From assembly GCA_022791815.1 (NCBI GenBank), contig JAAVZU010000054.1, forward strand, positions 1 through 64,000: 64,000 nucleotides of DNA. The letters run 5' to 3'. Positions 1-64,000 of the stretch are shown in pieces. This stretch comes from Lachnospiraceae bacterium (GTDB taxonomy: Bacteria; Bacillota; Clostridia; Lachnospirales; Lachnospiraceae). Made by a program: the position numbers and the translations under genes. Numbering within the stretch: the stretch's first letter is position 1; the number at the start of each line of letters is the position of its first letter. The notes beneath the pieces were generated by a model that did not search any database, had not been told where the DNA came from, and saw nothing but the letters and a program-made list of their open reading frames with translations.

Positions 1-2045
1 GTATTTAAGCGGTCTTTTAATACACTAAAGCGGTCAGATAAATCTTGTGTGGTTTGATAAAAAATCATACAAACAAATTCATCATTTTGAATATGACAAC
101 ATAGTTCATTGTTCTGTTTTGACTCTTCTAAAACTCTAGCAAAATATTTAAGAATTTTATTACCCACCGAAAATCCGTAATTAGCATTAAAAATAGTAAA
201 AGAATTGATATCAAAATAAACAATGGCTACTTTTTGATCAGCAGGCTGCTCTGATAAAATTTGTTCACTTTCAATAATAAATGCTGGGAGTGAGTATAAA
301 CCAGTAAGGGTATCATAATAATTTCGTTTTATATCTTTTTCATCTGTTGATGCAACAGAATAGCGTTTTGGGATGTTGCCATATATTTCAACGCCATTAC
401 CACCTTTTGATTTTATGGTACGAACTGCAACATTGGCACGAAGCAGCATGATTTCAAAGGTGAAATCTTTTGTTTCTTTTGTGGAGAAACAACCAATACT
501 ACAAGATACAGAAAAATCTGGTAAATCTTTTACTTCGATAGCATGTACCATATTACAAATTTCTTGTGCTTTTTTTTCAATATCTTCTTTTGAATGTATT
601 GAAGGTAGAAATACAACAAACTGATCATTATCAATTCTCCCAACCAATTGTGTCGGGAATATATCATTTAGTATAACAGCAGTTTGGGAAAGAATTGTAT
701 CTGCAACCAAACGGCCATAATGATCTGCTAGAATTTTAAAATGATCCAAATCTATTAGCAACAAGGCAGATTGATCTTCTGGAGCTTTTTTTCTTAATAA
801 GGCATCTGATTTTTCTGCAATAGCAGAAGGGTTAAAAAGCTGGGTTAAATCATCCCTGTTTGCTTCCTCTTGTAATTTTAAGAATTGCTGTTTACTTGCA
901 TCGATATCAATTGTTTTACCTATTACCTGGTAAGGAGTTCCAGTATCATCATACATAACAACACCTTGAAGCCGGTACCAGTTATATATGCCAATATGAT
1001 TTTTCATGCGGATTTCCAGCTTGATATTTTTCTTTCCCTGCAGTTTGAAATTGAAGGTGTTAAAAAATGTGGTCTGGTCATCGATATGAATAACATTATT
1101 GTCAGCAAAGTAATTCATACTATCAGTAATAACAGGTTCTTGACTAAAGGAATGGTCAAGATTACCAGAACGGCGAAAAGTGTTATTGTCGATATCATAT
1201 TCCCAAAGTCTTTCGTTTGTTAATTCGGCAAGAATCTGTTGTTTCTGTTGAAATATTTCTAATTGCTTCATATATTTTTTTTGTATTGTCATATCTACAA
1301 TAACACATAAAAATACTGGAATACCATCCTCCGCATCAATTAAGCTGGCATTTAGGTAAGACCAGCGGATTTTACCTGATTTGTGTATAATCCGGTATTC
1401 AATAGAGATTTGGTTTCTGTCACGGATTGCTTTTTTTATGGTATCTTGAATCATAGAAACATCTTCATGATAAAGTGGTCCAATACAGATATTATCAAAC
1501 TTTTCTTCATATTCTAATCTGGAATACCCAGAAATATCAAAGAAAGCATTATTTGCGTAAAGTAATTTGAAATCGCTGCTTCGTATTTTAGCAACTCCGC
1601 CAGGAATGCTGTTTGAAATAATATCTAATTCCAATTTGGACTTTGCTAAATCCTGATAAGATACTTTAGTAGCAGTAATATCAATACAGGAACAAAGATA
1701 AGCAATACGTTGTTCCGCAGCAGTCATTTGCCCTTTGATAAGTAACCAGGAAATGGTGCCGTCTTTCTTGATAACGCGGTATTCAAAACGAAGGGCAGTT
1801 CCCATAGAGAGCTGTCTTGCTACAGAAGCTTTAAAACGCTGGGCATCATCTGGATGAATGCGTGCCAGAGCATTTGTGCCAAAAAGTTCTGTATATTCTT
1901 CTTTGGTGTATCCATGTAGTGTGTAGAAATAATTATTTGCGTAGAGAATAGTCATCTCGCTGTTATATGCTAGTTTTATTAATCCACATTCTGCTTTTTC
2001 TGCCAAAAGGCTTAGCTGATCATTTTGAACTTCTAAATCTTCCAT
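1..2045 (-). CDS. PAS-domain / tandem degenerate GGDEF signalling protein (3' end off window)
   Basis: A continuous - strand frame of 681 codons starts at ATG 2045-2043 behind AGAGGTGA and is still open at the left edge. Residues about 15-130 and 135-260 read as PAS/PAC sensor modules (each ends in '..YRVIKKDGTISW' or '..YRIIHKSGKIRW'-type text), and a third PAS-like segment covers about 260-380. Two GGDEF-type domains follow. The first (about 385-540) begins 'RDDLTQLFN' and the second (from about 590) begins 'YYDTLTGLY'. Where the GGDEF signature belongs, the first has DNDQF and the second QNDEF, so both look catalytically degenerate. The family makes or senses cyclic di-GMP. Degenerate copies usually act as receptors or regulators, so enzymatic activity is doubtful here. 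An EAL domain could follow beyond the edge, but that cannot be seen. No transmembrane segment is evident in the visible part, suggesting a cytosolic sensor. Confidence 0.85.
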   Translation of the reverse strand, partial: MEDLEVQNDQLSLLAEKAECGLIKLAYNSEMTILYANNYFYTLHGYTKEEYTELFGTNALARIHPDDAQRFKASVARQLSMGTALRFEYRVIKKDGTISWLLIKGQMTAAEQRIAYLCSCIDITATKVSYQDLAKSKLELDIISNSIPGGVAKIRSSDFKLLYANNAFFDISGYSRLEYEEKFDNICIGPLYHEDVSMIQDTIKKAIRDRNQISIEYRIIHKSGKIRWSYLNASLIDAEDGIPVFLCVIVDMTIQKKYMKQLEIFQQKQQILAELTNERLWEYDIDNNTFRRSGNLDHSFSQEPVITDSMNYFADNNVIHIDDQTTFFNTFNFKLQGKKNIKLEIRMKNHIGIYNWYRLQGVVMYDDTGTPYQVIGKTIDIDASKQQFLKLQEEANRDDLTQLFNPSAIAEKSDALLRKKAPEDQSALLLIDLDHFKILADHYGRLVADTILSQTAVILNDIFPTQLVGRIDNDQFVVFLPSIHSKEDIEKKAQEICNMVHAIEVKDLPDFSVSCSIGCFSTKETKDFTFEIMLLRANVAVRTIKSKGGNGVEIYGNIPKRYSVASTDEKDIKRNYYDTLTGLYSLPAFIIESEQILSEQPADQKVAIVYFDINSFTIFNANYGFSVGNKILKYFARVLEESKQNNELCCHIQNDEFVCMIFYQTTQDLSDRFSVLKDRLN

Positions 2046-2073
2046 TAAGTTGTCACCTCTCATTTTATTGTGG

Positions 2074-2090
2074 TGTCTGCATAGCAGACA
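2074..2090. promoter_or_regulatory. Palindrome in the PAS/GGDEF gene leader
   Basis: TGTCTGC-ATA-GCAGACA is a 7-bp perfect inverted repeat. It lies about 10 nt downstream of the predicted transcription start of the - strand gene and about 30 nt before its start codon. It could be a repressor operator or a short leader hairpin. The binding factor is unknown. Confidence 0.45.
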
Positions 2091-2104
2091 TAACTGTTTA
2101 TATA

Positions 2105-2133
2105 ATTATAGTATTTTTTTTGTATTTTTTCAA
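2105..2133 (-). promoter_or_regulatory. Sigma-A promoter for the PAS/GGDEF gene
   Basis: Reading the - strand, TTGAAA (2133-2128) and TATAAT (2110-2105) are separated by 17 nt. The start codon is 60 nt downstream of the -10 box. Confidence 0.8.
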
Positions 2134-2228
2134 TAAAATATCACACAGAAACCATAGAAAAAATGTGAAGATTGTTTATAGTTTACACACTTGTATTTTA
2201 CATGGGAATGAAAAGAAAAGGCGTAGTC

Positions 2229-2257
2229 TTGAATAAAGGGGAAGGATTCGTTATAAT
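2229..2257 (+). promoter_or_regulatory. Sigma-A promoter for cysS operon
   Basis: TTGAAT (2229-2234), a 17-nt spacer and TATAAT (2252-2257) lie 60 nt upstream of the cysS ATG. The leader is too short to hold a T-box. Confidence 0.75.
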
Positions 2258-2316
2258 GTAAAGTAATGGGTTCTTTTAGAAATGTATAGTAACCATTTAA
2301 GAAGGAGGGTTTCACA

Positions 2317-3726
2317 ATGAAGATTTATAATACATTGACCAAAAAAAAGGAAGAATTTATTCCTATAGAGGAGGGAAAGGTCCGTATGTATGTTTGTGGA
2401 CCAACAGTTTATAATTACATTCATATTGGCAATGCAAGACCGATGATTGTATTTGATACTGTTCGACGTTATATGGAATATAAGGGATATGAAGTAAACT
2501 ATGTATCAAATTTTACAGATGTAGATGATAAGATTATTAAGAAAGCGATAGAGGAAGGTGTAGAAGCAGAAGAGATATCAGAAAGATATATTCAGGCAGT
2601 GAAAGAAGATATGGAAGCTCTGAATATCAAACCTGCAACAAAAAATCCAAAGGCAACAGAAGAAATTGATGGCATGATAGAGATGATTCAAAAATTGATA
2701 GAAAAAAAGTATGCCTATGAAAAGAATGGTTCAGTTTATTTTCGTACCAGAAGTTTTCCAGAATATGGAAAATTATCAAAGAAAAACGTTGATGAGTTAG
2801 AAGCGGGGCATAGAGATATTAAAGTGGCTGGAGAAGAAGAAAAAGAAGATTCTTTGGACTTTGTACTTTGGAAACCGAAAAAAGAAGGAGAACCTTTTTG
2901 GGAATCTCCTTGGAGTGAAGGAAGACCTGGATGGCATATTGAATGCTCTGTAATGAGCCGGAAATATTTAGGAGATCAGATTGATATTCATGCAGGTGGT
3001 GAGGACTTAATTTTTCCACACCATGAAAATGAAATTGCCCAGAGTGAAGCTGCAAATGGTATAGAATTTTCAAGATATTGGATGCATAATGGTTTCCTAA
3101 ATATCAATAACAAGAAGATGTCCAAATCAGAAGGCAATTTTTTTACAGTAAGAGAAATTGGTGAGAAATATCCGTTTGAGGTGCTGCGGTTTTTTATGCT
3201 TAGTGGAGCACATTACCGAATGCCTCTTAATTTTAGCCAGGATTTAATGGAATCAGCAAAAAGTAGTTTAGGGCGAATCAAGATAGCTATGGAACGTCTT
3301 GAGGATATTGTGGAGAAAGGCAATGTAGGAGAGATATCTAAAGAGGAGCAAGTAACGCTAGAATCCCTTCATAATCATGTGAAGCGGTTTGAGGCTGCTA
3401 TGGAGGATGATTTTAACACAGCAGATGCTGTATCTGTGATTTTTGAAATGGTAAAATTAGTAAATATTGCATTTAATATGGAAAGCAGTAAAGCAGCAGT
3501 AGAAGAAGGAAAAAATATACTAAGCCAGTTATTGGATGTTCTTGGCATAAAGGCAGGAAAAGAAAAAGAGATATTAGATGCCCAGATTGAGAATCTAATA
3601 GCCAGAAGGGAAGAAGCAAGAAAGAATAAAGACTTTGCTAAAGCAGATGAAATCAGGGATATTTTGTCTGAGAAGGGAATTATTTTAAAGGATACCAGAG
3701 AGGGTGTAAAATGGACGAGAGCGTAA
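2317..3726 (+). CDS. cysS: Cysteine-tRNA ligase
   Basis: This cytosolic class I synthetase charges tRNA-Cys using cysteine and ATP. The 469-residue length is normal for CysRS. Visible signatures are the HIGH-type 'HIGN' (residues 36-39), the zinc ligand Cys27 in 'MYVCGPT', the second zinc-site region 'WHIECSVMS' and 'GGEDLIFPHHENE', and the KMSKS loop 'NKKMSKSEGN'. The C-terminal helical tRNA-binding region ends in a 'KDFAKADEIRD' segment typical of the family. The ATG has a strong AAGGAGGG ribosome binding site. It leads a three-gene operon. The stop codon lies inside the start of mrnC (16-nt overlap), which suggests translational coupling. Confidence 0.97.
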   Translation: MKIYNTLTKKKEEFIPIEEGKVRMYVCGPTVYNYIHIGNARPMIVFDTVRRYMEYKGYEVNYVSNFTDVDDKIIKKAIEEGVEAEEISERYIQAVKEDMEALNIKPATKNPKATEEIDGMIEMIQKLIEKKYAYEKNGSVYFRTRSFPEYGKLSKKNVDELEAGHRDIKVAGEEEKEDSLDFVLWKPKKEGEPFWESPWSEGRPGWHIECSVMSRKYLGDQIDIHAGGEDLIFPHHENEIAQSEAANGIEFSRYWMHNGFLNINNKKMSKSEGNFFTVREIGEKYPFEVLRFFMLSGAHYRMPLNFSQDLMESAKSSLGRIKIAMERLEDIVEKGNVGEISKEEQVTLESLHNHVKRFEAAMEDDFNTADAVSVIFEMVKLVNIAFNMESSKAAVEEGKNILSQLLDVLGIKAGKEKEILDAQIENLIARREEARKNKDFAKADEIRDILSEKGIILKDTREGVKWTRA

Positions 3727-4193
3727 AAAAACAGATAAAAATAGGAGATTTAGCAGAGGATATCCGTAGAGAATATGGGATATCCTCGAAGGATCCTAAA
3801 CAATATTCACCTCTTACCCTTGCATACATCGGAGATGGAATTTATGATTTGGTAATTCGTACTATTGTGGTAGAACAGGGAAATGCCAGAGTGAACCAAC
3901 TTCATAATTATGTAAGCAGTATAGTGAAGGCAGGGGCACAGGCACAGGTGGTAAGAGAAATAGAGCCATTGTTATCAGAGGAAGAAATGGGAATTTACAG
4001 ACGTGGCAGAAATGCGAAGTCTTATACTATGGCAAAGAATGCCAGTGTGGCTGAATATCGTATGGCAACTGGGTTGGAGGCTCTGATGGGATATTTATAT
4101 CTGCTTGGGCGTATGGACCGGATTTTGGAGTTAATAGAAGCAGGGCTTTCCGATTCTGCTATACTACATAGAAACAAAAAAAGGAGAAAATAA
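3711..4193 (+). CDS. mrnC: Mini-ribonuclease III
   Basis: This is a short RNase III-like enzyme with only the catalytic domain. In Bacillus, Mini-III matures the ends of 23S rRNA. The sequence has the family core 'LTLAYIGDGIYDLVIR', with acidic residues Asp42 and Asp46, and the downstream 'RRGRNAKSYTMAKNA' block. At 160 residues it has no room for a double-stranded-RNA-binding domain, as expected for the family. It overlaps the end of cysS and is followed 2 nt later by rlmB. The cysS-mrnC-rlmB order is a common Firmicute arrangement. Confidence 0.93.
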   Translation: MDESVKKQIKIGDLAEDIRREYGISSKDPKQYSPLTLAYIGDGIYDLVIRTIVVEQGNARVNQLHNYVSSIVKAGAQAQVVREIEPLLSEEEMGIYRRGRNAKSYTMAKNASVAEYRMATGLEALMGYLYLLGRMDRILELIEAGLSDSAILHRNKKRRK

Positions 4194-4195
4194 AA

Positions 4196-4942
4196 ATGCA
4201 TAATGAAGAACTTACTATCGAAGGCAGGAATGCAGTAATTGAGGCATTTCGTTCTGGAAAATCAATTGACCGCCTTTTTATACTAGATGGTTGTCAAGAT
4301 GGTCCGATTAAAACAATTTTGAGAGAGGCAAAAAAAGGAGATACCATTCTGAATTTTGTGAAGAAGGAAAGATTGGATCAATTATCCAATACAGGAAAGC
4401 ACCAGGGAGTTATTGCCTATGCAGCTGCATATGAGTATTCAGAAATAGAAGATATGTTTTCATTAGCCGAAGAAAAGGGCGAACCGCCATTTCTTATTCT
4501 GCTTGATAATATTGAGGATCCCCACAATCTTGGAGCTATTATCCGTACGGCAAACCAAGCAGGAGCACATGGGGTGATTATCCCCAAAAGGCATGCAGTT
4601 GGCTTGACAGCAACAGTTGCCCGAACCTCTGCAGGAGCCTTAAACTATACACCAGTTGCCAAAGTTACTAATATGGCAAATACCATTGAACAACTAAAAG
4701 AAAAAGGTGTATGGTTTGTTTGTGCAGATATGGATGGAGAAGTAATGTATGATTTAGATTTGACAGGACCAATTGGTTTGGTAATTGGAAATGAAGGAGA
4801 AGGAGTTGGAAGATTAGTTAAAGAAAAGTGTGATTTTGTAGCTAAGATTCCTATGAAGGGAGATATTGACTCACTGAATGCATCTGTGGCTATGGGAGTT
4901 CTATCTTATGAAATTGTTAGGCAGAGAATAAACAAAGGTTAA
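4196..4942 (+). CDS. rlmB: 23S rRNA (guanosine-2'-O)-methyltransferase RlmB-type (SpoU/TrmH family)
   Basis: This SPOUT-fold enzyme transfers a methyl group from S-adenosylmethionine to a ribose 2'-hydroxyl of rRNA. Residues 1-85 form the substrate-binding domain ('IEGRNAVIEAFRSGK'). The catalytic domain carries motif 1 'LDNIEDPHNLGAIIRTA' (about 102-118), motif 2 'GLVIGNEGEGVG' (about 199-210) and motif 3 'IPMKGDIDSLNASVAMG' (about 222-238). The 248-residue length fits. It starts 2 nt after mrnC with the ribosome binding site AAAGGAGA inside the mrnC tail, and it closes the operon. The exact target nucleotide (G2251 by analogy) is inferred from the family. Confidence 0.93.
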   Translation: MHNEELTIEGRNAVIEAFRSGKSIDRLFILDGCQDGPIKTILREAKKGDTILNFVKKERLDQLSNTGKHQGVIAYAAAYEYSEIEDMFSLAEEKGEPPFLILLDNIEDPHNLGAIIRTANQAGAHGVIIPKRHAVGLTATVARTSAGALNYTPVAKVTNMANTIEQLKEKGVWFVCADMDGEVMYDLDLTGPIGLVIGNEGEGVGRLVKEKCDFVAKIPMKGDIDSLNASVAMGVLSYEIVRQRINKG

Positions 4943-4958
4943 TGTATTAAGTTTAAAT

Positions 4959-5018
4959 ATAGGAGTTCTATACATTGTGAATAAAAATGAAAACACAATA
5001 TATGGAACTCTAGTTTTA
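4959..5018 (+). terminator. Putative terminator of the cysS-mrnC-rlmB operon
   Basis: An imperfect long stem (TAGGAGTTCTATACATTGTG paired with CACAATATATGGAACTCTA, loop about 14 nt) is followed by AGTTTTATT. It begins 17 nt after the rlmB stop codon. Confidence 0.6.
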
Positions 5019-5094
5019 TTATGGAAACCTTTAAAAGGTAATAAAATAAGAAGATTGGATAAATTGAAAAGCCTGATTAAAGAGAAGAATAAGA

Positions 5095-5133
5095 AAAAGG
5101 CATATACGCAATAAAAATCGTATATGCCTTTTG
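5095..5133. terminator. Bidirectional terminator next to tRNA-Thr
   Basis: AAAAAGGCATATACG and CGTATATGCCTTTT form a 14-bp perfect stem with a 10-nt loop. The stem has a T tract on each strand. On the - strand it sits just past the tRNA 3' end. Confidence 0.8.
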
Positions 5134-5138
5134 TAATA

Positions 5139-5211
5139 AGCTGTTAACGAGACTCGAACTCGTGACCTCCACATTACCAATGTGACGCTCTACCACCTGA
5201 GCTATAACAGC
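5139..5211 (-). tRNA. tRNA-Thr (anticodon GGT)
   Basis: The - strand folds as a standard cloverleaf. The acceptor stem GCTGTTA pairs with TAACAGC, the D arm reads AGCTCAGGTGGTAGAGC, and the anticodon loop TTGGTAA gives GGT. The T arm is CGAGTTCGAGTCTCG. The discriminator base is T and the CCA end is not encoded. It decodes ACC and ACU threonine codons. It has its own promoter and terminator, so it appears to be transcribed alone. Confidence 0.95.
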
Positions 5212-5261
5212 AGATATGTGTAAAATTTTTCAAAATGAATTTCTATATCTCACAGTTCTGA

Positions 5262-5291
5262 ATTATATCACACGCAATAATACATTGTCAA
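5262..5291 (-). promoter_or_regulatory. Promoter for tRNA-Thr
   Basis: On the - strand, TTGACA (5291-5286) and an extended -10 TGATATAAT (TATAAT at 5267-5262) are spaced 18 nt apart, about 50 nt upstream of the tRNA. Confidence 0.8.
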
Positions 5292-5401
5292 TAGTTTTTT
5301 TGTTGGCTGGTTATCTGAAAATGAAAAATGTTAGTAACAGAGAGGGTATCGTATTGTTAAAAATGTTAACAGTTTCTTAATATATTTTCTATACATTTTA
5401 T

Positions 5402-5430
5402 TTGGAATTATTCTAAGAATATGCTACAAT
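5402..5430 (+). promoter_or_regulatory. Promoter for the coiled-coil gene pair
   Basis: TTGGAA (5402-5407), 17 nt, TACAAT (5425-5430) with an upstream TG (extended -10). It lies 130 nt before the first gene. The rest of the 5212-5559 gap shows no gene. Confidence 0.65.
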
Positions 5431-5559
5431 AAGATATTAGTGGAGAGAGTGTTAATATAGATACTTTTTCCAGTAATTATAGAAGAATAAGTGTATCCGA
5501 TTTGTTAGATAAGGTATTAGATTTTTAAGATACGAAAGAAAGAAAAAGGGGAAAGTGAT

Positions 5560-6648
5560 ATGGCAAACGAGATAAAAGCAGAATTTGAAACCTATGTACA
5601 ACAGCTTGCAGAGACGATTTGCAAGGAAATCTATTTAGAAGATTTAAAAGCTCTTTGTAATACTTATACAGAACAATTAGAAGGATGTAAGAATTTATAT
5701 AAGGAGCATATAGAGGGTAATAAAGAATTACAGAACCAGAATGGTGAAAATTTAGAAAAGCTTACATCCGTCAATAAGATGTTAGAAGAGAATTTACAAG
5801 CTATTCAGGCTAAGATGGTATCTTTTGAGAATGAATATGAGAATATCTTAAAAGAATATTCTACAAAAGTTTTTGAAATCAATGATGAGATGAGAGAAGC
5901 TTTCTTGAGTAAATTCTTAGATGTAATAGAAGTTTCCAAAGATGGGCTGACAAAAGAATTAGATTTATACCATAAGAATATTTCAAAGAGTTTAGAAGCA
6001 GCTCTTACAGAGGAAGGCATTCAAAAGTTTATTGTTCAAATGGAGGCTAGTACAGCTAAAATTTCCGAAAGTCTGGAATTTATTCAGGGAGGATATCAGG
6101 AGGTTTTTGAACAATATAGTGCTAAAGTTGGTGCATATGGAGATAAGGAACAGGAACGTTTCCGTAATATTGTAGAAAATACTACCAGAGAAGGAATGAA
6201 ATATTTCAAAGAATGTATAGATAGAGCGGTAGAAGAACAGAAACATATGCTGGAAGATAGGATGGCAAGCAGTGATGTGCAGAAGTTAGAAAAAGATATT
6301 GCTATTATGAGTAAGGATATGAAAGAAATGCAAAAATCATACGAGAATAAACTTAGCCTTATGATTAAGATTTTAGAGAAAGATGAGAAAGTAAAATTAA
6401 GACTTGAAAAGGAAAGCAAAATAGAAAAGAAATATTTGTTTTGTCTAGTAGTAGTTAATATTGTTTTGTTATTTTTCACTGGAATTACGCTTCTTTCTGC
6501 AGAACCCTGGACGGTGTTAGGAATAGTTCCTACAACAATTGCACTAGTATTGCTTATTTGTATTGTTCTATATATGGTATTTTTTAGAAGTAAGAAAGCT
6601 CTGTCAACCTCAGCAAAAAAGATAAGCAAGGAGAATAACAAAGAATAA
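5560..6648 (+). CDS. Coiled-coil protein with two C-terminal membrane segments, unknown function
   Basis: I do not recognise a named family. The first 290 residues are rich in Glu, Lys, Gln and Leu in heptad-like spacing with almost no proline, predicting long coiled coils. Two hydrophobic segments follow at about residues 292-312 ('YLFCLVVVNIVLLFFTGI') and 318-342 ('VLGIVPTTIALVLLICIVLY'), then a short Lys/Ser-rich tail. The predicted topology is a large soluble coiled coil anchored by a C-terminal membrane hairpin with both ends on the same side. The ribosome binding site is AAAAAGGGGA. The next gene starts 17 nt later, so the two are probably co-transcribed. The membrane-plus-coiled-coil design resembles the gene at 40796, but I see no clear sequence homology by eye. 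Confidence 0.8.
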   Translation: MANEIKAEFETYVQQLAETICKEIYLEDLKALCNTYTEQLEGCKNLYKEHIEGNKELQNQNGENLEKLTSVNKMLEENLQAIQAKMVSFENEYENILKEYSTKVFEINDEMREAFLSKFLDVIEVSKDGLTKELDLYHKNISKSLEAALTEEGIQKFIVQMEASTAKISESLEFIQGGYQEVFEQYSAKVGAYGDKEQERFRNIVENTTREGMKYFKECIDRAVEEQKHMLEDRMASSDVQKLEKDIAIMSKDMKEMQKSYENKLSLMIKILEKDEKVKLRLEKESKIEKKYLFCLVVVNIVLLFFTGITLLSAEPWTVLGIVPTTIALVLLICIVLYMVFFRSKKALSTSAKKISKENNKE

Positions 6649-6665
6649 GAAAGCAGGAAAATAAC

Positions 6666-7769
6666 ATGGAAGATAGAATCTTAAAAAAGTTGACAGATAT
6701 GACAGATAATATATATGCTTCCATAAAGGGGCAAGTGTGTAATGGATATTTTGCCATATGGAATCCAAGATTTCAGGAATTGCATAAAGTTATGGAAGTA
6801 TTGCTTTCGGAGTATGATAGATATACAAAAGGACTGGTTTTACAAAAACAATATGAACAGTTTCAGTCTTTTGAGAAGAATTGTAGTCGTTTAGAGGAAG
6901 AAGTTTTTATTCATGGAGATTTTGGTAAGATGGAACAAATTCAAAAAAATCTTACACAATCTTTTCAAGAGATATATGAAGAGTTACAATTTGCAATTTT
7001 ATGTTATGAATCAATAGAAGAGAAAATACAGAAAATTGTTGTTTTAGAAGGAGAGTTTGAAGAGTTAACCCAGCCTTTGGTAGAAGATTATAAGTTGAAA
7101 ATCCAAAATCGAATTCAACAAAATATTGCTAAAGTCCAACAATTTGACCAGTTACCTAAAGAAGAAAAATCAGATTTTATTACTCATGTAATATTGTTTG
7201 ATGAAGGGAAATTAGAAAACCAGCTTTTAGGCTATTTGAATGAGAACGAAAGAAAAGTAGAAGATGCTTTTGTAAATTTGGAGTATACAGTAGCTATTTC
7301 TAAAAAAGACATGACAGAAGAGGCATGTAGAGAATATATAGAAAAGTATCGTCTAAAGGCTCAAAAAAAGAATCCCAAGGAGTTTAGTACAAGTCGTCAG
7401 CTTATGGATGCAAGTGAATTGGGAGATAAGTTTGAGACATGGTTTAATAGTTTAATTGGAAAGGAATCTTCAGTTGGTAAACTGATAAAAGAAGATAATA
7501 AGGTTTTTGACCTGCCAATAGAAGAAAGAATGTTTGAAGCGATTGAGGGAGTGATTGACAGTAATCTTGGAGTTTTGAATATGAAAGATATGATTGCTGC
7601 ATATCAAGAAGAATGTTTGGAGTTGAAAGAACAATTTTTCCAAGAATTTTATGGTGAATATGAGGAAGTACAAAATTTAATGAAAATTGTAGAAAAGGCA
7701 AATCAGATTTTTCCTAAGTGGAGTATCAGAGATGTAAGTATAGCAGATATTATACTGGGCGATTATTGA
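6666..7769 (+). CDS. Acidic, helix-rich protein of unknown function, partner of the preceding gene
   Basis: No family is recognised. The 367-residue product is acidic and strongly helical, with no signal peptide or membrane segment. Heptad-like stretches occur at about 60-160 and 205-240. A less charged C-terminal part has 'GVLNMKDMIAAYQEECLEL' and ends 'SIADIILGDY'. It follows the membrane coiled-coil gene by 17 nt with the ribosome binding site GCAGGAAAA. Its role is probably linked to that gene, for example as a cytosolic partner, but this is inferred from position only. Confidence 0.78.
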   Translation: MEDRILKKLTDMTDNIYASIKGQVCNGYFAIWNPRFQELHKVMEVLLSEYDRYTKGLVLQKQYEQFQSFEKNCSRLEEEVFIHGDFGKMEQIQKNLTQSFQEIYEELQFAILCYESIEEKIQKIVVLEGEFEELTQPLVEDYKLKIQNRIQQNIAKVQQFDQLPKEEKSDFITHVILFDEGKLENQLLGYLNENERKVEDAFVNLEYTVAISKKDMTEEACREYIEKYRLKAQKKNPKEFSTSRQLMDASELGDKFETWFNSLIGKESSVGKLIKEDNKVFDLPIEERMFEAIEGVIDSNLGVLNMKDMIAAYQEECLELKEQFFQEFYGEYEEVQNLMKIVEKANQIFPKWSIRDVSIADIILGDY

Positions 7770-7874
7770 TAATATATATTGAGAAGAGATTGTATCACAA
7801 GTCTATTATTTCCAGCCTGTACAGCATCTCTGTGAAATAAAAAAGTATTTCTAAGAAGTAAGGAAGTGATGTGT

Positions 7875-8099
7875 ATGGTAAGGAAAAAAATATGCTGTGG
7901 AATACTTTTGATGATGTTGTTGTCATTAACTGCTTGCGGAAAAACAAATAAAACATCTGAGGTATCCATAGAATATCCACAAGGCAGGGCTTGGCGAACT
8001 GAGCAGAGAAACAACAGAAGGCATTGGCAGGGACATGACCATCATAGTTTGGGAAGAATGAATCATAATCATTATTGTAATGATTATTGCAGGTCATGA
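7875..8099 (+). CDS. Small putative lipoprotein, possibly frameshifted
   Basis: ATG 7875 sits 8 nt after AAGGAAG and encodes 74 residues. A short basic N-terminus and hydrophobic core lead to the lipobox LTAC-G, so the Cys would be lipid-modified at the membrane's outer face. After about residue 35 the sequence turns into an unusual run rich in His, Arg, Asn and Trp, as expected from reading out of frame. The alternative frame gives 'HKAGLGELSRETTEGIGRD' and, after a stop, a hydrophobic 'IIIIIVMIIAG' segment followed by basic residues. I suspect a decayed gene. Function unknown. Confidence 0.5.
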   Translation: MVRKKICCGILLMMLLSLTACGKTNKTSEVSIEYPQGRAWRTEQRNNRRHWQGHDHHSLGRMNHNHYCNDYCRS

Positions 8100-8150
8100 T
8101 CAATGTAAGTTTTTGAGAAGAAGACAAAAAAAGACAACAATTAGTGAATG

Positions 8151-8203
8151 AAAGTGTCAATTACGAAGGTGTAAACTGGGCTGTAATTGGCACTTTTGTT
8201 TAT
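8151..8203 (+). terminator. Rho-independent terminator
   Basis: AAAGTGTCAATTAC (8151-8164) pairs with GTAATTGGCACTTTT (8183-8197), followed by a T-rich stretch. It ends the unit containing the coiled-coil pair and small lipoprotein. Confidence 0.75.
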
Positions 8204-8279
8204 TATGACGTTCATGTTGCATAGAAATGCAGATATCTGGTAGGTTAAATGTAAGTATGTGTATACTCTTATAAAAAAC

Positions 8280-8307
8280 TTGCACTATTTTAGGAAGAGA
8301 TTATAAT
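8280..8307 (+). promoter_or_regulatory. Promoter for the P-type ATPase operon
   Basis: TTGCAC (8280-8285), 16 nt, TATAAT (8302-8307), 70-100 nt upstream of the ATPase start. Confidence 0.6.
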
Positions 8308-8377
8308 AAAAGGTAAGATTATTAGGTAAGATAAATATAATAAGTTTAACGATTTAACAGTAAACTGTAACAGAAAA

Positions 8378-10699
8378 ATGTACAAGGAGTTTATAGAATA
8401 TAATATGGAAAAAAAAGGGTTAAGTAAAAAAGAAGTAGAGGAGAGAATTACACATGGAGATGTAAATGGAAATTGCGATATAGCAACAAAAACTTATAAA
8501 GAAATTGTAAAAGAACATGTATTTACATATTTTAACTTTTTAAATATTTCTTTGGCAGTATGTGTGGCATTCGTACATTCCTACAGGAATATGTTATTTT
8601 TGGGTGTTGTATTTTGGAATGCTTTGATTGGAATTATTCAAGGAGTACGAGCAAAAAAAGTAATTGATAAGATGAATATTTTGATGGAGTCAAAGGTAAA
8701 AGTCTGGAGAGATGGGGAGCAGGTTTTGTTATCTACAAAAGAAGTTGTGAAGGATGACTTGGTTATATTTGAAAGTGGAGAACAGGTTTGTGCGGATGTA
8801 AAAGTGGTAGAAGGAATGTGTGAAGTAGATGAGAGCATGCTTACAGGGGAGAGTGATCCAGTTGCAAAATATCCAGGGGATACTATGCTATCAGGAAGCC
8901 ATTTGACTAGTGGAACAGTGGAAGCCAGAGTCTATGCAGTTGGGGAGAATAATTATGCGAATACAATTGTAAAGGCAGCAAAAGCACACAAAAAAACCAA
9001 ATCAGAAATAAAGGACTCTATTGACAAGATTATAAAAGTAATTTCTATGGTAGTATTACCATTAGGAATACTCATGTTTTTTAAGCAATGGATGGTTCTT
9101 GATTTGTCTTTAAAGGATGCAGTAGTAAAAACTGTTGCATCTATGGTTAGCATGATTCCTGACGGATTGGTTTTACTGGCAAGTGGTGTTATGGCAATTA
9201 GTATTGTGAAACTTTCTAAAGAAAATGCTATTGTAGAAGAATTATTTAGCATAGAAAGTCTGGCAAGGGTAGATGTATTATGTTTAGATAAGACAGGAAC
9301 TATTACCGAAGGGAGAATGAATTTAGAAGCAGTTATTTCAGCAGATAATGGTGAATTTGAACAGCCGCTTAGAGAGTATGTGGGAGCTGCAAGAGATGAA
9401 AATGCTACCATGCAGGCAATTAAGAAAAAATATGAAGAATCAACAGTATGGGACGTGCAGGAGGTAATTCCATTTTCTTCCAAAAGAAAATGGGGGGCGA
9501 TAGCTTTTGACAACAATGAAAATTATATTCTTGGAGCACCAGAGATTTTACTTGGCAGAGAATATGAATTATACAAAGAAAGATTGGGAAACTATATAGA
9601 GCAGGGCAGGAGAATAGTTGTTTTTGGAAAAGAGGAAGAAAAGATAGACAGAGAATCTCTTCCAGAACATATTATGCCATTAGCCTTTCTAGTATTAGAA
9701 GATTGTATTAGAAAAAATGCAAAGGAAACTTTGGAGTATTTTCAAAAACAGGGAGTTTCCTTAAAATTGATATCTGGAGACAATGTGGATACCGTGATGC
9801 AGATTGCAAAACGTGCAGGACTTTCTGGGTTTCATAAGGGAATTGATGCCAGAACTATAGATAGTAGGGAAGCATTGGAAGAGGCAGCAGAAAAATACAC
9901 CATATTTGGAAGAACTTCACCTGAACAGAAAAAGGAACTTGTACAAGCTCTGCAAAGAAAAGGTCATATAGTTGGAATGACAGGAGATGGCGTAAATGAT
10001 GTACTGGCATTAAAAGAAGCAGATTGTAGTATTGTAATGGATAGTGGCTGTGATGTGGCTAGAAAAACAGCAAAAGTAGTGTTGGTTGGTTCAGATTTTT
10101 CTGCAATTCCGAAAGTATTAGAAGAGGGCAGAAGAGCCATAAACAATTTAGAACGTTCTGCTACCTTATTTTTAAATAAGACAACTTTGGCAGTACTTAT
10201 TTTATTTGTTTTTCTCTTTTTGAATGTGGCATATCCTCTCCAGCCAATACAATTTACATTGATTAATGCCATTACTATAGGTATCCCTGCATTTTTACTG
10301 GCATTGGAGCCTAATTATGACTTGGTAACAGGGCAGTTTTTTAAGAAAGTATGTAAAACCGCGGTTCCAGCAGGTTTTTTATCTGTGTTGAATATGGCCA
10401 TTATTATTGGAGTTTCTAAATATTTTTCTTATAGTGAAACGTTAATCTCTACACTTGCAGTATTAGGAGTTGTAATAGCAAATTTCTTTTTGTTGTTGTA
10501 TATTTGCAAGCCTTGGAATAGAAAGCGTATGATATTAATTGGAGGATTAATAGGATTATTTTGTTTTTTGGCGTATTGGGGAGCAGAATGGTTTATGTTT
10601 ACCAGATTATCAATGTCTGCAAAAATATTAATTGCAGCAGTGGCAGGTATGGATATGATTTTGTATACAAAAGTATTAGTTAGAAAGAAGGGGTGTTAG
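8378..10699 (+). CDS. Cation-translocating P-type ATPase (CtpE-like)
   Basis: This membrane pump uses ATP to move a cation through a phospho-aspartate intermediate. The sequence shows the actuator motif TGES (156-159), the phosphorylation motif DKTGT with Asp304, and the hinge 'MTGDGVNDVLALKEAD'. About ten membrane segments are arranged as 2 + 2 + 6. The M4 ion-site motif is 'MIPDGLVLLASG'. Related CtpE/Ca2+-type pumps have M(V/I)PEGL, so Asp replaces the usual Glu. No N-terminal heavy-metal domain is present. Ca2+ is a plausible substrate, but this is inferred. Start choice is uncertain: ATG 8378 lacks a ribosome binding site, whereas in-frame ATG 8405 lies 15 nt after AAGGAG and gives a family-like start 'MEKKGLSKKEVEERI'. 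The glucosidase gene follows by 2 nt. Confidence 0.92.
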   Translation: MYKEFIEYNMEKKGLSKKEVEERITHGDVNGNCDIATKTYKEIVKEHVFTYFNFLNISLAVCVAFVHSYRNMLFLGVVFWNALIGIIQGVRAKKVIDKMNILMESKVKVWRDGEQVLLSTKEVVKDDLVIFESGEQVCADVKVVEGMCEVDESMLTGESDPVAKYPGDTMLSGSHLTSGTVEARVYAVGENNYANTIVKAAKAHKKTKSEIKDSIDKIIKVISMVVLPLGILMFFKQWMVLDLSLKDAVVKTVASMVSMIPDGLVLLASGVMAISIVKLSKENAIVEELFSIESLARVDVLCLDKTGTITEGRMNLEAVISADNGEFEQPLREYVGAARDENATMQAIKKKYEESTVWDVQEVIPFSSKRKWGAIAFDNNENYILGAPEILLGREYELYKERLGNYIEQGRRIVVFGKEEEKIDRESLPEHIMPLAFLVLEDCIRKNAKETLEYFQKQGVSLKLISGDNVDTVMQIAKRAGLSGFHKGIDARTIDSREALEEAAEKYTIFGRTSPEQKKELVQALQRKGHIVGMTGDGVNDVLALKEADCSIVMDSGCDVARKTAKVVLVGSDFSAIPKVLEEGRRAINNLERSATLFLNKTTLAVLILFVFLFLNVAYPLQPIQFTLINAITIGIPAFLLALEPNYDLVTGQFFKKVCKTAVPAGFLSVLNMAIIIGVSKYFSYSETLISTLAVLGVVIANFFLLLYICKPWNRKRMILIGGLIGLFCFLAYWGAEWFMFTRLSMSAKILIAAVAGMDMILYTKVLVRKKGC

Positions 10700-10701
10700 A
10701 A

Positions 10702-12819
10702 ATGGAACAGACAAAATATACCTTGGGCAGAAGTGAATTTCGTACATTAGAAGAAGGATTAGAAAAAGAATGGCTTTTAACGAATGGGATTGGCGGACTT
10801 GCAAATAGAACTATTGTAGGTGGGGGAAACCGTATGCATGGCTGCTATCTTACTGCTTCTTTGAATCCGCCTGCGGATCGCTGGTTAGTTCTGGCAAATG
10901 TGTGGGAGAGGGTAGAAATAGAAGATAAAGTGTATGATATGGCAGCCCAGACCTATATGGGATACAAAAAAGAAGGTCAAAAGTATTTGAACCGGTTTGA
11001 ACTTGATATATTGCCAAGTTATGATTATCAAGTCAGGGATTTTACTATGAAAAAGACCATTAGTATGGAGTATGGAAAGAATACGGTTGTAGTGTGTTAT
11101 GAAATTGAAAATGGCATGGATGAAACTACATTGTCAATTACACCATTATTTGATTGCCGTCCTTATGGTATTACTAGTGAAGTAGCAGAACTTTCTTTTA
11201 AACAGAATGTGGAAGGACAAGTATTGACTCTTTATCCTGGGAATCAAGAAATGGAAATCTCTTTCTATGCGTCAGAAGGGGAGTTTGTGGACAGAAGTAC
11301 ATTTCCTACCTCTATGGCTGTACCTACTCATGTGATAGAAGGAAATGAATTTTATATTGTGGATAACCGTACTGGATTTCTTGGCGTAGACAACCATTAT
11401 ACACCTTATGATGTAAAAGTTGTTTTAGCACCAATGGAAAAGAAGAAATTTTATTTGACTTGTACAGTAGAAAAACTCTCGAAAAGAGATGGTTTTGAGA
11501 TTGCAAGAGAATATAAAAGCCGTATGGAAAGTATAATGAAACAGACAGGAGAAGATTGGTTTCAGCAAAGATTGGCTTGGGCAGCAGATGCTTTTATTGT
11601 TGAGAGAAAAATATGTCTGCCAGAAGGACAAAAACATAAAATGAAGGACTGTAGTGCGGATAGGGTAGATGAGGAAGAAGGCACAGTATATTTAAAAACA
11701 ATTCTGGCAGGTTATCCTTGGTTTATGGACTGGGGAAGAGATACCATGATTGCCCTTCAGGGGCTGACACTTCCAACAAAGCGTTTTTTGGATGCCAGAC
11801 AGATATTAGAGTCTTTTTCCTGGTTTATTAAAGATGGAATGCTGCCAAATGTTTTTCCAAACAGCAGTAAGGATGTGCCAATTTATAATACCATTGATGC
11901 TGCTTTATGGTATTTTTATTCGGTTTATAAATATTTAGAATACACGGGGAAAGAAGAGGATTATAAATTTATAGAAGAAAAAATTTATAGTGGCTTAGAA
12001 GAGATTATTGCATATTATAAGAAAGGTACAAATTTTGGCATTCACATGGACGAGGATGGACTTATAACTGGCGGAAGTGATATGGATCAGCTTACCTGGA
12101 TGGATGTAAGGGTAGGAGACTGGGTGGTAACGCCAAGACATGGAAAGCCTGTGGAAATCAATGCACTTTGGTATAATGCCCTTTGTGTTATGGAGAAATT
12201 GGCAGTAAAATTTGGAAGGGATCCAGAAGAATATAAGGTGTTGCAGGGAAAGGTAAAACAATCTTTTGTGGATAAATTCTGGAATGAAGAATTACAATGT
12301 TTATATGACTGTATTGAGATTCTTCCAGATGGCAGAGAACATTATGATGGGAAAATCCGGCCAAATCAAATTTGGGCAGTATCTTTGCCATTTACCATGT
12401 TAGATAATGAAAAAAATAAAAAGATTGTGCAGACTGTGTATAAACATCTCTATACACCTTATGGAATACGCACCTTATCTCCAGATGATCCAGAATATAA
12501 GAAGGAATATATTGGTAAACTAATTGACCGGGATGGAGCTTACCACATGGGAACCTCTTGGGGATATATCTCTGGAGGATTTATTACTGCATATTGTAAG
12601 GTGCATAATCATAGCAGGGAAGCAGTATTAAAAGCAAAGGAAATGTGTATGTACTTTGCAGACCACATGAAGGATGGATGTTTAAATGGTATTGCAGAAA
12701 TTTTTGATGGTGATTTTAGTTGTACCAGCAGAGGCTGTTATACGCAGGCTTGGAGTGTAGCAGAAGTTCTTAGGGCTTATAGTGAAGATGTATTACCATA
12801 TTTAATGGAGAAAGATTAA
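10702..12819 (+). CDS. Amylo-alpha-1,6-glucosidase / glycogen debranching enzyme-type glycosidase
   Basis: The 705-residue cytosolic protein matches bacterial/archaeal-type glycogen debranching enzymes, which hydrolyse alpha-1,6 branch points. The N-terminal beta-domain starts 'EWLLTNGIGGLANRTIVGGG'. The C-terminal (alpha/alpha)6 barrel contains 'YPWFMDWGRDTMIALQGL' and 'PIYNTIDAALWYFY', followed by 'SGGFITAYCKVH'. Start ATG 10702 is preferred over GTG 10693 because AAGGGG lies 8 nt upstream and there is then no overlap with the ATPase. Its neighbours do not obviously belong to glycogen metabolism, so the operon link may be only transcriptional. Confidence 0.92.
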   Translation: MEQTKYTLGRSEFRTLEEGLEKEWLLTNGIGGLANRTIVGGGNRMHGCYLTASLNPPADRWLVLANVWERVEIEDKVYDMAAQTYMGYKKEGQKYLNRFELDILPSYDYQVRDFTMKKTISMEYGKNTVVVCYEIENGMDETTLSITPLFDCRPYGITSEVAELSFKQNVEGQVLTLYPGNQEMEISFYASEGEFVDRSTFPTSMAVPTHVIEGNEFYIVDNRTGFLGVDNHYTPYDVKVVLAPMEKKKFYLTCTVEKLSKRDGFEIAREYKSRMESIMKQTGEDWFQQRLAWAADAFIVERKICLPEGQKHKMKDCSADRVDEEEGTVYLKTILAGYPWFMDWGRDTMIALQGLTLPTKRFLDARQILESFSWFIKDGMLPNVFPNSSKDVPIYNTIDAALWYFYSVYKYLEYTGKEEDYKFIEEKIYSGLEEIIAYYKKGTNFGIHMDEDGLITGGSDMDQLTWMDVRVGDWVVTPRHGKPVEINALWYNALCVMEKLAVKFGRDPEEYKVLQGKVKQSFVDKFWNEELQCLYDCIEILPDGREHYDGKIRPNQIWAVSLPFTMLDNEKNKKIVQTVYKHLYTPYGIRTLSPDDPEYKKEYIGKLIDRDGAYHMGTSWGYISGGFITAYCKVHNHSREAVLKAKEMCMYFADHMKDGCLNGIAEIFDGDFSCTSRGCYTQAWSVAEVLRAYSEDVLPYLMEKD

Positions 12820-12838
12820 ACGAGAAGGGGGAACTGTG

Positions 12839-13831
12839 ATGAAGGAAAGGAAATGGGGGCTTGTACTGGCTGGAGGCGGTGGAAAAGGAGCCTATCAAAT
12901 TGGCGTATTAAAAGCAATTTTTGAGTATGGTTTAGAAGAACAAATTGTAGCAGTCTCTGGGAGTTCCATAGGTGCATTGAATGGGGCACTATTTGCTCAG
13001 GGTGATTTTAAAGTTATGGAGTCTGTTTGGAAAGAAATTGAGCCAGAGGAAATTCTTGATGTTCAAGCAACAGAAACAGATTTAATGGAAACCCTGCAGG
13101 AAAAATTTAATGTAGTTGGGGAATTTTTAGGAAGTATATCACTAAATGAATATCTTCAGAAAGCAAAAGAAGAAGGAATTTGTTCCAGAGAAGGACTTTT
13201 AAAAATTTTAGAAGAAGAAATAGAGCTACAAAAAGTGATACACAGTCCTAAAAAAATATTTGCAACTATAGCAAGCATGGAAAATAATATACCAAAGGCA
13301 AAGTATTGTCTATTAAATGGTAAGACAGAAGAGGAGATAAAGCAGATTCTTCTTGCTAGTTCTGCATTGCCAGTCGTGTATGATGCAGTGAAGATAGATG
13401 GTGTCTTTTATCGTGATGGAGGTCTTGCGGATAATGTACCTGTTGCACCAATTACCAAGGAAGGAATTGAAAATCTTATTGTAGTGCAACTAAAACCAAA
13501 GGAAATTCATATTGAAAAGAATGAAGAAGGTTTGGTGAATTATCTGGAGATTTCGCCAAGTCATACATTAGGAGATTTTGTTACTGGAACGATAGATTTT
13601 ACACATCATAGTATTTTGTACCGTATGTCATTAGGATATTATGATGCTATGCGTATGCTAGAGGAAGTAGAGCTGATAGAGAATGGAATTCCAACGAAAG
13701 AACTTGACTTGAAAATGCAGCTTTTGGAGAATCATAACCGTGCTGTCAGTGATAATAAACGGGGACAGCTTTTAGAAACGGTACAGTCCCATTTAGATAA
13801 ATTCAGAGAATTGGAAGAACGATTTCGATAA
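12839..13831 (+). CDS. Patatin-like phospholipase
   Basis: Patatin-fold serine hydrolase acting on acyl esters of lipids. The oxyanion motif is 'LAGGGGKGAYQIGVL' near the N-terminus. The nucleophile elbow is 'VSGSSIGALNGALF' (G-S-S-I-G; Ser at about residue 43). The catalytic Asp lies in 'YRDGGLADNVPV' (about 198-209), giving a Ser-Asp dyad. The 330-residue length suits RssA/YlbK-type bacterial patatins. There is no signal peptide, so it is probably cytosolic or membrane-associated. ATG 12839 follows AAGGGGG by 7 nt. It is the last gene of the ATPase-debranching-patatin unit, 19 nt downstream of the glucosidase. Confidence 0.9.
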   Translation: MKERKWGLVLAGGGGKGAYQIGVLKAIFEYGLEEQIVAVSGSSIGALNGALFAQGDFKVMESVWKEIEPEEILDVQATETDLMETLQEKFNVVGEFLGSISLNEYLQKAKEEGICSREGLLKILEEEIELQKVIHSPKKIFATIASMENNIPKAKYCLLNGKTEEEIKQILLASSALPVVYDAVKIDGVFYRDGGLADNVPVAPITKEGIENLIVVQLKPKEIHIEKNEEGLVNYLEISPSHTLGDFVTGTIDFTHHSILYRMSLGYYDAMRMLEEVELIENGIPTKELDLKMQLLENHNRAVSDNKRGQLLETVQSHLDKFRELEERFR

Positions 13832-13839
13832 AAATTACA

Positions 13840-13868
13840 TTGACACGCACATGGAAAAATGATACAAT
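13840..13868 (+). promoter_or_regulatory. Promoter driving the preQ1 riboswitch
   Basis: Consensus TTGACA (13840-13845), 17 nt, extended -10 TGATACAAT (TACAAT 13863-13868). The predicted start falls at about 13875, exactly at the 5' end of the riboswitch. Confidence 0.85.
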
Positions 13869-13872
13869 CGAA

Positions 13873-13926
13873 TCCGACAGTTCGCGTCGAAAGACAATCC
13901 ATCCTGTCGTTAAACAAAACTAGGGT
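13873..13926 (+). ncRNA. preQ1-I riboswitch
   Basis: CCGACAG followed by the conserved TTCGCG loop pairs through its stem with CCTGTCG (13903-13909). The A-rich pseudoknot strand TTAAACAAAACTAGGG follows (13910-13925). This matches the small class I preQ1 aptamer layout: stem, GTTCG-type loop, then an A-rich tail ending in ACTAGG. It senses 7-aminomethyl-7-deazaguanine. The next gene is a queuosine-precursor transporter and a terminator follows directly, so ligand binding most likely ends transcription. Confidence 0.88.
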
Positions 13927-13929
13927 CTA

Positions 13930-13955
13930 AGGCAGACTCAGTCTGTCTTTTTTTA
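13930..13955 (+). terminator. Riboswitch-controlled terminator
   Basis: AGGCAGACT and AGTCTGTCTT form a compact hairpin followed by a run of seven T's. It starts within 5 nt of the aptamer's 3' end, as in an OFF-type transcription-attenuating preQ1 switch. Confidence 0.82.
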
Positions 13956-14020
13956 TTCATGGTGTTGCTACCGAAGGCAGCATGTAAGTTTTATAGTAAG
14001 TTCTATTTACTATAAAATGC
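13956..14020 (+). repeat. Right-end fragment of a structured intergenic repeat plus 11-bp hairpin
   Basis: ATGGTGTTGCT, 9 nt, AGCA is shared with 42157-42184, the right flank of a larger structured repeat. Next, TTTTATAGTAA (13989-13999) and TTACTATAAAA (14007-14017) form a perfect 11-bp stem. The segment lies between the riboswitch terminator and yhhQ, so it is in the yhhQ 5' leader. Its role is unknown. Confidence 0.5.
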
Positions 14021-14066
14021 ATTTTTTGTAATAGACCCTCGAAAAAAGAAAAGAGAGGTAAAAATC

Positions 14067-14753
14067 ATGAATGAAGTATTATTTTTTGTATCTGTTGTAT
14101 TCTATTTAGTGGCAGTCATTGGTATGTATAAACTGTTTGGAAAAACAGGATTATATGTATTTACTGCATTCAGTACTATTCTGGCGAATATCCAAGTATG
14201 TAAATGTGTTGATATTTTTGGTGTGTCTACTACTGCGGGAAATGTGTTATACGCAGCAACTTTTTTGATTACAGATATTTTATCAGAAAAGCATGGGAAG
14301 AAAAGTGCAAGAAAAGCAGTCTGGCTAGGTCTTTCTGTGACAGTTCTCTGGATTATTGGAACACAGGGAACCTTGCGTCTTACACCAAATGCAAGCGACT
14401 GGATTTCACCAGCTTTACAACAAGTATTTGGTCTGGTGCCAAGAGTAGCCATTTCCAGTTTAATTGGTTATGCACTATCCCAATCAATTGATGTGGCAAT
14501 TTACCATTTTATCTGGGATAAATGTGGGCATACCGAAAAATATTTGTGGCTTCGTAATAATGGTTCTACACTAGTCAGCCAGCTTGTTGATACAGTGGTA
14601 TTTACCACTTTAGCATTCTGGGGAAGTTATCCGACAAAGGTATTTGTCAGCATTTTACTTACTACATATCTTTTTAAAGCAATTGTTGCATTATTAGATA
14701 CACCATTTGCTTATATTGCCAGAAAGATAACACCAGTAGAAGAAGGAGAATAA
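14067..14753 (+). CDS. yhhQ: Queuosine precursor transporter (YhhQ/COG1738 family)
   Basis: An integral membrane protein of 228 residues with about six hydrophobic segments. It belongs to the VUT/DUF165 family, whose Escherichia coli member YhhQ imports the queuosine precursors preQ0/preQ1. Family landmarks are the N-terminal 'GKTGLYVFTAFSTILANIQ', then 'CVDIFGVSTTAGNVLYAATFL' and 'TDILSEKHGKKSARKAV'. The ribosome binding site is GAGAGGT. It is directly controlled by the preQ1-I riboswitch upstream. QueF and QueC lie 1.4-2.6 kb downstream, so the locus covers both uptake and synthesis of the tRNA modification. Confidence 0.93.
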   Translation: MNEVLFFVSVVFYLVAVIGMYKLFGKTGLYVFTAFSTILANIQVCKCVDIFGVSTTAGNVLYAATFLITDILSEKHGKKSARKAVWLGLSVTVLWIIGTQGTLRLTPNASDWISPALQQVFGLVPRVAISSLIGYALSQSIDVAIYHFIWDKCGHTEKYLWLRNNGSTLVSQLVDTVVFTTLAFWGSYPTKVFVSILLTTYLFKAIVALLDTPFAYIARKITPVEEGE

Positions 14754-14833
14754 GCTTGAACATTTTTATCGTTTATGAGATAATAAAGGTGGTGCTATAG
14801 ATGAATTTACATAGAACTAATAAGGAGGACAAA

Positions 14834-16012
14834 ATGAAAAACAGATTTTGGAAAAGTATAGCTATTGGTATTGGAACAACGACTTTTGCTTTGGCATTTA
14901 CAATGTTGGGGAAAATTGATGTTCATGCGGCAACAGCAGCAACAAATATTACACAAACAGAAGGTACTTCTTCTAGCATTGAGGTGGAATGGACAGGAGG
15001 GTTAGATGACAGTAAATACTCTGTTCAGATGTCAGAAGATCAAAAAAACTGGCATGAAATGAGAAGTACTACATCAAAAAATTGTAATATCTATAGTGGA
15101 ATTTCGGCTGGGAAAACTTATTATTTAAAAGTGATTACAACTGCAAAAGATGGTACTACTGCTGAGAGTATGCCAACTGATGTAGTTTCTGCACCATCCG
15201 CACAACCTGAAAATCTTAAGTGGACAGATTCTACCACTTCTAGTGTAACCTTAAAATGGGATACTGTAGAAGGAGCAAATTGTTATGGTTTAAAGCAGGG
15301 ATCAAAAGATGATAATAGGGAAATTACAGAGGATTTGACTTATACTATAAAAGGATTAAGCAATACATTTTCTGACTATATAAACGTGAGTGCAGGCAGA
15401 AAGTCTTCTCAAGGTTATGTTGCTTGGGGACGGAGTAGTACAGTTTATAGTGTAAAGACAGTTCCTGGAAAGATTACAGGAATTAAGAAAAACTATTGGA
15501 ATGTATATAGTAAAAAGACATCTTCATTGTGGCTGGATTACAACAGTGTTACAAATGCAGGTGGTTATCAGTTTAAGATTTATAATACAAAAAATAAATT
15601 ATTGGGAACTTATGAGAGTAGTTATAATTGGATTAATATTTGTGATTTGTCTGGCAGAAGCTGTGTAACTGTTATAGCACGTCCCTATATTAAGATAGGA
15701 GATAAGAAAAAATATGGTGCATGGACTGCAAAAAAATGGATTGTTCCTAATGTTTATGGAAAGTATACAACAACATCTGGGAAGATTAAGATAAATTGGG
15801 AAAAGGTAACAGGGGCAACAGGATATGATATTTATGTAAAGACAGATCGAAATGGTGTATACAAAAAAGTGGCATCTGTGAAAGGATCAAAATCTTCCTA
15901 CATTTTGAGAAAATTCAAAGGGAAAAAAATAAGCAGATCAAAGACATATTATGTTACGGTAGAAGCTAAGAAGAAAGTTGGAAATAAAACTTATAAGAGT
16001 TCTTCCCAATAA
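14834..16012 (+). CDS. Secreted protein with fibronectin type III-like repeats
   Basis: The product has 392 residues. A signal peptide (basic 'MKNRFWKS', hydrophobic core to about residue 25, cleavage near 'VHAA-TAA') is followed by about four FN3-like beta modules. Recurrent marks are 'VTLKWDTVEGANCYGLK', 'TNAGGYQFKIYNTKNKLLG' and 'KINWEKVTGATGYDIYVKT'. No catalytic domain or wall-anchor motif is visible. The last module is like those at the end of the GH25 lysozyme at 56283. ATG 14834 is chosen because AAGGAGGA sits 5-6 nt upstream; ATG 14801 also has an upstream AAAGGTGG and would add a hydrophilic extension. It interrupts the queuosine genes and shows no functional link to them. A binding or scaffolding role outside the cell is likely. 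Confidence 0.82.
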   Translation: MKNRFWKSIAIGIGTTTFALAFTMLGKIDVHAATAATNITQTEGTSSSIEVEWTGGLDDSKYSVQMSEDQKNWHEMRSTTSKNCNIYSGISAGKTYYLKVITTAKDGTTAESMPTDVVSAPSAQPENLKWTDSTTSSVTLKWDTVEGANCYGLKQGSKDDNREITEDLTYTIKGLSNTFSDYINVSAGRKSSQGYVAWGRSSTVYSVKTVPGKITGIKKNYWNVYSKKTSSLWLDYNSVTNAGGYQFKIYNTKNKLLGTYESSYNWINICDLSGRSCVTVIARPYIKIGDKKKYGAWTAKKWIVPNVYGKYTTTSGKIKINWEKVTGATGYDIYVKTDRNGVYKKVASVKGSKSSYILRKFKGKKISRSKTYYVTVEAKKKVGNKTYKSSSQ

Positions 16013-16025
16013 ATATCATATAATG

Positions 16026-16064
16026 AAAAGAGGGAGCTTGACAAGTGTTGAGACTCCTTCTTTT
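16026..16064 (+). terminator. Terminator after the FN3 protein gene
   Basis: AAAAGAGGGAG and CTCCTTCTTTT form an 11-bp stem with one mismatch/wobble, ending in T's, 14 nt past the stop codon. Confidence 0.65.
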
Positions 16065-16131
16065 ATATCAATATAGATACACTGTTTAACGTTTGTAGTA
16101 ATACATAAATGAAATAGAGAGGATAATAAAA

Positions 16132-16617
16132 ATGAGTGAATATACAAAGGATTTAACTTTATTAGGAAATCAGAAGGTGGCGTATCCTTCTGATTATGCA
16201 CCAGAGGTGTTAGAAACTTTTGAGAATAAACATCCAGAAAATGATTATTTCGTAAAATTTAATTGTCCAGAATTTACCAGTTTATGTCCCATTACTGGAC
16301 AACCAGATTTTGCTGCCATATATATTTCATATATACCAGACGAGAAAATGGTAGAGAGCAAATCCCTTAAATTGTATTTATTTAGTTTTCGGAATCATGG
16401 GGATTTTCATGAAGATTGTGTGAATATTATTATGAAGGATTTGATTAAGCTGATGAATCCAAAATATATTGAAGTCTGGGGAAAATTTCTTCCAAGAGGA
16501 GGTATTTCTATTGATCCATATTGTAATTATGGCAGACCTGGAACAAAATGGGAAGAGATGGCATGGAGACGCTTGTCAGAACATGACTGTTATCCTGATA
16601 AAATAGATAATCGGTAA
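16132..16617 (+). CDS. queF: NADPH-dependent 7-cyano-7-deazaguanine reductase
   Basis: QueF reduces the nitrile of preQ0 to preQ1 with two NADPH in the queuosine pathway. The 161-residue length matches the single-domain type I enzymes. The catalytic Cys lies in '[15 protein letters not shown]' (about residues 46-60). The QueF motif is '[16 protein letters not shown]' (about 81-96), and the C-terminal '[13 protein letters not shown]' is also typical. The ribosome binding site is AGAGGAT. queC follows 51 nt later. queD and queE are not in the window. Confidence 0.95.
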
Positions 16618-16668
16618 TTATTCATGAACTTGAACAGTTACAAATAGTCGGTAAAAGGAGTTAGTTTA

Positions 16669-17349
<681 letters not shown>

Positions 17350-17382
17350 CAACCACTTAACTGTAACTACCTAAACTACATA

Positions 17383-17427
17383 AAAAATAAAAGGAACGAG
17401 AGTGAATCTATCGTTCCTTTTATTTTT
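17383..17427. terminator. Bidirectional terminator between queC and the ABC-F gene
   Basis: A near-perfect 17-bp stem (AAAATAAAAGGAACGA / TCGTTCCTTTTATTTT) with an 11-nt loop has T tracts on both strands. It serves two convergent genes. Confidence 0.9.
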
Positions 17428-17429
17428 CT

Positions 17430-18980
17430 TTATATTCTAGTACTCCAATGAGAGCAGTCAATCACTTTGGTAGCCCAATCTTCATAGAAATCTGGTTCAT
17501 GGCAGATAAGAAGGATACTTCCTTTGTATGCTTTTAAGGCACGTTTTAATTCTTCCTTTGCATCCACATCTAAATGATTGGTTGGCTCATCAAGAAGTAA
17601 AATATTGGTTTCCACATTGATAAGTTTACATAAGCGTACTTTAGCTTGTTCGCCTCCACTAAGCACCCTTACCTGGCTTTCAATGTGTTTGGTAGTAAGG
17701 CCGCATTTTGCAAGAGCAGAACGAACCTCATACTGAGTGTAGGATGGAAACTCCTTCCAGATTTCATCAATACAAGTATTATTTTTCATGCCTGACATTT
17801 CCTGTTCAAAATATCCAGTATATAAATAATCACCTAAGATAACCCGGCCGGAAATAGGAGGAGTAATCCCAAGAATACTCTTTAATAATGTAGTTTTGCC
17901 AATTCCATTAGCACCAGTAAATACAAGTTTTTCTCCGCGTTCCATAATAAGGTTAATTGGCTTAGAGAGAGGTTCATCATAGCCAATTACAAGATTTTCC
18001 GCATGAAAAATCGTTTTCCCAGCAGCTCTTGCTTCTTTAAAATGAAATTCTGGTTTTGGTTTTTCTTTTGTAAGTTCTATAATATTCATTTTATCAAGTT
18101 TTTTTTGTCGGGACATAGCCATATTCCGTGTGGAAACACGAGCCTTATTTCTTGCAACAAAATCTTTCAGATCTTTAATTTCCTGCTGTTGTCTTTCGTA
18201 TGCGGCTTCCAGTTGGGCTTTTTTTACTGCATAAACCTCTTGGAATTTATCATAATCACCTACATAGCGGTTTAATTCCTGATTTTCCATGTGATAAATA
18301 AGGTTAACTACACTATTTAGAAATGGAATATCATGAGAAATCAAAATAAAGGCATTGTCATATTCCTGCAGGTATCTTTGCAGCCAATGGATATGTTCTA
18401 TATCTAAATAGTTGGTAGGCTCATCAAGAAGCAGGATATCTGGTTTCTCAAGGAGGAGCTTGGCAAGTAAAATTTTAGTACGCTGTCCCCCGCTAAGTTC
18501 AGTTACATCCCGTTCCAAGCCGATATCATTTAAGCCTAATGCTTTTGCAACTTCTTCTATTTTTGAATCAATGTTATAGAAATCATGAGCATCTAATAAA
18601 TCCTGAATGTTGCCAAATTCATCCATCATTGCACTAAGTTCATTCTCGTCTGCTTCTGCCATTTTTCCGCAAAGAATGTTGGAACGTTCTTCTAATGCAA
18701 ATAAATATGCAAATGCAGATTTTAAAACATCCCGGATTGTCATGCCTTTTTCCAGAACAGCATGTTGATCTAAATAACCAATCCGGACATTTTTTGCCCA
18801 TTCTACTTTCCCTTCATCTGGCATAAGTTTACCAGTTACAATGTTTAAGAATGTGGACTTACCTTCTCCATTTGCTCCGATTAGTCCAATGTGTTCTCCT
18901 TTTAATAAACGAAATGATACATCATCAAATATTGCCCGGTCACCAAACCCGTGGCTTAAATGTTCAACATTTAAAATCAT
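17430..18980 (-). CDS. ABC-F family ATP-binding protein
   Basis: A soluble protein with two ABC ATPase domains and no membrane segment; the ABC-F class acts on ribosomes. Domain 1 has Walker A 'GANGEGKST', signature 'LSGGQRTKILLAKLLL' and Walker B 'ILLLDEPTNYLD'. Domain 2 has Walker A 'GANGIGKTT', signature 'LSGGEQAKVRLCKL' and Walker B 'ILLLDEPTNHLD'. The inter-domain linker (about 235-310) is rich in Lys, Gln and Arg, the region that reaches toward the tRNA sites. At 516 residues it resembles YbiT/YkpA-type members. Whether it is a housekeeping translation factor or a resistance protein cannot be told from sequence. The ribosome binding site is AAAGGAGA. Confidence 0.92.
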   Translation of the reverse strand: MILNVEHLSHGFGDRAIFDDVSFRLLKGEHIGLIGANGEGKSTFLNIVTGKLMPDEGKVEWAKNVRIGYLDQHAVLEKGMTIRDVLKSAFAYLFALEERSNILCGKMAEADENELSAMMDEFGNIQDLLDAHDFYNIDSKIEEVAKALGLNDIGLERDVTELSGGQRTKILLAKLLLEKPDILLLDEPTNYLDIEHIHWLQRYLQEYDNAFILISHDIPFLNSVVNLIYHMENQELNRYVGDYDKFQEVYAVKKAQLEAAYERQQQEIKDLKDFVARNKARVSTRNMAMSRQKKLDKMNIIELTKEKPKPEFHFKEARAAGKTIFHAENLVIGYDEPLSKPINLIMERGEKLVFTGANGIGKTTLLKSILGITPPISGRVILGDYLYTGYFEQEMSGMKNNTCIDEIWKEFPSYTQYEVRSALAKCGLTTKHIESQVRVLSGGEQAKVRLCKLINVETNILLLDEPTNHLDVDAKEELKRALKAYKGSILLICHEPDFYEDWATKVIDCSHWSTRI

Positions 18981-19095
18981 AAGTTTTCTCCTTTGCTTAT
19001 CCTTGTTTACTTGGATATTTTATCATTATAACAAAAGATAGAAAAGTTGGAAAGTAAAAAAGAAATTTTGTTACTGTTTTACGTTCTTGGTACAT

Positions 19096-19118
19096 AGCTT
19101 GACAATAAGTGTCAAGCT
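19096..19118. promoter_or_regulatory. Inverted repeat upstream of the gltB promoter
   Basis: AGCTTGACA-ATAAG-TGTCAAGCT is a 9-bp perfect inverted repeat centred about 40 nt upstream of the gltB -35 box. The position suits an activator site. The cognate regulator is not in the window. The rest of 18981-19145 shows no gene; a weak - strand promoter for the ABC-F gene may lie near 19030. Confidence 0.5.
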
Positions 19119-19145
19119 TGTGAGTGAACAGTAATGAAATTTTAC

Positions 19146-19174
19146 TTGCAATTTATAGTTTATTGTATTATAAT
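19146..19174 (+). promoter_or_regulatory. Promoter for gltBD
   Basis: TTGCAA (19146-19151), 17 nt, TATAAT (19169-19174). The predicted start is near 19181, immediately before the attenuator hairpin, giving an about 300-nt leader before gltB. Confidence 0.78.
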
Positions 19175-19181
19175 AGCTTTC

Positions 19182-19242
19182 AGAACGACGGTGTTCTTAA
19201 GAAGGGGTGAATTGCACTCTTTATTAAGAATATCGTTTTTTT
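19182..19242 (+). promoter_or_regulatory. Attenuator-like leader of gltBD
   Basis: A short hairpin AGAAC-GACGGT-GTTCT (19182-19197) overlaps the 5' arm of a larger stem. In the larger stem TTCTTAA (19194-19200) pairs with TTAAGAA (19224-19230), extended by AACGA/TCGTT (19233-19237) and followed by seven T's. The two structures exclude each other, as in a terminator/antiterminator switch. The sensed signal is unknown. The leader is not the glnA RNA or glutamine-II motif as I know them. Confidence 0.6.
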
Positions 19243-19344
19243 GTTTTATAGGAAACTTTAATCCGATTTATTTCTATTTAGAGAAAATCTTCTAAATAGA
19301 AAATTTTTTGAAAAAGAAAAACCAAAAATTGGTTTTGACAAAAA

Positions 19345-19422
19345 TTGCAGACGGGTAGTAAAAAGTTAGTTAAATGTGTGTGAATAGTAACTAGCAGACT
19401 GCAATATAAGACATGAATCATT
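19345..19422 (+). repeat. Partial structured repeat in the gltB leader
   Basis: TTGCAGAC (19345-19352) and CTGCAATATAAG..TGAATCATT (19399-19422) closely match the inner arm and right end of the element at 30382-30542. TTGCAG/CTGCAA can pair. The left outer stem of the other copy is absent here. Confidence 0.5.
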
Positions 19423-19476
19423 GAAAGTTGTCAGAGTCACTTAGATAACAAAGAGAAAAGAAAGGAATGTGTTGCA

Positions 19477-22400
19477 ATGGAAGAATGTAAGAGAAATACA
19501 CAGGGTTTATATGATCCTAGATGGGAGCATGATAACTGCGGTATTGGTGCAGTGGTAAACCAGAAGGGTATGAAAACACATGAAACAGTGGAGAATGCGT
19601 TAAAAATCGTGGAGAATTTAGAGCATCGTGCAGGAAAAGATGCTACAGGAAAAACTGGTGATGGTGTTGGTATTTTATTGCAGATTTCGCACAAGTTCTT
19701 TAGCGAAGCTGCAAAGAAGGCAAACATTTCTATTGGAAAAGAAAGAGAATATGGTATTGGTATGTTCTTTCTGCCACAAAATGAATTAAGTAGAAGACGT
19801 GCCATGAAGAGATTTGAAATTATTGTAGAAAAAGAAAATTTGGATTTTCTTGGATGGCGTGAAGTGCCAGTACAAAAAGAAGTATTAGGACAGACGGCTC
19901 TTGACTGTATGCCATGCATTATGCAGGCATTTATTAAAAAGCCAGGTAATGTAAAGAAAGGGCTGGATTTTGATAGAAAACTATATATTGTAAGGAGACA
20001 GTTTGAGAATTCTTCCAATGAAGATACTTATGTAGTTTCTCTATCCAGTAGAACCATTGTATATAAAGGAATGTTTTTGGTTGACCAGCTTCGTTCTTTC
20101 TTCCTTGATTTACAAAGTCCTTCTTACGAATCTGCCATTGCATTAGTACATTCCAGATTTAGTACAAATACACAGCCAAGCTGGCGGAGAGCGCATCCAA
20201 ACCGCTTTATTGTGCATAATGGAGAGATTAATACAATTGCTGGAAATGCAGATAAGATGCATGCCCGTGAAGAGACTATGGAATCGGAATATTTAAAAGG
20301 GGAGATGCATAAAGTTCTTCCTGTTATAGATGTAAGTGGTTCTGATTCTGCAAGATTAGATAATTCCTTAGAATTTCTTGTGATGAGTGGAATGGAGCTG
20401 CCTCTTGCTGTAATGATTGCAATTCCAGAGCCTTGGGCAAATGATAGAAGCATGAGCCGTGAAAAACAAGAATTTTACCAGTACTACGCAACTATGATGG
20501 AACCATGGGATGGACCTGCCTCTATTTTATTCTCAGATGGAGATATTATGGGTGCTGTTCTTGACCGTAATGGATTGCGTCCTTCCAGATACTATATTAC
20601 AGATGATGGAAATATTATTTTGTCTTCGGAAGTTGGCGTATTAGATATTCCAGAGGAAAAGATTGTAAAGAAAGAACGTCTTCGTCCAGGAAAGATGTTA
20701 TTAGTAGATACCGTAAAAGGTGAATTGATTGATGATGATACTATTAAAGAAAAATATGCAAGAAGACAGCCTTATGGTGAATGGTTAGATAATAACTTAG
20801 TAAATCTAAAAGATTTAAAGATTCCAAATAAAAAGGTGGAAGAATATAGCCAAGAAGAAGGAGACAGACTTAGAAAAGCATTTGGTTATACCTATGAAGA
20901 ATGTAACAATAGCATTATGAATATGGCTATGAATGGTGCAGAACCAATTGCTGCAATGGGTAGGGATACACCACTGCCACCATTGTCTAAGCGTCCACAG
21001 CCATTGTTCAATTATTTTAAACAGTTGTTTGCACAAGTAACAAACCCACCAATTGATGCATTACGTGAAAAAGTGGTTACTGCCACAACAGTATATATTG
21101 GAACAGCAGGTAATATCTTAAAGGAGCAGGAAGAAAACTGTAATGTATTAAAGATTGATAATCCAATTTTAACCAATACAGATTTGCTTAAGATTAAGAT
21201 GATGCATGTAAAAGGCTTTAAAGTAGAAGTGATTCCAATTACTTACTATACAGAAACTTCTCTTGAAAAGGCTATTGACAGAGTTTGTATGGAGGCTGAC
21301 CGTGCATACAAAGATGGTGCAAATGTGCTTATTTTGTCTGACCGTGGTGTGGATGAATATCATGTTGCAATACCTTCCTTACTTGCTGTATCTGCAGTAC
21401 AACAGCATTTAGTAAAAACAAAGAAGAGAACACGTTTGTCTTTAATTTTAGAAAGTGCAGAGCCTAGAGAAGTACATCATTTTGCTACATTGCTTGGATT
21501 TGGTGCAAGTGCAATTAACCCATATCTTGCATTAGATACTATTGCGGAAATGGTAAACAATGACTTATTGGATAAAGATTATTATGCAGCCGTAGATGAT
21601 TATACTCATTCCATTACAAAGAGTATTGTAAAGATTGGATCAAAGATGGGAATTTCCACCATCCAATCATATTTAGGTTCAAGAATCTTTGAGGCAATTG
21701 GTATTAGTGAAGAGGTAATTAACCGTTATTTTGCTGGTGTTGTAAGCAGGGTCGGCGGAATTGGCATTTCTGAAATTGAAAAACAGATTGAAGCATTGCA
21801 TACACAAGCGTTTGATCCTCTTGGACTTGGTACAGATATTACACTAGAAAGTAGTGGTAACCATAAATCAAGAAGTGGAAAAGAAGAACATTTGTATAAT
21901 CCACAGACCATTTATTTATTACAGAAGGCAACAAGAGAAGGAAGTTACGAAATCTTTAAAGAATATTCTGCAAAAATGGACGAAGAAGAAAATGAAACAA
22001 ACCTTCGTGGGCTTATGGACTTCAATTATCCAGAAGCAGGAGTTCCAATTGAAGAAGTAGAAAGTGTAGATTCTATTGTAAAGCGTTTTAAGACAGGAGC
22101 CATGTCTTATGGTTCTATTTCCAAAGAAGCACATGAAACAATGGCAATTGCCATGAACCGTTTAGGTGGTAAATCAAATAGTGGTGAAGGTGGAGAGAGT
22201 CTGGAACGTCTTGGTACAAAGGGACAAAAAGAGGATAGATGTTCTGCAATTAAGCAGGTGGCATCGGGACGTTTCGGTGTAACATCCCAATATTTGGTAA
22301 GTGCCAATGAGATTCAAATTAAAATGGCACAGGGTGCAAAGCCTGGTGAAGGTGGACATCTGCCAGGTAAGAAAGTATATCCTTGGATTGCTGAGTGTAG

Positions 22401-24018
22401 AAATTCAACAACAGGTGTAGGACTAATTTCCCCACCACCACACCATGACATCTATTCCATTGAAGACTTGGCACAATTGATTTATGATTTAAAGAATGCC
22501 AATAAGGATGCAAGGATTTCTGTAAAATTAGTGTCTGAAGCAGGTGTTGGAACCATTGCAGCGGGTGTGGCAAAAGCAGGTGCAGAAGTTGTTTTAGTAT
22601 CTGGTTTTGATGGTGGAACTGGTGCAGCACCAGAAAGTTCTATCCACAATGCAGGACTTCCTTGGGAACTTGGTCTTGCAGAGACACATCAGTCACTTAT
22701 GTTAAATGACCTTCGTTCCAAGGTGGTAATTGAAACAGATGGTAAACTTATGGATGGACGTGATGTTGCAGTAGCTGCTATTCTTGGTGCAGAAGAATTT
22801 GGTTTTGCAACAGCACCATTAGTAACTATGGGTTGTGTGATGATGCGTGTATGTAACTTAGATACCTGTCCAGTCGGTATTGCCACACAGAATCCAGAAC
22901 TTCGTAAACGTTTTACTGGAAAACCAGAATATGTAGAGAATTTCATGCGTTTTGTAGCCGAGGAATTAAGAGAATATATGGCAAAACTTGGTGTTCGTAC
23001 TGTAAATGAATTGATTGGTAGAACGGATTTATTGAAAAAGAAAGAGAACCTTTCCGAAAAAGGTGCAGCCATTGATTTATCAAAGATTCTGGATACCACT
23101 TATGCTCATGCTAAGAACCGTTATTTCAATCCTGCAGATAGATACAACTTTGAATTGGAAAAAACAATGGATGAGAAGGTATTGTTAAAAGATTTGGCTG
23201 CTAAGATTACAAAGAATCAGGGAGCGAAAGTAAAAGTACATGTAAACAACTTAAACCGTACATTAGGAACTATATTGGGTTCTGAAATCACCAAAAAGCT
23301 CGGAACAACTGTAGAAGAGGATACTTATACCATTGAGTGCGAAGGAAGTGGCGGACAAAGTTTTGGTGCATTTATTCCAAGCGGACTGACCCTTCGTCTT
23401 ACAGGAGATTGTAATGACTACTGTGGTAAAGGATTATCTGGCGGTAAAATTGTAGTGACAACTCCTAAAAATGCCAAGTTTAAGGCAGATGAAAATATTA
23501 TTATTGGAAATGTAGCATTTTATGGTGGAACGACAGGAAAGGCTTATATCAATGGTGTGGCAGGAGAACGTTTCTGCGTAAGAAATTCTGGTATTACAGC
23601 CGTTGTAGAAGGTGTCGGGGATCATGGATGTGAATACATGACAGGTGGTCGTGTAGCAGTGCTTGGCAATACAGGTAAGAACTTTGCAGCTGGTATGAGT
23701 GGCGGAGTTGCTTATGTGTTGGATGAAAAGAATGATTTTTATTTGAAAGTAAATAAAGAATTAGTTTCTGTGGAGGATGTGGAAGAACAGCCGGATGTTC
23801 TGGAACTAAAAGCCATGATAGAAGCACATGTGGAGGAAACGAATTCCGAAAAAGGTAAAGATATTTTGGAGCATTTTGATGAATATTTACCAAAATTCAA
23901 GAAGATTATTCCTCATGATTATAGACGTGTTATGCATACTATTCACGCTATGGAGGAAAAAGGATATTCAAGGGAACAGGCAGAAATTGAAGCATTTTAT
24001 GTGAATGTTGGTAAGTAA
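19477..24018 (+). CDS. gltB: Glutamate synthase, large (alpha) subunit
   Basis: It transfers the amide of glutamine to 2-oxoglutarate to form two glutamates. The 1513-residue length is standard. The class II amidotransferase nucleophile is Cys21 in 'HDNCGIGAVV', exposed by removal of a 20-residue propeptide. The central and FMN-binding synthase domains contain 'GAMSYGSISKEAHE' and 'PGEGGHLPGKKV'. The 3Fe-4S cysteines are in 'CNLDTCPVGIATQ'. The C-terminal GXGXG beta-helix includes 'GSGGQSFGAFIPSG' and 'GGKIVVTTPKNAKF'. gltD follows 12 nt later. A long structured leader precedes it, so regulation at the transcript level is likely. Confidence 0.97.
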   Translation: MEECKRNTQGLYDPRWEHDNCGIGAVVNQKGMKTHETVENALKIVENLEHRAGKDATGKTGDGVGILLQISHKFFSEAAKKANISIGKEREYGIGMFFLPQNELSRRRAMKRFEIIVEKENLDFLGWREVPVQKEVLGQTALDCMPCIMQAFIKKPGNVKKGLDFDRKLYIVRRQFENSSNEDTYVVSLSSRTIVYKGMFLVDQLRSFFLDLQSPSYESAIALVHSRFSTNTQPSWRRAHPNRFIVHNGEINTIAGNADKMHAREETMESEYLKGEMHKVLPVIDVSGSDSARLDNSLEFLVMSGMELPLAVMIAIPEPWANDRSMSREKQEFYQYYATMMEPWDGPASILFSDGDIMGAVLDRNGLRPSRYYITDDGNIILSSEVGVLDIPEEKIVKKERLRPGKMLLVDTVKGELIDDDTIKEKYARRQPYGEWLDNNLVNLKDLKIPNKKVEEYSQEEGDRLRKAFGYTYEECNNSIMNMAMNGAEPIAAMGRDTPLPPLSKRPQPLFNYFKQLFAQVTNPPIDALREKVVTATTVYIGTAGNILKEQEENCNVLKIDNPILTNTDLLKIKMMHVKGFKVEVIPITYYTETSLEKAIDRVCMEADRAYKDGANVLILSDRGVDEYHVAIPSLLAVSAVQQHLVKTKKRTRLSLILESAEPREVHHFATLLGFGASAINPYLALDTIAEMVNNDLLDKDYYAAVDDYTHSITKSIVKIGSKMGISTIQSYLGSRIFEAIGISEEVINRYFAGVVSRVGGIGISEIEKQIEALHTQAFDPLGLGTDITLESSGNHKSRSGKEEHLYNPQTIYLLQKATREGSYEIFKEYSAKMDEEENETNLRGLMDFNYPEAGVPIEEVESVDSIVKRFKTGAMSYGSISKEAHETMAIAMNRLGGKSNSGEGGESLERLGTKGQKEDRCSAIKQVASGRFGVTSQYLVSANEIQIKMAQGAKPGEGGHLPGKKVYPWIAECRNSTTGVGLISPPPHHDIYSIEDLAQLIYDLKNANKDARISVKLVSEAGVGTIAAGVAKAGAEVVLVSGFDGGTGAAPESSIHNAGLPWELGLAETHQSLMLNDLRSKVVIETDGKLMDGRDVAVAAILGAEEFGFATAPLVTMGCVMMRVCNLDTCPVGIATQNPELRKRFTGKPEYVENFMRFVAEELREYMAKLGVRTVNELIGRTDLLKKKENLSEKGAAIDLSKILDTTYAHAKNRYFNPADRYNFELEKTMDEKVLLKDLAAKITKNQGAKVKVHVNNLNRTLGTILGSEITKKLGTTVEEDTYTIECEGSGGQSFGAFIPSGLTLRLTGDCNDYCGKGLSGGKIVVTTPKNAKFKADENIIIGNVAFYGGTTGKAYINGVAGERFCVRNSGITAVVEGVGDHGCEYMTGGRVAVLGNTGKNFAAGMSGGVAYVLDEKNDFYLKVNKELVSVEDVEEQPDVLELKAMIEAHVEETNSEKGKDILEHFDEYLPKFKKIIPHDYRRVMHTIHAMEEKGYSREQAEIEAFYVNVGK

Positions 24019-24030
24019 GGAGGACATGAC

Positions 24031-25521
24031 ATGGGAAAAACAGGTGGATTTTTGGAATATGAAAGAAAAGGTAATCCAGCGGAAAAACCATTAGACAGAA
24101 TCAAACATTACAACGAATTTCATGAGCATATGGATGAGGCATCACGAAAAGAGCAGGCAGCCAGATGTATGGAATGTGGTGTACCATTTTGTCAGGCTGG
24201 CATGATGATTGGAGGCATGTCGGCTGGATGTCCTTTAAATAACTTAATACCAGAATGGAATGATTTAGTATATCAGGGAAATTATGAAAAAGCATTGGCA
24301 AGATTAAAAAAGACAAATAATTTTCCAGAGTTTACATCCAGAGTATGTCCTGCTTTATGTGAAGCAGCTTGTACTTGTGGATTAAATGGAGATCCGGTTT
24401 CAGTAAAGGAAAATGAAAATAGTATTATTGAATATGGATATGAGAATGATTTGATTACTGCAAAGCCTCCTAAAGTACGTACTGGGAAAAAAGTTGCAGT
24501 TATTGGATCTGGACCTTCTGGACTGGCAGTTGCAGACCAATTAAACCAAAGAGGGCATAAAGTAACTGTCTTTGAGAGAGAAGACAGGGCTGGCGGACTT
24601 TTGATGTATGGTATTCCAAATATGAAATTAGAAAAGCATGTAGTGGAACGCAGAGTGAACCTTATGAAAGAAGAAGGTGTAGAGTTTGCATTTAATCAGG
24701 ATGTTGGAAATAGTGTGTCAGCAAAAGATATTATGTCAGAATATGACAGTGTAGTTTTGGCATGTGGAGCATCGAATCCTAGAGATATTGGGGTGCCTGG
24801 AAGAGATGCAAATGGAATTTATTTTGCCGTTGATTTCTTAAAATCAACAACAAAGAGTTTATTGGCAGAACCATCACTAAAAGAAGGCAGCTATATTGAT
24901 GCAAAAGGGAAACATGTATTAATTATTGGTGGAGGAGATACTGGTAATGACTGTGTGGGAACTTCTATCCGTCATGGTGCAAAATCTGTAACACAGCTTG
25001 AAATGATGCCAAAACTTCCAGACTGCAGAACAGAAAAAAATCCTTGGCCGGAATGGCCTCGTGTCTGTAAGACGGATTACGGTCAGGAGGAAAGCATTGC
25101 AGTATTTGGGCAAGATCCAAGAATTTATCAAACTACGGTAAAAGAATTTGTAAAAGATAAAAAGGGCAATGTAACAAAGGCGATCTGCGTAAAGCTAGAG
25201 AGTGTATTTGATAAAAAAGCTGGACGTAATGTGATGAAGGAAGTAAAAGACAGTGAATTTGAGGTAAAAGCAGATATTGTTTTAATTGCTGCTGGATTCT
25301 TAGGAACACAAGCATATATTGCAGATGCATTTGGTGTAAAATTAAACCAGAGAACAAATGTAGATACAGCAGCAAATTCTCATCTTACCAATGTGCCAAA
25401 GGTATTTGTGGCAGGAGATATGCACAGAGGACAGTCTTTGGTTGTATGGGCAATTCGTGAAGGCCGTGATGCAGCAAAAGAAGTAGATGAATATTTAATG
25501 GGATATACTAATTTGCAATAA
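24031..25521 (+). CDS. gltD: Glutamate synthase, small (beta) subunit
   Basis: This NAD(P)H-dependent flavoprotein feeds electrons to GltB. N-terminal cysteines in 'CMECGVPFCQ' and 'RVCPALCEAACTCGLN' bind Fe-S clusters. The FAD-binding Rossmann motif is 'AVIGSGPSGLAVADQL' (about 153-168). The second dinucleotide site is 'VLIIGGGDTGNDCVGTS' (about 295-311). The C-terminal 'VFVAGDMHRGQSLVVWAI' closes the FAD fold. The 496-residue length fits. The ribosome binding site AAGGAGG lies in the short gltB-gltD gap. Confidence 0.96.
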   Translation: MGKTGGFLEYERKGNPAEKPLDRIKHYNEFHEHMDEASRKEQAARCMECGVPFCQAGMMIGGMSAGCPLNNLIPEWNDLVYQGNYEKALARLKKTNNFPEFTSRVCPALCEAACTCGLNGDPVSVKENENSIIEYGYENDLITAKPPKVRTGKKVAVIGSGPSGLAVADQLNQRGHKVTVFEREDRAGGLLMYGIPNMKLEKHVVERRVNLMKEEGVEFAFNQDVGNSVSAKDIMSEYDSVVLACGASNPRDIGVPGRDANGIYFAVDFLKSTTKSLLAEPSLKEGSYIDAKGKHVLIIGGGDTGNDCVGTSIRHGAKSVTQLEMMPKLPDCRTEKNPWPEWPRVCKTDYGQEESIAVFGQDPRIYQTTVKEFVKDKKGNVTKAICVKLESVFDKKAGRNVMKEVKDSEFEVKADIVLIAAGFLGTQAYIADAFGVKLNQRTNVDTAANSHLTNVPKVFVAGDMHRGQSLVVWAIREGRDAAKEVDEYLMGYTNLQ

Positions 25522-25542
25522 TTGAGGATTAGCTATTGGAAT

Positions 25543-25579
25543 AAAAGGGAACACTGCAAAATGCGGGGGTTCCCTTTTG
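25543..25579 (+). terminator. Terminator of gltBD
   Basis: AAAAGGGAAC (25543-25552) and GTTCCCTTTT (25569-25578) form a perfect 10-bp stem with a T-rich 3' arm, 21 nt after the gltD stop codon. Confidence 0.88.
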
Positions 25580-25673
25580 GAATTATATAAAGCAAAAAAT
25601 CCTTTTCATAATTTGGAAGTTGTTTTATAATAGTGAATGGAATAAAACATCAGAGAATAGAAGGAGAAGATTT

Positions 25674-26933
25674 ATGAAAGGTAAACTAAGGTATCCCGCA
25701 ATTTTCCAGTATACAGCTATATTATGTATAATCCTATGTTTAAGTGTATTAGGAGGATGTAGCAGGTCTGAAAATAAAGTACAAGAAACCAATATACCAG
25801 TAACAAAGACGAAAGCTCCCAAAAAAGGGGAAGTCGTAACGGATTCTACAGAGATTATTGCCATGGCAGGGTCTATAGTGGAAAAGATGACTTTGGAAGA
25901 GAAAATAGGGCAGATGTTTATTGTGAATTTGGAACAACTTGATAAAACAGAAGGTAACTATTTTGAATTTCGGCAATTTACAAAGAACATGGCAGACACT
26001 TTAGAAAAGTATCCAGTTGGCGGGATTATTTTATTTGCCAGGAATATAGAATCTATAGACCAGACAAAGACTTTGATTGCAGATGCACAAAAGAATACAA
26101 AGGTGCCACTATTTGTTTCGGTAGATGAGGAAGGAGGCAGTGTTGCCCGCATTGGAAATAACAGCAATATGCATACAACTTCATTTCCTTCTATGGAAGA
26201 AATTGGATCAATGAATGATGAAGATTATGTGTATAATATGGGTGTTACAATTGGAAAAGAGATTAAGGAATTAGGTTTTAATTTGGATTTTGCACCAGTA
26301 GCAGATGTGAAAACCAATGAATATAATACAGAGATTGGTGACAGGGCATTTGGAAGTGATGCTAAATTGGTTTCCAATATGGTAAGACAAGTAGTAAATG
26401 GGATACAAGATCAAAATGTAAGTGCTACTTTGAAACATTTTCCTGGACATGGAAGTATTTCAGGGGATTCCCATACTAATCCAGTAAATGCAGATACAGA
26501 CTTATTAGGGCTTCGCAGTACAGAATTTAAACCATTTCAAGCAGGAATTGATGCAGGAGTGGATTTTGTAATGATTTCACATATTTCTATTAGTAAAGTA
26601 ACAGAAAATACAGTACCAGCAATAATGTCAAAGTTAGTGATTCAAAATATGTTAAGGCAGGAATTGGGATTTTCTGGGATTATAATTACAGATGCTATGG
26701 ATATGGGGGCTATTACCAAAAAATATAAACCAGGAGATGCAGCAGTAAAGGCTATTCAGGCAGGGATAGATATTGTTCTTATGACACCAGACTTAGATGA
26801 GGCATATCAGGCTGTGTATGATGCTGTAGAATCAGGAGAAATAACAGAAAAACAAATAACAGCATCTGTACAAAGAATTATGGAAACTAAGATTCGGAGA
26901 GGAGTAATTTTAAGTAATACAGACTTACTATGA
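25674..26933 (+). CDS. nagZ: Lipoprotein beta-N-acetylhexosaminidase (glycoside hydrolase family 3, NagZ-like)
   Basis: GH3 enzymes of this type remove N-acetylglucosamine from peptidoglycan fragments. ATG 25674 follows GAAGGAGA and gives 419 residues; the upstream in-frame ATG at 25620 lacks a ribosome binding site. The signal peptide ends in the lipobox 'VLGGCS', so the enzyme should be tethered outside the membrane. Family motifs are 'EKIGQMFIVN', 'PVFVSVDEEGG'-type text ('PLFVSVDEEGG'), 'KHFPGHGSISGDSHT' with the catalytic His, and 'IITDAMDMGAI' with the nucleophile Asp. There is no beta-sandwich C-terminal domain. It stands alone between gltBD and purF. It may recycle or remodel cell wall. 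Confidence 0.9.
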   Translation: MKGKLRYPAIFQYTAILCIILCLSVLGGCSRSENKVQETNIPVTKTKAPKKGEVVTDSTEIIAMAGSIVEKMTLEEKIGQMFIVNLEQLDKTEGNYFEFRQFTKNMADTLEKYPVGGIILFARNIESIDQTKTLIADAQKNTKVPLFVSVDEEGGSVARIGNNSNMHTTSFPSMEEIGSMNDEDYVYNMGVTIGKEIKELGFNLDFAPVADVKTNEYNTEIGDRAFGSDAKLVSNMVRQVVNGIQDQNVSATLKHFPGHGSISGDSHTNPVNADTDLLGLRSTEFKPFQAGIDAGVDFVMISHISISKVTENTVPAIMSKLVIQNMLRQELGFSGIIITDAMDMGAITKKYKPGDAAVKAIQAGIDIVLMTPDLDEAYQAVYDAVESGEITEKQITASVQRIMETKIRRGVILSNTDLL

Positions 26934-26938
26934 AAGTC

Positions 26939-27103
26939 CGGACAAATGGCTGTATTTTGTGCAAGTTTACTTGCAAAGAAATGTAATCATTTGACCCGCT
27001 AACTGTATGAGTATGTAGGGCGATAGCCTAAAATACGAATACAGTTGGTAATTGCGAGTGTGCGTAGCATGTAGCAATTAATTTTCATACATGGTTATGT
27101 CTG
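26939..27103 (+). repeat. Structured intergenic repeat, copy A (RNA-like)
   Basis: The element could be closed by CGGACA (26939-26944) with TGTCTG (27098-27103). Inside, AACTGTAT (27001-27008) pairs with ATACAGTT (27039-27046) around a GGC-GATA-GCC hairpin. TAATTGC pairs with GCAATTA around a TGC-GTA-GCA hairpin. Positions 27018-27095 are about 81% identical to 42087-42164, and several differences keep pairing (see findings). It lies between nagZ and purF. Function unknown. Confidence 0.6.
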
Positions 27104-27154
27104 AATAAATTGATACTTTTATCTGTAGTGACAGTGCAGATTATAAAAAAATAG

Positions 27155-27182
27155 TTGCGATTCTCTTAAGTATTGATATAAT
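27155..27182 (+). promoter_or_regulatory. Promoter for purF
   Basis: TTGCGA (27155-27160), 16 nt, extended -10 TGATATAAT (TATAAT at 27177-27182). The leader to purF is about 195 nt. Confidence 0.6.
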
Positions 27183-27211
27183 GAATAGTAGAAGAAATTT
27201 TACAATATATG

Positions 27212-27278
27212 CTTTCAAGAAAAGAGGACAAGAAGTCATGCTTTGTTGTCCCCTTTTAAATGTATACGAGCTTGAAAG
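27212..27278 (+). promoter_or_regulatory. Long leader hairpin upstream of purF
   Basis: CTTTCAAG (27212-27219) pairs perfectly with CTTGAAAG (27271-27278). Inside it, AAAAGAGGACAA pairs with TTGTCCCCTTTT with one mismatch. A T-rich stretch follows 3 nt later. It sits in the purF leader and may be an attenuator. It does not match the purine riboswitch core. Confidence 0.5.
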
Positions 27279-27385
27279 AAATATTTCTTTTTGTGGCGTG
27301 GATTTGATACAAACAAGAAGAGGGTGGTAAAGTTGCCTTCTATTAAATTGTGTATACCTATTAAAAAATGTAAAGGGATGAAAAT

Positions 27386-28825
27386 ATGAGTGATTTTGCA
27401 GACGAAAGAGTAGATTTAGGATTACATGAAGAATGTGGTGTTTTTGGTGTATATGACTTTGATGGTCAGGATGTTGCATCTTCCGTTTATTATGGATTGT
27501 TTTCTCTCCAGCACAGAGGACAGGAGAGCTGTGGTATCGCGGTCAGTGATACAAATGGTCCAAAGGCGCAGGTGGATTCCTGTAAAGGAATGGGACTTGT
27601 TAATGAAGTATTTGATGCAGAAAAATTGGAAAAGTTAAAAGGTGATATTGGAGTTGGACATGTACGATATTCTACGGCAGGTGCCAGTAGTAATTTTAAT
27701 ACCCAGCCTTTGGTCTTAAATTATATCAAAGGTACCTTAGCACTTGCCCATAATGGTAATTTGGTAAATGCATTAGAACTTCGTGAAGAGTTAGAATTGA
27801 CAGGTGCAATTTTTCAAACGACTATTGATTCAGAAGTAATTGCTTATTATATTGCAAGAGAAAGATTGCATACATCAACGGTAGAAGAAGCAGTGAAGAA
27901 TGCCATGGGCAGGATTAAAGGAGCGTACTCCTTAATCGTCATGAGTCCTAGAAAGTTAATAGGAGCCAGAGATCCATTTGGTTTTCGTCCGTTGTGTATT
28001 GGAAAGAGGGATAATGCATATTTCCTTACATCTGAAACTTGTGCATTAGACGCAGTAGGTGCAGAGTTTGTAAGAGATGTAGAGCCAGGGGAGATTGTAA
28101 CAATTAGTCCTGAATATGGAATTCAGTCAGATAAGTCTTTGTGTCAAAGCAAACATGCAAGATGTATCTTTGAATATATTTATTTTTCCAGAGCAGATAG
28201 TTATTTGGATGGTGTTAGCGTATATAATTCAAGAATAATGGCAGGAAAGATTCTGGCAGAACAGCATCCAGTAGAAGCAGATATTGTAGTTGGTGTACCA
28301 GAATCTGGAAATGTTGCTGCAATGGGATATTCGCTCCAGTCAGGAATACCTTATGGTACAGCCTTTGTAAAAAATAACTATATTGGAAGAACTTTTATTA
28401 AACCTAAGCAGTCTGTCCGGGAATCCGCTGTAAAGATTAAGCTGAATGTTTTACGTGAGGTAGTAGATGGAAAACGTGTGGTTATGGTAGACGATTCTAT
28501 TGTGAGAGGAACAACCTGTGCAAGAATTATTGGAATGTTAAAACAAGCAGGAGCCACAGAAGTTCATGTGAGGATTAGCTCGCCACCATTTTTATATCCT
28601 TGTTATTTTGGCACAGATGTACCTTCCAGTAACCAGTTAATTGCATATAACAAGACAGTAGAAGAGATTCGTGAAATGATAGGAGCGGACAGTTTAGGAT
28701 ATTTAGATAAAGACCGTCTTCATGAGTTACTTGGTGGACAAGAAGGATATTGTGATGCTTGTTTTAGCGGGAACTATCCAGTAGAGCCTCCAAAGCAGGA
28801 TATTCGTGGAGAGTATGAGCAGTAG
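27386..28825 (+). CDS. purF: Amidophosphoribosyltransferase
   Basis: It performs the committed step of purine synthesis, forming phosphoribosylamine from PRPP and glutamine. The nucleophile Cys17 in 'LHEECGVFGVY' implies cleavage of a 16-residue propeptide, as in the Bacillus-type enzyme. The PRPP site is 'VVMVDDSIVRGTT' (about 369-381). Cysteines in 'ARCIFEYIYFSR', 'YPCYFG' and 'YCDACFSG' fit the 4Fe-4S cluster of that class. The 479-residue length is normal. The ribosome binding site is AAAGGGATG. It is followed by purB, with purA further downstream, so the AMP branch is gathered here. Confidence 0.97.
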   Translation: MSDFADERVDLGLHEECGVFGVYDFDGQDVASSVYYGLFSLQHRGQESCGIAVSDTNGPKAQVDSCKGMGLVNEVFDAEKLEKLKGDIGVGHVRYSTAGASSNFNTQPLVLNYIKGTLALAHNGNLVNALELREELELTGAIFQTTIDSEVIAYYIARERLHTSTVEEAVKNAMGRIKGAYSLIVMSPRKLIGARDPFGFRPLCIGKRDNAYFLTSETCALDAVGAEFVRDVEPGEIVTISPEYGIQSDKSLCQSKHARCIFEYIYFSRADSYLDGVSVYNSRIMAGKILAEQHPVEADIVVGVPESGNVAAMGYSLQSGIPYGTAFVKNNYIGRTFIKPKQSVRESAVKIKLNVLREVVDGKRVVMVDDSIVRGTTCARIIGMLKQAGATEVHVRISSPPFLYPCYFGTDVPSSNQLIAYNKTVEEIREMIGADSLGYLDKDRLHELLGGQEGYCDACFSGNYPVEPPKQDIRGEYEQ

Positions 28826-28935
28826 GGAAAATGTTTGAATACAACAGAAATAAAAAAAGAATGACAATAGATAGGTAGTCTGTGCATTTATGGCACTATT
28901 ATAAAAAAACAGGTGAGTGATGAAAGGAGAATAAC

Positions 28936-30369
28936 ATGAGTACAGATAGATACACAAGCCCATTATCAGAAAGATATGCAAGTAAGGATATGCAGTATAT
29001 TTTTTCGCAGGATATGAAATTTAAGACATGGAGAAAGCTTTGGATTGCATTAGCAGAAGCAGAACATGAACTGGGGCTTAATATTACACAAGAACAGATT
29101 GATGAGTTAAAAGAACATCAGGATGATATCAATTATGAGGTAGCAAAGGAAAGAGAGAAATTAGTGCGACATGATGTAATGTCTCATGTGTATGCTTATG
29201 GAACCCAATGTCCAAAAGCGAAGGGAATTATTCATTTAGGAGCAACTTCTTGTTATGTTGGTGATAATACAGATGTTATTATTATGACAGAAGCTTTGAA
29301 GTTAGTAAAAAAGAAATTAGTGAATATTATCAATGAATTGTCTAAATTTGCAATGGAGTATAAAGGTCTGCCTACATTAGCATTTACTCATTTTCAACCA
29401 GCACAGCCAACTACAGTTGGAAAAAGAGCTGCTCTTTGGTTAATGGAATTGAAAATGGACTTGGAAGATGTGGATTATGTTCTTGAGAATATGAAATTAC
29501 TCGGTTGTAAAGGAACTACAGGAACACAGGCGAGCTTTAAAGAATTGTTCGATGGGGATACTGAAAAGATTCAACAGGTAGACAAGCTTATTGCAAAAAA
29601 GATGGGATTCAAAGAAACATTCCCTGTTTCTGGACAGACATATTCCAGAAAATTAGATACTAGAGTAGTAAATGTATTAGCAGGAATCGCAGCCAGTGCT
29701 CATAAGTTCTCCAATGATATTCGTTTGTTACAACACTTGAAGGAAGTAGAAGAACCATTTGAAAAGAACCAGATAGGTTCTTCAGCCATGGCATATAAAA
29801 GAAATCCAATGAGAAGTGAGAGAATTGCATCTCTAGCAAGATTTGTTATGGTGGATGCCATGAATCCTGCTATTACTTCCGCAACACAGTGGTTTGAAAG
29901 AACATTAGATGATTCTGCAAATAAAAGATTGAGTGTTCCAGAAGCATTTTTGGCTATTGATGGAATTTTAGATTTATATTTGAATGTGGTGGATGGATTG
30001 GTAGTTTATCCAAAAGTAATTGAAAAAAGACTTATGGCAGAGTTACCATTTATGGCAACAGAGAACATTATGATGGATGCAGTAAAGGCAGGAGGAGACC
30101 GCCAGGAATTACATGAAAAGATTCGTACCTTGTCTATGCAGGCTGGTAAAAATGTAAAGGAAGAAGGGTTGGATAATAATTTGCTTGAATTGATTGCTGC
30201 AGATCCAGCCTTTAATATGACATTAGAAGAGCTGCAAAAAACTATGGAGCCAAAGAAATATACGGGACGTTCAGAAGAACAAGTGGAAGAGTTTATTCAT
30301 GACGTAATTATGCCGATATTAGAAGAAAATAAAGATTTGCTTGGTTTAACAGCCGAAATTAATGTATAA
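28936..30369 (+). CDS. purB: Adenylosuccinate lyase
   Basis: PurB cleaves SAICAR to AICAR and adenylosuccinate to AMP, releasing fumarate. The fumarase/aspartase-family signature is 'IGSSAMAYKRNPMRSERI' (about 279-296), with the catalytic Ser in its flexible loop. A second conserved block is 'IHLGATSCYVGDNTDVI', and 'LAFTHFQPAQPTTVGKR' contains the catalytic-region His. 477 residues, AAAGGAG ribosome binding site. It lies 110 nt after purF. A structured repeat (30382-30542) follows its stop codon. Confidence 0.96.
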   Translation: MSTDRYTSPLSERYASKDMQYIFSQDMKFKTWRKLWIALAEAEHELGLNITQEQIDELKEHQDDINYEVAKEREKLVRHDVMSHVYAYGTQCPKAKGIIHLGATSCYVGDNTDVIIMTEALKLVKKKLVNIINELSKFAMEYKGLPTLAFTHFQPAQPTTVGKRAALWLMELKMDLEDVDYVLENMKLLGCKGTTGTQASFKELFDGDTEKIQQVDKLIAKKMGFKETFPVSGQTYSRKLDTRVVNVLAGIAASAHKFSNDIRLLQHLKEVEEPFEKNQIGSSAMAYKRNPMRSERIASLARFVMVDAMNPAITSATQWFERTLDDSANKRLSVPEAFLAIDGILDLYLNVVDGLVVYPKVIEKRLMAELPFMATENIMMDAVKAGGDRQELHEKIRTLSMQAGKNVKEEGLDNNLLELIAADPAFNMTLEELQKTMEPKKYTGRSEEQVEEFIHDVIMPILEENKDLLGLTAEINV

Positions 30370-30381
30370 TTAACTGAGATT

Positions 30382-30542
30382 ATTCACGGCTTTAAGCAAG
30401 AACTAAGTCTTATGTAAGCCGAAGGCTTAGAAATAAAGACTTAGTTATGCTTAATAGTTCAATTGACGATGATTGCAGACAGGTGACGCTGTCAAGCAGC
30501 TCCTAGCTGTGATAGCAGCGGTCTGCAATATAAGCCGTGAAT
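30382..30542 (+). repeat. Multibranched structured intergenic element
   Basis: Outer stem: ATTCACGGCTT (30382-30392) with AAGCCGTGAAT (30532-30542), 11 bp perfect. Arm 1: ACTAAGTCTT (30402-30411) with AAGACTTAGT (30436-30445), capped by TAAGCC-GAA-GGCTTA. Arm 2: TTGCAGAC (30473-30480) with GTCTGCAA (30521-30528), containing CAGCT-CCT-AGCTG. A clear three-way-junction RNA fold, 12 nt after purB. Its right end recurs before gltB. Confidence 0.65.
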
Positions 30543-30596
30543 CATTAAGGTTTAGAATAAAGTAATGTGTTTATCAATAATACTTACATAGGAGAA

Positions 30597-30649
30597 AACT
30601 TTATTTTATAAAAAACATAGATTCTGTGTTTTTTGTAAAGTAAAGTTAT
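30597..30649 (+). promoter_or_regulatory. Long A/T hairpin before the HD-GYP gene
   Basis: AACTTTA and TAAAGTT enclose AAAAAACA-TAG-ATT-CT-G-TGTTTTTT. It could be the terminator of the purB transcript or a leader structure of the next gene. The remainder of 30543-30683 shows no gene. Confidence 0.45.
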
Positions 30650-30683
30650 AGAATGTGTTAGACGTGGAAATGGGGGATACACC

Positions 30684-31778
30684 ATGGAGATAAAACGTAT
30701 TCAAATTATGCATGCCACAGAAGGTATGATTTTAGCAGAAGATGTATATACAAGCACAGATAAGCTCCTTGTGACTTGTAACACCATTTTAACAAGCACA
30801 GTGATTCAAAAGATAAAAAAATATGGTATTTTTCATATCTTAGTATATGAAAAAGAAAGTGAAGAGGCAACAATCGAAGAAGAGATAGAGGCAAAGGATA
30901 TATATCTGCATAAAGAGAGACTTCAAAGAAGTCAGGATTTTAATGCTTTTAAGCAGGATTTTGAGAAGTCAATCAAAGGATTGAAGAAAACTTTTGGCAG
31001 GATTATGGGGGATAATGGTTTAGACGAAACAGAAGAATTATTAGGCAGGATAAATGCAATGGTAAAGCATGGGCATGGGACTTTGCATATTATGGATATG
31101 CTAAATTGTATGAGAGAGTATGATGATGTTACTTATGCTCACAGTATTAGTGTTGGTCTGTTGTGCCGGTTAATTGGAGAGTGGTTAAAATATCCAGAAA
31201 AAGAATTACAGTCATTGACATTAGCTGGACTGGTACATGATATTGGAAAACTACAGATTTCTTATAGTATTATATCCAAACCAGGAAAACTAACTAGTCA
31301 GGAATATAAGATTATCCAGACACATCCCAGACTTGGTTATAATATTTTAATGGATAAAGATTTTGACAAAAGAGTAAAACTAGCAGCACTTATGCATCAT
31401 GAACGTTGTGATGGGAGTGGATATCCATTTCAATTGCAGGCAGGGGAAATTGATTATTGGAGTAAAATAGTTTCTATCGCAGATGTTTATGATGCTATGA
31501 CAGCAGATCGTTCTTACCGAAAGGGAATGTGTCCATTTGATGTATTAAATATCTGGGGAAAGGAAGGATATATAAAGCATGATCCAGGACTTCTTATGCT
31601 GTTTATGGAGAAAACCGCATATTCTTATATTAATTCTTCTGTTCGTCTTTCAGATGGAAGAATTGGAGAGATTGTCAGTATACAAAAAGATGCATTGGCA
31701 AGACCCTTAGTACGGGTTGGGGAAAGTTTTGTTGATTTGAATAGAGAGAATGATATAGTGATTCAACAGATAATATGA
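30684..31778 (+). CDS. HD-GYP domain protein (putative cyclic di-GMP phosphodiesterase)
   Basis: The HD-GYP class hydrolyses cyclic di-GMP. After an N-terminal region of about 110 residues with a 'MILAEDVYTSTDKLLV' motif common to such proteins, the HD-GYP domain follows. It has 'THAHS'-like 'TYAHSISVGLL', 'LVHDIGKLQIS' (HD at about 185), 'LMHHERCDGSGYPFQL' (HHE..GYP, about 236-251) and 'VSIADVYDAMTADRSYRKG'. All hallmark residues appear intact, so activity is likely. A C-terminal beta-rich segment (about 300-364) resembles domains seen in related proteins. No membrane segment. It sits between purB and purA without an evident metabolic link. With the PAS/GGDEF gene at 1-2045, it is the second cyclic di-GMP gene here. 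Confidence 0.9.
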   Translation: MEIKRIQIMHATEGMILAEDVYTSTDKLLVTCNTILTSTVIQKIKKYGIFHILVYEKESEEATIEEEIEAKDIYLHKERLQRSQDFNAFKQDFEKSIKGLKKTFGRIMGDNGLDETEELLGRINAMVKHGHGTLHIMDMLNCMREYDDVTYAHSISVGLLCRLIGEWLKYPEKELQSLTLAGLVHDIGKLQISYSIISKPGKLTSQEYKIIQTHPRLGYNILMDKDFDKRVKLAALMHHERCDGSGYPFQLQAGEIDYWSKIVSIADVYDAMTADRSYRKGMCPFDVLNIWGKEGYIKHDPGLLMLFMEKTAYSYINSSVRLSDGRIGEIVSIQKDALARPLVRVGESFVDLNRENDIVIQQII

Positions 31779-31840
31779 GAAGAAGATATAAAAAAGATAG
31801 AAAAGGTCTATTAAAATAGATTGTAAAAAGGATAACAAGG

Positions 31841-31885
31841 AGTAAAGTTGTAACAATTTAAGCTTTTTACAAATCAAACTTTACT
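31841..31885 (+). promoter_or_regulatory. Inverted repeat in the purA upstream region
   Basis: AGTAAAGTT (31841-31849) and AACTTTACT (31877-31885) form a 9-bp stem with a 27-nt loop. It might end the HD-GYP transcript or regulate purA; there is no T tract. A second small stem ATTCTAT-CT-ATAGAAT lies near 31963-31978. No gene is seen in 31779-32055. Confidence 0.4.
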
Positions 31886-32055
31886 TCTTGGGCAAGATGT
31901 AGTAGAATAAAAAGTGTTTGTTTGAATATAACAATACATTAGAAGGGAGAAAGTGTTTCTTCTATTCTATCTATAGAATGCAAAGGGTGTTCTTAAATGA
32001 AAATCAAAGAATGTCTATAACTAGGTAGGCATACAATTCAGGAGGATAAATACAT

Positions 32056-33351
32056 ATGGTAACAGCAATCGTAGGAGCTAACTGGGGCGATGAAGGAAAA
32101 GGTAAAATTACAGATATGCTTGGTCAGGAATCGGATATTATTGTTCGTTTTCAAGGCGGTAGTAATGCAGGTCATACAATTGTAAATGACTATGGTAAGT
32201 TTGCACTACATCTATTGCCTTCTGGCGTATTTTATAATCATACAACCAGCATTATTGGGAATGGGGTAGCATTAAACATTCCTGATTTGGTAGAAGAAGT
32301 GAATAGTCTAGTAGAAAAAGGTGTACCAAGACCAAAAATATATGTATCGGACAGAGCACAGATTGTAATGCCGTATCATATTTTGTTTGATCAATATGAA
32401 GAAGAAAGACTTGCAGGCAAATCCTTTGGTTCTACAAAGTCTGGAATTGCACCATTTTATTCTGACAAATATGCAAAGATTGGATTTCAGGTTTCAGAGT
32501 TATTTGAGGAAGAATCTGTACTGAAAGAGAAGCTGGAACGTGTATGTGTACAAAAAAATGTTATTTTAGAGCATTTGTATCATAAGCCAGCCATGAATGT
32601 AAATGAATTGTATAGTACCTTAATGAAATATAAAGAGATGGTAGCTCCATTTGTGTGTGATACACATCAGTTTTTACATGAAGCATTAAAAGAAGGAAAG
32701 AATATTTTATTAGAAGGGCAGTTGGGGTCTTTGAAGGATCCAGACTTTGGAATTTATCCAATGGTTACTTCATCTTCAACATTAGCGGGATATGGAGCAA
32801 TTGGTGCAGGTATTCCACCTTATGAAATTAAGAATATAGTTGTAGTAGTGAAAGCATATTCCAGTGCGGTAGGAGCCGGAGAATTTGTTAGTGAAATTCA
32901 TGATAAAGAAGAAGCGGATGAATTAAGAAGACGTGGTGGTGATGGCGGAGAATACGGTGCTACTACTGGACGTCCAAGAAGAATGGGCTGGTTTGACTGT
33001 GTGGCTTCCCGCTATGGTTGCCGCGTACAAGGAGCTACAGAAGTTGCATTTACTGTATTAGATGTATTAGGCTATCTGGATGAGATACCAGTTTGTACAG
33101 GTTATGAAATAGATGGTAAAGTAGTCAAAGAATTTCCTACTACTAAGGATCTAAAAAAAGCCAAGCCAATATATGAAGTATTACCAGGCTGGAAACAGGA
33201 GATTAAAGGAATTCATGATTATGAAGAATTACCAGAGAATTGTAGAAAATATATTGAATTTATAGAAAAAGAAATAGGAATTCCAATTACCATGGTATCC
33301 AATGGACCAAACAGAAGTGATATTATTTATCGTGGAACAAGAAAGAAATAA
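32056..33351 (+). CDS. purA: Adenylosuccinate synthetase
   Basis: It joins IMP and aspartate using GTP, the first step from IMP to AMP. The GTP-binding P-loop is 'VGANWGDEGKGKITDML' (residues 6-22), with 'GSNAGHTIV' (about 36-44) and the conserved 'STKSGIAPFYSDK' loop. 'TTGRPRRMGWFD' occurs near residue 308. The 431-residue length fits bacterial PurA. Its strong AGGAGG ribosome binding site and long leader suggest an independent transcript. A strong bidirectional terminator follows. Confidence 0.96.
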   Translation: MVTAIVGANWGDEGKGKITDMLGQESDIIVRFQGGSNAGHTIVNDYGKFALHLLPSGVFYNHTTSIIGNGVALNIPDLVEEVNSLVEKGVPRPKIYVSDRAQIVMPYHILFDQYEEERLAGKSFGSTKSGIAPFYSDKYAKIGFQVSELFEEESVLKEKLERVCVQKNVILEHLYHKPAMNVNELYSTLMKYKEMVAPFVCDTHQFLHEALKEGKNILLEGQLGSLKDPDFGIYPMVTSSSTLAGYGAIGAGIPPYEIKNIVVVVKAYSSAVGAGEFVSEIHDKEEADELRRRGGDGGEYGATTGRPRRMGWFDCVASRYGCRVQGATEVAFTVLDVLGYLDEIPVCTGYEIDGKVVKEFPTTKDLKKAKPIYEVLPGWKQEIKGIHDYEELPENCRKYIEFIEKEIGIPITMVSNGPNRSDIIYRGTRKK

Positions 33352-33407
33352 AAAAAGAAAACCATAAATGCAGATTAAAATATCTGATTTATGGTTTTCT
33401 TTTTTTA
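33350..33407. terminator. Bidirectional terminator after purA
   Basis: AAAAAAAGAAAACCATAAA and TTTATGGTTTTCTTTTTTT form a 19-bp stem with an inner GCAGAT/ATCTG segment. T tracts lie on both strands, serving purA and the convergent small gene. Confidence 0.9.
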
Positions 33408-33408
33408 T

Positions 33409-33633
33409 CTAATTTTCTAATAAACTATTTTCCAGTACATTAATGTAATGTTTCCAGATTTCATAATTTACATGGCGGGGGTACTTTTGTATGTATCTCT
33501 CAAAGATACTTATGTATTTTTCTAATAGTTTTGGTCTTGTAGCTGCAATATCAAGGTAATCCCCGTTTAGGGTTTCGCATTTGCTGAAATCTACATCTTG
33601 CATGTTAATAATTTCGTTTGAAAAAATTTTCAT
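33409..33633 (-). CDS. Small protein of unknown function (74 aa)
   Basis: ATG 33633 lies 7 nt after a perfect AGGAGG on the - strand, and the stop codon abuts a bidirectional terminator, so I consider the gene real. The product has 74 residues with no signal peptide or membrane segment. A central 'GDYLDIAATRPKLLEKYIS' helix is followed by an aromatic-rich amphipathic helix 'HVNYEIWKHYINVLENS'. No family is recognised. It lies downstream of the aminotransferase gene on the same strand, about 100 nt away, and may share its transcript. Confidence 0.7.
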   Translation of the reverse strand: MKIFSNEIINMQDVDFSKCETLNGDYLDIAATRPKLLEKYISIFERYIQKYPRHVNYEIWKHYINVLENSLLEN

Positions 33634-33737
33634 GATAGTTCCTCCTGCTTTTGATAATTCAATAATATCATGGTTTTTCATTATAACATAGATAAGTAAC
33701 GGATACAAGGGAAAAATAATGGGTAAATTGTAATAGT

Positions 33738-34838
33738 TTATCTTTCCTCAAAGAAGGATAAAATAACATCAATAAGTGCATTATTTTTATCTGGCATCAT
33801 AAAGCAGAAACGAAAATATTGGTTGTCGAGAAATGGGAATGTGGAACAGTTTCGGATCATAAGACCCTTTTGTATTGCAGCGTCAAAAATATCATCTGCT
33901 GTTACACAATCATCCAATATTTTGACTAAAACAAAATTTGAATTACATGGATATAGTTTTAAGCTGTTACATTGTGATAAAATATTGTAAATCCGATCGC
34001 GTTCTTTTGAGATCAAGGTTCTTGTTTCCTGGATATATGCTTCATCAGAAAACATAATTTCCCCAGCAATGGCAGCAAGACTGTTAATTGTCCAAGGGTT
34101 TTTCTTGTGGTCAATTTCACGGATTAAATCTTGATTGCCACAAATAGCATAACCTAGACGCAGTCCAGGGGCAGCAAAAAACTTGGAAATACCCCGAAGA
34201 ATAATTATATTATTATAATACTCTGTTAAAGGAATAGAAGTAACTAATTCAGGTTTTTGGGCAAATTCCACATAGGTTTCATCTACCATAACAAAGATAT
34301 CTTTTTCTTTGCAAATATCTAATATTTGACGTAAGTCTTTTTGAGGAATATAAGAGGAGGTGGGGTTGTTTGGATTACAGAGAACCAGCAAATCCACATC
34401 CTTTGTCAATTCTACCTGCAGGGTTGAAAGTTCCAATTGAAAATCATGTTCTTCCTTTAAGCGGAAGTAATGGCAACGGCCACCATTAATTGTGATTTCT
34501 CTTTCATATTCAGAATAAGTAGGTCCTAGAATTAAAGCTTTTTTGGGGTGCTTTATTTGAATTAGGACAGAAATTAGTTCTGTAGAACCATTGCCTACAA
34601 GGATATTTTTATAATCTGTGTCTACATAAGTACCAATAGCTTTTCTAAGGTCTGTATATTCTCTATCTGGATAGGATGTAATAGCATCTATATGGGAGGA
34701 GAGACTTTCTTTTAGCTTGAAAGAAATTCCAAGAGGGTTTACATTGGAAGAAAAGCTAGTGATATCTTCTTTTTTTATATGGTATTTTTTCTCTATTAAT
34801 TCTAAATCACTCCCATGAAAGTGTTCTTTATGTTTCAT
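33738..34838 (-). CDS. CobD/HisC-like PLP-dependent aminotransferase
   Basis: A fold-type I PLP enzyme of 366 residues. The N-terminal 'FSSNVNPLGIS' is typical of threonine-phosphate decarboxylase CobD. Histidinol-phosphate aminotransferases share the rest of the fold. The cofactor region includes 'VGNGSTELIS', the Asn/Asp sites 'CNPNNPTSSY' and 'MVDETYVEF', and the Schiff-base Lys in 'RGISKFFAAPGLRLGYA' (about 214-230). No cobalamin or histidine genes are nearby in the window, so the substrate is undetermined. The ribosome binding site on the - strand is AAAGGAGAT. Confidence 0.85.
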   Translation of the reverse strand: MKHKEHFHGSDLELIEKKYHIKKEDITSFSSNVNPLGISFKLKESLSSHIDAITSYPDREYTDLRKAIGTYVDTDYKNILVGNGSTELISVLIQIKHPKKALILGPTYSEYEREITINGGRCHYFRLKEEHDFQLELSTLQVELTKDVDLLVLCNPNNPTSSYIPQKDLRQILDICKEKDIFVMVDETYVEFAQKPELVTSIPLTEYYNNIIILRGISKFFAAPGLRLGYAICGNQDLIREIDHKKNPWTINSLAAIAGEIMFSDEAYIQETRTLISKERDRIYNILSQCNSLKLYPCNSNFVLVKILDDCVTADDIFDAAIQKGLMIRNCSTFPFLDNQYFRFCFMMPDKNNALIDVILSFFEER

Positions 34839-34994
34839 GATAAAATCTCCTTTTTTTGTTGAATAATGTTACTTAATAGTGTTATAATTATGGTATATTG
34901 TGTTTTTGGCAAGAGGGTTCTAAACAGTTACCATTAATTATATTAAAAAAAAGCATGGGTGTCAAAAGATTAGATAAGAAATATAGAAACAAAA

Positions 34995-35025
34995 GTAATA
35001 GTTCAGCCATTAGCTGAACTGTTAC
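34995..35025. repeat. Short palindromic repeat, copy 1
   Basis: GTAATAGTTCAGC (34995-35007) pairs with GCTGAACTGTTAC (35013-35025): 13 bp with one G-T wobble and a CATTA loop. It is related to copies at 42207-42237 and 58260-58290. It ends 25 nt before the start codon of the DUF5717 gene. Confidence 0.7.
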
Positions 35026-35050
35026 AAACAAAAGTTTGTAGGTGGATAAA

Positions 35051-38000
35051 TTGAAGGATAAGATTACAAGATTATCAAGAGAACATTTTGAATATGAATT
35101 ACCAGAGATTATCTGCTCTGAGGAAAAGATCAGCATTGCAGTTGAGATTGGAAAGGTACATAAAGGAGTTTTAAAGTTAAAGAACAAAGAAGGAAGAAGT
35201 ATGAAGGGGTTAGTATATTCTTCCTCTCATTTGCTGTGTTTGGAAATAGAATCTTTTGATGGACATGAGGTAGAGATTGGTTATGAATTTCGGGCAACAG
35301 ATATTCGGACTAGGGATGAAATTTATGGGACGGTAAATATTGTCAGTTCTTGTGGAGAAAAGGAGATTCCATTTCAAGTAACAGTGTTGGAAAAATATGT
35401 GGAGGCTTCTTTTGGAGAGGTAAAGGATTTATTTCATTTTGCTAATCTGGCAAAGATAAATTGGTTAAAAGCAGTGAGTATATTTAAATCTAAGGAATTT
35501 GAAGAAATATTCCTACGTAAAGATTTAGAAAAGAAACTGTTGTATCGTGGATTATGTAAGAGTGATAATTCAGAACAGGCATTAGAGGAGTTTTTGGTAA
35601 GTATACAAAAAAAGAATGTTCCAAAGCTTTCTGTATTAAAGGAATTTTATAACTTTCAAGTACGAAAGGAAGATGTTTCTGAGGAAATTGTACTTCAGAA
35701 AGATAATTGGGGATATTTGGATATTGATATTTGGGCAAATCAGGAATTTTTAGAGATTGACCAGAAAAAATTAAATCAGGATTCCTTTATTGGGAATGAA
35801 GTAAAATTACAATTTCAAGTAAAGAATAAGAATCTGAGACCTGGAAAGAATTTTGCAAAAGTTATAATTAGAAATATGTACCAGACCATAGAAGTACATA
35901 TTGAGATGGAAAAGCTTGTAAAACATGTGGAGAGAGATTATGATGAAGTGAAAAGGAAACAGTATGAGATTGTTTTAATAAACAATTATATTAACTTCCG
36001 AAGTAATCGGATTGACACATTGGATTATATTACTGAAACACGTAATGCTGTTACCAAATTAGAGGCAATAGAGGCAGTAAAGCGAAATTTGGGGGATTTA
36101 GGATATTCCAGAAGATTAGATTTATACCAATTTCATTTATATATTGTGGAGGGGGCAGAAGAAAAAGCAAAGGCAATGTATGAATCCCTGAAACAAGAGG
36201 AACATTTATTACAAAAGAATACAATAGTAGATTATTGTGGTTATTTATATTTGAAGGCATTATATACTAGAAGAAAAGAAGATTTACAGACAGCATTGCA
36301 GGAAATCAGAGAGTGTTATAAACAGCATCCAGATTGTTGGAATTTATTATGGTTTCTTATTTTTTTAGATGAGAAATTAGATCAGAAGCCTGAAGAGAAG
36401 TTAAAAGTAATTAAAGAGCAGTATAGCAGAGGCTGTGTCAGCCCTGTCCTTTATTATGAAGTGTGCAGCGTGTATGAACAAGATCCTACTTTGCTTAAAG
36501 AATTAGATTCCTGCACAATTCAGAGCTTTAATATGGGAATAAAGCAGGATATGTTTTCTTTACCTGCTGCCATTCAGTATGCATATCTTGCAGAAAAAGA
36601 AAAAGGATATCATAGAATTATTTTCTCTAATTTAGTGACCTTATATAAAAAGTTTGAGGATAAACAGATACTAAGTGCTATTTGTAGTCTTTTGATTAAA
36701 TCGGATATGTCAAGCCATAATTATTTTCAATGGTATGAGATGGGGGTAAAGGAACGGCTGCATATTACCCAGCTTCATGAGTATTATATTTATGCCATTG
36801 GTGAGAATGATACAGGTATTTTTCCTAGAGAGATTTATATGTATTTTCTTTATAATGCAAATTTACCAGAAGAGAAGAAGGCATTTTTATATGCTAACAT
36901 TATTCAGCATAGTGATGAATTGTTTGATATTTTTGCTGAATACAAAGAACAGATTCATAATTTTACTATGGAGCAGCTATTTAAACATCATTTTAACCAG
37001 CATCTGGCAGTATTGTATAATATAGTTATAAAGGAAAATCAGATAACAGCAGATATTGCAAAACATTTTCCTTTTGTTTTGTTTAAACGGATGGTTACAT
37101 GTAACCATAAAGATATTGTAGGTGTATCAGTTGCTCATAAAGAATGTATAGAGGAGATTTATTATCCATTTGATAGAAATGGCAGGACATTTATAGATAT
37201 TTATACTGAACATGCAAAGGTATTCTTGGTTGACCGTCAGGGCAGAAGGTACGATACCAGTATACCAAAAGAAGAAAAAAAATTTACCAGCAGAAACCGT
37301 TATGCAGAAGCGTGTTATGAAAAGAATAAGACGAATGTTATGTTGTCTTTATATATCTATGAGCGAATAGAACGATATCAAAAGAGCAACATCAATGTGG
37401 CTGAGCTGCAGAATCATGTAAATAAAGATTTATTACAGCCAGAGTATCAGAAAAAATGGATAATGAATTTAATTCAACATTATTATGATAACTATGAGGG
37501 TGAGTCTTTAGAAAAACTTTTGATAGAAGTAGATTTGCAGAGTATGAGTAAGTCGGAACGCAATTTGATAATTGAGTATTGTATTATCCGGGGACTTTAT
37601 GATTTGGCGTTTGATCAGATTACAGAATATAGTTTTGAAGGAATTACAGTAAAAAGGCTTCGTGCTCTATGCTCAAAAACTATTAAAAAATGTGGTATGG
37701 AGAAAGAAGTACCCTTACTTTCTAAGATGGGATTTTATGTATTTAAAGCTGGAAAGTATGATGAAATAATTTTAGAATATCTGGTAAGATATTATCTTGG
37801 GACTACGAAAGATATGTTTTTGGTATGGAGAGAAGCCAGAGAATATGATATGAATACAGAAGAACTAGAAGAGAGGCTTTTAGGTCAGATTTTATTTGCT
37901 GAGAGTTATGTACAAGATGCTATGGCAGTATTTTTCTCTTTTTATGAAAAGGGAAAGAACAGAACTTTGATTAAGGCATTTATCAGTTATTATTCTTACA

Positions 38001-38638
38001 AATATTTTGTACGGGACAGAGTAATTGATGAGAGCTTTTTTGAGGTAGTAAAAAGAGAACTGCAGATTGAGCCTAATCGTGCTGCTCTGCTAGCTTTGTT
38101 AAAGTATTATAGTACTTTGGATAAATGGACAGAGGAGCAACGTACTTTTATTGAAATCGAAACAGAAAAATTGATTGAGGAGAGAATGGTATTTCCTTTC
38201 TTTCAAAAGTTTATACCAGAACTTCAACTGCCAAGGAAAATTGGTAATAAATATTATATAGAATATAAAACAAATCCCAAACATAAAGTTTTACTCCATT
38301 ATTTTTTGGAGGATGAAGAGATGAAGGAAGACTTTCAGGTAGAACAAATGGAGAATTTATATGAGGGAATTTTTGTTCGGGATTTTACATTATTTCATAA
38401 TGAAACTCTGCAATACTATGTGGAAGAAGTTCCCATAGAAGGAGAGCCGATTATAACAGAGAGTATTACAATCCGGGGTGATGAATTGCAAAGGGACGAA
38501 GAAGAGGATAAATATGGACAAATTAATATGATGCTTGTTGCAAGGGAAATGAAAGATGAGAAGACACTACTCAGTCTGATACGAAACTATGCAAAGACAG
38601 AATATGCAATGCGTAAAGTTTTTAAAGGGCTGGAATAG
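35051..38638 (+). CDS. DUF5717 family giant protein (about 1195 aa)
   Basis: A very large cytosolic protein of unknown function that I recognise as DUF5717-like. The N-terminal 110 residues look beta-rich ('EKISIAVEIGKVHKGVLKLK'), like an immunoglobulin-type sandwich. Residues about 110-1000 are mostly helical repeats in an alpha-solenoid/TPR-like pattern. The last about 150 residues return to a beta-rich module ('GEPIITESITIRGDELQ') and end in a short helix. No signal peptide or membrane segment. I favour TTG 35051, 5 nt after AGGTGG; GTG 35042 has no ribosome binding site. It is the first gene of a four-gene operon with an Hsp70-like protein, a TPR-like protein and a membrane coiled-coil protein. 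A scaffold role is inferred. Confidence 0.85.
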   Translation: MKDKITRLSREHFEYELPEIICSEEKISIAVEIGKVHKGVLKLKNKEGRSMKGLVYSSSHLLCLEIESFDGHEVEIGYEFRATDIRTRDEIYGTVNIVSSCGEKEIPFQVTVLEKYVEASFGEVKDLFHFANLAKINWLKAVSIFKSKEFEEIFLRKDLEKKLLYRGLCKSDNSEQALEEFLVSIQKKNVPKLSVLKEFYNFQVRKEDVSEEIVLQKDNWGYLDIDIWANQEFLEIDQKKLNQDSFIGNEVKLQFQVKNKNLRPGKNFAKVIIRNMYQTIEVHIEMEKLVKHVERDYDEVKRKQYEIVLINNYINFRSNRIDTLDYITETRNAVTKLEAIEAVKRNLGDLGYSRRLDLYQFHLYIVEGAEEKAKAMYESLKQEEHLLQKNTIVDYCGYLYLKALYTRRKEDLQTALQEIRECYKQHPDCWNLLWFLIFLDEKLDQKPEEKLKVIKEQYSRGCVSPVLYYEVCSVYEQDPTLLKELDSCTIQSFNMGIKQDMFSLPAAIQYAYLAEKEKGYHRIIFSNLVTLYKKFEDKQILSAICSLLIKSDMSSHNYFQWYEMGVKERLHITQLHEYYIYAIGENDTGIFPREIYMYFLYNANLPEEKKAFLYANIIQHSDELFDIFAEYKEQIHNFTMEQLFKHHFNQHLAVLYNIVIKENQITADIAKHFPFVLFKRMVTCNHKDIVGVSVAHKECIEEIYYPFDRNGRTFIDIYTEHAKVFLVDRQGRRYDTSIPKEEKKFTSRNRYAEACYEKNKTNVMLSLYIYERIERYQKSNINVAELQNHVNKDLLQPEYQKKWIMNLIQHYYDNYEGESLEKLLIEVDLQSMSKSERNLIIEYCIIRGLYDLAFDQITEYSFEGITVKRLRALCSKTIKKCGMEKEVPLLSKMGFYVFKAGKYDEIILEYLVRYYLGTTKDMFLVWREAREYDMNTEELEERLLGQILFAESYVQDAMAVFFSFYEKGKNRTLIKAFISYYSYKYFVRDRVIDESFFEVVKRELQIEPNRAALLALLKYYSTLDKWTEEQRTFIEIETEKLIEERMVFPFFQKFIPELQLPRKIGNKYYIEYKTNPKHKVLLHYFLEDEEMKEDFQVEQMENLYEGIFVRDFTLFHNETLQYYVEEVPIEGEPIITESITIRGDELQRDEEEDKYGQINMMLVAREMKDEKTLLSLIRNYAKTEYAMRKVFKGLE

Positions 38639-38655
38639 AAGGGAACGAAATAAAC

Positions 38656-39933
38656 ATGGCAGAGGAGAGAAGTTTACTGGTTGGTGTGGATTTATGTGAA
38701 GATTATTCACAAATTACCTGCTTTAGTATGGTAACTTATGAACCAGAGTCAATATGTCAGAATGGTAATGTAGAAAAGTATCGTATTCCAACAGCATTAT
38801 TTTACAAATCCGATACAGCCGAGTGGTTTTTTGGAGAGGATGCTATTGAAAGACATACCAACCAAAAAGGATTCCTAATTAAAAATATTATAGAGAAGGT
38901 TTCAAGAAAAGATTTAGTGGAAATTGAAGGGCATAAAGTGGAACCAGTGCTTTTATTAGAGAGATATCTAAAAAGACTTCTTGGCATGCTAAAGCCAGAG
39001 TACCCAAGTAAAACCATTCGCAAATTGGTTGTTACAGTAAGGGAAAAGAATATGATACTAATTAACCATATCTATCAAGCATTACAAAATCTGGGAATTA
39101 GCAAGGTAAGAGCTAGTGTACAAAATCATGAACAATGTTTTGTATCCTATGCACTGAATCAGCCTAAAGAACTTCGTGTGAATGATATTGTATTATTTGA
39201 CTTTGATAACAGAGGTCTTATGTTTTATCAGATTACAATAAACAGAAGAACTGTACCGCATACAGTGGTTATGAAAAGAAAAAGTTTTCTGGATACCTTA
39301 AATTATGAAATTTTATTAGATGATACTACAAAAGAAAATGTATCATATATATTTGAAAATATTGTAAGAAATGTACTTCATAAACAGCTTATTACAGCAA
39401 TATATGTTACAGGAAGCGGATTTGAAGGAAAATGGTGCAGGGATGTTTTGAAAGAATTTTGTGTGGGTAGAAGAGTATTTCTCGGACAGAATTTATATGC
39501 GAAAGGAGCTGGTTATGCAGCAAGGGAATTAGCTGGGGAAGGAAGGAGCGGAGAGTATCTTTATCTAGGTGAAGAAACTGTTACCGTAAATATTTCTATG
39601 CCGCTATTCACCAATCAAAGAACAGTGGAGTATCAGCTAATAAAAGCGGGAACAGCATGGTTTAATGCATCAAAGACCATTCAGTTTATTCCAGATGGTG
39701 AATTTGAAATTGAATTGATTGTAGAGAATGTGGCAGAGCATCGTGTAGAACGGCATTTAATTTCTATGGATGGATTATATCAGTTATCAAGAAAGACGAG
39801 AATTGAATTGTCTGTAGAATTTATGGATATAAAGACTTGCGTTGTTACCTTGCGGGATAAGGGATTTGGAGATTTATTTCCATCTTCAAACCGGATATGG
39901 GAAAAGATTTTAAATATCCAGACAAAAATGTGA
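38656..39933 (+). CDS. DUF5716-like protein with Hsp70/actin-type ATPase fold
   Basis: The 425-residue product has features of the actin/Hsp70 superfamily. A phosphate-1-like loop is 'VGVDLCEDYSQITCF' (about 9-23), and a DnaK-like 'FGEDAIE' follows. A second phosphate-like strand is 'IVLFDFDNRGLMFYQI'. An adenosine-site-like 'AIYVTGSGFEGKWC' (about 249-262) and the final 'GQNLYAKGAGYAAREL' (about 278-293) match the nucleotide-domain end of DnaK. Residues about 300-420 are a beta-rich region comparable to a substrate-binding domain. I associate it with DUF5716, but that assignment is from memory. The phosphate loops deviate from DnaK, so ATPase activity is uncertain. It starts 17 nt after the DUF5717 gene, with the ribosome binding site GAAGGGA. 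Confidence 0.82.
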   Translation: MAEERSLLVGVDLCEDYSQITCFSMVTYEPESICQNGNVEKYRIPTALFYKSDTAEWFFGEDAIERHTNQKGFLIKNIIEKVSRKDLVEIEGHKVEPVLLLERYLKRLLGMLKPEYPSKTIRKLVVTVREKNMILINHIYQALQNLGISKVRASVQNHEQCFVSYALNQPKELRVNDIVLFDFDNRGLMFYQITINRRTVPHTVVMKRKSFLDTLNYEILLDDTTKENVSYIFENIVRNVLHKQLITAIYVTGSGFEGKWCRDVLKEFCVGRRVFLGQNLYAKGAGYAARELAGEGRSGEYLYLGEETVTVNISMPLFTNQRTVEYQLIKAGTAWFNASKTIQFIPDGEFEIELIVENVAEHRVERHLISMDGLYQLSRKTRIELSVEFMDIKTCVVTLRDKGFGDLFPSSNRIWEKILNIQTKM

Positions 39934-39956
39934 TTGCAGAAGAGGAAGTTGTTGAT

Positions 39957-40793
39957 ATGGGGAAATTTATTTTATGTACTGGAATGCCAGCAAAGGAACC
40001 TTATTATTTTACATTAACTGGAACTAATGTGTATTCCATAGAAGAATTAGGATATTATCTATATCATAATATTTACACAGTACAGTTGGAAGACTTTAGT
40101 GAAAAGCTATTTAACTGGATACAATATGATTTGAACATGGAAGAGTTTGCAGACAAGTGCAGAGATATCAGGGAAAAAAGTGATGATATTAAAGATATTG
40201 TGGTAAGTATTCTTTGTGTAACGGATTATTTTACTAAACTAGAACTGGAAGGTTTAATTAAGACTATTGATAAGATAAATGGATTATCTTCCATTGAAAA
40301 GCAAAAAATAAAAGCAGATAACTTTTTGAAATATGAAGATTATGAAAGTGCAATTACCGAATATGAATGTATTGTTGCATCTGAGGAATCGTCTGTTTTT
40401 CCAGCAGAAAGTTTTGGAAATATTTTACACAATTTGGCAGTAGCACATGTTCAAGTAAAGGCATTTGAACGGGCAAAAGAGGAATTTAAAAGAGCTTATG
40501 AGTTGAATCATAATGAAGAGACAAAGAAAGAATTTTTCTTTCTATTAAAGCTACAAAAACAAGAGAAAGAATTTTTAAAGGAGATTCTAAATTTTAACTT
40601 ATCTCCAGAAGAGGTACAGGAATATTTAGGAGAATTAGAAGGAATCTTGCAGGAGGCAGAACAAGCAGCAGAGTATAAAAAGATTTTAAATCTTCCCAAG
40701 TTAAAAGACTCAGGAAAAGTGGGAGAATATTATTATGCTATTGATACAATGATATTTAATTGGAAACAGAAATATAAGAATGGAATGGAGTAA
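39957..40793 (+). CDS. TPR-like protein of the DUF5717 operon
   Basis: I do not recognise a named family. ATG 39957 is preferred: AGAGGAAG lies 9 nt upstream, and the gene then starts 23 nt after its neighbour. The upstream ATG 39897 would overlap the preceding gene by 37 nt. The product of 278 residues begins 'MGKFILCTGMPAKEPYYF' and 'VYSIEELGYYLYHNIY', a compact N-terminal module. Helical pairs at about 135-215 resemble tetratricopeptide repeats ('ILHNLAVAHVQVKAFERAK'). The end is helical and charged. No membrane segment. It probably mediates protein contacts within the operon's complex (inferred from TPR and context). Confidence 0.78.
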   Translation: MGKFILCTGMPAKEPYYFTLTGTNVYSIEELGYYLYHNIYTVQLEDFSEKLFNWIQYDLNMEEFADKCRDIREKSDDIKDIVVSILCVTDYFTKLELEGLIKTIDKINGLSSIEKQKIKADNFLKYEDYESAITEYECIVASEESSVFPAESFGNILHNLAVAHVQVKAFERAKEEFKRAYELNHNEETKKEFFFLLKLQKQEKEFLKEILNFNLSPEEVQEYLGELEGILQEAEQAAEYKKILNLPKLKDSGKVGEYYYAIDTMIFNWKQKYKNGME

Positions 40794-40795
40794 GC

Positions 40796-42085
40796 ATGGG
40801 TTTTTTTGATAGAATAAGAAAAAGAAACAGGAATCCCAAAGAAAATGTCTTGACAGAGAAAGAAGAAGAATTATTAGAAGAGGGCATAGAAAGAAGAATT
40901 CGGAAACAGCAGGAAAGTAAGGAGCAGACTCAAGAGGATGAAAGCATAGAAGATTATGAGCCGACTATTTCTTATGAGGACAGCCAGGAAGAAGAGTTCC
41001 CCATACATGGTACGCAAACAAGGGAAGAATATATACAGGCAATTATAGACAATTGTGAACAGATTATAGAGACAGAGCGGCAAACGAAACATGCAAAAAT
41101 AGAATATCAGGCAGTTACAGAATATTTATCTGATTTGCAGAAGATTGAGAGAATGGAAGTTGAAGAGAAAAAAAATTTAGAAGATGCCGCAGCTAAAGTA
41201 ATCCGATTTACAAAAGAACGGGAAAATTATCAACAAAAAGAGATTCATACCTCAAATCCGAGATTTCGTCCCCTACGGAATTATGAAGGAAATATTATGG
41301 AAGATTTAAAGCGAATGAGGGAACAAGAGGAATATAGTAAAAAAGTAAAAAATGACCTTCGTCAGCTTACTGCAGAGAGAGATTCCCTAAAGTATGAATA
41401 TAAAGAAGTCTTTCATAAGCAAGATACTTTGAAAAAGATAGCAATTGCTACCTTTGCTCTTGTTATCAGTTTGTTTGTGTTATTCTGGGTATTATCTGTA
41501 GGATTAGAACAAAGTATGGTAATTCCATACAGCATGACAGTTCTAATGGCAGCAGGAATTGCAGGATATGTTTTTTATGAATCCTATCGTAACCGTTACG
41601 ATCATGCATTAATAGGGAAAAAAATTAACCGTGCAATTGCTTTAACAAATAAAGTTAAAATTAAGTATATTAATAACACAAGTACTCTGGATTATAGTTA
41701 TAGTAAATATAATGTGGAAAATTCTATGGAACTGGAATATTTGTTAAAAGAATATACAAAAGCGAAAGAGCAGGAAAGAACTTATAGAAGCAATACAGAG
41801 AGATTAGATTATTATCGGAATAAAATAGTGAATATTTTAGAACATCACAAGGTAAAAGATTCTGAAATATGGATATATCAGGCTACAGCATTAGTAGACT
41901 CTGCAGAATTTGAAGGTATCAAAAAAAATTTAGAGGTAAGAAGAGAGAAACTAAAGGAAAAGATGGATTATAATCTTCAAGTAAAAGATGATTGTTTTTT
42001 GAGACTGCATCAGATTCTGGAGCAAAAGGAAGAACTTCGAGGTGAAGTTTTAAAGCAGCTAGAAAAATATCATATTGTACTATGA
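40796..42085 (+). CDS. Membrane coiled-coil protein of the DUF5717 operon
   Basis: 429 residues, family not recognised. The first about 215 residues are very charged and helical (Glu, Lys, Arg, Gln). Two adjacent hydrophobic segments lie at about 217-236 ('IAIATFALVISLFVLFWVLS') and 243-262 ('IPYSMTVLMAAGIAGYVFYE'), followed by about 160 residues of charged coiled coil. This predicts a membrane hairpin with both long arms in the cytosol. It begins 2 nt after the TPR-like gene and ends the operon. It may anchor the DUF5717/Hsp70-like assembly to the membrane. Its stop codon lies just before a structured repeat (42087). Confidence 0.78.
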   Translation: MGFFDRIRKRNRNPKENVLTEKEEELLEEGIERRIRKQQESKEQTQEDESIEDYEPTISYEDSQEEEFPIHGTQTREEYIQAIIDNCEQIIETERQTKHAKIEYQAVTEYLSDLQKIERMEVEEKKNLEDAAAKVIRFTKERENYQQKEIHTSNPRFRPLRNYEGNIMEDLKRMREQEEYSKKVKNDLRQLTAERDSLKYEYKEVFHKQDTLKKIAIATFALVISLFVLFWVLSVGLEQSMVIPYSMTVLMAAGIAGYVFYESYRNRYDHALIGKKINRAIALTNKVKIKYINNTSTLDYSYSKYNVENSMELEYLLKEYTKAKEQERTYRSNTERLDYYRNKIVNILEHHKVKDSEIWIYQATALVDSAEFEGIKKNLEVRREKLKEKMDYNLQVKDDCFLRLHQILEQKEELRGEVLKQLEKYHIVL

Positions 42086-42086
42086 A

Positions 42087-42164
42087 GGGCGAAAGCCTGG
42101 AATACGAATACAGTTGTTGATTGCGGAAGTGCGAAGCACGAAGCAATCAACTTTCATGTATGGT
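42087..42164 (+). repeat. Structured intergenic repeat, copy B (RNA-like)
   Basis: Starts 1 nt after the preceding stop codon. It contains GGC-GAAA-GCC (a GNRA tetraloop hairpin) and TTGATTGC paired with GCAATCAA around GTGC-GAA-GCAC. About 81% identical to 27018-27095. The flank to 42184 (TGGTGTTGCT..TTGACAGCA) has matches at 13960-13981 and 44957-44966. Confidence 0.65.
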
Positions 42165-42206
42165 GTTGCTTGTGTTGACAGCAAGTTCGTTTATTGTAAA
42201 TAATAC

Positions 42207-42237
42207 GTAACAGACCAGATACTGGCTGAATTGTTAC
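42207..42237. repeat. Short palindromic repeat, copy 2
   Basis: GTAACAGACCAG and CTGGCTGAATTGTTAC: GTAACA/TGTTAC and CAG/CTG pair. Less perfect than copies at 34995 and 58260. It ends 31 nt before the GNAT start codon. Confidence 0.55.
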
Positions 42238-42268
42238 AAGAATGCAGATAAGGAAGAGAAGTGGAATT

Positions 42269-42865
42269 ATGTGGTGGATAAAATTAAGTGCAGCAGGGAT
42301 AGTTTCTCTGCTCTTTCTTTTTTGGTTTATGAAAAAAAAGAAAGTTACAAGACAGATTCGTGTTACACCAATCCCTTATAAAGAGAATAATATAGAAAAG
42401 AATGGGATAAAAGAGAAAAAATATATTCGGATTCAAGTAAAGCGTAATGAGAAGAGACAAATTAATATTCGCTGCATGGATTTAGAAGGAAATAGCATTG
42501 GTGAACTTTTGGCAGTGTATTATAAAGAAGGGAGAGAAGGAGGGGAATACCAAAACAGCAATACTTTGCATTTAGAGCAGCTATATGTAAAAAAACAATA
42601 CCGAAGAAAGGGTATTGGGAAAACCATGTTTCAATATTTGATTCAGGAGATGAAGAAAATAGAGAGCGAGGAAGGCATGGCATTTCGTTATATCTATGGT
42701 GAGGTTGGAGAAGGAGGAAGTGATAATCCTAGAATTTCTCTGCCATTTTACCAAAAAATGGCAGAGAACGGTTTTGGAGAAGATGCTGTTTTATGTTATC
42801 AGCATACAAAGAAAAAAACATCAGAAGAATTGGACAGATTTACTTATTACATAAACCGGAAATAG
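42269..42865 (+). CDS. Membrane-anchored GNAT acetyltransferase
   Basis: GNAT enzymes transfer an acetyl group from acetyl-CoA to amines. The acetyl-CoA motif A is 'LYVKKQYRRKGIGKTMFQYL' (about 112-131). An N-terminal hydrophobic segment ('SAAGIVSLLFLFWFM') suggests a membrane anchor with the catalytic domain inside. ATG 42269 is chosen over 42242 because GAAGTGG lies 5 nt upstream, and no site precedes the earlier ATG. The product has 198 residues; the substrate is unknown. Its 3' end overlaps the convergent TetR gene by 26 nt. Confidence 0.83.
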   Translation: MWWIKLSAAGIVSLLFLFWFMKKKKVTRQIRVTPIPYKENNIEKNGIKEKKYIRIQVKRNEKRQINIRCMDLEGNSIGELLAVYYKEGREGGEYQNSNTLHLEQLYVKKQYRRKGIGKTMFQYLIQEMKKIESEEGMAFRYIYGEVGEGGSDNPRISLPFYQKMAENGFGEDAVLCYQHTKKKTSEELDRFTYYINRK

Positions 42866-43355
42866 TTTTTGCAATTATTTCCGGTTTTTCCTTTGTGCCA
42901 TTTAATATCCATTGCATAAAAATATTATAGAGTGCGCCAGCATAGTAATAGAGAGAATAGGTAAGTTGAGAGTTTTGTTGTTGAAATCCTGGTTGTTTTT
43001 CTATGTAATTATTTAGTGCATCTAAAAGTAAAAAGGATAAATTTGCTTTGTGAAGACACAGAGCAAAATCCCGGTAATTATAGAAGAAATTAAGACTATC
43101 TAAAATATGCTGGTAGCTTTGAAATTGAGTAGCATCAACTCTTGACAGATATTCTTTTATTATGTATTTCATATAGAAAGATAAGATTTCCTCTTTAGAG
43201 GAGAAATAACGATAATAGGACATACGGGAAACCCCTGCTTTTTTTGCAATATCTTTTATATGAATGGAATCAATAGTTGTGTGCTGCATAAGTGAAATTA
43301 AGGCTTCTGCAAGGCAGACCTGGGCAGAAACAGAATAATTTTTTGTATTTTGCAT
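42840..43355 (-). CDS. TetR/AcrR-family transcriptional regulator
   Basis: 171 residues from ATG 43355, preceded by GGAGA. The N-terminal helix-turn-helix is clear: 'IDSIHIKDIAKKAGVSRMS' then 'YYRYFSSKEEIL' (about 27-57). The C-terminal ligand-binding region is helical, with many aromatic residues. An earlier in-frame ATG at 43415 would add 20 residues but has no good ribosome binding site. It is divergent from the FabK/NMO-like gene, and a 17-bp palindrome lies between them, so it may control that flavoprotein and itself. Confidence 0.85.
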   Translation of the reverse strand: MQNTKNYSVSAQVCLAEALISLMQHTTIDSIHIKDIAKKAGVSRMSYYRYFSSKEEILSFYMKYIIKEYLSRVDATQFQSYQHILDSLNFFYNYRDFALCLHKANLSFLLLDALNNYIEKQPGFQQQNSQLTYSLYYYAGALYNIFMQWILNGTKEKPEIIAKTISGLCNK

Positions 43356-43437
43356 AGCATTCTCCAATCTGGTATATTTGTGACAAAAATAGTTCTTTTG
43401 TAAATTGTAACACACTTTGTCAAATGTTACAATATAC

Positions 43438-43454
43438 GTAGTTTTTAAAACTAC
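43438..43454. promoter_or_regulatory. Palindromic operator candidate for the TetR regulator
   Basis: GTAGTTTT-T-AAAACTAC is a perfect 8-bp inverted repeat in the divergent region. A second symmetric pair, TGTAAC..GTTACA (43406-43431), lies next to it. Both have sizes usual for TetR-type operators. Confidence 0.5.
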
Positions 43455-43572
43455 ATAACAAAATAAATGAAACTGTATTTTGGAGAATGTAAAACTTTGA
43501 ATTTATACATATATGAGAGATTTGTTTGACAGAAGTTTAGAAAAATGGCAAAGCAGAAAGGAAATAATATTT

Positions 43573-44622
43573 ATGAAAGAATTGAGAATCGGCAATAAAG
43601 TAGCAAAAGTTCCTATTATACAAGGCGGAATGGGAGTAGGTGTAAGCAGAGGAAAACTTGCAGGTGCTGTTGCAAAAGAGGGCGGTATTGGCATTATATC
43701 TACTGCTCAAATTGGATATGATAAACCAGGATTTGAAACAAATGAGGTAAAGTGCAATGAAGAAGCACTCAGGGAACATATCCGAATGGCAAAAAGTGAG
43801 GCTTCAGGAGGGCTTGTGGGGGTTAATGTTATGACTGCCCTTAAACATTATAGGGAACATGTAAAAATTGCAGTAGAAGAAGGAATTGATGTAGTAATAT
43901 GTGGAGCAGGGATTCCTTTTGATTTACCAGAGTTAGTAGTGGGAAGCGAAACAAAAATTGCTCCAATTGTTTCTACTGCCTGTTGTACAGAATTAATTTT
44001 AAAAAAATGGGACAGAAAATATAAGAGAACTACAGATTTTATTGTGATAGAAGGTCCAAAAGCAGGAGGACATTTAGGATTTACAAGTGAAGATGCAGAG
44101 AATTTGGAGAATATAGACGAAGAAATTCTGGCAATTATCGAGACTGTAAAGAAATACGAGGAAAAATATGAAATAGATATTCCTGTTATTGTAGCAGGAG
44201 GAATATTTGATAAAGGGGATATTTGTCATGCTTTGTCTCTTGGAGCAGATGGCGTACAAATTGCCAGCCGTTTTGTGGCTACTTATGAGTGTGATGCTTC
44301 GGATGCTTATAAACAGGCATATATCAATGCAAAAGAAGAGGATATTTGTATTATAAAAAGTCCCGTAGGAATGCCAGGACGGGCGCTTAATAATGCATTT
44401 CAAAATAAAGTGAGGGCAGGGCTGACAAAAGTAGAACGCTGTTATCAATGTCTTGCAAAGTGTAATCCAGCAGAGATCCCATATTGTATAACTAAAGCAT
44501 TAGTAAATGCAGTAAAGGGAGATTTGGATAATGGATTGATTTTTTGCGGAGCAAATGTAGGAAAAATCAAAAAAATTGTAAGTGTTCATGAGTTAATGGA
44601 GGAACTTGTAGAAGGAATATAG
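43573..44622 (+). CDS. Nitronate monooxygenase / FabK-like flavoprotein
   Basis: An FMN-dependent TIM-barrel protein of 349 residues. Members either oxidise nitronates or reduce enoyl-ACP. The start is 'VPIIQGGMGVGVSRGKLAGA'. The phosphate-binding part is 'GPKAGGHLGFTS' and 'VIVAGGIFDKGD', followed by 'GADGVQIASRFVATYE'. A late Cys-rich stretch 'CYQCLAKCNPAEIPYC' is unusual and could bind a metal. ATG 43573 has AAAGGAAA upstream; ATG 43513 lacks a site. No fatty-acid genes are nearby, which favours a detoxifying NMO-like role. It is divergent from a TetR regulator and has its own terminator. Confidence 0.88.
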   Translation: MKELRIGNKVAKVPIIQGGMGVGVSRGKLAGAVAKEGGIGIISTAQIGYDKPGFETNEVKCNEEALREHIRMAKSEASGGLVGVNVMTALKHYREHVKIAVEEGIDVVICGAGIPFDLPELVVGSETKIAPIVSTACCTELILKKWDRKYKRTTDFIVIEGPKAGGHLGFTSEDAENLENIDEEILAIIETVKKYEEKYEIDIPVIVAGGIFDKGDICHALSLGADGVQIASRFVATYECDASDAYKQAYINAKEEDICIIKSPVGMPGRALNNAFQNKVRAGLTKVERCYQCLAKCNPAEIPYCITKALVNAVKGDLDNGLIFCGANVGKIKKIVSVHELMEELVEGI

Positions 44623-44643
44623 TTACTGTTTATGGAATATAAG

Positions 44644-44691
44644 AAAAAAGCTGTTATGCACAAATTATTAAGTGTATAGCAGCTTTTTCTT
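44644..44691 (+). terminator. Terminator of the FabK/NMO-like gene
   Basis: AAAAAGCTGTTAT and ATAGCAGCTTTTT form a 13-bp stem with one G-T pair, followed by CTTTTG, 22 nt after the stop codon. Confidence 0.85.
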
Positions 44692-44775
44692 TTGTATAGT
44701 TGTTAAAATAATGTACACACTATTATGGAAAATAAAAAATGTATCCGTTTGCGAAACTCAATTTACTCGATGAGT

Positions 44776-44995
44776 TTTTGTGCAAAGTTCACATATCAAC
44801 GCAAGGCACATTTGCACTGCTCTCAACCGCAGCAGTTCATTACTAGTAAAGTCTAAGAAACCAAGCCGAAAGGCGAAGGTTGATTAGCTACTTTACTGTA
44901 TGCACGCGAAGCGTTTTTGCGAAGGTGTTAAAATACAGTACCTAAGAACTGGCGGTTTTGACAGCACCAGCTTTGATATGTAAATCTGCACAAAA
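44776..44995 (+). repeat. Large multibranched structured intergenic element
   Basis: Closing helix: TTTTGTGCA (44776-44784) with TGCACAAAA (44987-44995), then ACATATCAA (44791-44799) with TTGATATGT (44973-44981). Inside: CTGCT/AGCAG, AGTAAAGT (44845-44852)/ACTTTACT (44890-44897) enclosing AACC..GGTT and GCC-GAAA-GGC, ACTGTAT (44895-44901)/ATACAGT (44933-44939), and CTGG/CCAG. It fills most of the gap before tepA. No coding frame is evident. Confidence 0.65.
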
Positions 44996-45058
44996 TAATT
45001 TAGAATAATGAGAGTTTGTCAAATGCCTAAAAGGAATAAAGATAAGAAAGGAGTTTAT

Positions 45059-45796
45059 ATGAGAGAGGAAATGGAACAGGACAAGATGGAAAAGGAAGAG
45101 AAAGAAAATACCAAAAGAGAAAATGAAAAATTGCGGGATGAAAAGATATCAGAATATGGACAGGTTACTTTAGATAACAAAAGGACAAAAACTAAAATCC
45201 AATTGTTATCCATTATTGGAGAAGTAGAGGGACATGAAAGCCTTGCATCACCTAATAAGACTACAAAGTATGAACACGTATTGCCTCAGCTTGCAGCAAT
45301 TGAAGACAGTGAAGAAATAGATGGTGTACTAATTATTTTAAATACAGTTGGGGGAGATGTAGAGGCTGGATTGGCAATTTCCGAGATGATAGCATCTCTT
45401 AGCAAGCCCACAGTATCATTGGTATTAGGAGGAAGCCATTCTATTGGTGTACCGCTGGCTGTTTCCGCGGACTACAGTTTTATTGTACCTACAGGAACTA
45501 TGATTGTACATCCCGTCCGTATGAGTGGAATGGTAATTGGTGTAACCCAGACCTTTGAATATTTAGAGCAGATTCAGGATAGAATCCTTAGTTTTGTAGT
45601 GAACCACTCAAAAATTGACTATGAAAGTTTGAAAGGATTAATGCTTGCAACAAAGCAATTGGTAAAGGATGTAGGCTCTATACTAAGTGGAAAAGAAACA
45701 GTAGAAAAAGGAATTATTAATGAAGTAGGCGGCATAAAAGAAGCTTTGACAAAATTAAAGGATATGATTGAGAAAGAAAAGACAGAGAGGAGATAA
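45059..45796 (+). CDS. tepA: ClpP-like serine peptidase (TepA / YmfB family)
   Basis: A ClpP-fold protein of 245 residues. Family members act as signal-peptide-type peptidases or translocation-enhancing proteins. An unusually charged N-terminal stretch (about 35 residues, Glu/Lys-rich) precedes the core. The core has 'IDGVLIILNTVGGDVEAG', the Ser-containing 'VLGGSHSIGVPLAVSA' (about 125-140) and 'GTMIVHPVRM', where His would complete the catalytic site. ATG 45059 follows AAAGGAG, so the earlier ATG 45008 is not favoured. A small gene follows 4 nt later. In Bacillus, tepA, ylzJ and spoIIIE/ftsK are neighbours. Here ftsK lies 3.6 kb downstream, separated by a pseudogene and a transporter. Confidence 0.9.
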   Translation: MREEMEQDKMEKEEKENTKRENEKLRDEKISEYGQVTLDNKRTKTKIQLLSIIGEVEGHESLASPNKTTKYEHVLPQLAAIEDSEEIDGVLIILNTVGGDVEAGLAISEMIASLSKPTVSLVLGGSHSIGVPLAVSADYSFIVPTGTMIVHPVRMSGMVIGVTQTFEYLEQIQDRILSFVVNHSKIDYESLKGLMLATKQLVKDVGSILSGKETVEKGIINEVGGIKEALTKLKDMIEKEKTERR

Positions 45797-45800
45797 AAAG

Positions 45801-45992
45801 ATGTATCATTGGGAAAAAAATGAAAAGGATTATTTTGAACAGACCCAAAACCGTATGGAACTTTGTGAGCAGGGAATTATTGAAAATTGGCAGAGACAGG
45901 GAATGGATCAGGGATTAGGAATGATGTACGGAGGAAGACTTCCTATTGAAATGGAACAGAGAAGAAAACAAATGGATTTAGAAAATAAGTAA
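45801..45992 (+). CDS. Small protein downstream of tepA (YlzJ position)
   Basis: 63 residues starting at ATG 45801, 4 nt after tepA, with GAGGAGAT upstream. The product is hydrophilic, rich in Gln, Glu, Met and Gly ('WQRQGMDQGLGMMYGGRLP'). It occupies the place of ylzJ in the Bacillus tepA-ylzJ-spoIIIE cluster, and 'YGGRLPIEMEQ' recalls the Pro-containing end of YlzJ-like proteins, but I cannot confirm homology. Function unknown. Confidence 0.65.
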   Translation: MYHWEKNEKDYFEQTQNRMELCEQGIIENWQRQGMDQGLGMMYGGRLPIEMEQRRKQMDLENK

Positions 45993-46029
45993 ATAGATAT
46001 TCATTAGTTATCATAGTATTTTGATGTTG

Positions 46030-46082
46030 CAGTTCACACCAAATTTACTGAAATTTTGCTGGGAAATATTGGGTGTGAACTG
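46030..46082 (+). terminator. Hairpin ending the tepA unit
   Basis: CAGTTCACACC (46030-46040) and GGTGTGAACTG (46072-46082) form an 11-bp perfect stem, 38 nt after the small gene. The T tract is weak. The 46083-46312 stretch is AT-rich and shows no gene. Confidence 0.6.
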
Positions 46083-46312
46083 TAATATTTGAATAAGAAA
46101 ACAAAAAACAAATATTTTTATTAAGCAAATAATTTTTTAGGTAACACTTCAAGCACAAAGAATACATGGTGGAAATTTTTTAGTGGCTATGGTATGATAA
46201 AATTAAGGAATAGCTGGCAGTGTATTAGATAATGTTACAAGAAAAGATTTACATCTGCTAAAAAAAAATGTATTATAGTAAATAACAGTGAAAATGAGTT
46301 TGGGGGGACTTT

Positions 46313-47751
46313 GTGGATTATAAACCTTTACCAATTGGTATAGACAATTTTGAATTGTTAATCACAAGAGGCTATTATTTTATAGACAAGACTCTGTTTA
46401 TGAAAGATTTAATAGATAAAAAAGGAGCTGTAACTTTATTTACCCGTCCAAGAAGATTTGGAAAGACATAATATAAGTGTGCTTCAATACTTCTTTGAAG
46501 ATGCTAGAGAAGCAGATGGAACAAAGGTGGATAATGCATACCTGTTTGATGGTTTGAATATTATGCAGGCAGGAGAGGAGTATCTATCATATATGGAGCA
46601 GTTTCCAGTTATAAACTTGTCCTTAAAGTCTGGAAAACAGCCAGATTTTGAACTGGCGTATGATATGTTAATCCGTCAGATTGCATACGAATATGGACGT
46701 CATAGTTTTATGTTAAAGGATGAACGTTTGGCCGAGCAAAAAGAGAGATATCTTGAGATTATGCGTGAGAAAGCAAAACGCAGCAGTTACAATGATGCGT
46801 TGTTATTTCTTTCCCGATGTTTAGAAATGTATTATGGAAAAAAGTTGTTATTTTAATTGATGAATATGATGTACCTTTAGAGAATGCTTTTTTTGAAGGT
46901 TTTTACAAAGAAATGCTGGATTTTATCCGTTCCTTGTTTGAATCTGCATTGAAGACAAACAGCAGTCTGGAGTTTGTAGTGATTACTGGATGCCTGCGTA
47001 TCTCTAAGGAAAGTATATTTACAGGGCTGAATAACTTAAAAATTATTTCTATTACAAATAAGCAATTTAATGAATACTTTGGTTTTACTGATGCGGAAGT
47101 GAAGAGGATGTGTGAGGTTTATCATCTTGTACATAAGTATAATTTGATAAAAGAATGATATAATGGTTATATATTCGGAGAGTCAAATGTGTATAACCCA
47201 TGGAGTGTGGTTCGGTTTGTTGAGGATTTGCATGAAGATGAGAACCAATTTCCTTCTTCTTATTGGGCAAATACCAGCAGTAATAGTATTGTTAAAAAAC
47301 TGATTGAACGTGCAGATGAGGAAACAAAAGAAGAAATCGGGGCTTTGATTGAAGGGAAAAACATTGAAAAGCCTGTACATCCGTACCAAAATACTTTCCT
47401 GGTTTCGTGAAAAAATAGAGAAGAAAGATTTATCCAATTTATATACAGCGTTGGTTAATAAGGATGTTTCCACTTTTGAGGAAGAATTAAATGAAGTGTT
47501 GATGGAAACCATTAGGTTTAATGATGCCTATGAGAATTTTTATCATGGTTTTGTGGCAGGAGTGTTATCAAGAATGAAAAATTATAGGGTAAAATCCAAC
47601 CGTGAAGGGGGAACAGGCAGAAGAAGCACTACAACAGATAGAAGATAGGTGTTATGTAGAAGAGTTAAAAAATGATGGTTACCAGATAGTAATAAAGTAT
47701 GGGATATCATTTTATAGAAAAGATTGTGCAATAAAGAAAAAAGTAGAATAA
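46313..47751 (+). pseudogene. Decayed AAA-ATPase / PD-(D/E)XK nuclease-like gene
   Basis: Pieces of one protein lie in successive frames: GTG 46313 'PLPIGIDNFELLITRGYYFI' and the Walker A-like 'FTRPRRFGKT', then a stop at 46469. From 46472 the text continues in another frame ('SVLQYFFEDAREADGTKVDN'). A shift in an A run near 46845 gives 'VVILIDEYDVPLENAFF' (Walker B). TGA 47155 replaces the Trp of a 'KEWYNGY'-type motif, followed by 'SNVYNPWSVVRF'. Further breaks with missing segments occur near 47390 and 47610, and the end reads 'EEALQQIEDR' then 'DGYQIVIKYGISFYRKDC'. This matches the AAA-ATPase-like plus PD-(D/E)XK family (DUF1703-type), expanded in gut Clostridia and Bacteroidetes. At least five lesions make it a clear pseudogene. 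Confidence 0.88.
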
Positions 47752-47937
47752 TTAAATAAATACAAAGTGTGAATTATATTGTTGCACTCAGACCGTTTTT
47801 GCAAAATTGCAAAAATCTATTGTGCATCAACCCCCAATTATGATAATTGCTTGTAATTATGATATAATTATAGAAGATAAAATAAAGTTTTGAGACTAAG
47901 ATAATAAAATTGCTCATCGTGAATGGAAGGTGAGAAT

Positions 47938-49443
47938 ATGCAGGAGAAGAAAGAACAGGAAATTATAGAGGTACAAAAGGCAACTTATAATAATGCTAAG
48001 TTATGGCAGTTAGCATTTTTTTCTTTAAATAATGCTGCCACCAATCTTTATCTGGCATTAATGGGATATGTAACTTATTATGCTAATGGTATTGTGGGAT
48101 TGGGAGTATTTTTACTGTCTATGATTTTAACAGCAATGCGTGTATTTGATGGAATTACAGATCCTATTATTGGATTTTTACTGGATAAAACAGAAGGACG
48201 TTATGGTAAATTCCGTCCTTTTCTTGTTGCTGGCAATCTGTTGCTGGCAGGAAGCTGTATTGTATTGTTTTTTACAAATCATTTAGTTCCAATGTTTCTT
48301 CGATTACCATATTTTGTTTTTGTATATGGGATTTATGTGATTGGATATACATTTCAAACAGTTGTGGCAAAATCAGGACAAACCATTATTACAAATAATC
48401 CCAAGCAAAGACCTATGGCAACATATTTTGATTCTATGTTTATTATGGCGGCTTATGGGGGAACAACATTATATGTATCGAACTATCTAGTACCCAAATA
48501 TGGTGGATTTTTAAATCCCCATTTGTTCCAAGAATTTGTATTGGTTATAGCAGGAATTAGTATGCTATGTACTGGATTTGCAATTGTAGGAATATGGGAA
48601 AAAGATCAGAAAAAATTTTATGGATTACCAAATGGAAGAAAACAAAAAATTCAAAAAAAAGACTATGTAGAAATCATAAAACATAACAAGCCTATTCGTA
48701 TGCTGACTCTGGCATCTTGTGCCAATCAGTTTGTAGCAATTGTATATAGTCATACAACTGTGGGAGTTATGCTTTTTGGAATCCTAATGAAGAATTATGC
48801 TATTTCAGGATTAATTGGAATTGTGGTTGCCGTTCCTACCTTGTTTGTTGTGTCAGGAGGAATCAAAATAGCACAATATTATGGACAGAGAAGAGCACTT
48901 ATGGTTGCAACCTGTTTGGCAGTTGTGTTACAGTTTTTTATGGGATTAGTCTTGTTTTTTGGGGATATTACAAAGATTTCTTTTATTCCTTCTAAAATAA
49001 ATGGAATTACGGTTCTATTTGTGTTAATATTTACATTGCTGAATGGTTGTAAATCTATTATAAATAATATGGTAGTGCCTATGATTGCAGACTGCTGTGA
49101 TTATGAGATGACAAGGAGTGGAAAATATGTACCTGGTTTAATGGGAGCATTATTTTCTTTTATTGAGAAAGCAGTATCTGCTTTTGGAACTGCGTTTGTA
49201 GGTGTGGTACTTACCTGCATTGGATTTGGCAAAGAATTACCACAAGTTTCTGATGAAGTAACACCAATTTTAGTAGGGGCAACTTTATTTTTATATTGTG
49301 GAGTTCCAATATTGGGTTGGATTGTGACTTTGCTTGCCATGCATAATTATGAATTAGACAAAGCAAAAATGCAGGAAATACATCAAAAGAATGTAAAAGG
49401 AAGCCTGCAAACAAAGGGTGAGAAGAAAGAAGAGGAAAAATAA
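47938..49443 (+). CDS. MFS transporter, GPH (glycoside-pentoside-hexuronide):cation symporter family
   Basis: A membrane protein of 501 residues with about twelve hydrophobic segments. The loop motif '[18 protein letters not shown]' with '[17 protein letters not shown]' is diagnostic of the GPH (MelB-like) family, which moves sugars with Na+ or H+. The later '[20 protein letters not shown]' matches the C-terminal half motif. The C-terminus is Lys/Glu-rich. ATG 47938 follows GGAAGGTGAG. No sugar-utilisation gene adjoins it, so the substrate is unknown. An extended -10 (TGATATAAT at 47860-47868) is upstream. ftsK follows by 17 nt, so the two may be co-transcribed. Confidence 0.9.
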
Positions 49444-49460
49444 AAGAAAGGGAGAGAAAA

Positions 49461-52166
49461 ATGGCAAAATCAAAAAAAGAGGCAAAAGAAACCAAGGTGG
49501 AAAAGGAAGAGGTTTCCACATCAGTAATTGCCTTAAGAAAGGAAATTAAAGTTCTTGTAGTGTTTGTAGTTGGCATTATTATTTTGCTAAGTTATGCCAA
49601 TGCTGCAGGTTTCATTGGAAGGCTGCTTAGCCAGTTTATATTTGGAATGTTAGGACTCATTGCCTATATTGTACCATTTTTTATGATGGGTGCTTATGCA
49701 TTTTTGCTGGCAAATCCAGGAAATAAAAAATTAAGAAATAAACTTATCTGTTTTGGTATAGTAATATTGCTTTTTGCAGCATTTATGCAGCTTTTTCATT
49801 ATGGGTATGACCGCAAATTCCAGATTATGAGTTTTTTCCATAATTCAGCAGCAGAAAGAAATGGAGGAGGACTGTTAGGGGGACTGTTATCCAATGTGTT
49901 AGCTTTTCTTCTAGGGAAATGGGGTGCATACATAGTATTACTTGCATTATTTGCTGTGGCATTTATGTATTTAACAGAAAAATTTATTTTTGCACATTTA
50001 GGAAGAAAAAGCAAGGTTGCTTATGAGAGAGTAAAAGAGAGGGCTGTTCAGGCAGCAGAAGAAAGAACTCTTGTAAGAGAATCTGAGGAAGAACTTGAAG
50101 AACTTGAAGATTGGGAGCAAGAAGAACCAAGAAAAGCTAAATTTTTCAGTTTTAAAAAGGACAAAACTGTAAAAGAAAAAGAAGAATTAGTGGATTCTCC
50201 AGCCATGATAGAAATTGTAGCTGAAGAAGGTGCAGAGCCAAGTTTGGATTCTGATATATCTGAAATAAAAAAAGAGGACAGCTTAGAGTTTTTGACCATA
50301 CAGAGAGGAAATGAAGAAACTAGGGAAGAAAAGCCAGAATCAGAGAAACCAGTTTATGATGACATTGAGGAAATTCTGGCAAGAGAAGTGGAACAGGCAA
50401 TTAAAGAGGATATTCCAATTTATCAGCAGGAGATAAAACGTAAATTTGAAAGTGTTTCACAAAAGCAAACAGAAGAACCAAGAAGAATTCAAGAGCCTTT
50501 AGAGTTTGCTTGTGAGATAGAATCAGGGGAACCAAAAGAAGGAATTATTATGGATGCAGTGGAACAGGAGGGAGGACCTCTTCCAGAAGATGTTATGTTA
50601 CAGACAGAATCAAATGGACAATATGCTATAGAACCTACATTGCCAGATTCTAAGAAAAATATAAAGTCTATTGAAATTGCTAGTACTCCAGTACAGACCA
50701 TACAGCAAGAATATGAATTTCCAACTGTGGATTTACTTGCAAAACCTGAAAAAACACAAGAGGGCATGTCTGATGATGAGTTAAAAGAAAAAGCAAGAAA
50801 ATTGCAGGAGACATTAGAAAGTTTTGGAGTCCGTGCTAAAGTTATCAATGTAAGCTGTGGACCAGCAGTAACGCGGTTTGAATTGCAGCCAGAGCAAGGA
50901 GTGAAGGTTAGTAAGATTACTGCACTTGCAGATGATATTAAATTGAATATGGCGGCAGAGGAGATTCGTATTGAAGCACCAATACCAGGTAAGGCAGCAG
51001 TAGGAATTGAGGTGCCAAACCAGACAACTACAACTGTTCATTTAAGAGATTTAGTAGAAAATACCCAATTTAAAAAGCACCAGTCTAATATTGCATTTGC
51101 AGTAGGAAAGGACATTGGGGGACAAGTAGTGGTAACAGATATTGCAAAGATGCCCCATCTTTTAATTGCGGGAGCAACTGGATCTGGTAAATCAGTTTGT
51201 ATCAATACTTTAATTATGAGTATTTTGTATAAGGCACATCCAGATGATGTAAAATTGATAATGATTGACCCAAAGGTGGTGGAGTTAAGCTGTTATAACG
51301 GAATACCTCATCTTTTGATACCTGTTGTGACAGAGGCAAAAAAAGCATCGGCAGCATTACAATGGGCTGTGGACGAAATGACCAAGAGATATAATAAGTT
51401 TGCAGAATTAACTGTCCGTGATATGAAAGGTTATAATGAGAAAATCAAAGCAGTAGAATATGCAAATGACGAGCGTTTTCAGAAAATGCCACAAATTGTT
51501 ATTATTGTTGATGAGTTAGCAGATTTGATGATGGTTGCCTCCAAAGAAGTAGAAGATGCGATATGCCGTCTGGCACAGTTGGCAAGAGCCGCTGGGATTC
51601 ATCTGGTCATTGCAACCCAGAGACCTTCTGTAAATGTTATTACTGGTCTGATTAAAGCAAATGTACCATCACGAATTGCCTTTGCTGTATCTTCTGCTAT
51701 TGATTCCAGAACTATTTTGGATGGGGGCGGAGCAGAAAAACTGCTAGGAAAAGGAGACATGTTATTCTATCCATCTGGTTTTCCGAAACCTGTTCGTGTA
51801 CAGGGGGCTTTTGTATCTGATCAGGAGGTCAATGCAGTAGTAGAATTTATTACACAGCAAAATATTGCACAGTATGATACAGAGATAGATGCCAAAATTA
51901 CTGAAAATAAATATGCAAAAGAAGAAGAAAAGTCAGGAAATAACAGTGGAAATGATGATTACTTTATAGAGGCAGGAAAATTTATTATTGAAAAAGAAAA
52001 AGCATCTATTGGCATGTTACAAAGAGTTTATAAAATTGGTTTTAACCGTGCCGCAAGGATTATGGATCAACTTTGTGCCGCAGGAGTAGTAGGACCAGAG
52101 GAAGGAACGAAACCGAGAAAGATTCTTATGACTATGGAAGAATTTGAGGAGTATATATCACAGTAA
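49461..52166 (+). CDS. ftsK: DNA translocase FtsK/SpoIIIE
   Basis: A septum-located DNA pump for chromosome segregation and, in spore formers, forespore DNA import. Length 901. Residues about 30-180 hold about four membrane segments. A long acidic linker spans about 190-430. The motor begins near 435 ('[19 protein letters not shown]'), with Walker A '[10 protein letters not shown]' (about 570-579), Walker B '[15 protein letters not shown]' and '[15 protein letters not shown]'. The C-terminal gamma winged helix (about 835-901, '[20 protein letters not shown]') reads KOPS-type DNA signals. The ribosome binding site is AAGGGAGAG. Its tepA association fits the usual SpoIIIE neighbourhood. Confidence 0.95.
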
Positions 52167-52274
52167 TAGAAAGGGCTGTTACACATAGAATTTAAGAACG
52201 CCTTGGCGTTTCTTATTGTCTGTGTGTGGCAGCTTCTTTATGTAATTGAATATAAGAAAGGAATTTATGACAAA

Positions 52275-53156
52275 ATGAAAGCATGGTTAGTAGTAAATGG
52301 ATTTTTGGAAATGGGAAAATTTCAAGAGATCTACCAGTGGCTTTGTAAGGCAGGTCAGAAATATCATATTGATATTACAATGAAAACAAATCAAGAACTT
52401 TTAGTAGATTGTAAGGATCAAAAAGCTGGAATTTTGCAGGAAAAAGAGCAGGTTGATTTTGTTTTGTTTTGGGATAAGGATATTCGCCTGGCAAAAATGT
52501 TGGAATCTATAGGATATCGTGTTTTCAATTCCGCACAAGCAATTGAAAACTGTGATGACAAAGGGCTGACTCATGAAATACTGTCAGTGCAGCAGATTCC
52601 AACACCAAGAACGATACTTGCTCCTATGACATATCAGAATATTGGTTATACTAATTTGCAATTTCTTGATAATGTTATAAAGGAACTGGGGTTACCATTA
52701 GTGATAAAAGAAAACTTTGGTTCTTTTGGGGCTCAGGTCTATTTATGCAGTACAATAGAAGAGGTACATAAAAAAACAAAGGAATTAGAAGGAAAGGCAA
52801 TTTTATACCAAGAATTTATTAAAGAAACAAATGGAAGGGATGTCAGGCTTCAAGTAGTCGGGGATAAGGTAGTAGCGGCTATGGAACGTAGGGCAAAAGA
52901 AGGAGATTTTCGGGCGAATATTACAAATGGTGGGAAAATGACTCCGTATTATCCTACAAAGGCGGAGGAAAAATTAGCAATAGAGGCCTGTAGGTGTCTT
53001 TCTGTGGATTTTGCAGGTGTGGATTTATTGTTTTCCAAAGGGGGATTTTCTCTTGTATGTGAAGTAAATTCTAATGCACATTTTAAAAATATCTATGATT
53101 GTACTGGAGTAAACGTGGCGGATATTATCATGGAATATATTGTGAAGAAGATGTAA
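52275..53156 (+). CDS. RimK-like ATP-grasp protein 1
   Basis: ATP-grasp ligases join a carboxylate to an amine with ATP. From ATG 52275 the product has 293 residues and begins 'MKAWLVVNGFLEMGKFQEIY', typical of RimK-like proteins; the upstream in-frame TTG 52203 would add an artificial hydrophobic N-terminus. Visible blocks are 'LTHEILSVQQIPTPRTIL', 'LPLVIKENFGSFGAQVYL' (ATP-binding Lys), 'GRDVRLQVVGDKVVAAMER' and the metal-site end 'GFSLVCEVNSNAHF' with 'CEVN'. The substrate is unknown. A second ATP-grasp gene follows 30 nt later. Confidence 0.85.
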   Translation: MKAWLVVNGFLEMGKFQEIYQWLCKAGQKYHIDITMKTNQELLVDCKDQKAGILQEKEQVDFVLFWDKDIRLAKMLESIGYRVFNSAQAIENCDDKGLTHEILSVQQIPTPRTILAPMTYQNIGYTNLQFLDNVIKELGLPLVIKENFGSFGAQVYLCSTIEEVHKKTKELEGKAILYQEFIKETNGRDVRLQVVGDKVVAAMERRAKEGDFRANITNGGKMTPYYPTKAEEKLAIEACRCLSVDFAGVDLLFSKGGFSLVCEVNSNAHFKNIYDCTGVNVADIIMEYIVKKM

Positions 53157-53186
53157 ATGAGATAAGGTTATGGGAAGGAGAATAAC

Positions 53187-54044
53187 ATGGCAGTAAAAAC
53201 AGGCTGGCTGATTTATGACAGAGAAGGGGCAAAAAGGAACAAATCTTATATTCAAATGCATATAGAAGAAGGAGCAAAGCTTGGTATTATTATTTTATTG
53301 AAGTATGCGGAAGAATTGTCCTTCGGAATTTCGTATAATAAAATGATTTTATTAGAAAAAGGTAAAATGGCAGAGTATCCTGATTTTATTATTTGCCGGA
53401 CGATTCAGCCTAAATTATCTCTCTATTTGGAACAATGTAAATTAAAAGTATTTAATAACGCAAAAGTTGCAGAGATTTGTAATGATAAGGCAAAGACTTA
53501 TGCTTATCTAGCAGGGAAAGGTATTCCGCTTGTAGAAAGTGTATTTTTAGAGAATAGAATATTTGTCTCCAGTCTGGACAAAATCCCTTATGGGACAGTA
53601 ATTAAAAGTGTGGATGGACATGGTGGAGAACAAGTTGTTTTGTGGAAGGAAGGCCTAAAGAAAGAAGAAGTTTTAGGAAAAATTAAGAATTCAGATGTGA
53701 TAGTCCAGAAGTTTACAGGAAAAGCAAAACAGGATGTACGGGTGTATGTAATAGGAAAACGGATTATTGCAGCAATAAAGCGTACAGCAAAAGAAGATTT
53801 TCGTTCTAATTATTCTTTGGGAGGAAAGGTAGAAAAATATTACTTAAATGAAGAAGAGACTCAACTGGTACAGAAAGTGATCAGCGAATTTTCCTTTGGT
53901 TTGGTAGGGATTGATTTTTTAATTGACAATTCTGGTGAGTTTATTTTAAATGAGATAGAAGATGTGGTAGGAGCCAGAATGTTGTATGAATGTACCAATA
54001 TTAACTTAGTAAAAGAATATTTGTTGTTTATTAAGGATAATTGA
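53187..54044 (+). CDS. RimK-like ATP-grasp protein 2
   Basis: 285 residues, ribosome binding site GGGAAGGAG. It parallels its upstream neighbour: 'VFNNAKVAEICNDKAKTYAY', the ATP-site Lys in 'YGTVIKSVDGHGGEQVVL', 'KQDVRVYVIGKRIIAAIKR', and the terminal 'GEFILNEIEDVVGARM', where a Glu-x-Glu (ILNEIED) replaces the CEVN-type end of copy 1. Such divergence suggests an ancient duplication with different acceptor specificity. A glutamate- or peptide-ligase type reaction is likely, but the partner cannot be told. A Cys-rich DUF6472 gene follows by about 50 nt. Confidence 0.85.
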   Translation: MAVKTGWLIYDREGAKRNKSYIQMHIEEGAKLGIIILLKYAEELSFGISYNKMILLEKGKMAEYPDFIICRTIQPKLSLYLEQCKLKVFNNAKVAEICNDKAKTYAYLAGKGIPLVESVFLENRIFVSSLDKIPYGTVIKSVDGHGGEQVVLWKEGLKKEEVLGKIKNSDVIVQKFTGKAKQDVRVYVIGKRIIAAIKRTAKEDFRSNYSLGGKVEKYYLNEEETQLVQKVISEFSFGLVGIDFLIDNSGEFILNEIEDVVGARMLYECTNINLVKEYLLFIKDN

Positions 54045-54095
54045 GGTTTATGATTTTATGTAAAATTATTGTCAAAAGAAAGGTATGGTGAAAGA

Positions 54096-54278
54096 ATGGC
54101 AGGAAAGGCAAATTGCGAATTATGTATGAATTATATGTACGATGAGGAGTATGAAGAGTATTGTTGTAGTGTAGATTTAGATCAGGATGAAATGGGGCGT
54201 TTTTTAACAGATACTTTTTATGAGTGTCCATATTTCCGTATGGGAGATGAATACAAAATTGTAAGGAAGCAAATGTAA
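54096..54278 (+). CDS. DUF6472-like small Cys-rich protein (60 aa)
   Basis: A hydrophilic, acidic 60-residue protein with a zinc-ribbon-like Cys set: 'CELCMNYMYDEEYEEYCC' (residues 6-23) and 'YECPYFRMGDEY' near residue 44. I recognise it as DUF6472-like, a family of unknown function in Lachnospiraceae. ATG 54096 is preferred over TTG 54069, on the basis of conserved start position and the upstream GGTGAAAG. It follows the ATP-grasp pair on the same strand. Probably metal-binding; function unknown. Confidence 0.75.
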   Translation: MAGKANCELCMNYMYDEEYEEYCCSVDLDQDEMGRFLTDTFYECPYFRMGDEYKIVRKQM

Positions 54279-54325
54279 TCTCGTATTACTGATACATTTA
54301 TTCAAAATCTTGGTGTTTACATACT

Positions 54326-54354
54326 TTGACACACCTTGGATTCTTTGTTATAAT
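54326..54354 (+). promoter_or_regulatory. Promoter for fhs
   Basis: Consensus TTGACA (54326-54331), 17 nt, TATAAT (54349-54354), 86 nt before the start codon. Confidence 0.88.
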
Positions 54355-54439
54355 AAAAAAGTTACAGATAATAAATTGTTGCAATAATATACTGATAGAT
54401 ATTGTAACAATATGATAAAACGTTCGGAGGTATGGCATA

Positions 54440-56110
54440 GTGAAAACGGATATCGAAATTGCACAGGAAGCAAAATTATTACCAATTAAAGAAGTTGCAA
54501 AAAAACTAGATATTACAGAGGATGATTTGGAACTTTATGGAAAGTATAAAGCAAAGTTGACAGATGAATTGTGGGAGCAGACCAAGAACCGTGAAGATGG
54601 AAAACTGATTCTCGTTACTGCAATCAACCCAACTCCTGCAGGAGAAGGAAAAACTACTATTACTGTTGGACTTGGACAAGCACTTGGCAAGATGAATAAA
54701 AAGTCCGTAATTGCCCTAAGAGAACCTTCTCTTGGACCATGTTTTGGAATTAAGGGAGGTGCAGCTGGTGGCGGAAATGCACAGGTAGTACCAATGGAAG
54801 ATTTGAACTTGCATTTTACTGGGGATTTCCATGCAATTACTTCTGCAAATAACTTACTGGCAGCTATGTTAGATAATCATATCCAACAGGGAAATGCATT
54901 ACAAATTGATACCAATCAAATCATTTGGAAACGTTGTGTGGATATGAATGATAGAGTATTGAGAAATATTGTGGTTGGATTGGGCAGAAAAGCAGATGGT
55001 GTAGTAAGGGAGGACCATTTTATTATTACAGTAGCCTCTGAGATTATGGCAATTCTTTGTTTAGCAGAAAATATGAAAGACCTAAAGGAAAGATTAGGAA
55101 GAATTATTGTGGCTTATAACTATGACGGACAGCCAGTTACTGCAAAAGAATTAAATGCAGTAGGAGCAATGGCTGCATTGTTAAAAGATGCCATTAAGCC
55201 AAATTTGATACAGACTTTAGAAAATACACCTGCAATTGTGCATGGTGGACCATTTGCTAATATTGCGCATGGTTGTAACAGTGTACGTGCTACAAAGACA
55301 GCATTAAAGTTAGCAGATTATGTAGTAACAGAAGCAGGTTTCGGAGCAGATCTTGGAGCAGAGAAATTTTTTGATATCAAATGCCGTATGTCAGGATTAA
55401 AGCCAGATGCAGTTGTAATTGTAGCTACTGCCCGTGCCTTGAAATACAATGGCGGGGTAGAAAAAGAGAACTTAAATGAGGAAAATATAGATGCCATAAA
55501 AGCAGGAATTGTAAATCTGGAAAAGCATATTGAGAATGTGCAGAAGTTTGGTGTACCATGTGTGGTAACATTGAATCAGTTTATTACTGATACAGATGCA
55601 GAGCTTGCTTATATCAAAGAATTCTGTGAGAGCAAAGGTTGTGAATTTGCTTTGGCAAAAGTTTGGGAAAAAGGCGGAGAAGGTGGTATAGAATTAGCAG
55701 AAAAAGTAATTCATACCATTGAGAACAAAAAAAGTAACTTTACACCATTATATGATAATAAGCTGTCCATTAAAGAAAAGATAGAAACTGTTGCTAAAGA
55801 AATCTATGGAGCAAGTGGTGTGACTTATGATACAACAGCAAGTAATGCAATTAAGAAATTAGAGGAATTAGGATTTGGAAGTATGCCAGTTTGTATGGCA
55901 AAGAACCAGTATTCTCTTTCTGATGATGCTACATTACTGGGAAGACCAGAGAATTTTACCATTCATATTCGTGAGGTATATGTATCTGCAGGTGCAGGAT
56001 TTGTAGTTGCAATTACAGGAACTGTAATGACTATGCCTGGACTTCCAAAGAAACCTGCTGCGGAACGTGTAGATGTAAATGAGGATGGAGTAATTACAGG
56101 ATTGTTTTAG
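54440..56110 (+). CDS. fhs: Formate-tetrahydrofolate ligase
   Basis: It makes 10-formyl-tetrahydrofolate from formate, tetrahydrofolate and ATP. This feeds purine synthesis and, in acetogens, the Wood-Ljungdahl methyl branch. The length of 556 residues is typical. The ATP loop is '[18 protein letters not shown]' (about 65-82), with '[19 protein letters not shown]' and '[18 protein letters not shown]'. The C-terminal '[17 protein letters not shown]' is also conserved. The start is GTG 54440, 9 nt after CGGAGG. It is transcribed alone from a consensus promoter. No other Wood-Ljungdahl genes are in the window. Confidence 0.97.
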
Positions 56111-56116
56111 TGTATT

Positions 56117-56236
56117 GTCTTATTCATTTAGTGAAAATATGTATGTTGATATAAAACTTATATGCCTGCTTCGCTGGCAGCACTATGAATGAAAGCAAAT
56201 ATACGGGTTAGCTTAGCTGACCCGTATATTGCAATA
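56117..56236 (+). terminator. Branched hairpins and terminator-like stem after fhs
   Basis: AATATACGGGT (56198-56208) pairs with ACCCGTATATT (56220-56230), 11 bp perfect, with TAGCT/AGCT inside. The T tract is weak. Just upstream, TGCC-T-GC-TTC-GC-T-GGCA (56163-56179) and ATTCA..AGTG/CACT..TGAAT form further stems. The layout resembles the structured repeats elsewhere in the window, without clear sequence identity. Confidence 0.5.
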
Positions 56237-56282
56237 AAGTGTAGAAAATCCAAGACATAATTGAATTGAGGTGAAAGATATA

Positions 56283-58163
56283 ATGAATAGAATACTAAAA
56301 AGAGGAATTGCTGGTATATTAGGTTGTACCATGTTATTTAGCAGTAATTTCAATATAAGGAATCATAAAAATGAGGTAAAGGCTGCATCGAAAGAAGATA
56401 TCCGTTTACACGGAATCGATGTAAGTCACCACCAAAAAGAGATTGATTGGAAAAAAGTAAAAGCCTCTGGCATTGATTATGCCATTATCCGATGTGGATA
56501 TGGACAAGATGTTACTTTACAAGATGATGTACAATGGAAAGCAAATGCAGATGGATGTACCGAACAGGGAATACCATTTGGTGTATATTTGTATTCTTAT
56601 GCTACTACAGTGGAAGGAGCAGAAGGAGAAGCAGATCATGTTTTAAGATTAATTGAAGGATATAATTTGCAATATCCAGTATATTATGATATAGAATATA
56701 GCAAACAGAAAGAGTTAAGTTCAAAGGAGCTGGGAAAGATAGCCAGTGCATTTGCAAAAAAGATAGAAAACGCGGGATATCAAGTAGGGATTTATGCCAG
56801 TTATAGCTGGTTTAATGAGTATCTGACAGACCCTGTGTTTGACCAATGGGAACGCTGGGTTGCCAGATATAATACATATTGTGGATATAGTAAATCTTAT
56901 AGTATGTGGCAATATAGTTCATCTGGAACTGTTTCTGGAATTGACAGTTCTATTAATGTAGATATGGATTATGTAATAGGTACAGATGTGATTACTAGGG
57001 TAAATGAGATATCCTGTGATCAAACAGACTTGGAATTGAAAGCAGGAGAGAGTGCCTGGATATCGGCAGAAGTACTCCCCAAAAATGCACTAAATAAAAA
57101 TATTACATGGACAAGCAGTAATGAAAAGGTGGCTATAGTATCTGATGAGGGTGAGATAAAGGCGATAGGAGCAGGAAAGGCAAAGTTAGTAGCAGTTTCG
57201 GCAGATAATACGGACATAACAGCAAGTTGTAATATTACAGTATCAGATACAGCTAAACCAACAGATTCACCAAGTGTAACAGTAGAGCCAACAGAGCAGC
57301 CAGAAAAAACGCAAAAACCAACAGAAACGCCAGACGTGACAGTAGAGCCAACAAATCAGCCAGAAAAAACGTCAAAACCAACAGAAACGCCGAATGTGAC
57401 AGCGAAACCAACAGAGTTGCCCAAAGTAACAGTAGAACCAACAGTGTCACCAAAAGTGACAGTAAAACCAACGACAAAGGTGACAACAACCCCAAAACCA
57501 ACAATAAAGGTAACAATGACTCCAAAGCCAACACCAAAGGTAACAGAAACACCAAAACCGGTTATTACAGTTCCTTCTGTGAAGGGATTAGACTATCAAG
57601 CAATATCTAAGAATGAAATAAAACTGAATTGGAAAAAGGTTTCTGGTGTAGATGGATATGTGATTTATCGTTATGATAGTGAAACCAAGAAGGATATTTC
57701 TCTTACAACCATAAAAAAGAATCAGATTACAAGTTATCAGGTTAAGAAGATAAATGGAGAAAAGGGAAAAGTGCTTAGTCCTGGAACAAAATATACATAT
57801 AAAGTTGCATCATATAAGGCAATAGATGGTAAGAAATATTATAGCAAGAAAACGAAAGTAGATGCAATTACTAAGCCAGACACAGTAAAAATACAAAAAG
57901 TGAAACGTACTAGTGCTACAAAGGCTAAGGCAGAGTGGAAAAATGTCAGTCAGGCAACAGGATATGTAGTTTACATATCTGATAAAAAGAATGGTCCTTA
58001 TCAGGCATATAAGACTGTTGTTGGAAAGAAGAAAAAGTCAATTATAATTTCCAATTTAAAAAAGAAAAAAACGTATTATTTGCGAATAAGTGCCTATCTA
58101 AAACATAGTGAATATACATGGTATGGAAATTATTGTAAGACTACCAAAATTTCTCCAAAATAA
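56283..58163 (+). CDS. Secreted GH25 lysozyme with Ig-like, Pro/Thr linker and FN3 domains
   Basis: 626 residues from ATG 56283 (GAGGTG upstream). A signal peptide ends at about 35 ('VKAA-SKE'). Residues about 43-235 are a GH25 muramidase, which cuts peptidoglycan between N-acetylmuramic acid and N-acetylglucosamine: 'HGIDVSHHQKEIDWKKV', the catalytic acids in 'YYDIEYSK' (about 134-141) and 'MWQYSSSGTVSGIDSSINVD'. A BIG2-type Ig-like domain follows (about 240-320, 'KNITWTSSNEKVAIVSDEGE'). A linker of Pro/Thr/Lys repeats runs about 323-426, then two FN3-like modules end the protein. There is no LPXTG motif. The linker suggests passage through the wall. It acts in wall turnover or against other bacteria. 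Confidence 0.92.
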   Translation: MNRILKRGIAGILGCTMLFSSNFNIRNHKNEVKAASKEDIRLHGIDVSHHQKEIDWKKVKASGIDYAIIRCGYGQDVTLQDDVQWKANADGCTEQGIPFGVYLYSYATTVEGAEGEADHVLRLIEGYNLQYPVYYDIEYSKQKELSSKELGKIASAFAKKIENAGYQVGIYASYSWFNEYLTDPVFDQWERWVARYNTYCGYSKSYSMWQYSSSGTVSGIDSSINVDMDYVIGTDVITRVNEISCDQTDLELKAGESAWISAEVLPKNALNKNITWTSSNEKVAIVSDEGEIKAIGAGKAKLVAVSADNTDITASCNITVSDTAKPTDSPSVTVEPTEQPEKTQKPTETPDVTVEPTNQPEKTSKPTETPNVTAKPTELPKVTVEPTVSPKVTVKPTTKVTTTPKPTIKVTMTPKPTPKVTETPKPVITVPSVKGLDYQAISKNEIKLNWKKVSGVDGYVIYRYDSETKKDISLTTIKKNQITSYQVKKINGEKGKVLSPGTKYTYKVASYKAIDGKKYYSKKTKVDAITKPDTVKIQKVKRTSATKAKAEWKNVSQATGYVVYISDKKNGPYQAYKTVVGKKKKSIIISNLKKKKTYYLRISAYLKHSEYTWYGNYCKTTKISPK

Positions 58164-58259
58164 ATAGGTTGACTTATATCTTTATTTTTTGTTATATTTC
58201 TATTGTTAGCTTAAAATTTAGGAGAAACATACTACGACTGGTTCGTAGTGAAAAAATTT

Positions 58260-58290
58260 GTAACAGGTCAGCCATTGGCTGAACTGCTAC
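58260..58290. repeat. Short palindromic repeat, copy 3
   Basis: GTAACAGGTCAGCC (58260-58273) pairs with GGCTGAACTGCTAC (58277-58290), 12 of 14 positions. It ends 38 nt before the aldolase start. A separate stem CTACGA-CTGGT-TCGTAG lies at about 58231-58247. Confidence 0.65.
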
Positions 58291-58328
58291 AAAAATTGAA
58301 AGAATTTACGGAAGGATGTTAGAAAATT

Positions 58329-59300
58329 ATGAAAGAGATAACGAATTTATTAGGGTATAGAGAAAGTATAAAGGTTGTAGATGCAACTTTGAGAGATGGT
58401 GGTCTGGTAAATGATTTTTATTTTAAAGATGATTTTGTAAAAGCATTATATCAGGCTAATATAGAGGCTGGTGTTGACTATATGGAGATGGGATACCGGG
58501 CTTCCAAAAAAGTATTTGATGAAACTAAATTTGGTAAATGGAAATTCTGTAATGATGATCATATTAGAGAGATTGTAGGTGAAAATGATACAGAACTTAA
58601 ACTTGCAATTATGGCAGACATTGGAAGACATGATAAAAATGATTTTGACCAAAAAGCAAACTCTCCAGTTGATTTAGTTCGTGTCGCAGCATACATTCAT
58701 CAGATGCCAGAAGCAATTGATATGGTAGAGGATGCAGCAAAGAAGGGTTATGAAACAAGCTGTAATATTATGGCAATATCAAATTCTCAGGAACAAGATA
58801 TTAAGGTTGCACTGGATATGCTTGGAAAGACTCCAGTGGATGCTATTTATATTGTAGATAGTTTTGGATCTATATATCCAGAGCAGATGGCTAGAATTGC
58901 AGATACATATATGGAGTTTGCAACAAAATATGGTAAAAAAGTAGGAATTCATGCACATGATAACCAGCAGCTTGCTTTTGCAAATACCATAGAGGCCTGT
59001 GGTGATGGTGTTGATTGGTTAGATGCAACATATCTTTCTATGGGAAGAGGTGCAGGAAACTGCGCTATGGAATTATTGTTAGGATTCTTGAAGAATCCAA
59101 AATATAATGTACGTCCAGTATTTAAGTTTATTCAGGAACACATGATGAAGTTGAAGGAAGAAGGAATTGTATGGGGATATGATTTACAATATCTTATGAC
59201 AGGAATGTTAAACCAGCATCCAAGATCCGCTATTCAATTTACAAAAGATGGAAGAACAGATTTTGCAGAATTTTACAATGAGGTTCTATCCTTAGAGTAG
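58329..59300 (+). CDS. DRE-TIM aldolase family protein (HMG-CoA lyase / 4-hydroxy-2-oxovalerate aldolase-like)
   Basis: A 323-residue TIM-barrel lyase. The family uses a divalent metal to cleave or form C-C bonds of 2-oxo or acyl-CoA substrates. The signature is 'VVDATLRDGGLVND' (residues 16-29) with Arg and Asp, and the metal ligands are in 'VGIHAHDNQQLAFANT' (about 212-227). 'SMGRGAGNCAMELLLG' forms the glycine-rich closing loop. It lacks the C-terminal regulatory domain of isopropylmalate synthases. No dehydrogenase partner is next to it, so the substrate is uncertain. The ribosome binding site is GAAGGA. Confidence 0.82.
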   Translation: MKEITNLLGYRESIKVVDATLRDGGLVNDFYFKDDFVKALYQANIEAGVDYMEMGYRASKKVFDETKFGKWKFCNDDHIREIVGENDTELKLAIMADIGRHDKNDFDQKANSPVDLVRVAAYIHQMPEAIDMVEDAAKKGYETSCNIMAISNSQEQDIKVALDMLGKTPVDAIYIVDSFGSIYPEQMARIADTYMEFATKYGKKVGIHAHDNQQLAFANTIEACGDGVDWLDATYLSMGRGAGNCAMELLLGFLKNPKYNVRPVFKFIQEHMMKLKEEGIVWGYDLQYLMTGMLNQHPRSAIQFTKDGRTDFAEFYNEVLSLE

Positions 59301-59332
59301 ATAAGCACATAAAATTAAAAAAATTGTTTATT

Positions 59333-59373
59333 TTCAGGCAGAACTTGTAATAAATGTGCAGGTTCTGCCTGAA
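59333..59373 (+). terminator. Terminator after the aldolase gene
   Basis: TTCAGGCAGAAC (59333-59344) and GTTCTGCCTGAA (59362-59373), a perfect 12-bp stem with a 17-nt loop, followed by ATAATTATT. Confidence 0.75.
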
Positions 59374-59494
59374 TAATTATTACAAGTTATGTATAGCTTA
59401 AATACGTAATTTATATTTTTCTAGAATATAGAAAATGGTAAAATATCGTATAAATTATTTGGTAAAACTATAGAAAAGAAAGGTTTGATGTAAT

Positions 59495-60184
59495 ATGAAG
59501 TATCATAAGATAAAACGAGGTTTTTTCATCAGCCGTCCTAATCGTTTTCTGGCAAATGTAATGCTAGATGGGGAGATAGAAGTTTGTCATGTGAAAAATA
59601 CAGGAAGATGCAAGGAACTGCTTATCGAAGGTGCAATTGTTTTTTTGGAAAAAAGCAAGAATCCAAACCGCAAAACAAAATATGACTTGATAGCAGTATA
59701 CAAGGGTGACAAATTGGTTAATATAGATAGTCAGGCACCTAATAAGGTGGTGCAGGAATATCTTCCAGAAATATTTAAGGATATAGTATGCATTCGTCCA
59801 GAAACGAAATATAAAAACTCCCGTTTTGATTTTTATGTAGAGACCAAACAAAATAAAATATTTATTGAGGTAAAGGGAGTTACACTGGAAGATAATGGAG
59901 TGGTACGTTTTCCAGATGCGCCTACAGAAAGAGGATTAAAACATATACAGGAATTGATAGCATGCAAAAAGGAAGGGTATCAGGCATATATTATTTTTGT
60001 GGTACAGATGGAGGATGTGACTTACTTTGAACCAAATTTGCAAGCCCAGCCAGAATTTGCCAGAGAATTATATGTTGCAAAAAAATCAGGTGTGGAAATA
60101 CTTTGTTTTTGTTGTAGGGTAACACCAGATTCGCTTGAGATTTACCAAAAGGTACCATGTAAAATAGAATTGTTAAATTTATAA
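59495..60184 (+). CDS. sfsA: SfsA family DNA/RNA nuclease-like protein
   Basis: 229 residues, the usual length of SfsA (sugar fermentation stimulation protein A). N-terminal OB-fold part: 'RPNRFLANVMLDGEIEVCHV' and 'NTGRCKELLIEGAIVFL'. C-terminal nuclease-like part: 'RFDFYVETKQNKIFIEVKGV' followed by 'RFPDAPTERGLKHIQEL'. The Asp and E-x-K pattern resembles a PD-(D/E)XK site. The cellular role is not settled in the family; nucleic-acid binding is known. The ribosome binding site is GAAAGG. It stands alone between terminators. Confidence 0.93.
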   Translation: MKYHKIKRGFFISRPNRFLANVMLDGEIEVCHVKNTGRCKELLIEGAIVFLEKSKNPNRKTKYDLIAVYKGDKLVNIDSQAPNKVVQEYLPEIFKDIVCIRPETKYKNSRFDFYVETKQNKIFIEVKGVTLEDNGVVRFPDAPTERGLKHIQELIACKKEGYQAYIIFVVQMEDVTYFEPNLQAQPEFARELYVAKKSGVEILCFCCRVTPDSLEIYQKVPCKIELLNL

Positions 60185-60191
60185 AAAACAG

Positions 60192-60225
60192 AAAGAAGTC
60201 ACAGATTTAGATTGTAACTTCTTTT
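60192..60225 (+). terminator. Terminator of sfsA
   Basis: AAAGAAGT (60192-60199) and ACTTCTTT (60217-60224), loop 17 nt, followed by TGTT, 8 nt past the stop codon. Confidence 0.65.
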
Positions 60226-60329
60226 GTTATGTTGGGGTGTAGGAATTATCAAAGACAACCCTTTTTTTGTTATGATATAGATATACCATTTGATAAAAAA
60301 GGCAATACATAAGAAAGGAACAGATAATT

Positions 60330-60446
60330 ATGCAAGAAAAAGTTCTTATTGTAGATGATGAAAGAGAGATTGTAGACATAATAATTCTTTATCTTGAAAA
60401 TGAACTGACAAATTTCATGGTATCATTAGCCTTAATCAATTCATAA
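60330..60446 (+). pseudogene. Response-regulator remnant (38 codons)
   Basis: ATG 60330, with AAAGGAACAG upstream, encodes 'MQEKVLIVDDEREIVDIIIL', the start of an OmpR/VanR-type receiver domain with its Asp-Asp pair (residues 9-10). After about residue 26 similarity ends, and the frame stops at TAA 60444-60446. The phosphorylated Asp, the rest of the receiver and the DNA-binding domain are missing. A terminator lies 115 nt downstream. The likely history is deletion of a two-component system, leaving its front end and terminator. Confidence 0.75.
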
Positions 60447-61106
60447 ATATATGTTTGCTTAATACATAGCATTATGAATAAAAAAAATCTACAATAATAT
60501 ATAATTTTTTAGGATTTTCTTAATTTTTTCTCAGGAAATTAATTATGGAATATTAAAGTATAAACAGCTTTTATACAGTAGAATAAATATTGTATAAAGG
60601 CTGTTTTTTATATACTAGAAAATTAATTTATCATATCCTGTTATTAAAAATGGCATTATTTTATGGTTTTATTTTTTGGCATTAACAGAAAAATGACATA
60701 TCAATGTTTACATAAGAAATTGTTGCAAATAATGGTGCAAAGTAGGGGAATAGTGAGATTATATAATGATTTATAGATTAAAGAATGTGATAGTTGATAC
60801 AAATGTGATGTTTTTTAGAAACAAAATAGATACAGTGATAGTTTAGTTTTTATTTGTTTTTAAGATTTACTTTTTATTATACTTGTAGATATACTTAAAG
60901 TGTTCTGTTTTGAAGGGGGTGATAGGATTTGGAAGTTTAATAAAATATTTTCATTCCCATATACGTCTAGTCAATATGATAAAAAGTAAACAGGCAAGTT
61001 TTTGGTAAATGGTAAGGAAGGTTCAGTAAAATATGGTTTGAAAACTCAGTAAAATAAGGGATAGAGAATCCCAGAAACTAAAATACATAAAAGGAGGAAA
61101 CTTTTC
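60447..61106. other. AT-rich intergenic stretch without a clear gene
   Basis: It contains a terminator-like stem at 60562-60609 (see that entry), a short hairpin GGGAT..ATCCC near 61059-61072, and two direct copies of CAGTAAAATA at about 61027 and 61050. A 30-codon GTG frame at 60919 has a G-rich upstream tract but is too close to it and unconvincing. Nothing else is seen. Confidence 0.6.
60562..60609 (+). terminator. Terminator-like stem downstream of the remnant
   Basis: AACAGCTTTTATACA and TGTATAAAGGCTGTT pair with a small internal mismatch and a six-T tail. With only the response-regulator fragment upstream, it looks like the terminator of a lost operon. Confidence 0.75.
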
Positions 61107-62288
61107 ATGAAAAATTTCAGTAACTATAAGGATTTTGACAGAAAAGAAAATTTACATGATGATTCAAAAGTGGTTCATGGCGCTCTTGGAACAGAACCTT
61201 TGACAGGTGCAGTAAGCATGCCTATTTTTCAGACGGCAACATTTCGTCATCCAGAACTTGGTGTATCAACTGGATATGCATACAGCCGTCTTGAAAACCC
61301 AACCCGGCAGGAGTTGGAACGTACTATGGCAATCTTAGAGGGGGGTATCAGAGGATTTGCATTTTCTAGTGGACAGGCAGCAAATATGGCAGTTTTTTCT
61401 TTGCTTAATCCAGGAGATCATGTGATTTTATCGGATGATATTTATGGAGGAACATTTCGGATAATAGGAGACATTTTTGAAAAATATGGAATTTCACATA
61501 CCTATGTAGATATGTCAGACTTGGAGGCAGTAAAAAGTGTGATACAAAAAAACACAAAAATGTTTTTTGTGGAAACACCAACCAATCCAATGATGAAAGT
61601 AGCAGATATCCATGAAATATCAAAACTTGCAAAAGACGTTGGAGCGATTACAGTTGTTGACAATACCTTTTTATCACCTTATTTTCAGAAACCATTGCAG
61701 CTTGGTGCAGATATTGTGACACATAGCTCTACTAAGTACTTGAGTGGGCATAATGATGTGATTTCAGGAATCTTGGTTGTAAAAGATAATGAAAAAATTG
61801 CAGAACAAATTCATATACATATAAAATCTCATGGAAGCCAATTGGCTCCTTTTGACAGTTGGCTGGTATTGAGGGGAATCAAGACCTTGTCAGTCCGTAT
61901 GAACAGACACAATGAAAATGCATATAAAGTGGCAAATTGGCTTTTAGCACATACTAAAGTTAAGAAAGTGTATTATGTCGGTTTTCCAAGCCATAAAAGC
62001 TATGAGGTAACTAAAAAACAGACAACAGGATTTGGAGGAATGATTTCATTTACTGTGAATAGCAATGAAACAGCGAAACAGATTTTAAAGAAGATAAATC
62101 TGATTATGTTTGCAGAAAGCCTTGGGGGAACAGAGACGTTAATTACTTATCCCAATACCCAAACTCATGAAGATACACCAAAAGCAATAAAAGAAAAACT
62201 AGGAATTAATGATTGTTTTCTTAGATTGTCAGTAGGACTTGAGAATGCAGAGGATATTATTGATGACTTGGAACAGGCATTGGATTAG
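61107..62288 (+). CDS. Cys/Met metabolism PLP-dependent enzyme (cystathionine gamma-synthase / lyase type)
   Basis: A fold-type I PLP enzyme of 393 residues of the transsulfuration family. The PLP Lys is at about 210 in 'VTHSSTKYLSGHNDVISG'. Conserved marks are 'YSRLENPTRQELERTMAILE', 'GFAFSSGQAANMAVFSL' and 'FVETPTNPMMKVADI'. The end has 'FAESLGGTETLITYP' and 'FLRLSVGLENAEDIIDDL'. Sequence alone does not separate cystathionine gamma-synthase, cystathionine lyases and O-acetylhomoserine sulfhydrylase. AAAGGAGG precedes the ATG. dapF follows 11 nt later, so the two are likely co-transcribed. Confidence 0.9.
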   Translation: MKNFSNYKDFDRKENLHDDSKVVHGALGTEPLTGAVSMPIFQTATFRHPELGVSTGYAYSRLENPTRQELERTMAILEGGIRGFAFSSGQAANMAVFSLLNPGDHVILSDDIYGGTFRIIGDIFEKYGISHTYVDMSDLEAVKSVIQKNTKMFFVETPTNPMMKVADIHEISKLAKDVGAITVVDNTFLSPYFQKPLQLGADIVTHSSTKYLSGHNDVISGILVVKDNEKIAEQIHIHIKSHGSQLAPFDSWLVLRGIKTLSVRMNRHNENAYKVANWLLAHTKVKKVYYVGFPSHKSYEVTKKQTTGFGGMISFTVNSNETAKQILKKINLIMFAESLGGTETLITYPNTQTHEDTPKAIKEKLGINDCFLRLSVGLENAEDIIDDLEQALD

Positions 62289-62299
62289 GAGTTAACGAT

Positions 62300-63151
62300 A
62301 TGAGATTTACAAAGATGCAGGCATTTGGAAATGATTATGTATATATTGACGTGATTCATCAGAAGTTAAATAATCCTTCTGAATTGGCGAGATTTATTAG
62401 TAATAGACACTTGGGAGTGGGAGCTGATGGTATGGTTTTAATTTGTCCATCAGACAAAGCAGATTTTCAGATGCGTATATTTAATCCAGATGGTACTGAA
62501 GCAGAAATGTGTGGAAATGCATTACGCAGTGTTGGTAAATATGTTTATGATCATGGGTTAACAGGAAAAAGGGAAGTGGTGATTGAAACATTAGGCGGAA
62601 TTAAATTTTTAAAATTGTTTGTAGACAATGAGAAAGTATCCAATATATGTGCAGATATTGGAGAACCAATCCTATCAGTAAAAGAAATACCAGTCTATAC
62701 TGATTTAAAAGAATTTATCGAACAGCCAGTAGAGATATTGGGAGATTCTCTTTTCATGACGGCTGTTTCTTGGGGGAATCCACATTGTGTAATTTATGTA
62801 GATTCAGTAAAAGAATGGGATGTAGAAAAATATGGATCGGAAATAGAAAATAAGACTTCTTTGTTTCCTAATAAGACAAATGTAACTTTTGCCGAGTTAG
62901 TGAACAGGAATTATATTAAAATAAGAGAATGGGAGCGTGGCACAGGGGAGACAATCGGATGTGGTACAGGTTGTGCAACAGCAGTAGTTGCAGGGGTATT
63001 AACGAATCGCTGTGAACGTCGTGTAACAGTAGAGCAGATAGGGGGAATTTTGGAGATTGAGTGGGACGAAGTAACAAATCATCTAATAATGGTAGGTCCT
63101 TCTTATACTGTATATGAAGGAGAAATTTTCTTACCTTTACAAAATAAATAG
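62300..63151 (+). CDS. dapF: Diaminopimelate epimerase
   Basis: It interconverts LL- and meso-diaminopimelate using two Cys as acid/base. The two catalytic sites are visible: Cys71 in 'AEMCGNALRSVGKY' and Cys221 in 'GCGTGCATAVVAG'. The N-terminal 'FTKMQAFGNDYVYID' and 'LGVGADGMVLI' match the family. The length of 283 is normal. It sits 11 nt behind the PLP enzyme gene. murE follows, which uses meso-diaminopimelate, so the pair suggests meso-DAP peptidoglycan. Confidence 0.96.
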   Translation: MRFTKMQAFGNDYVYIDVIHQKLNNPSELARFISNRHLGVGADGMVLICPSDKADFQMRIFNPDGTEAEMCGNALRSVGKYVYDHGLTGKREVVIETLGGIKFLKLFVDNEKVSNICADIGEPILSVKEIPVYTDLKEFIEQPVEILGDSLFMTAVSWGNPHCVIYVDSVKEWDVEKYGSEIENKTSLFPNKTNVTFAELVNRNYIKIREWERGTGETIGCGTGCATAVVAGVLTNRCERRVTVEQIGGILEIEWDEVTNHLIMVGPSYTVYEGEIFLPLQNK

Positions 63152-63210
63152 GAATTATTTGTATTTAATAGAGCAATTGACAATAGAAAATTTATGAAAG
63201 GAGACAAAAG

Positions 63211-64000
63211 ATGAAATTAGAACAAATTTGTACAAACTTATCATATCAATGTATAAAAGGGTCTATGGATGTTGAAGTAGAAGATATTATTTATGATTCA
63301 CGTAAAATAAAAAAAGGTGTAATGTTTGTCTGTTTGTCAGGAGCAATAACAGATGGGCATAAATATATTTCAGAGGTTGTGGAAAAAGGTGTTTCTGTAA
63401 TTGTATTAGAAAGGGAAAAAGAAGCATATCAAATTCCAGAAGGAATCACTGTATTAAAAGTATCATCTGCAAGAAAAGCACTTGCTTATATGTCAGCAGC
63501 ATTTTTTCACCATCCTGCAAGTAAGTTGGTTACGGTTGGTGTAACTGGAACAAATGGAAAAACAACTACAACCTATATGATAAAGGGGATGTTGGAAAGT
63601 GTGGGGAAAAAGGCCGGATTGATAGGAACAAATGGAGCAATGATTGGAGAGCAGAAATTACCTTTGAAAAATACAACACCAGAATCGTATGAACTTCATC
63701 ACCTGTTTGCAACAATGATAGAGCAAGGCTGCCAATATGTTATTATGGAGATTTCTTCCCAAGGATTAAAAATGGATCGGACAGCTGGAATTACATTTGA
63801 TTATGGAATTTTTACAAACCTTTCTCCAGACCATATTGGACCAAATGAACATGATACTTTTGTTGAATATATGGAATGTAAAAGTATTCTTTTTCGCCAA
63901 TGTAAATGTGGAATAGTCAATATAGATGATCCTTATTATAAGAAGATTTTACAAAACCATACTTGTCAGGTTAAAACGTTTTCTACAATTTCAGTTAAGA
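63211..64000 (+). CDS. murE: UDP-N-acetylmuramoyl-tripeptide synthetase MurE (3' end off window)
   Basis: ATG 63211 with AAAGGAGA upstream opens a frame that runs off the right edge after 263 codons. MurE adds the third amino acid to the UDP-MurNAc-dipeptide. The N-terminal Mur domain has 'YDSRKIKKGVMFVCL' (about 28-42). The ATP loop is 'GVTGTNGKTTTTYMIKG' (about 110-126), with 'NTTPESYELHHLFATM' and 'FTNLSPDHIGPNEHDTF'. The residue-specificity loop near the C-terminus is not in the window. The dapF neighbour supports meso-diaminopimelate as the substrate. Confidence 0.93.
   Translation, partial: MKLEQICTNLSYQCIKGSMDVEVEDIIYDSRKIKKGVMFVCLSGAITDGHKYISEVVEKGVSVIVLEREKEAYQIPEGITVLKVSSARKALAYMSAAFFHHPASKLVTVGVTGTNGKTTTTYMIKGMLESVGKKAGLIGTNGAMIGEQKLPLKNTTPESYELHHLFATMIEQGCQYVIMEISSQGLKMDRTAGITFDYGIFTNLSPDHIGPNEHDTFVEYMECKSILFRQCKCGIVNIDDPYYKKILQNHTCQVKTFSTISVK

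Follow-up and report, generated by a model that had tools for sequence, protein, structure and literature searches.

Prokaryotic Hsp70s are divided into DnaK, HscA, and HscC, usually the only ones considered in bacteria (PMC8215388). Ssz1 of the yeast ribosome-associated complex has an Hsp70 fold with an SBD-beta and no lid, shows little or no ATP hydrolysis, and docks Ssb, serving as a partner to other chaperones without cycling itself (PMC8476630). Among the GAP1-N2 DO-GTPase conflict systems, Kaur et al. 2020 (PMC7159879) report Firmicutes operons in which HSP70 and GrpE are joined by a further, truncated HSP70 and by proteins with TPR or FNIII domains. DUF5717, the family of the giant protein described here, goes unmentioned in that work; a literature search returned no paper naming it, and the sole mention of DUF5716 was unrelated by title.

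Here, we describe an operon in a 64,000-nucleotide stretch of Lachnospiraceae DNA (the window). It probably represents an unrecognized bacterial Hsp70 machine: an order-specific operon of four Hsp70-family proteins (three ATPase-intact, one of them fused to a vWA domain, and one dead) accompanied by a dedicated GrpE and a giant scaffold of the DUF5717 family, pared down in Lachnospiraceae to a permanently locked pseudo-Hsp70 platform that is a core function of nearly the whole family. This would place DUF5716 and DUF5717 in a functional context for the first time, in a family of major mammalian gut bacteria, in nearly every sampled genus of which the operon is present. Its coordinates (Table 1) agree with the initial annotation of four tightly spaced plus-strand genes, the first of about 1195 codons, with intergenic gaps of 17, 23, and 2 nt. 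All four are under purifying selection (dN/dS 0.05-0.06 vs L087). The TTG start of gene 1 and its AGGTGG ribosome site are the same in the nearest relatives. Gene 3 starts at Met21/Gly22 of a longer frame (39957), the start conserved among relatives, and the first ATG of that frame (39897) was ruled out.

Table 1. Features of the operon and its upstream flank, numbered from the first nucleotide of the window
Feature	Position	Strand	Basis or remark
Aminotransferase class I/II (CobD/HisC-like)	33738..34838	-	Pfam Aminotran_1_2 E 8.5e-54; divergent
Leader palindrome AGTTCAGC-CATTA-GCTGAACT, then GTTACAA	35000..35020	.	sequence
Gene 1: DUF5717 giant scaffold (predicted)	35051..38638	+	1195 aa, TTG start; Pfam PF18984 + PF18983; AlphaFold
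Gene 1 residues 17-115: PapD/ASH/MSP-like beta-sandwich	35099..35395	+	VIA-align
Gene 1 residues 190-291: second Ig-like beta-sandwich	35618..35923	+	VIA-align 4zmh Z 12.3, rmsd 2.1, 99 residues
Gene 1 residues 293-677: alpha-solenoid	35927..37081	+	model secondary structure
Gene 1 residues 679-744: third small beta domain	37085..37282	+	model secondary structure
Gene 1 residues 748-1065: second alpha-solenoid	37292..38245	+	model secondary structure
Gene 1 residues 1068-1142: C-terminal beta domain	38252..38476	+	model; helices then tail
Gene 2: DUF5716 protein, divergent catalytically decayed Hsp70	38656..39933	+	425 aa
Gene 2 residues 5-305: nucleotide-binding-domain-like part	38668..39570	+	VIA 7rax
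Gene 2 residues 306-421: SBD-beta-like part	39571..39918	+	second DnaK match, collinear
Gene 3: TPR protein	39957..40793	+	278 aa; conserved N-terminal region ~100 aa
Gene 4: coiled-coil protein, two-TM hairpin	40796..42085	+	429 aa; lineage-variable
Gene 4 residues 215-235 + 241-261: transmembrane hairpin	41438..41578	+	two hydrophobic stretches

Gene 1 is an end-to-end match to DUF5717_N and DUF5717 (Pfam; E 1e-269 and 2e-92) and passes the curated cut-offs of the family (PF18984/PF18983) with 897 and 310 bits vs 25; searched against PDB sequences, it gave chance matches only. The giant scaffold of the initial annotation is recognizable in the AlphaFold model (pLDDT 87.3, pTM 0.63); the protein is predicted to be cytosolic, with PapD/ASH-like beta-sandwiches mounted on alpha-solenoids. 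The first sandwich matches single domains of PapD-type pilus chaperones, HYDIN ASH domains, and SCS2 (Z ~10-11.7, rmsd ~2-3, 86-102 residues; VIA-align). The first solenoid weakly matches 7nj1 (Z 10.2) and 4gpk (Z 9.5; both VIA), which may reflect a common arrangement of helical repeats and no more. Phe1191, in the tail, is invariant in a 13-sequence alignment.

Gene 2 matches DUF5716_C (Pfam, E 2e-95), passing the curated cut-off of DUF5716 (PF18980) with 319 bits vs 34.7, and several lines of evidence identify it as a divergent Hsp70. The best five matches of its profile in the PDB (hmmsearch) are all DnaK (top E 2.5e-4), and HHalign aligns it to the Hsp70s of its own genome over 386 columns (prob 96.3, E 1.8e-9). 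The AlphaFold model (pLDDT 91.7) aligns with DnaK at Z 24.3 (VIA), the large whole-chain rmsd being a matter of domain orientation, which we do not take as a difference of fold; against the 393-residue nucleotide-binding domain (NBD) of 7rax, 288 residues align with Z 24.2 and rmsd 3.7. Homology to DnaK thus extends across the NBD and SBD-beta, the latter through a second, collinear DnaK match of the profile (LdglpkrpnkttrleirirfadkktcvvtvkDkGFGe), an HHalign alignment reaching DnaK column 464, and a whole-chain VIA alignment reaching residue 425. The protein itself stops at residue 425, directly past the SBD-beta-like part, and has no SBD-alpha lid. By the HHalign alignment alone, subdomain IIB also falls in a gap (DnaK ~250-305). 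Subdomain IIB is part of the GrpE-binding surface of canonical DnaK. The top Foldseek matches of the model are domain-docked DnaK states, with Ssz1 just behind by Z; a docked, ATP-like shape is therefore predicted, which may be a preference of AlphaFold. The Hsp70/actin fold put forward initially can thus be narrowed to Hsp70, on which structure prediction and HHalign agree. MreB, FtsA, and PilM have the ASKHA superfamily fold in common with gene 2 in a broad sense, whereas the best listed fold matches are Hsp70s or Hsp70-like (Ssz1, Hsp110); a kinship with MreB was rejected, as HHalign to the MreB of the same genome gave no profile similarity (prob 0.8).

The ATPase residues were surveyed in 67 gene 2 homologues, using the numbering of the DnaK of the same genome, in which E147 corresponds to Glu171 of canonical DnaK. 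Lys70 is replaced by Leu, Ile, or Val, and Glu147 by Ser, Asn, Gly, and other residues; the GGGT loop is lost, and Thr11/Thr12 mostly so. Asp8 is retained in 64 of the 67 and Asp169 in 42, with Glu in its place in 20, and Gly312 of the adenosine region is still invariant. Several homologues (L062, L068, and L071) are without large N-terminal pieces of the NBD. Judged from the alignment, the catalytic and phosphate-binding residues of Hsp70 are essentially gone from the family, and therefore the "ATP-dependent" assembly of the initial annotation is unsupported for gene 2, in which the "phosphate-loop-like" motif is a decayed remnant. This loss would not by itself disprove nucleotide binding, Asp8, Asp169, and Gly312 being largely kept.

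Gene 3 had been called TPR-like, and its profile indeed matches TPR structures (E 1e-16); a relationship to the solenoid of gene 1 was unsupported. It is fused in frame to gene 2 at two loci (L057 and L123). Gene 4 has the membrane hairpin noticed earlier, flanked by highly charged arms. Against the PDB it gave weak coiled-coil-like matches only, with no family assigned, and Pfam matches to Vma12 and DUF2207_C, below cut-off and over the hairpin region, were taken as chance.

Of the loci located with gene 1 as the query, 96 have 4.5 kb or more of downstream sequence, and in all 96 of these, genes 1, 2, and 3 lie directly side by side. Genes 1 and 2 are also absent together, DUF5716 being missing from 24 of 25 genomes without DUF5717. 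Gene 4 is present at 16 of 39 evenly drawn loci, and hence missing from over half; in all 23 genomes without it at the locus, it is absent genome-wide. The conserved four-gene linkage initially proposed therefore holds for the first three genes and not for the fourth, and "membrane-tethered" would be apt where gene 4 is present and not elsewhere. Both points on which that proposal had been staked, conserved linkage and an actin/Hsp70 fold in gene 2, were found, the former for genes 1-3.

The origin of the operon becomes apparent from sister families. A divergent aminotransferase gene lies 5' of DUF5717 in many Lachnospiraceae loci, and because a similar one is found at sister-family loci (e.g. 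L179-L184, L186, L193, and L194), the two sets are orthologous; the aminotransferase is a syntenic neighbor of the operon and not one of its components. Besides the gene 2 orthologue, gB, which is without Lys70, Glu147, and Thr174 (16 sequences), the sister-family loci encode three Hsp70s whose ATPase residues are intact: gA (20/20), gC (15/15), and gD (11/11), gD being fused to a vWA domain. They also carry a GrpE-domain protein (gX), a TPR protein, and sometimes gene 4, which was found at two of them. Exactly two GrpE matches per genome were counted in 10 of 10 genomes with the expanded locus and one in 13 of 13 Lachnospiraceae; no Hsp70-vWA protein was found in 100 Lachnospiraceae genomes. 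Across the phylum, a search with gX matched proteins of ordinary length (~180-270 aa open frames), and these by their GrpE part only. A tree of these proteins resolves gA, gB (with gene 2), gC, and gD as separate clades, apart from the DnaK and two further Hsp70s of the genome of the window; these two (L168 and L169) were rejected as relocated gA, gC, or gD, their nearest neighbors in the tree being each other and DnaK. In a tree rooted on DnaK, gene 2 is nested within the gB series (supports 0.949, 0.998, and 0.985), from which it follows that the four genes of the window derive by reduction from an operon that encoded four members of the Hsp70 family together with a dedicated GrpE. The suggestion of a dedicated chaperone is thus sound as to a chaperone-related origin, the system being wider than was visible from the window. 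Like DnaK/DnaJ/GrpE, the sister-family operon has ATPase-intact Hsp70s and a GrpE domain, and it differs from DnaK, HscA, and HscC in that its Hsp70s form their own clades, one of them being a dead paralogue and another fused to vWA, and are encoded with a DUF5717 scaffold. Nature thereby offers a gradation from an operon of several Hsp70s driven by ATP to a remnant that would do without it, and Hsp70 function without an ATPase cycle becomes testable in bacteria.

How might the reduced operon work? On balance, we somewhat favor a reduced, Hsp70-derived chaperone/assembly platform in which the lid-less, catalytically dead gene 2 protein would act on the scaffold in the manner of yeast Ssz1, as a structural partner that stays fixed and does not go through a chaperone cycle. 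This protein would pair tightly with the TPR protein of gene 3, and both would ride on gene 1, whose beta-sandwiches and solenoids would offer binding surfaces; such a gene 1-2-3 complex is suggested by the operon and the gene 2-gene 3 fusions. Where present, gene 4 would anchor the assembly in the membrane. Ancestrally, the platform would have worked with the three ATPase-competent Hsp70s and dedicated GrpE of the same operon, which Lachnospiraceae would then have lost from it. What remains may hold clients without ATP or else, much as Ssz1 works for Ssb in yeast, direct the housekeeping DnaK/DnaJ/GrpE toward particular clients. The alignment of the Ssz1 NBD with the model of gene 2 covers 270 residues (Z 23.5, rmsd 3.5), the likeness proposed being one of working and not of special sequence kinship. 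The two also differ: Ssz1 retains ATP binding, works with a J-protein, and is located on the ribosome, whereas gene 2 lacks the phosphate loops (as well as subdomain IIB, going by the alignment) and has a TPR partner, a giant scaffold, and no J-protein in its locus. No J-domain was found in the operon of the window, nor at those sister-family loci that were tested, and of six sister-family genomes examined, four have canonical DnaJ alone; for these reasons, the tight partner Zuotin has no counterpart here, which counts against the reading.

The relic could also have left chaperoning behind altogether. A possible, if distinctly less likely, alternative is a purely structural scaffold, the Hsp70 fold having been exapted in Lachnospiraceae as a protein-protein module of some complex in the cytoskeleton or cell envelope (division, elongation, or cell-wall enzymes) that is unrelated to folding. 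Such a role would suit the lost ATPase residues of gene 2, the disappearance of the ATPase-competent Hsp70s and GrpE from the Lachnospiraceae locus, the ASH/PapD-like domains of gene 1, of a kind known from ciliary and pilus-assembly proteins, and the membrane character of gene 4. It sits less easily with the SBD-beta-like domain and whole-Hsp70 layout retained by gene 2, with an ancestral operon whose parts clearly mark it as a chaperone machine, and with the dispensability of gene 4.

The distribution of the operon bears on a further reading, that of a conflict or defense system related to the GAP1-N2 DO-GTPase systems with Hsp70 and GrpE (PMC7159879), which we consider very unlikely. The parts list is similar to that of the Firmicutes HSP70/GrpE/truncated HSP70/TPR-FNIII neighborhoods, and gD adds a vWA domain. 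However, DUF5717 is present in 145 of 150 genera of the family and in a single order among the sampled genomes (one match outside the order, in G176, E 6.5e-4, was dropped as below the family cut-off), and the operon, near-universal and syntenic, often occupies a housekeeping position, whereas defense systems are patchy and mobile. Pfam matches to a DO-GTPase or other GTPase or to GAP1-type domains were absent among the scanned proteins of the loci and some neighbors, and PADLOC models gave no match for genes 1-4. To an active ATP-dependent Hsp70/actin-type motor we give scarcely any weight, since the Hsp70 fold and the retained Asp8 and Gly312 are set against the loss of Lys70, Glu147, the GGGT loop, and Thr11/Thr12 and the missing NBD pieces of L062, L068, and L071.

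The leader palindrome upstream of gene 1 is, to judge from its letters, probably an intergenic repeat element. A resembling sequence, GCTGAAYTGTTACAA, lies at 42225, ahead of the next gene.

Gene 2 is a divergent Hsp70. A profile of its 67 homologues, compared with all PDB sequences, gave DnaK as the top five matches (best E 2.5e-4); the alignment runs collinearly through two segments, the nucleotide-binding domain (NBD) and the β part of the substrate-binding domain. HHalign matched gene 2 to the three Hsp70s of the same genome (probability 96.3, E 1.8e-9, 386 columns). HHalign found nothing for kinship with MreB. With the AlphaFold model (pLDDT 91.7, pTM 0.86), Foldseek ranked domain-docked DnaK structures first (E 4e-20), and VIA aligned it with DnaK (Z 24.3, 389 residues), the DnaK NBD (Z 24.2, rmsd 3.7, 288 residues) and Ssz1 (Z 23.5, rmsd 3.5, 270 residues). 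Gene 2 is therefore an Hsp70 without the lid (the initial annotation had named an Hsp70/actin fold); subdomain IIB (DnaK about 250-305) is an alignment gap.

The same annotation had inferred an ATP-dependent assembly, which the catalytic positions of gene 2 do not support. Across the 67 homologues, in the numbering of the genome's own DnaK, Lys70 is replaced by Leu (44), Ile (10) or Val (5) and Glu147 by Ser (36) or Asn (19), Thr11 and Thr12 are mostly Glu/Asp, and the GGGT loop is lost; Asp8 (64/67) and Gly312 are retained. Judged from sequence, these losses speak against catalysis of the usual Hsp70 kind; some binding of nucleotide may persist.

In Pfam, DUF5717 spans the whole of gene 1 and DUF5716_C lies in gene 2; in the open PMC library no paper names the former, and one names the latter, on a topic unrelated by title. 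Open reading frames were called mechanically. The start codon of gene 1 is TTG, accompanied by an AGGTGG site that its two nearest relatives share unchanged, and the Met start of gene 3, a TPR protein, is invariant across relatives. The AlphaFold model of gene 1 (pLDDT 87) contains two PapD/ASH-type β-sandwiches (Z about 10-12, rmsd about 2), long α-solenoids, another small β domain and a C-terminal β domain, the relative placement of which is uncertain because pTM is 0.63. The C-terminal tail carries an invariant Phe, and in most relatives no transmembrane segment is predicted. This modeled architecture suggests a scaffold. Gene 4 has a transmembrane hairpin flanked by charged arms.

DUF5717 occurs in 145 of 150 genera of Lachnospiraceae (123/126 when restricted to good genomes) and in 62/116 genomes of the order; outside the order it was above cut-off in none of 291 genomes of the class and 398 of the phylum. 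Among the relatives with names are Anaerocolumna, Mobilitalea, Herbinix, Butyribacter and Lachnoclostridium phytofermentans. DUF5716 is absent from 24 of the 25 tested genomes without DUF5717, the exception being 67% complete. A few near-complete Lachnospiraceae genomes (G029, G091, G098) lack both; 54 genomes of the order are grouped with them. All 96 loci (96/96) with at least 4.5 kb beyond gene 1 have genes 2 and 3 next, in the same orientation. Gene 4 comes after them in 56/57 close relatives but in only 16/39 evenly drawn loci; where missing, it was not found elsewhere in the genome (23/23). Of the four-gene operon originally described, the first three genes are conserved side by side, and gene 4 is not a constant member. 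Genes 2 and 3 are fused into one frame with both domains in two lineages (L057, 684 aa; L123, 708 aa), which argues for their physical contact. Between the window and compared locus L087, dN/dS is 0.05-0.06 for each of the four genes, with dS near 1.

Sister-family loci of the order (a set of 20, nine of which were followed further downstream, including one taken from an additional genome) are larger and orthologous to the window operon: DUF5717 is common to all and the same divergent aminotransferase to many. DUF5717, often split in two, is followed by gA (Hsp70, about 558 aa), gX (C-terminal GrpE domain, E 5e-12 to 3e-13), gB (DUF5716 and weak Hsp70), gC (Hsp70, about 545 aa), gD (Hsp70 fused to a von Willebrand A (vWA) domain, about 692 aa) and a TPR protein, longer than gene 3 and in most cases recognized by the profile of gene 3 (E 1e-27 to 1e-36); 2/9 extended loci also have gene 4. 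Every ATPase residue checked is retained in gA (20/20), gC (15/15) and gD (11/11), and Lys70, Glu147 and Thr174 are missing in all 16 gB.

A DnaK-rooted tree unites gB and gene 2 in a single clade (support 1.0). Inside it most gB branch off first, L179/L184 next and L175 after them, which leaves gene 2 nested (supports 0.949, 0.998, 0.985). Because the gB outgroup loci are expanded, the window operon is a reduced form. Consistent with this, two GrpE genes occur in 10/10 expanded-locus genomes versus one in 13/13 Lachnospiraceae, no match covers the vWA part of gD in 100 Lachnospiraceae genomes, and a search of 299 genomes of the phylum found no full-length gX.

Most likely, the Lachnospiraceae complex, of which we infer both formation and nucleotide state, would be a locked pseudo-Hsp70 carried by a scaffold and serving as a docking or holding platform. 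As a working analogue Ssz1 fits best, an Hsp70 that has no lid, hydrolyzes ATP barely or not at all and brings an active Hsp70 into position (PMC8476630). The likeness is functional and partial: unlike Ssz1, the locus has no J-protein, and 4/6 sister genomes have none beyond canonical DnaJ. Such a platform may still recruit DnaK; the main rival is that it has turned into a purely structural part. A role in defence is unlikely, because the operon is near-universal, often at housekeeping positions, and has no PADLOC match. The HSP70/GrpE theme is published for GAP1-N2 conflict systems (PMC7159879), whose parts list is similar, but these are defined by GTPase and GAP1 genes, neither of which was found among the proteins scanned at these loci.

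Positions of features, in the window unless a locus or contig is named
Feature	Position	Strand	Remarks
Gene 1	35051-38638	+	all four genes: Lachnospiraceae-type genome G000, contig C99
Gene 2	38656-39933	+	
Gene 3	39957-40793	+	
Gene 4	40796-42085	+	
Palindrome	35000-35027		AGTTCAGC-CATTA-GCTGAACT-GTTACAA; upstream of gene 1
Similar palindrome	42225-42239		GGCTGAATTGTTACAA; ahead of next gene after operon
Imperfect hairpin	42099-42155		GTTGATTGCGGAAGTGCGAAGCACGAAGCAATCAAC; directly 3' of gene 4
Two short overlapping frames	46458-47158		132 and 113 aa
Proteins with two to three predicted transmembrane stretches	L187:12328-13650; L182:2271-3656; L191:11950-13077; L176:12227-13447		about 375-460 aa, partly coiled-coil; upstream of split DUF5717 N-terminal gene
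Repeated translations	L203:9785-12897		FNSTIVRLN / FQFYNSPIKS; downstream of sister-family operon
J-domain matches	C34:5666; C34:19218; C93:44289		near the Hsp70s of L168 and L169

The transmembrane proteins of four sister loci are possibly a membrane anchor there, and the repeats at L203 suggest, from their sequence, a CRISPR array. Two further Hsp70s of the window's own genome (L168, contig C34, and L169, C93; 564 and 574 aa) have intact ATPase residues and, with the nearby J-domain matches, are perhaps HscC-type systems. The window palindromes, of which L087 and L088 have variants (TAACAGTTAGCC..GGCTTAACAGTTAC) in the same place, look like an intergenic repeat element; the hairpin is a possible terminator or REP-like element, and the two overlapping frames look like a broken AAA-ATPase-like gene.
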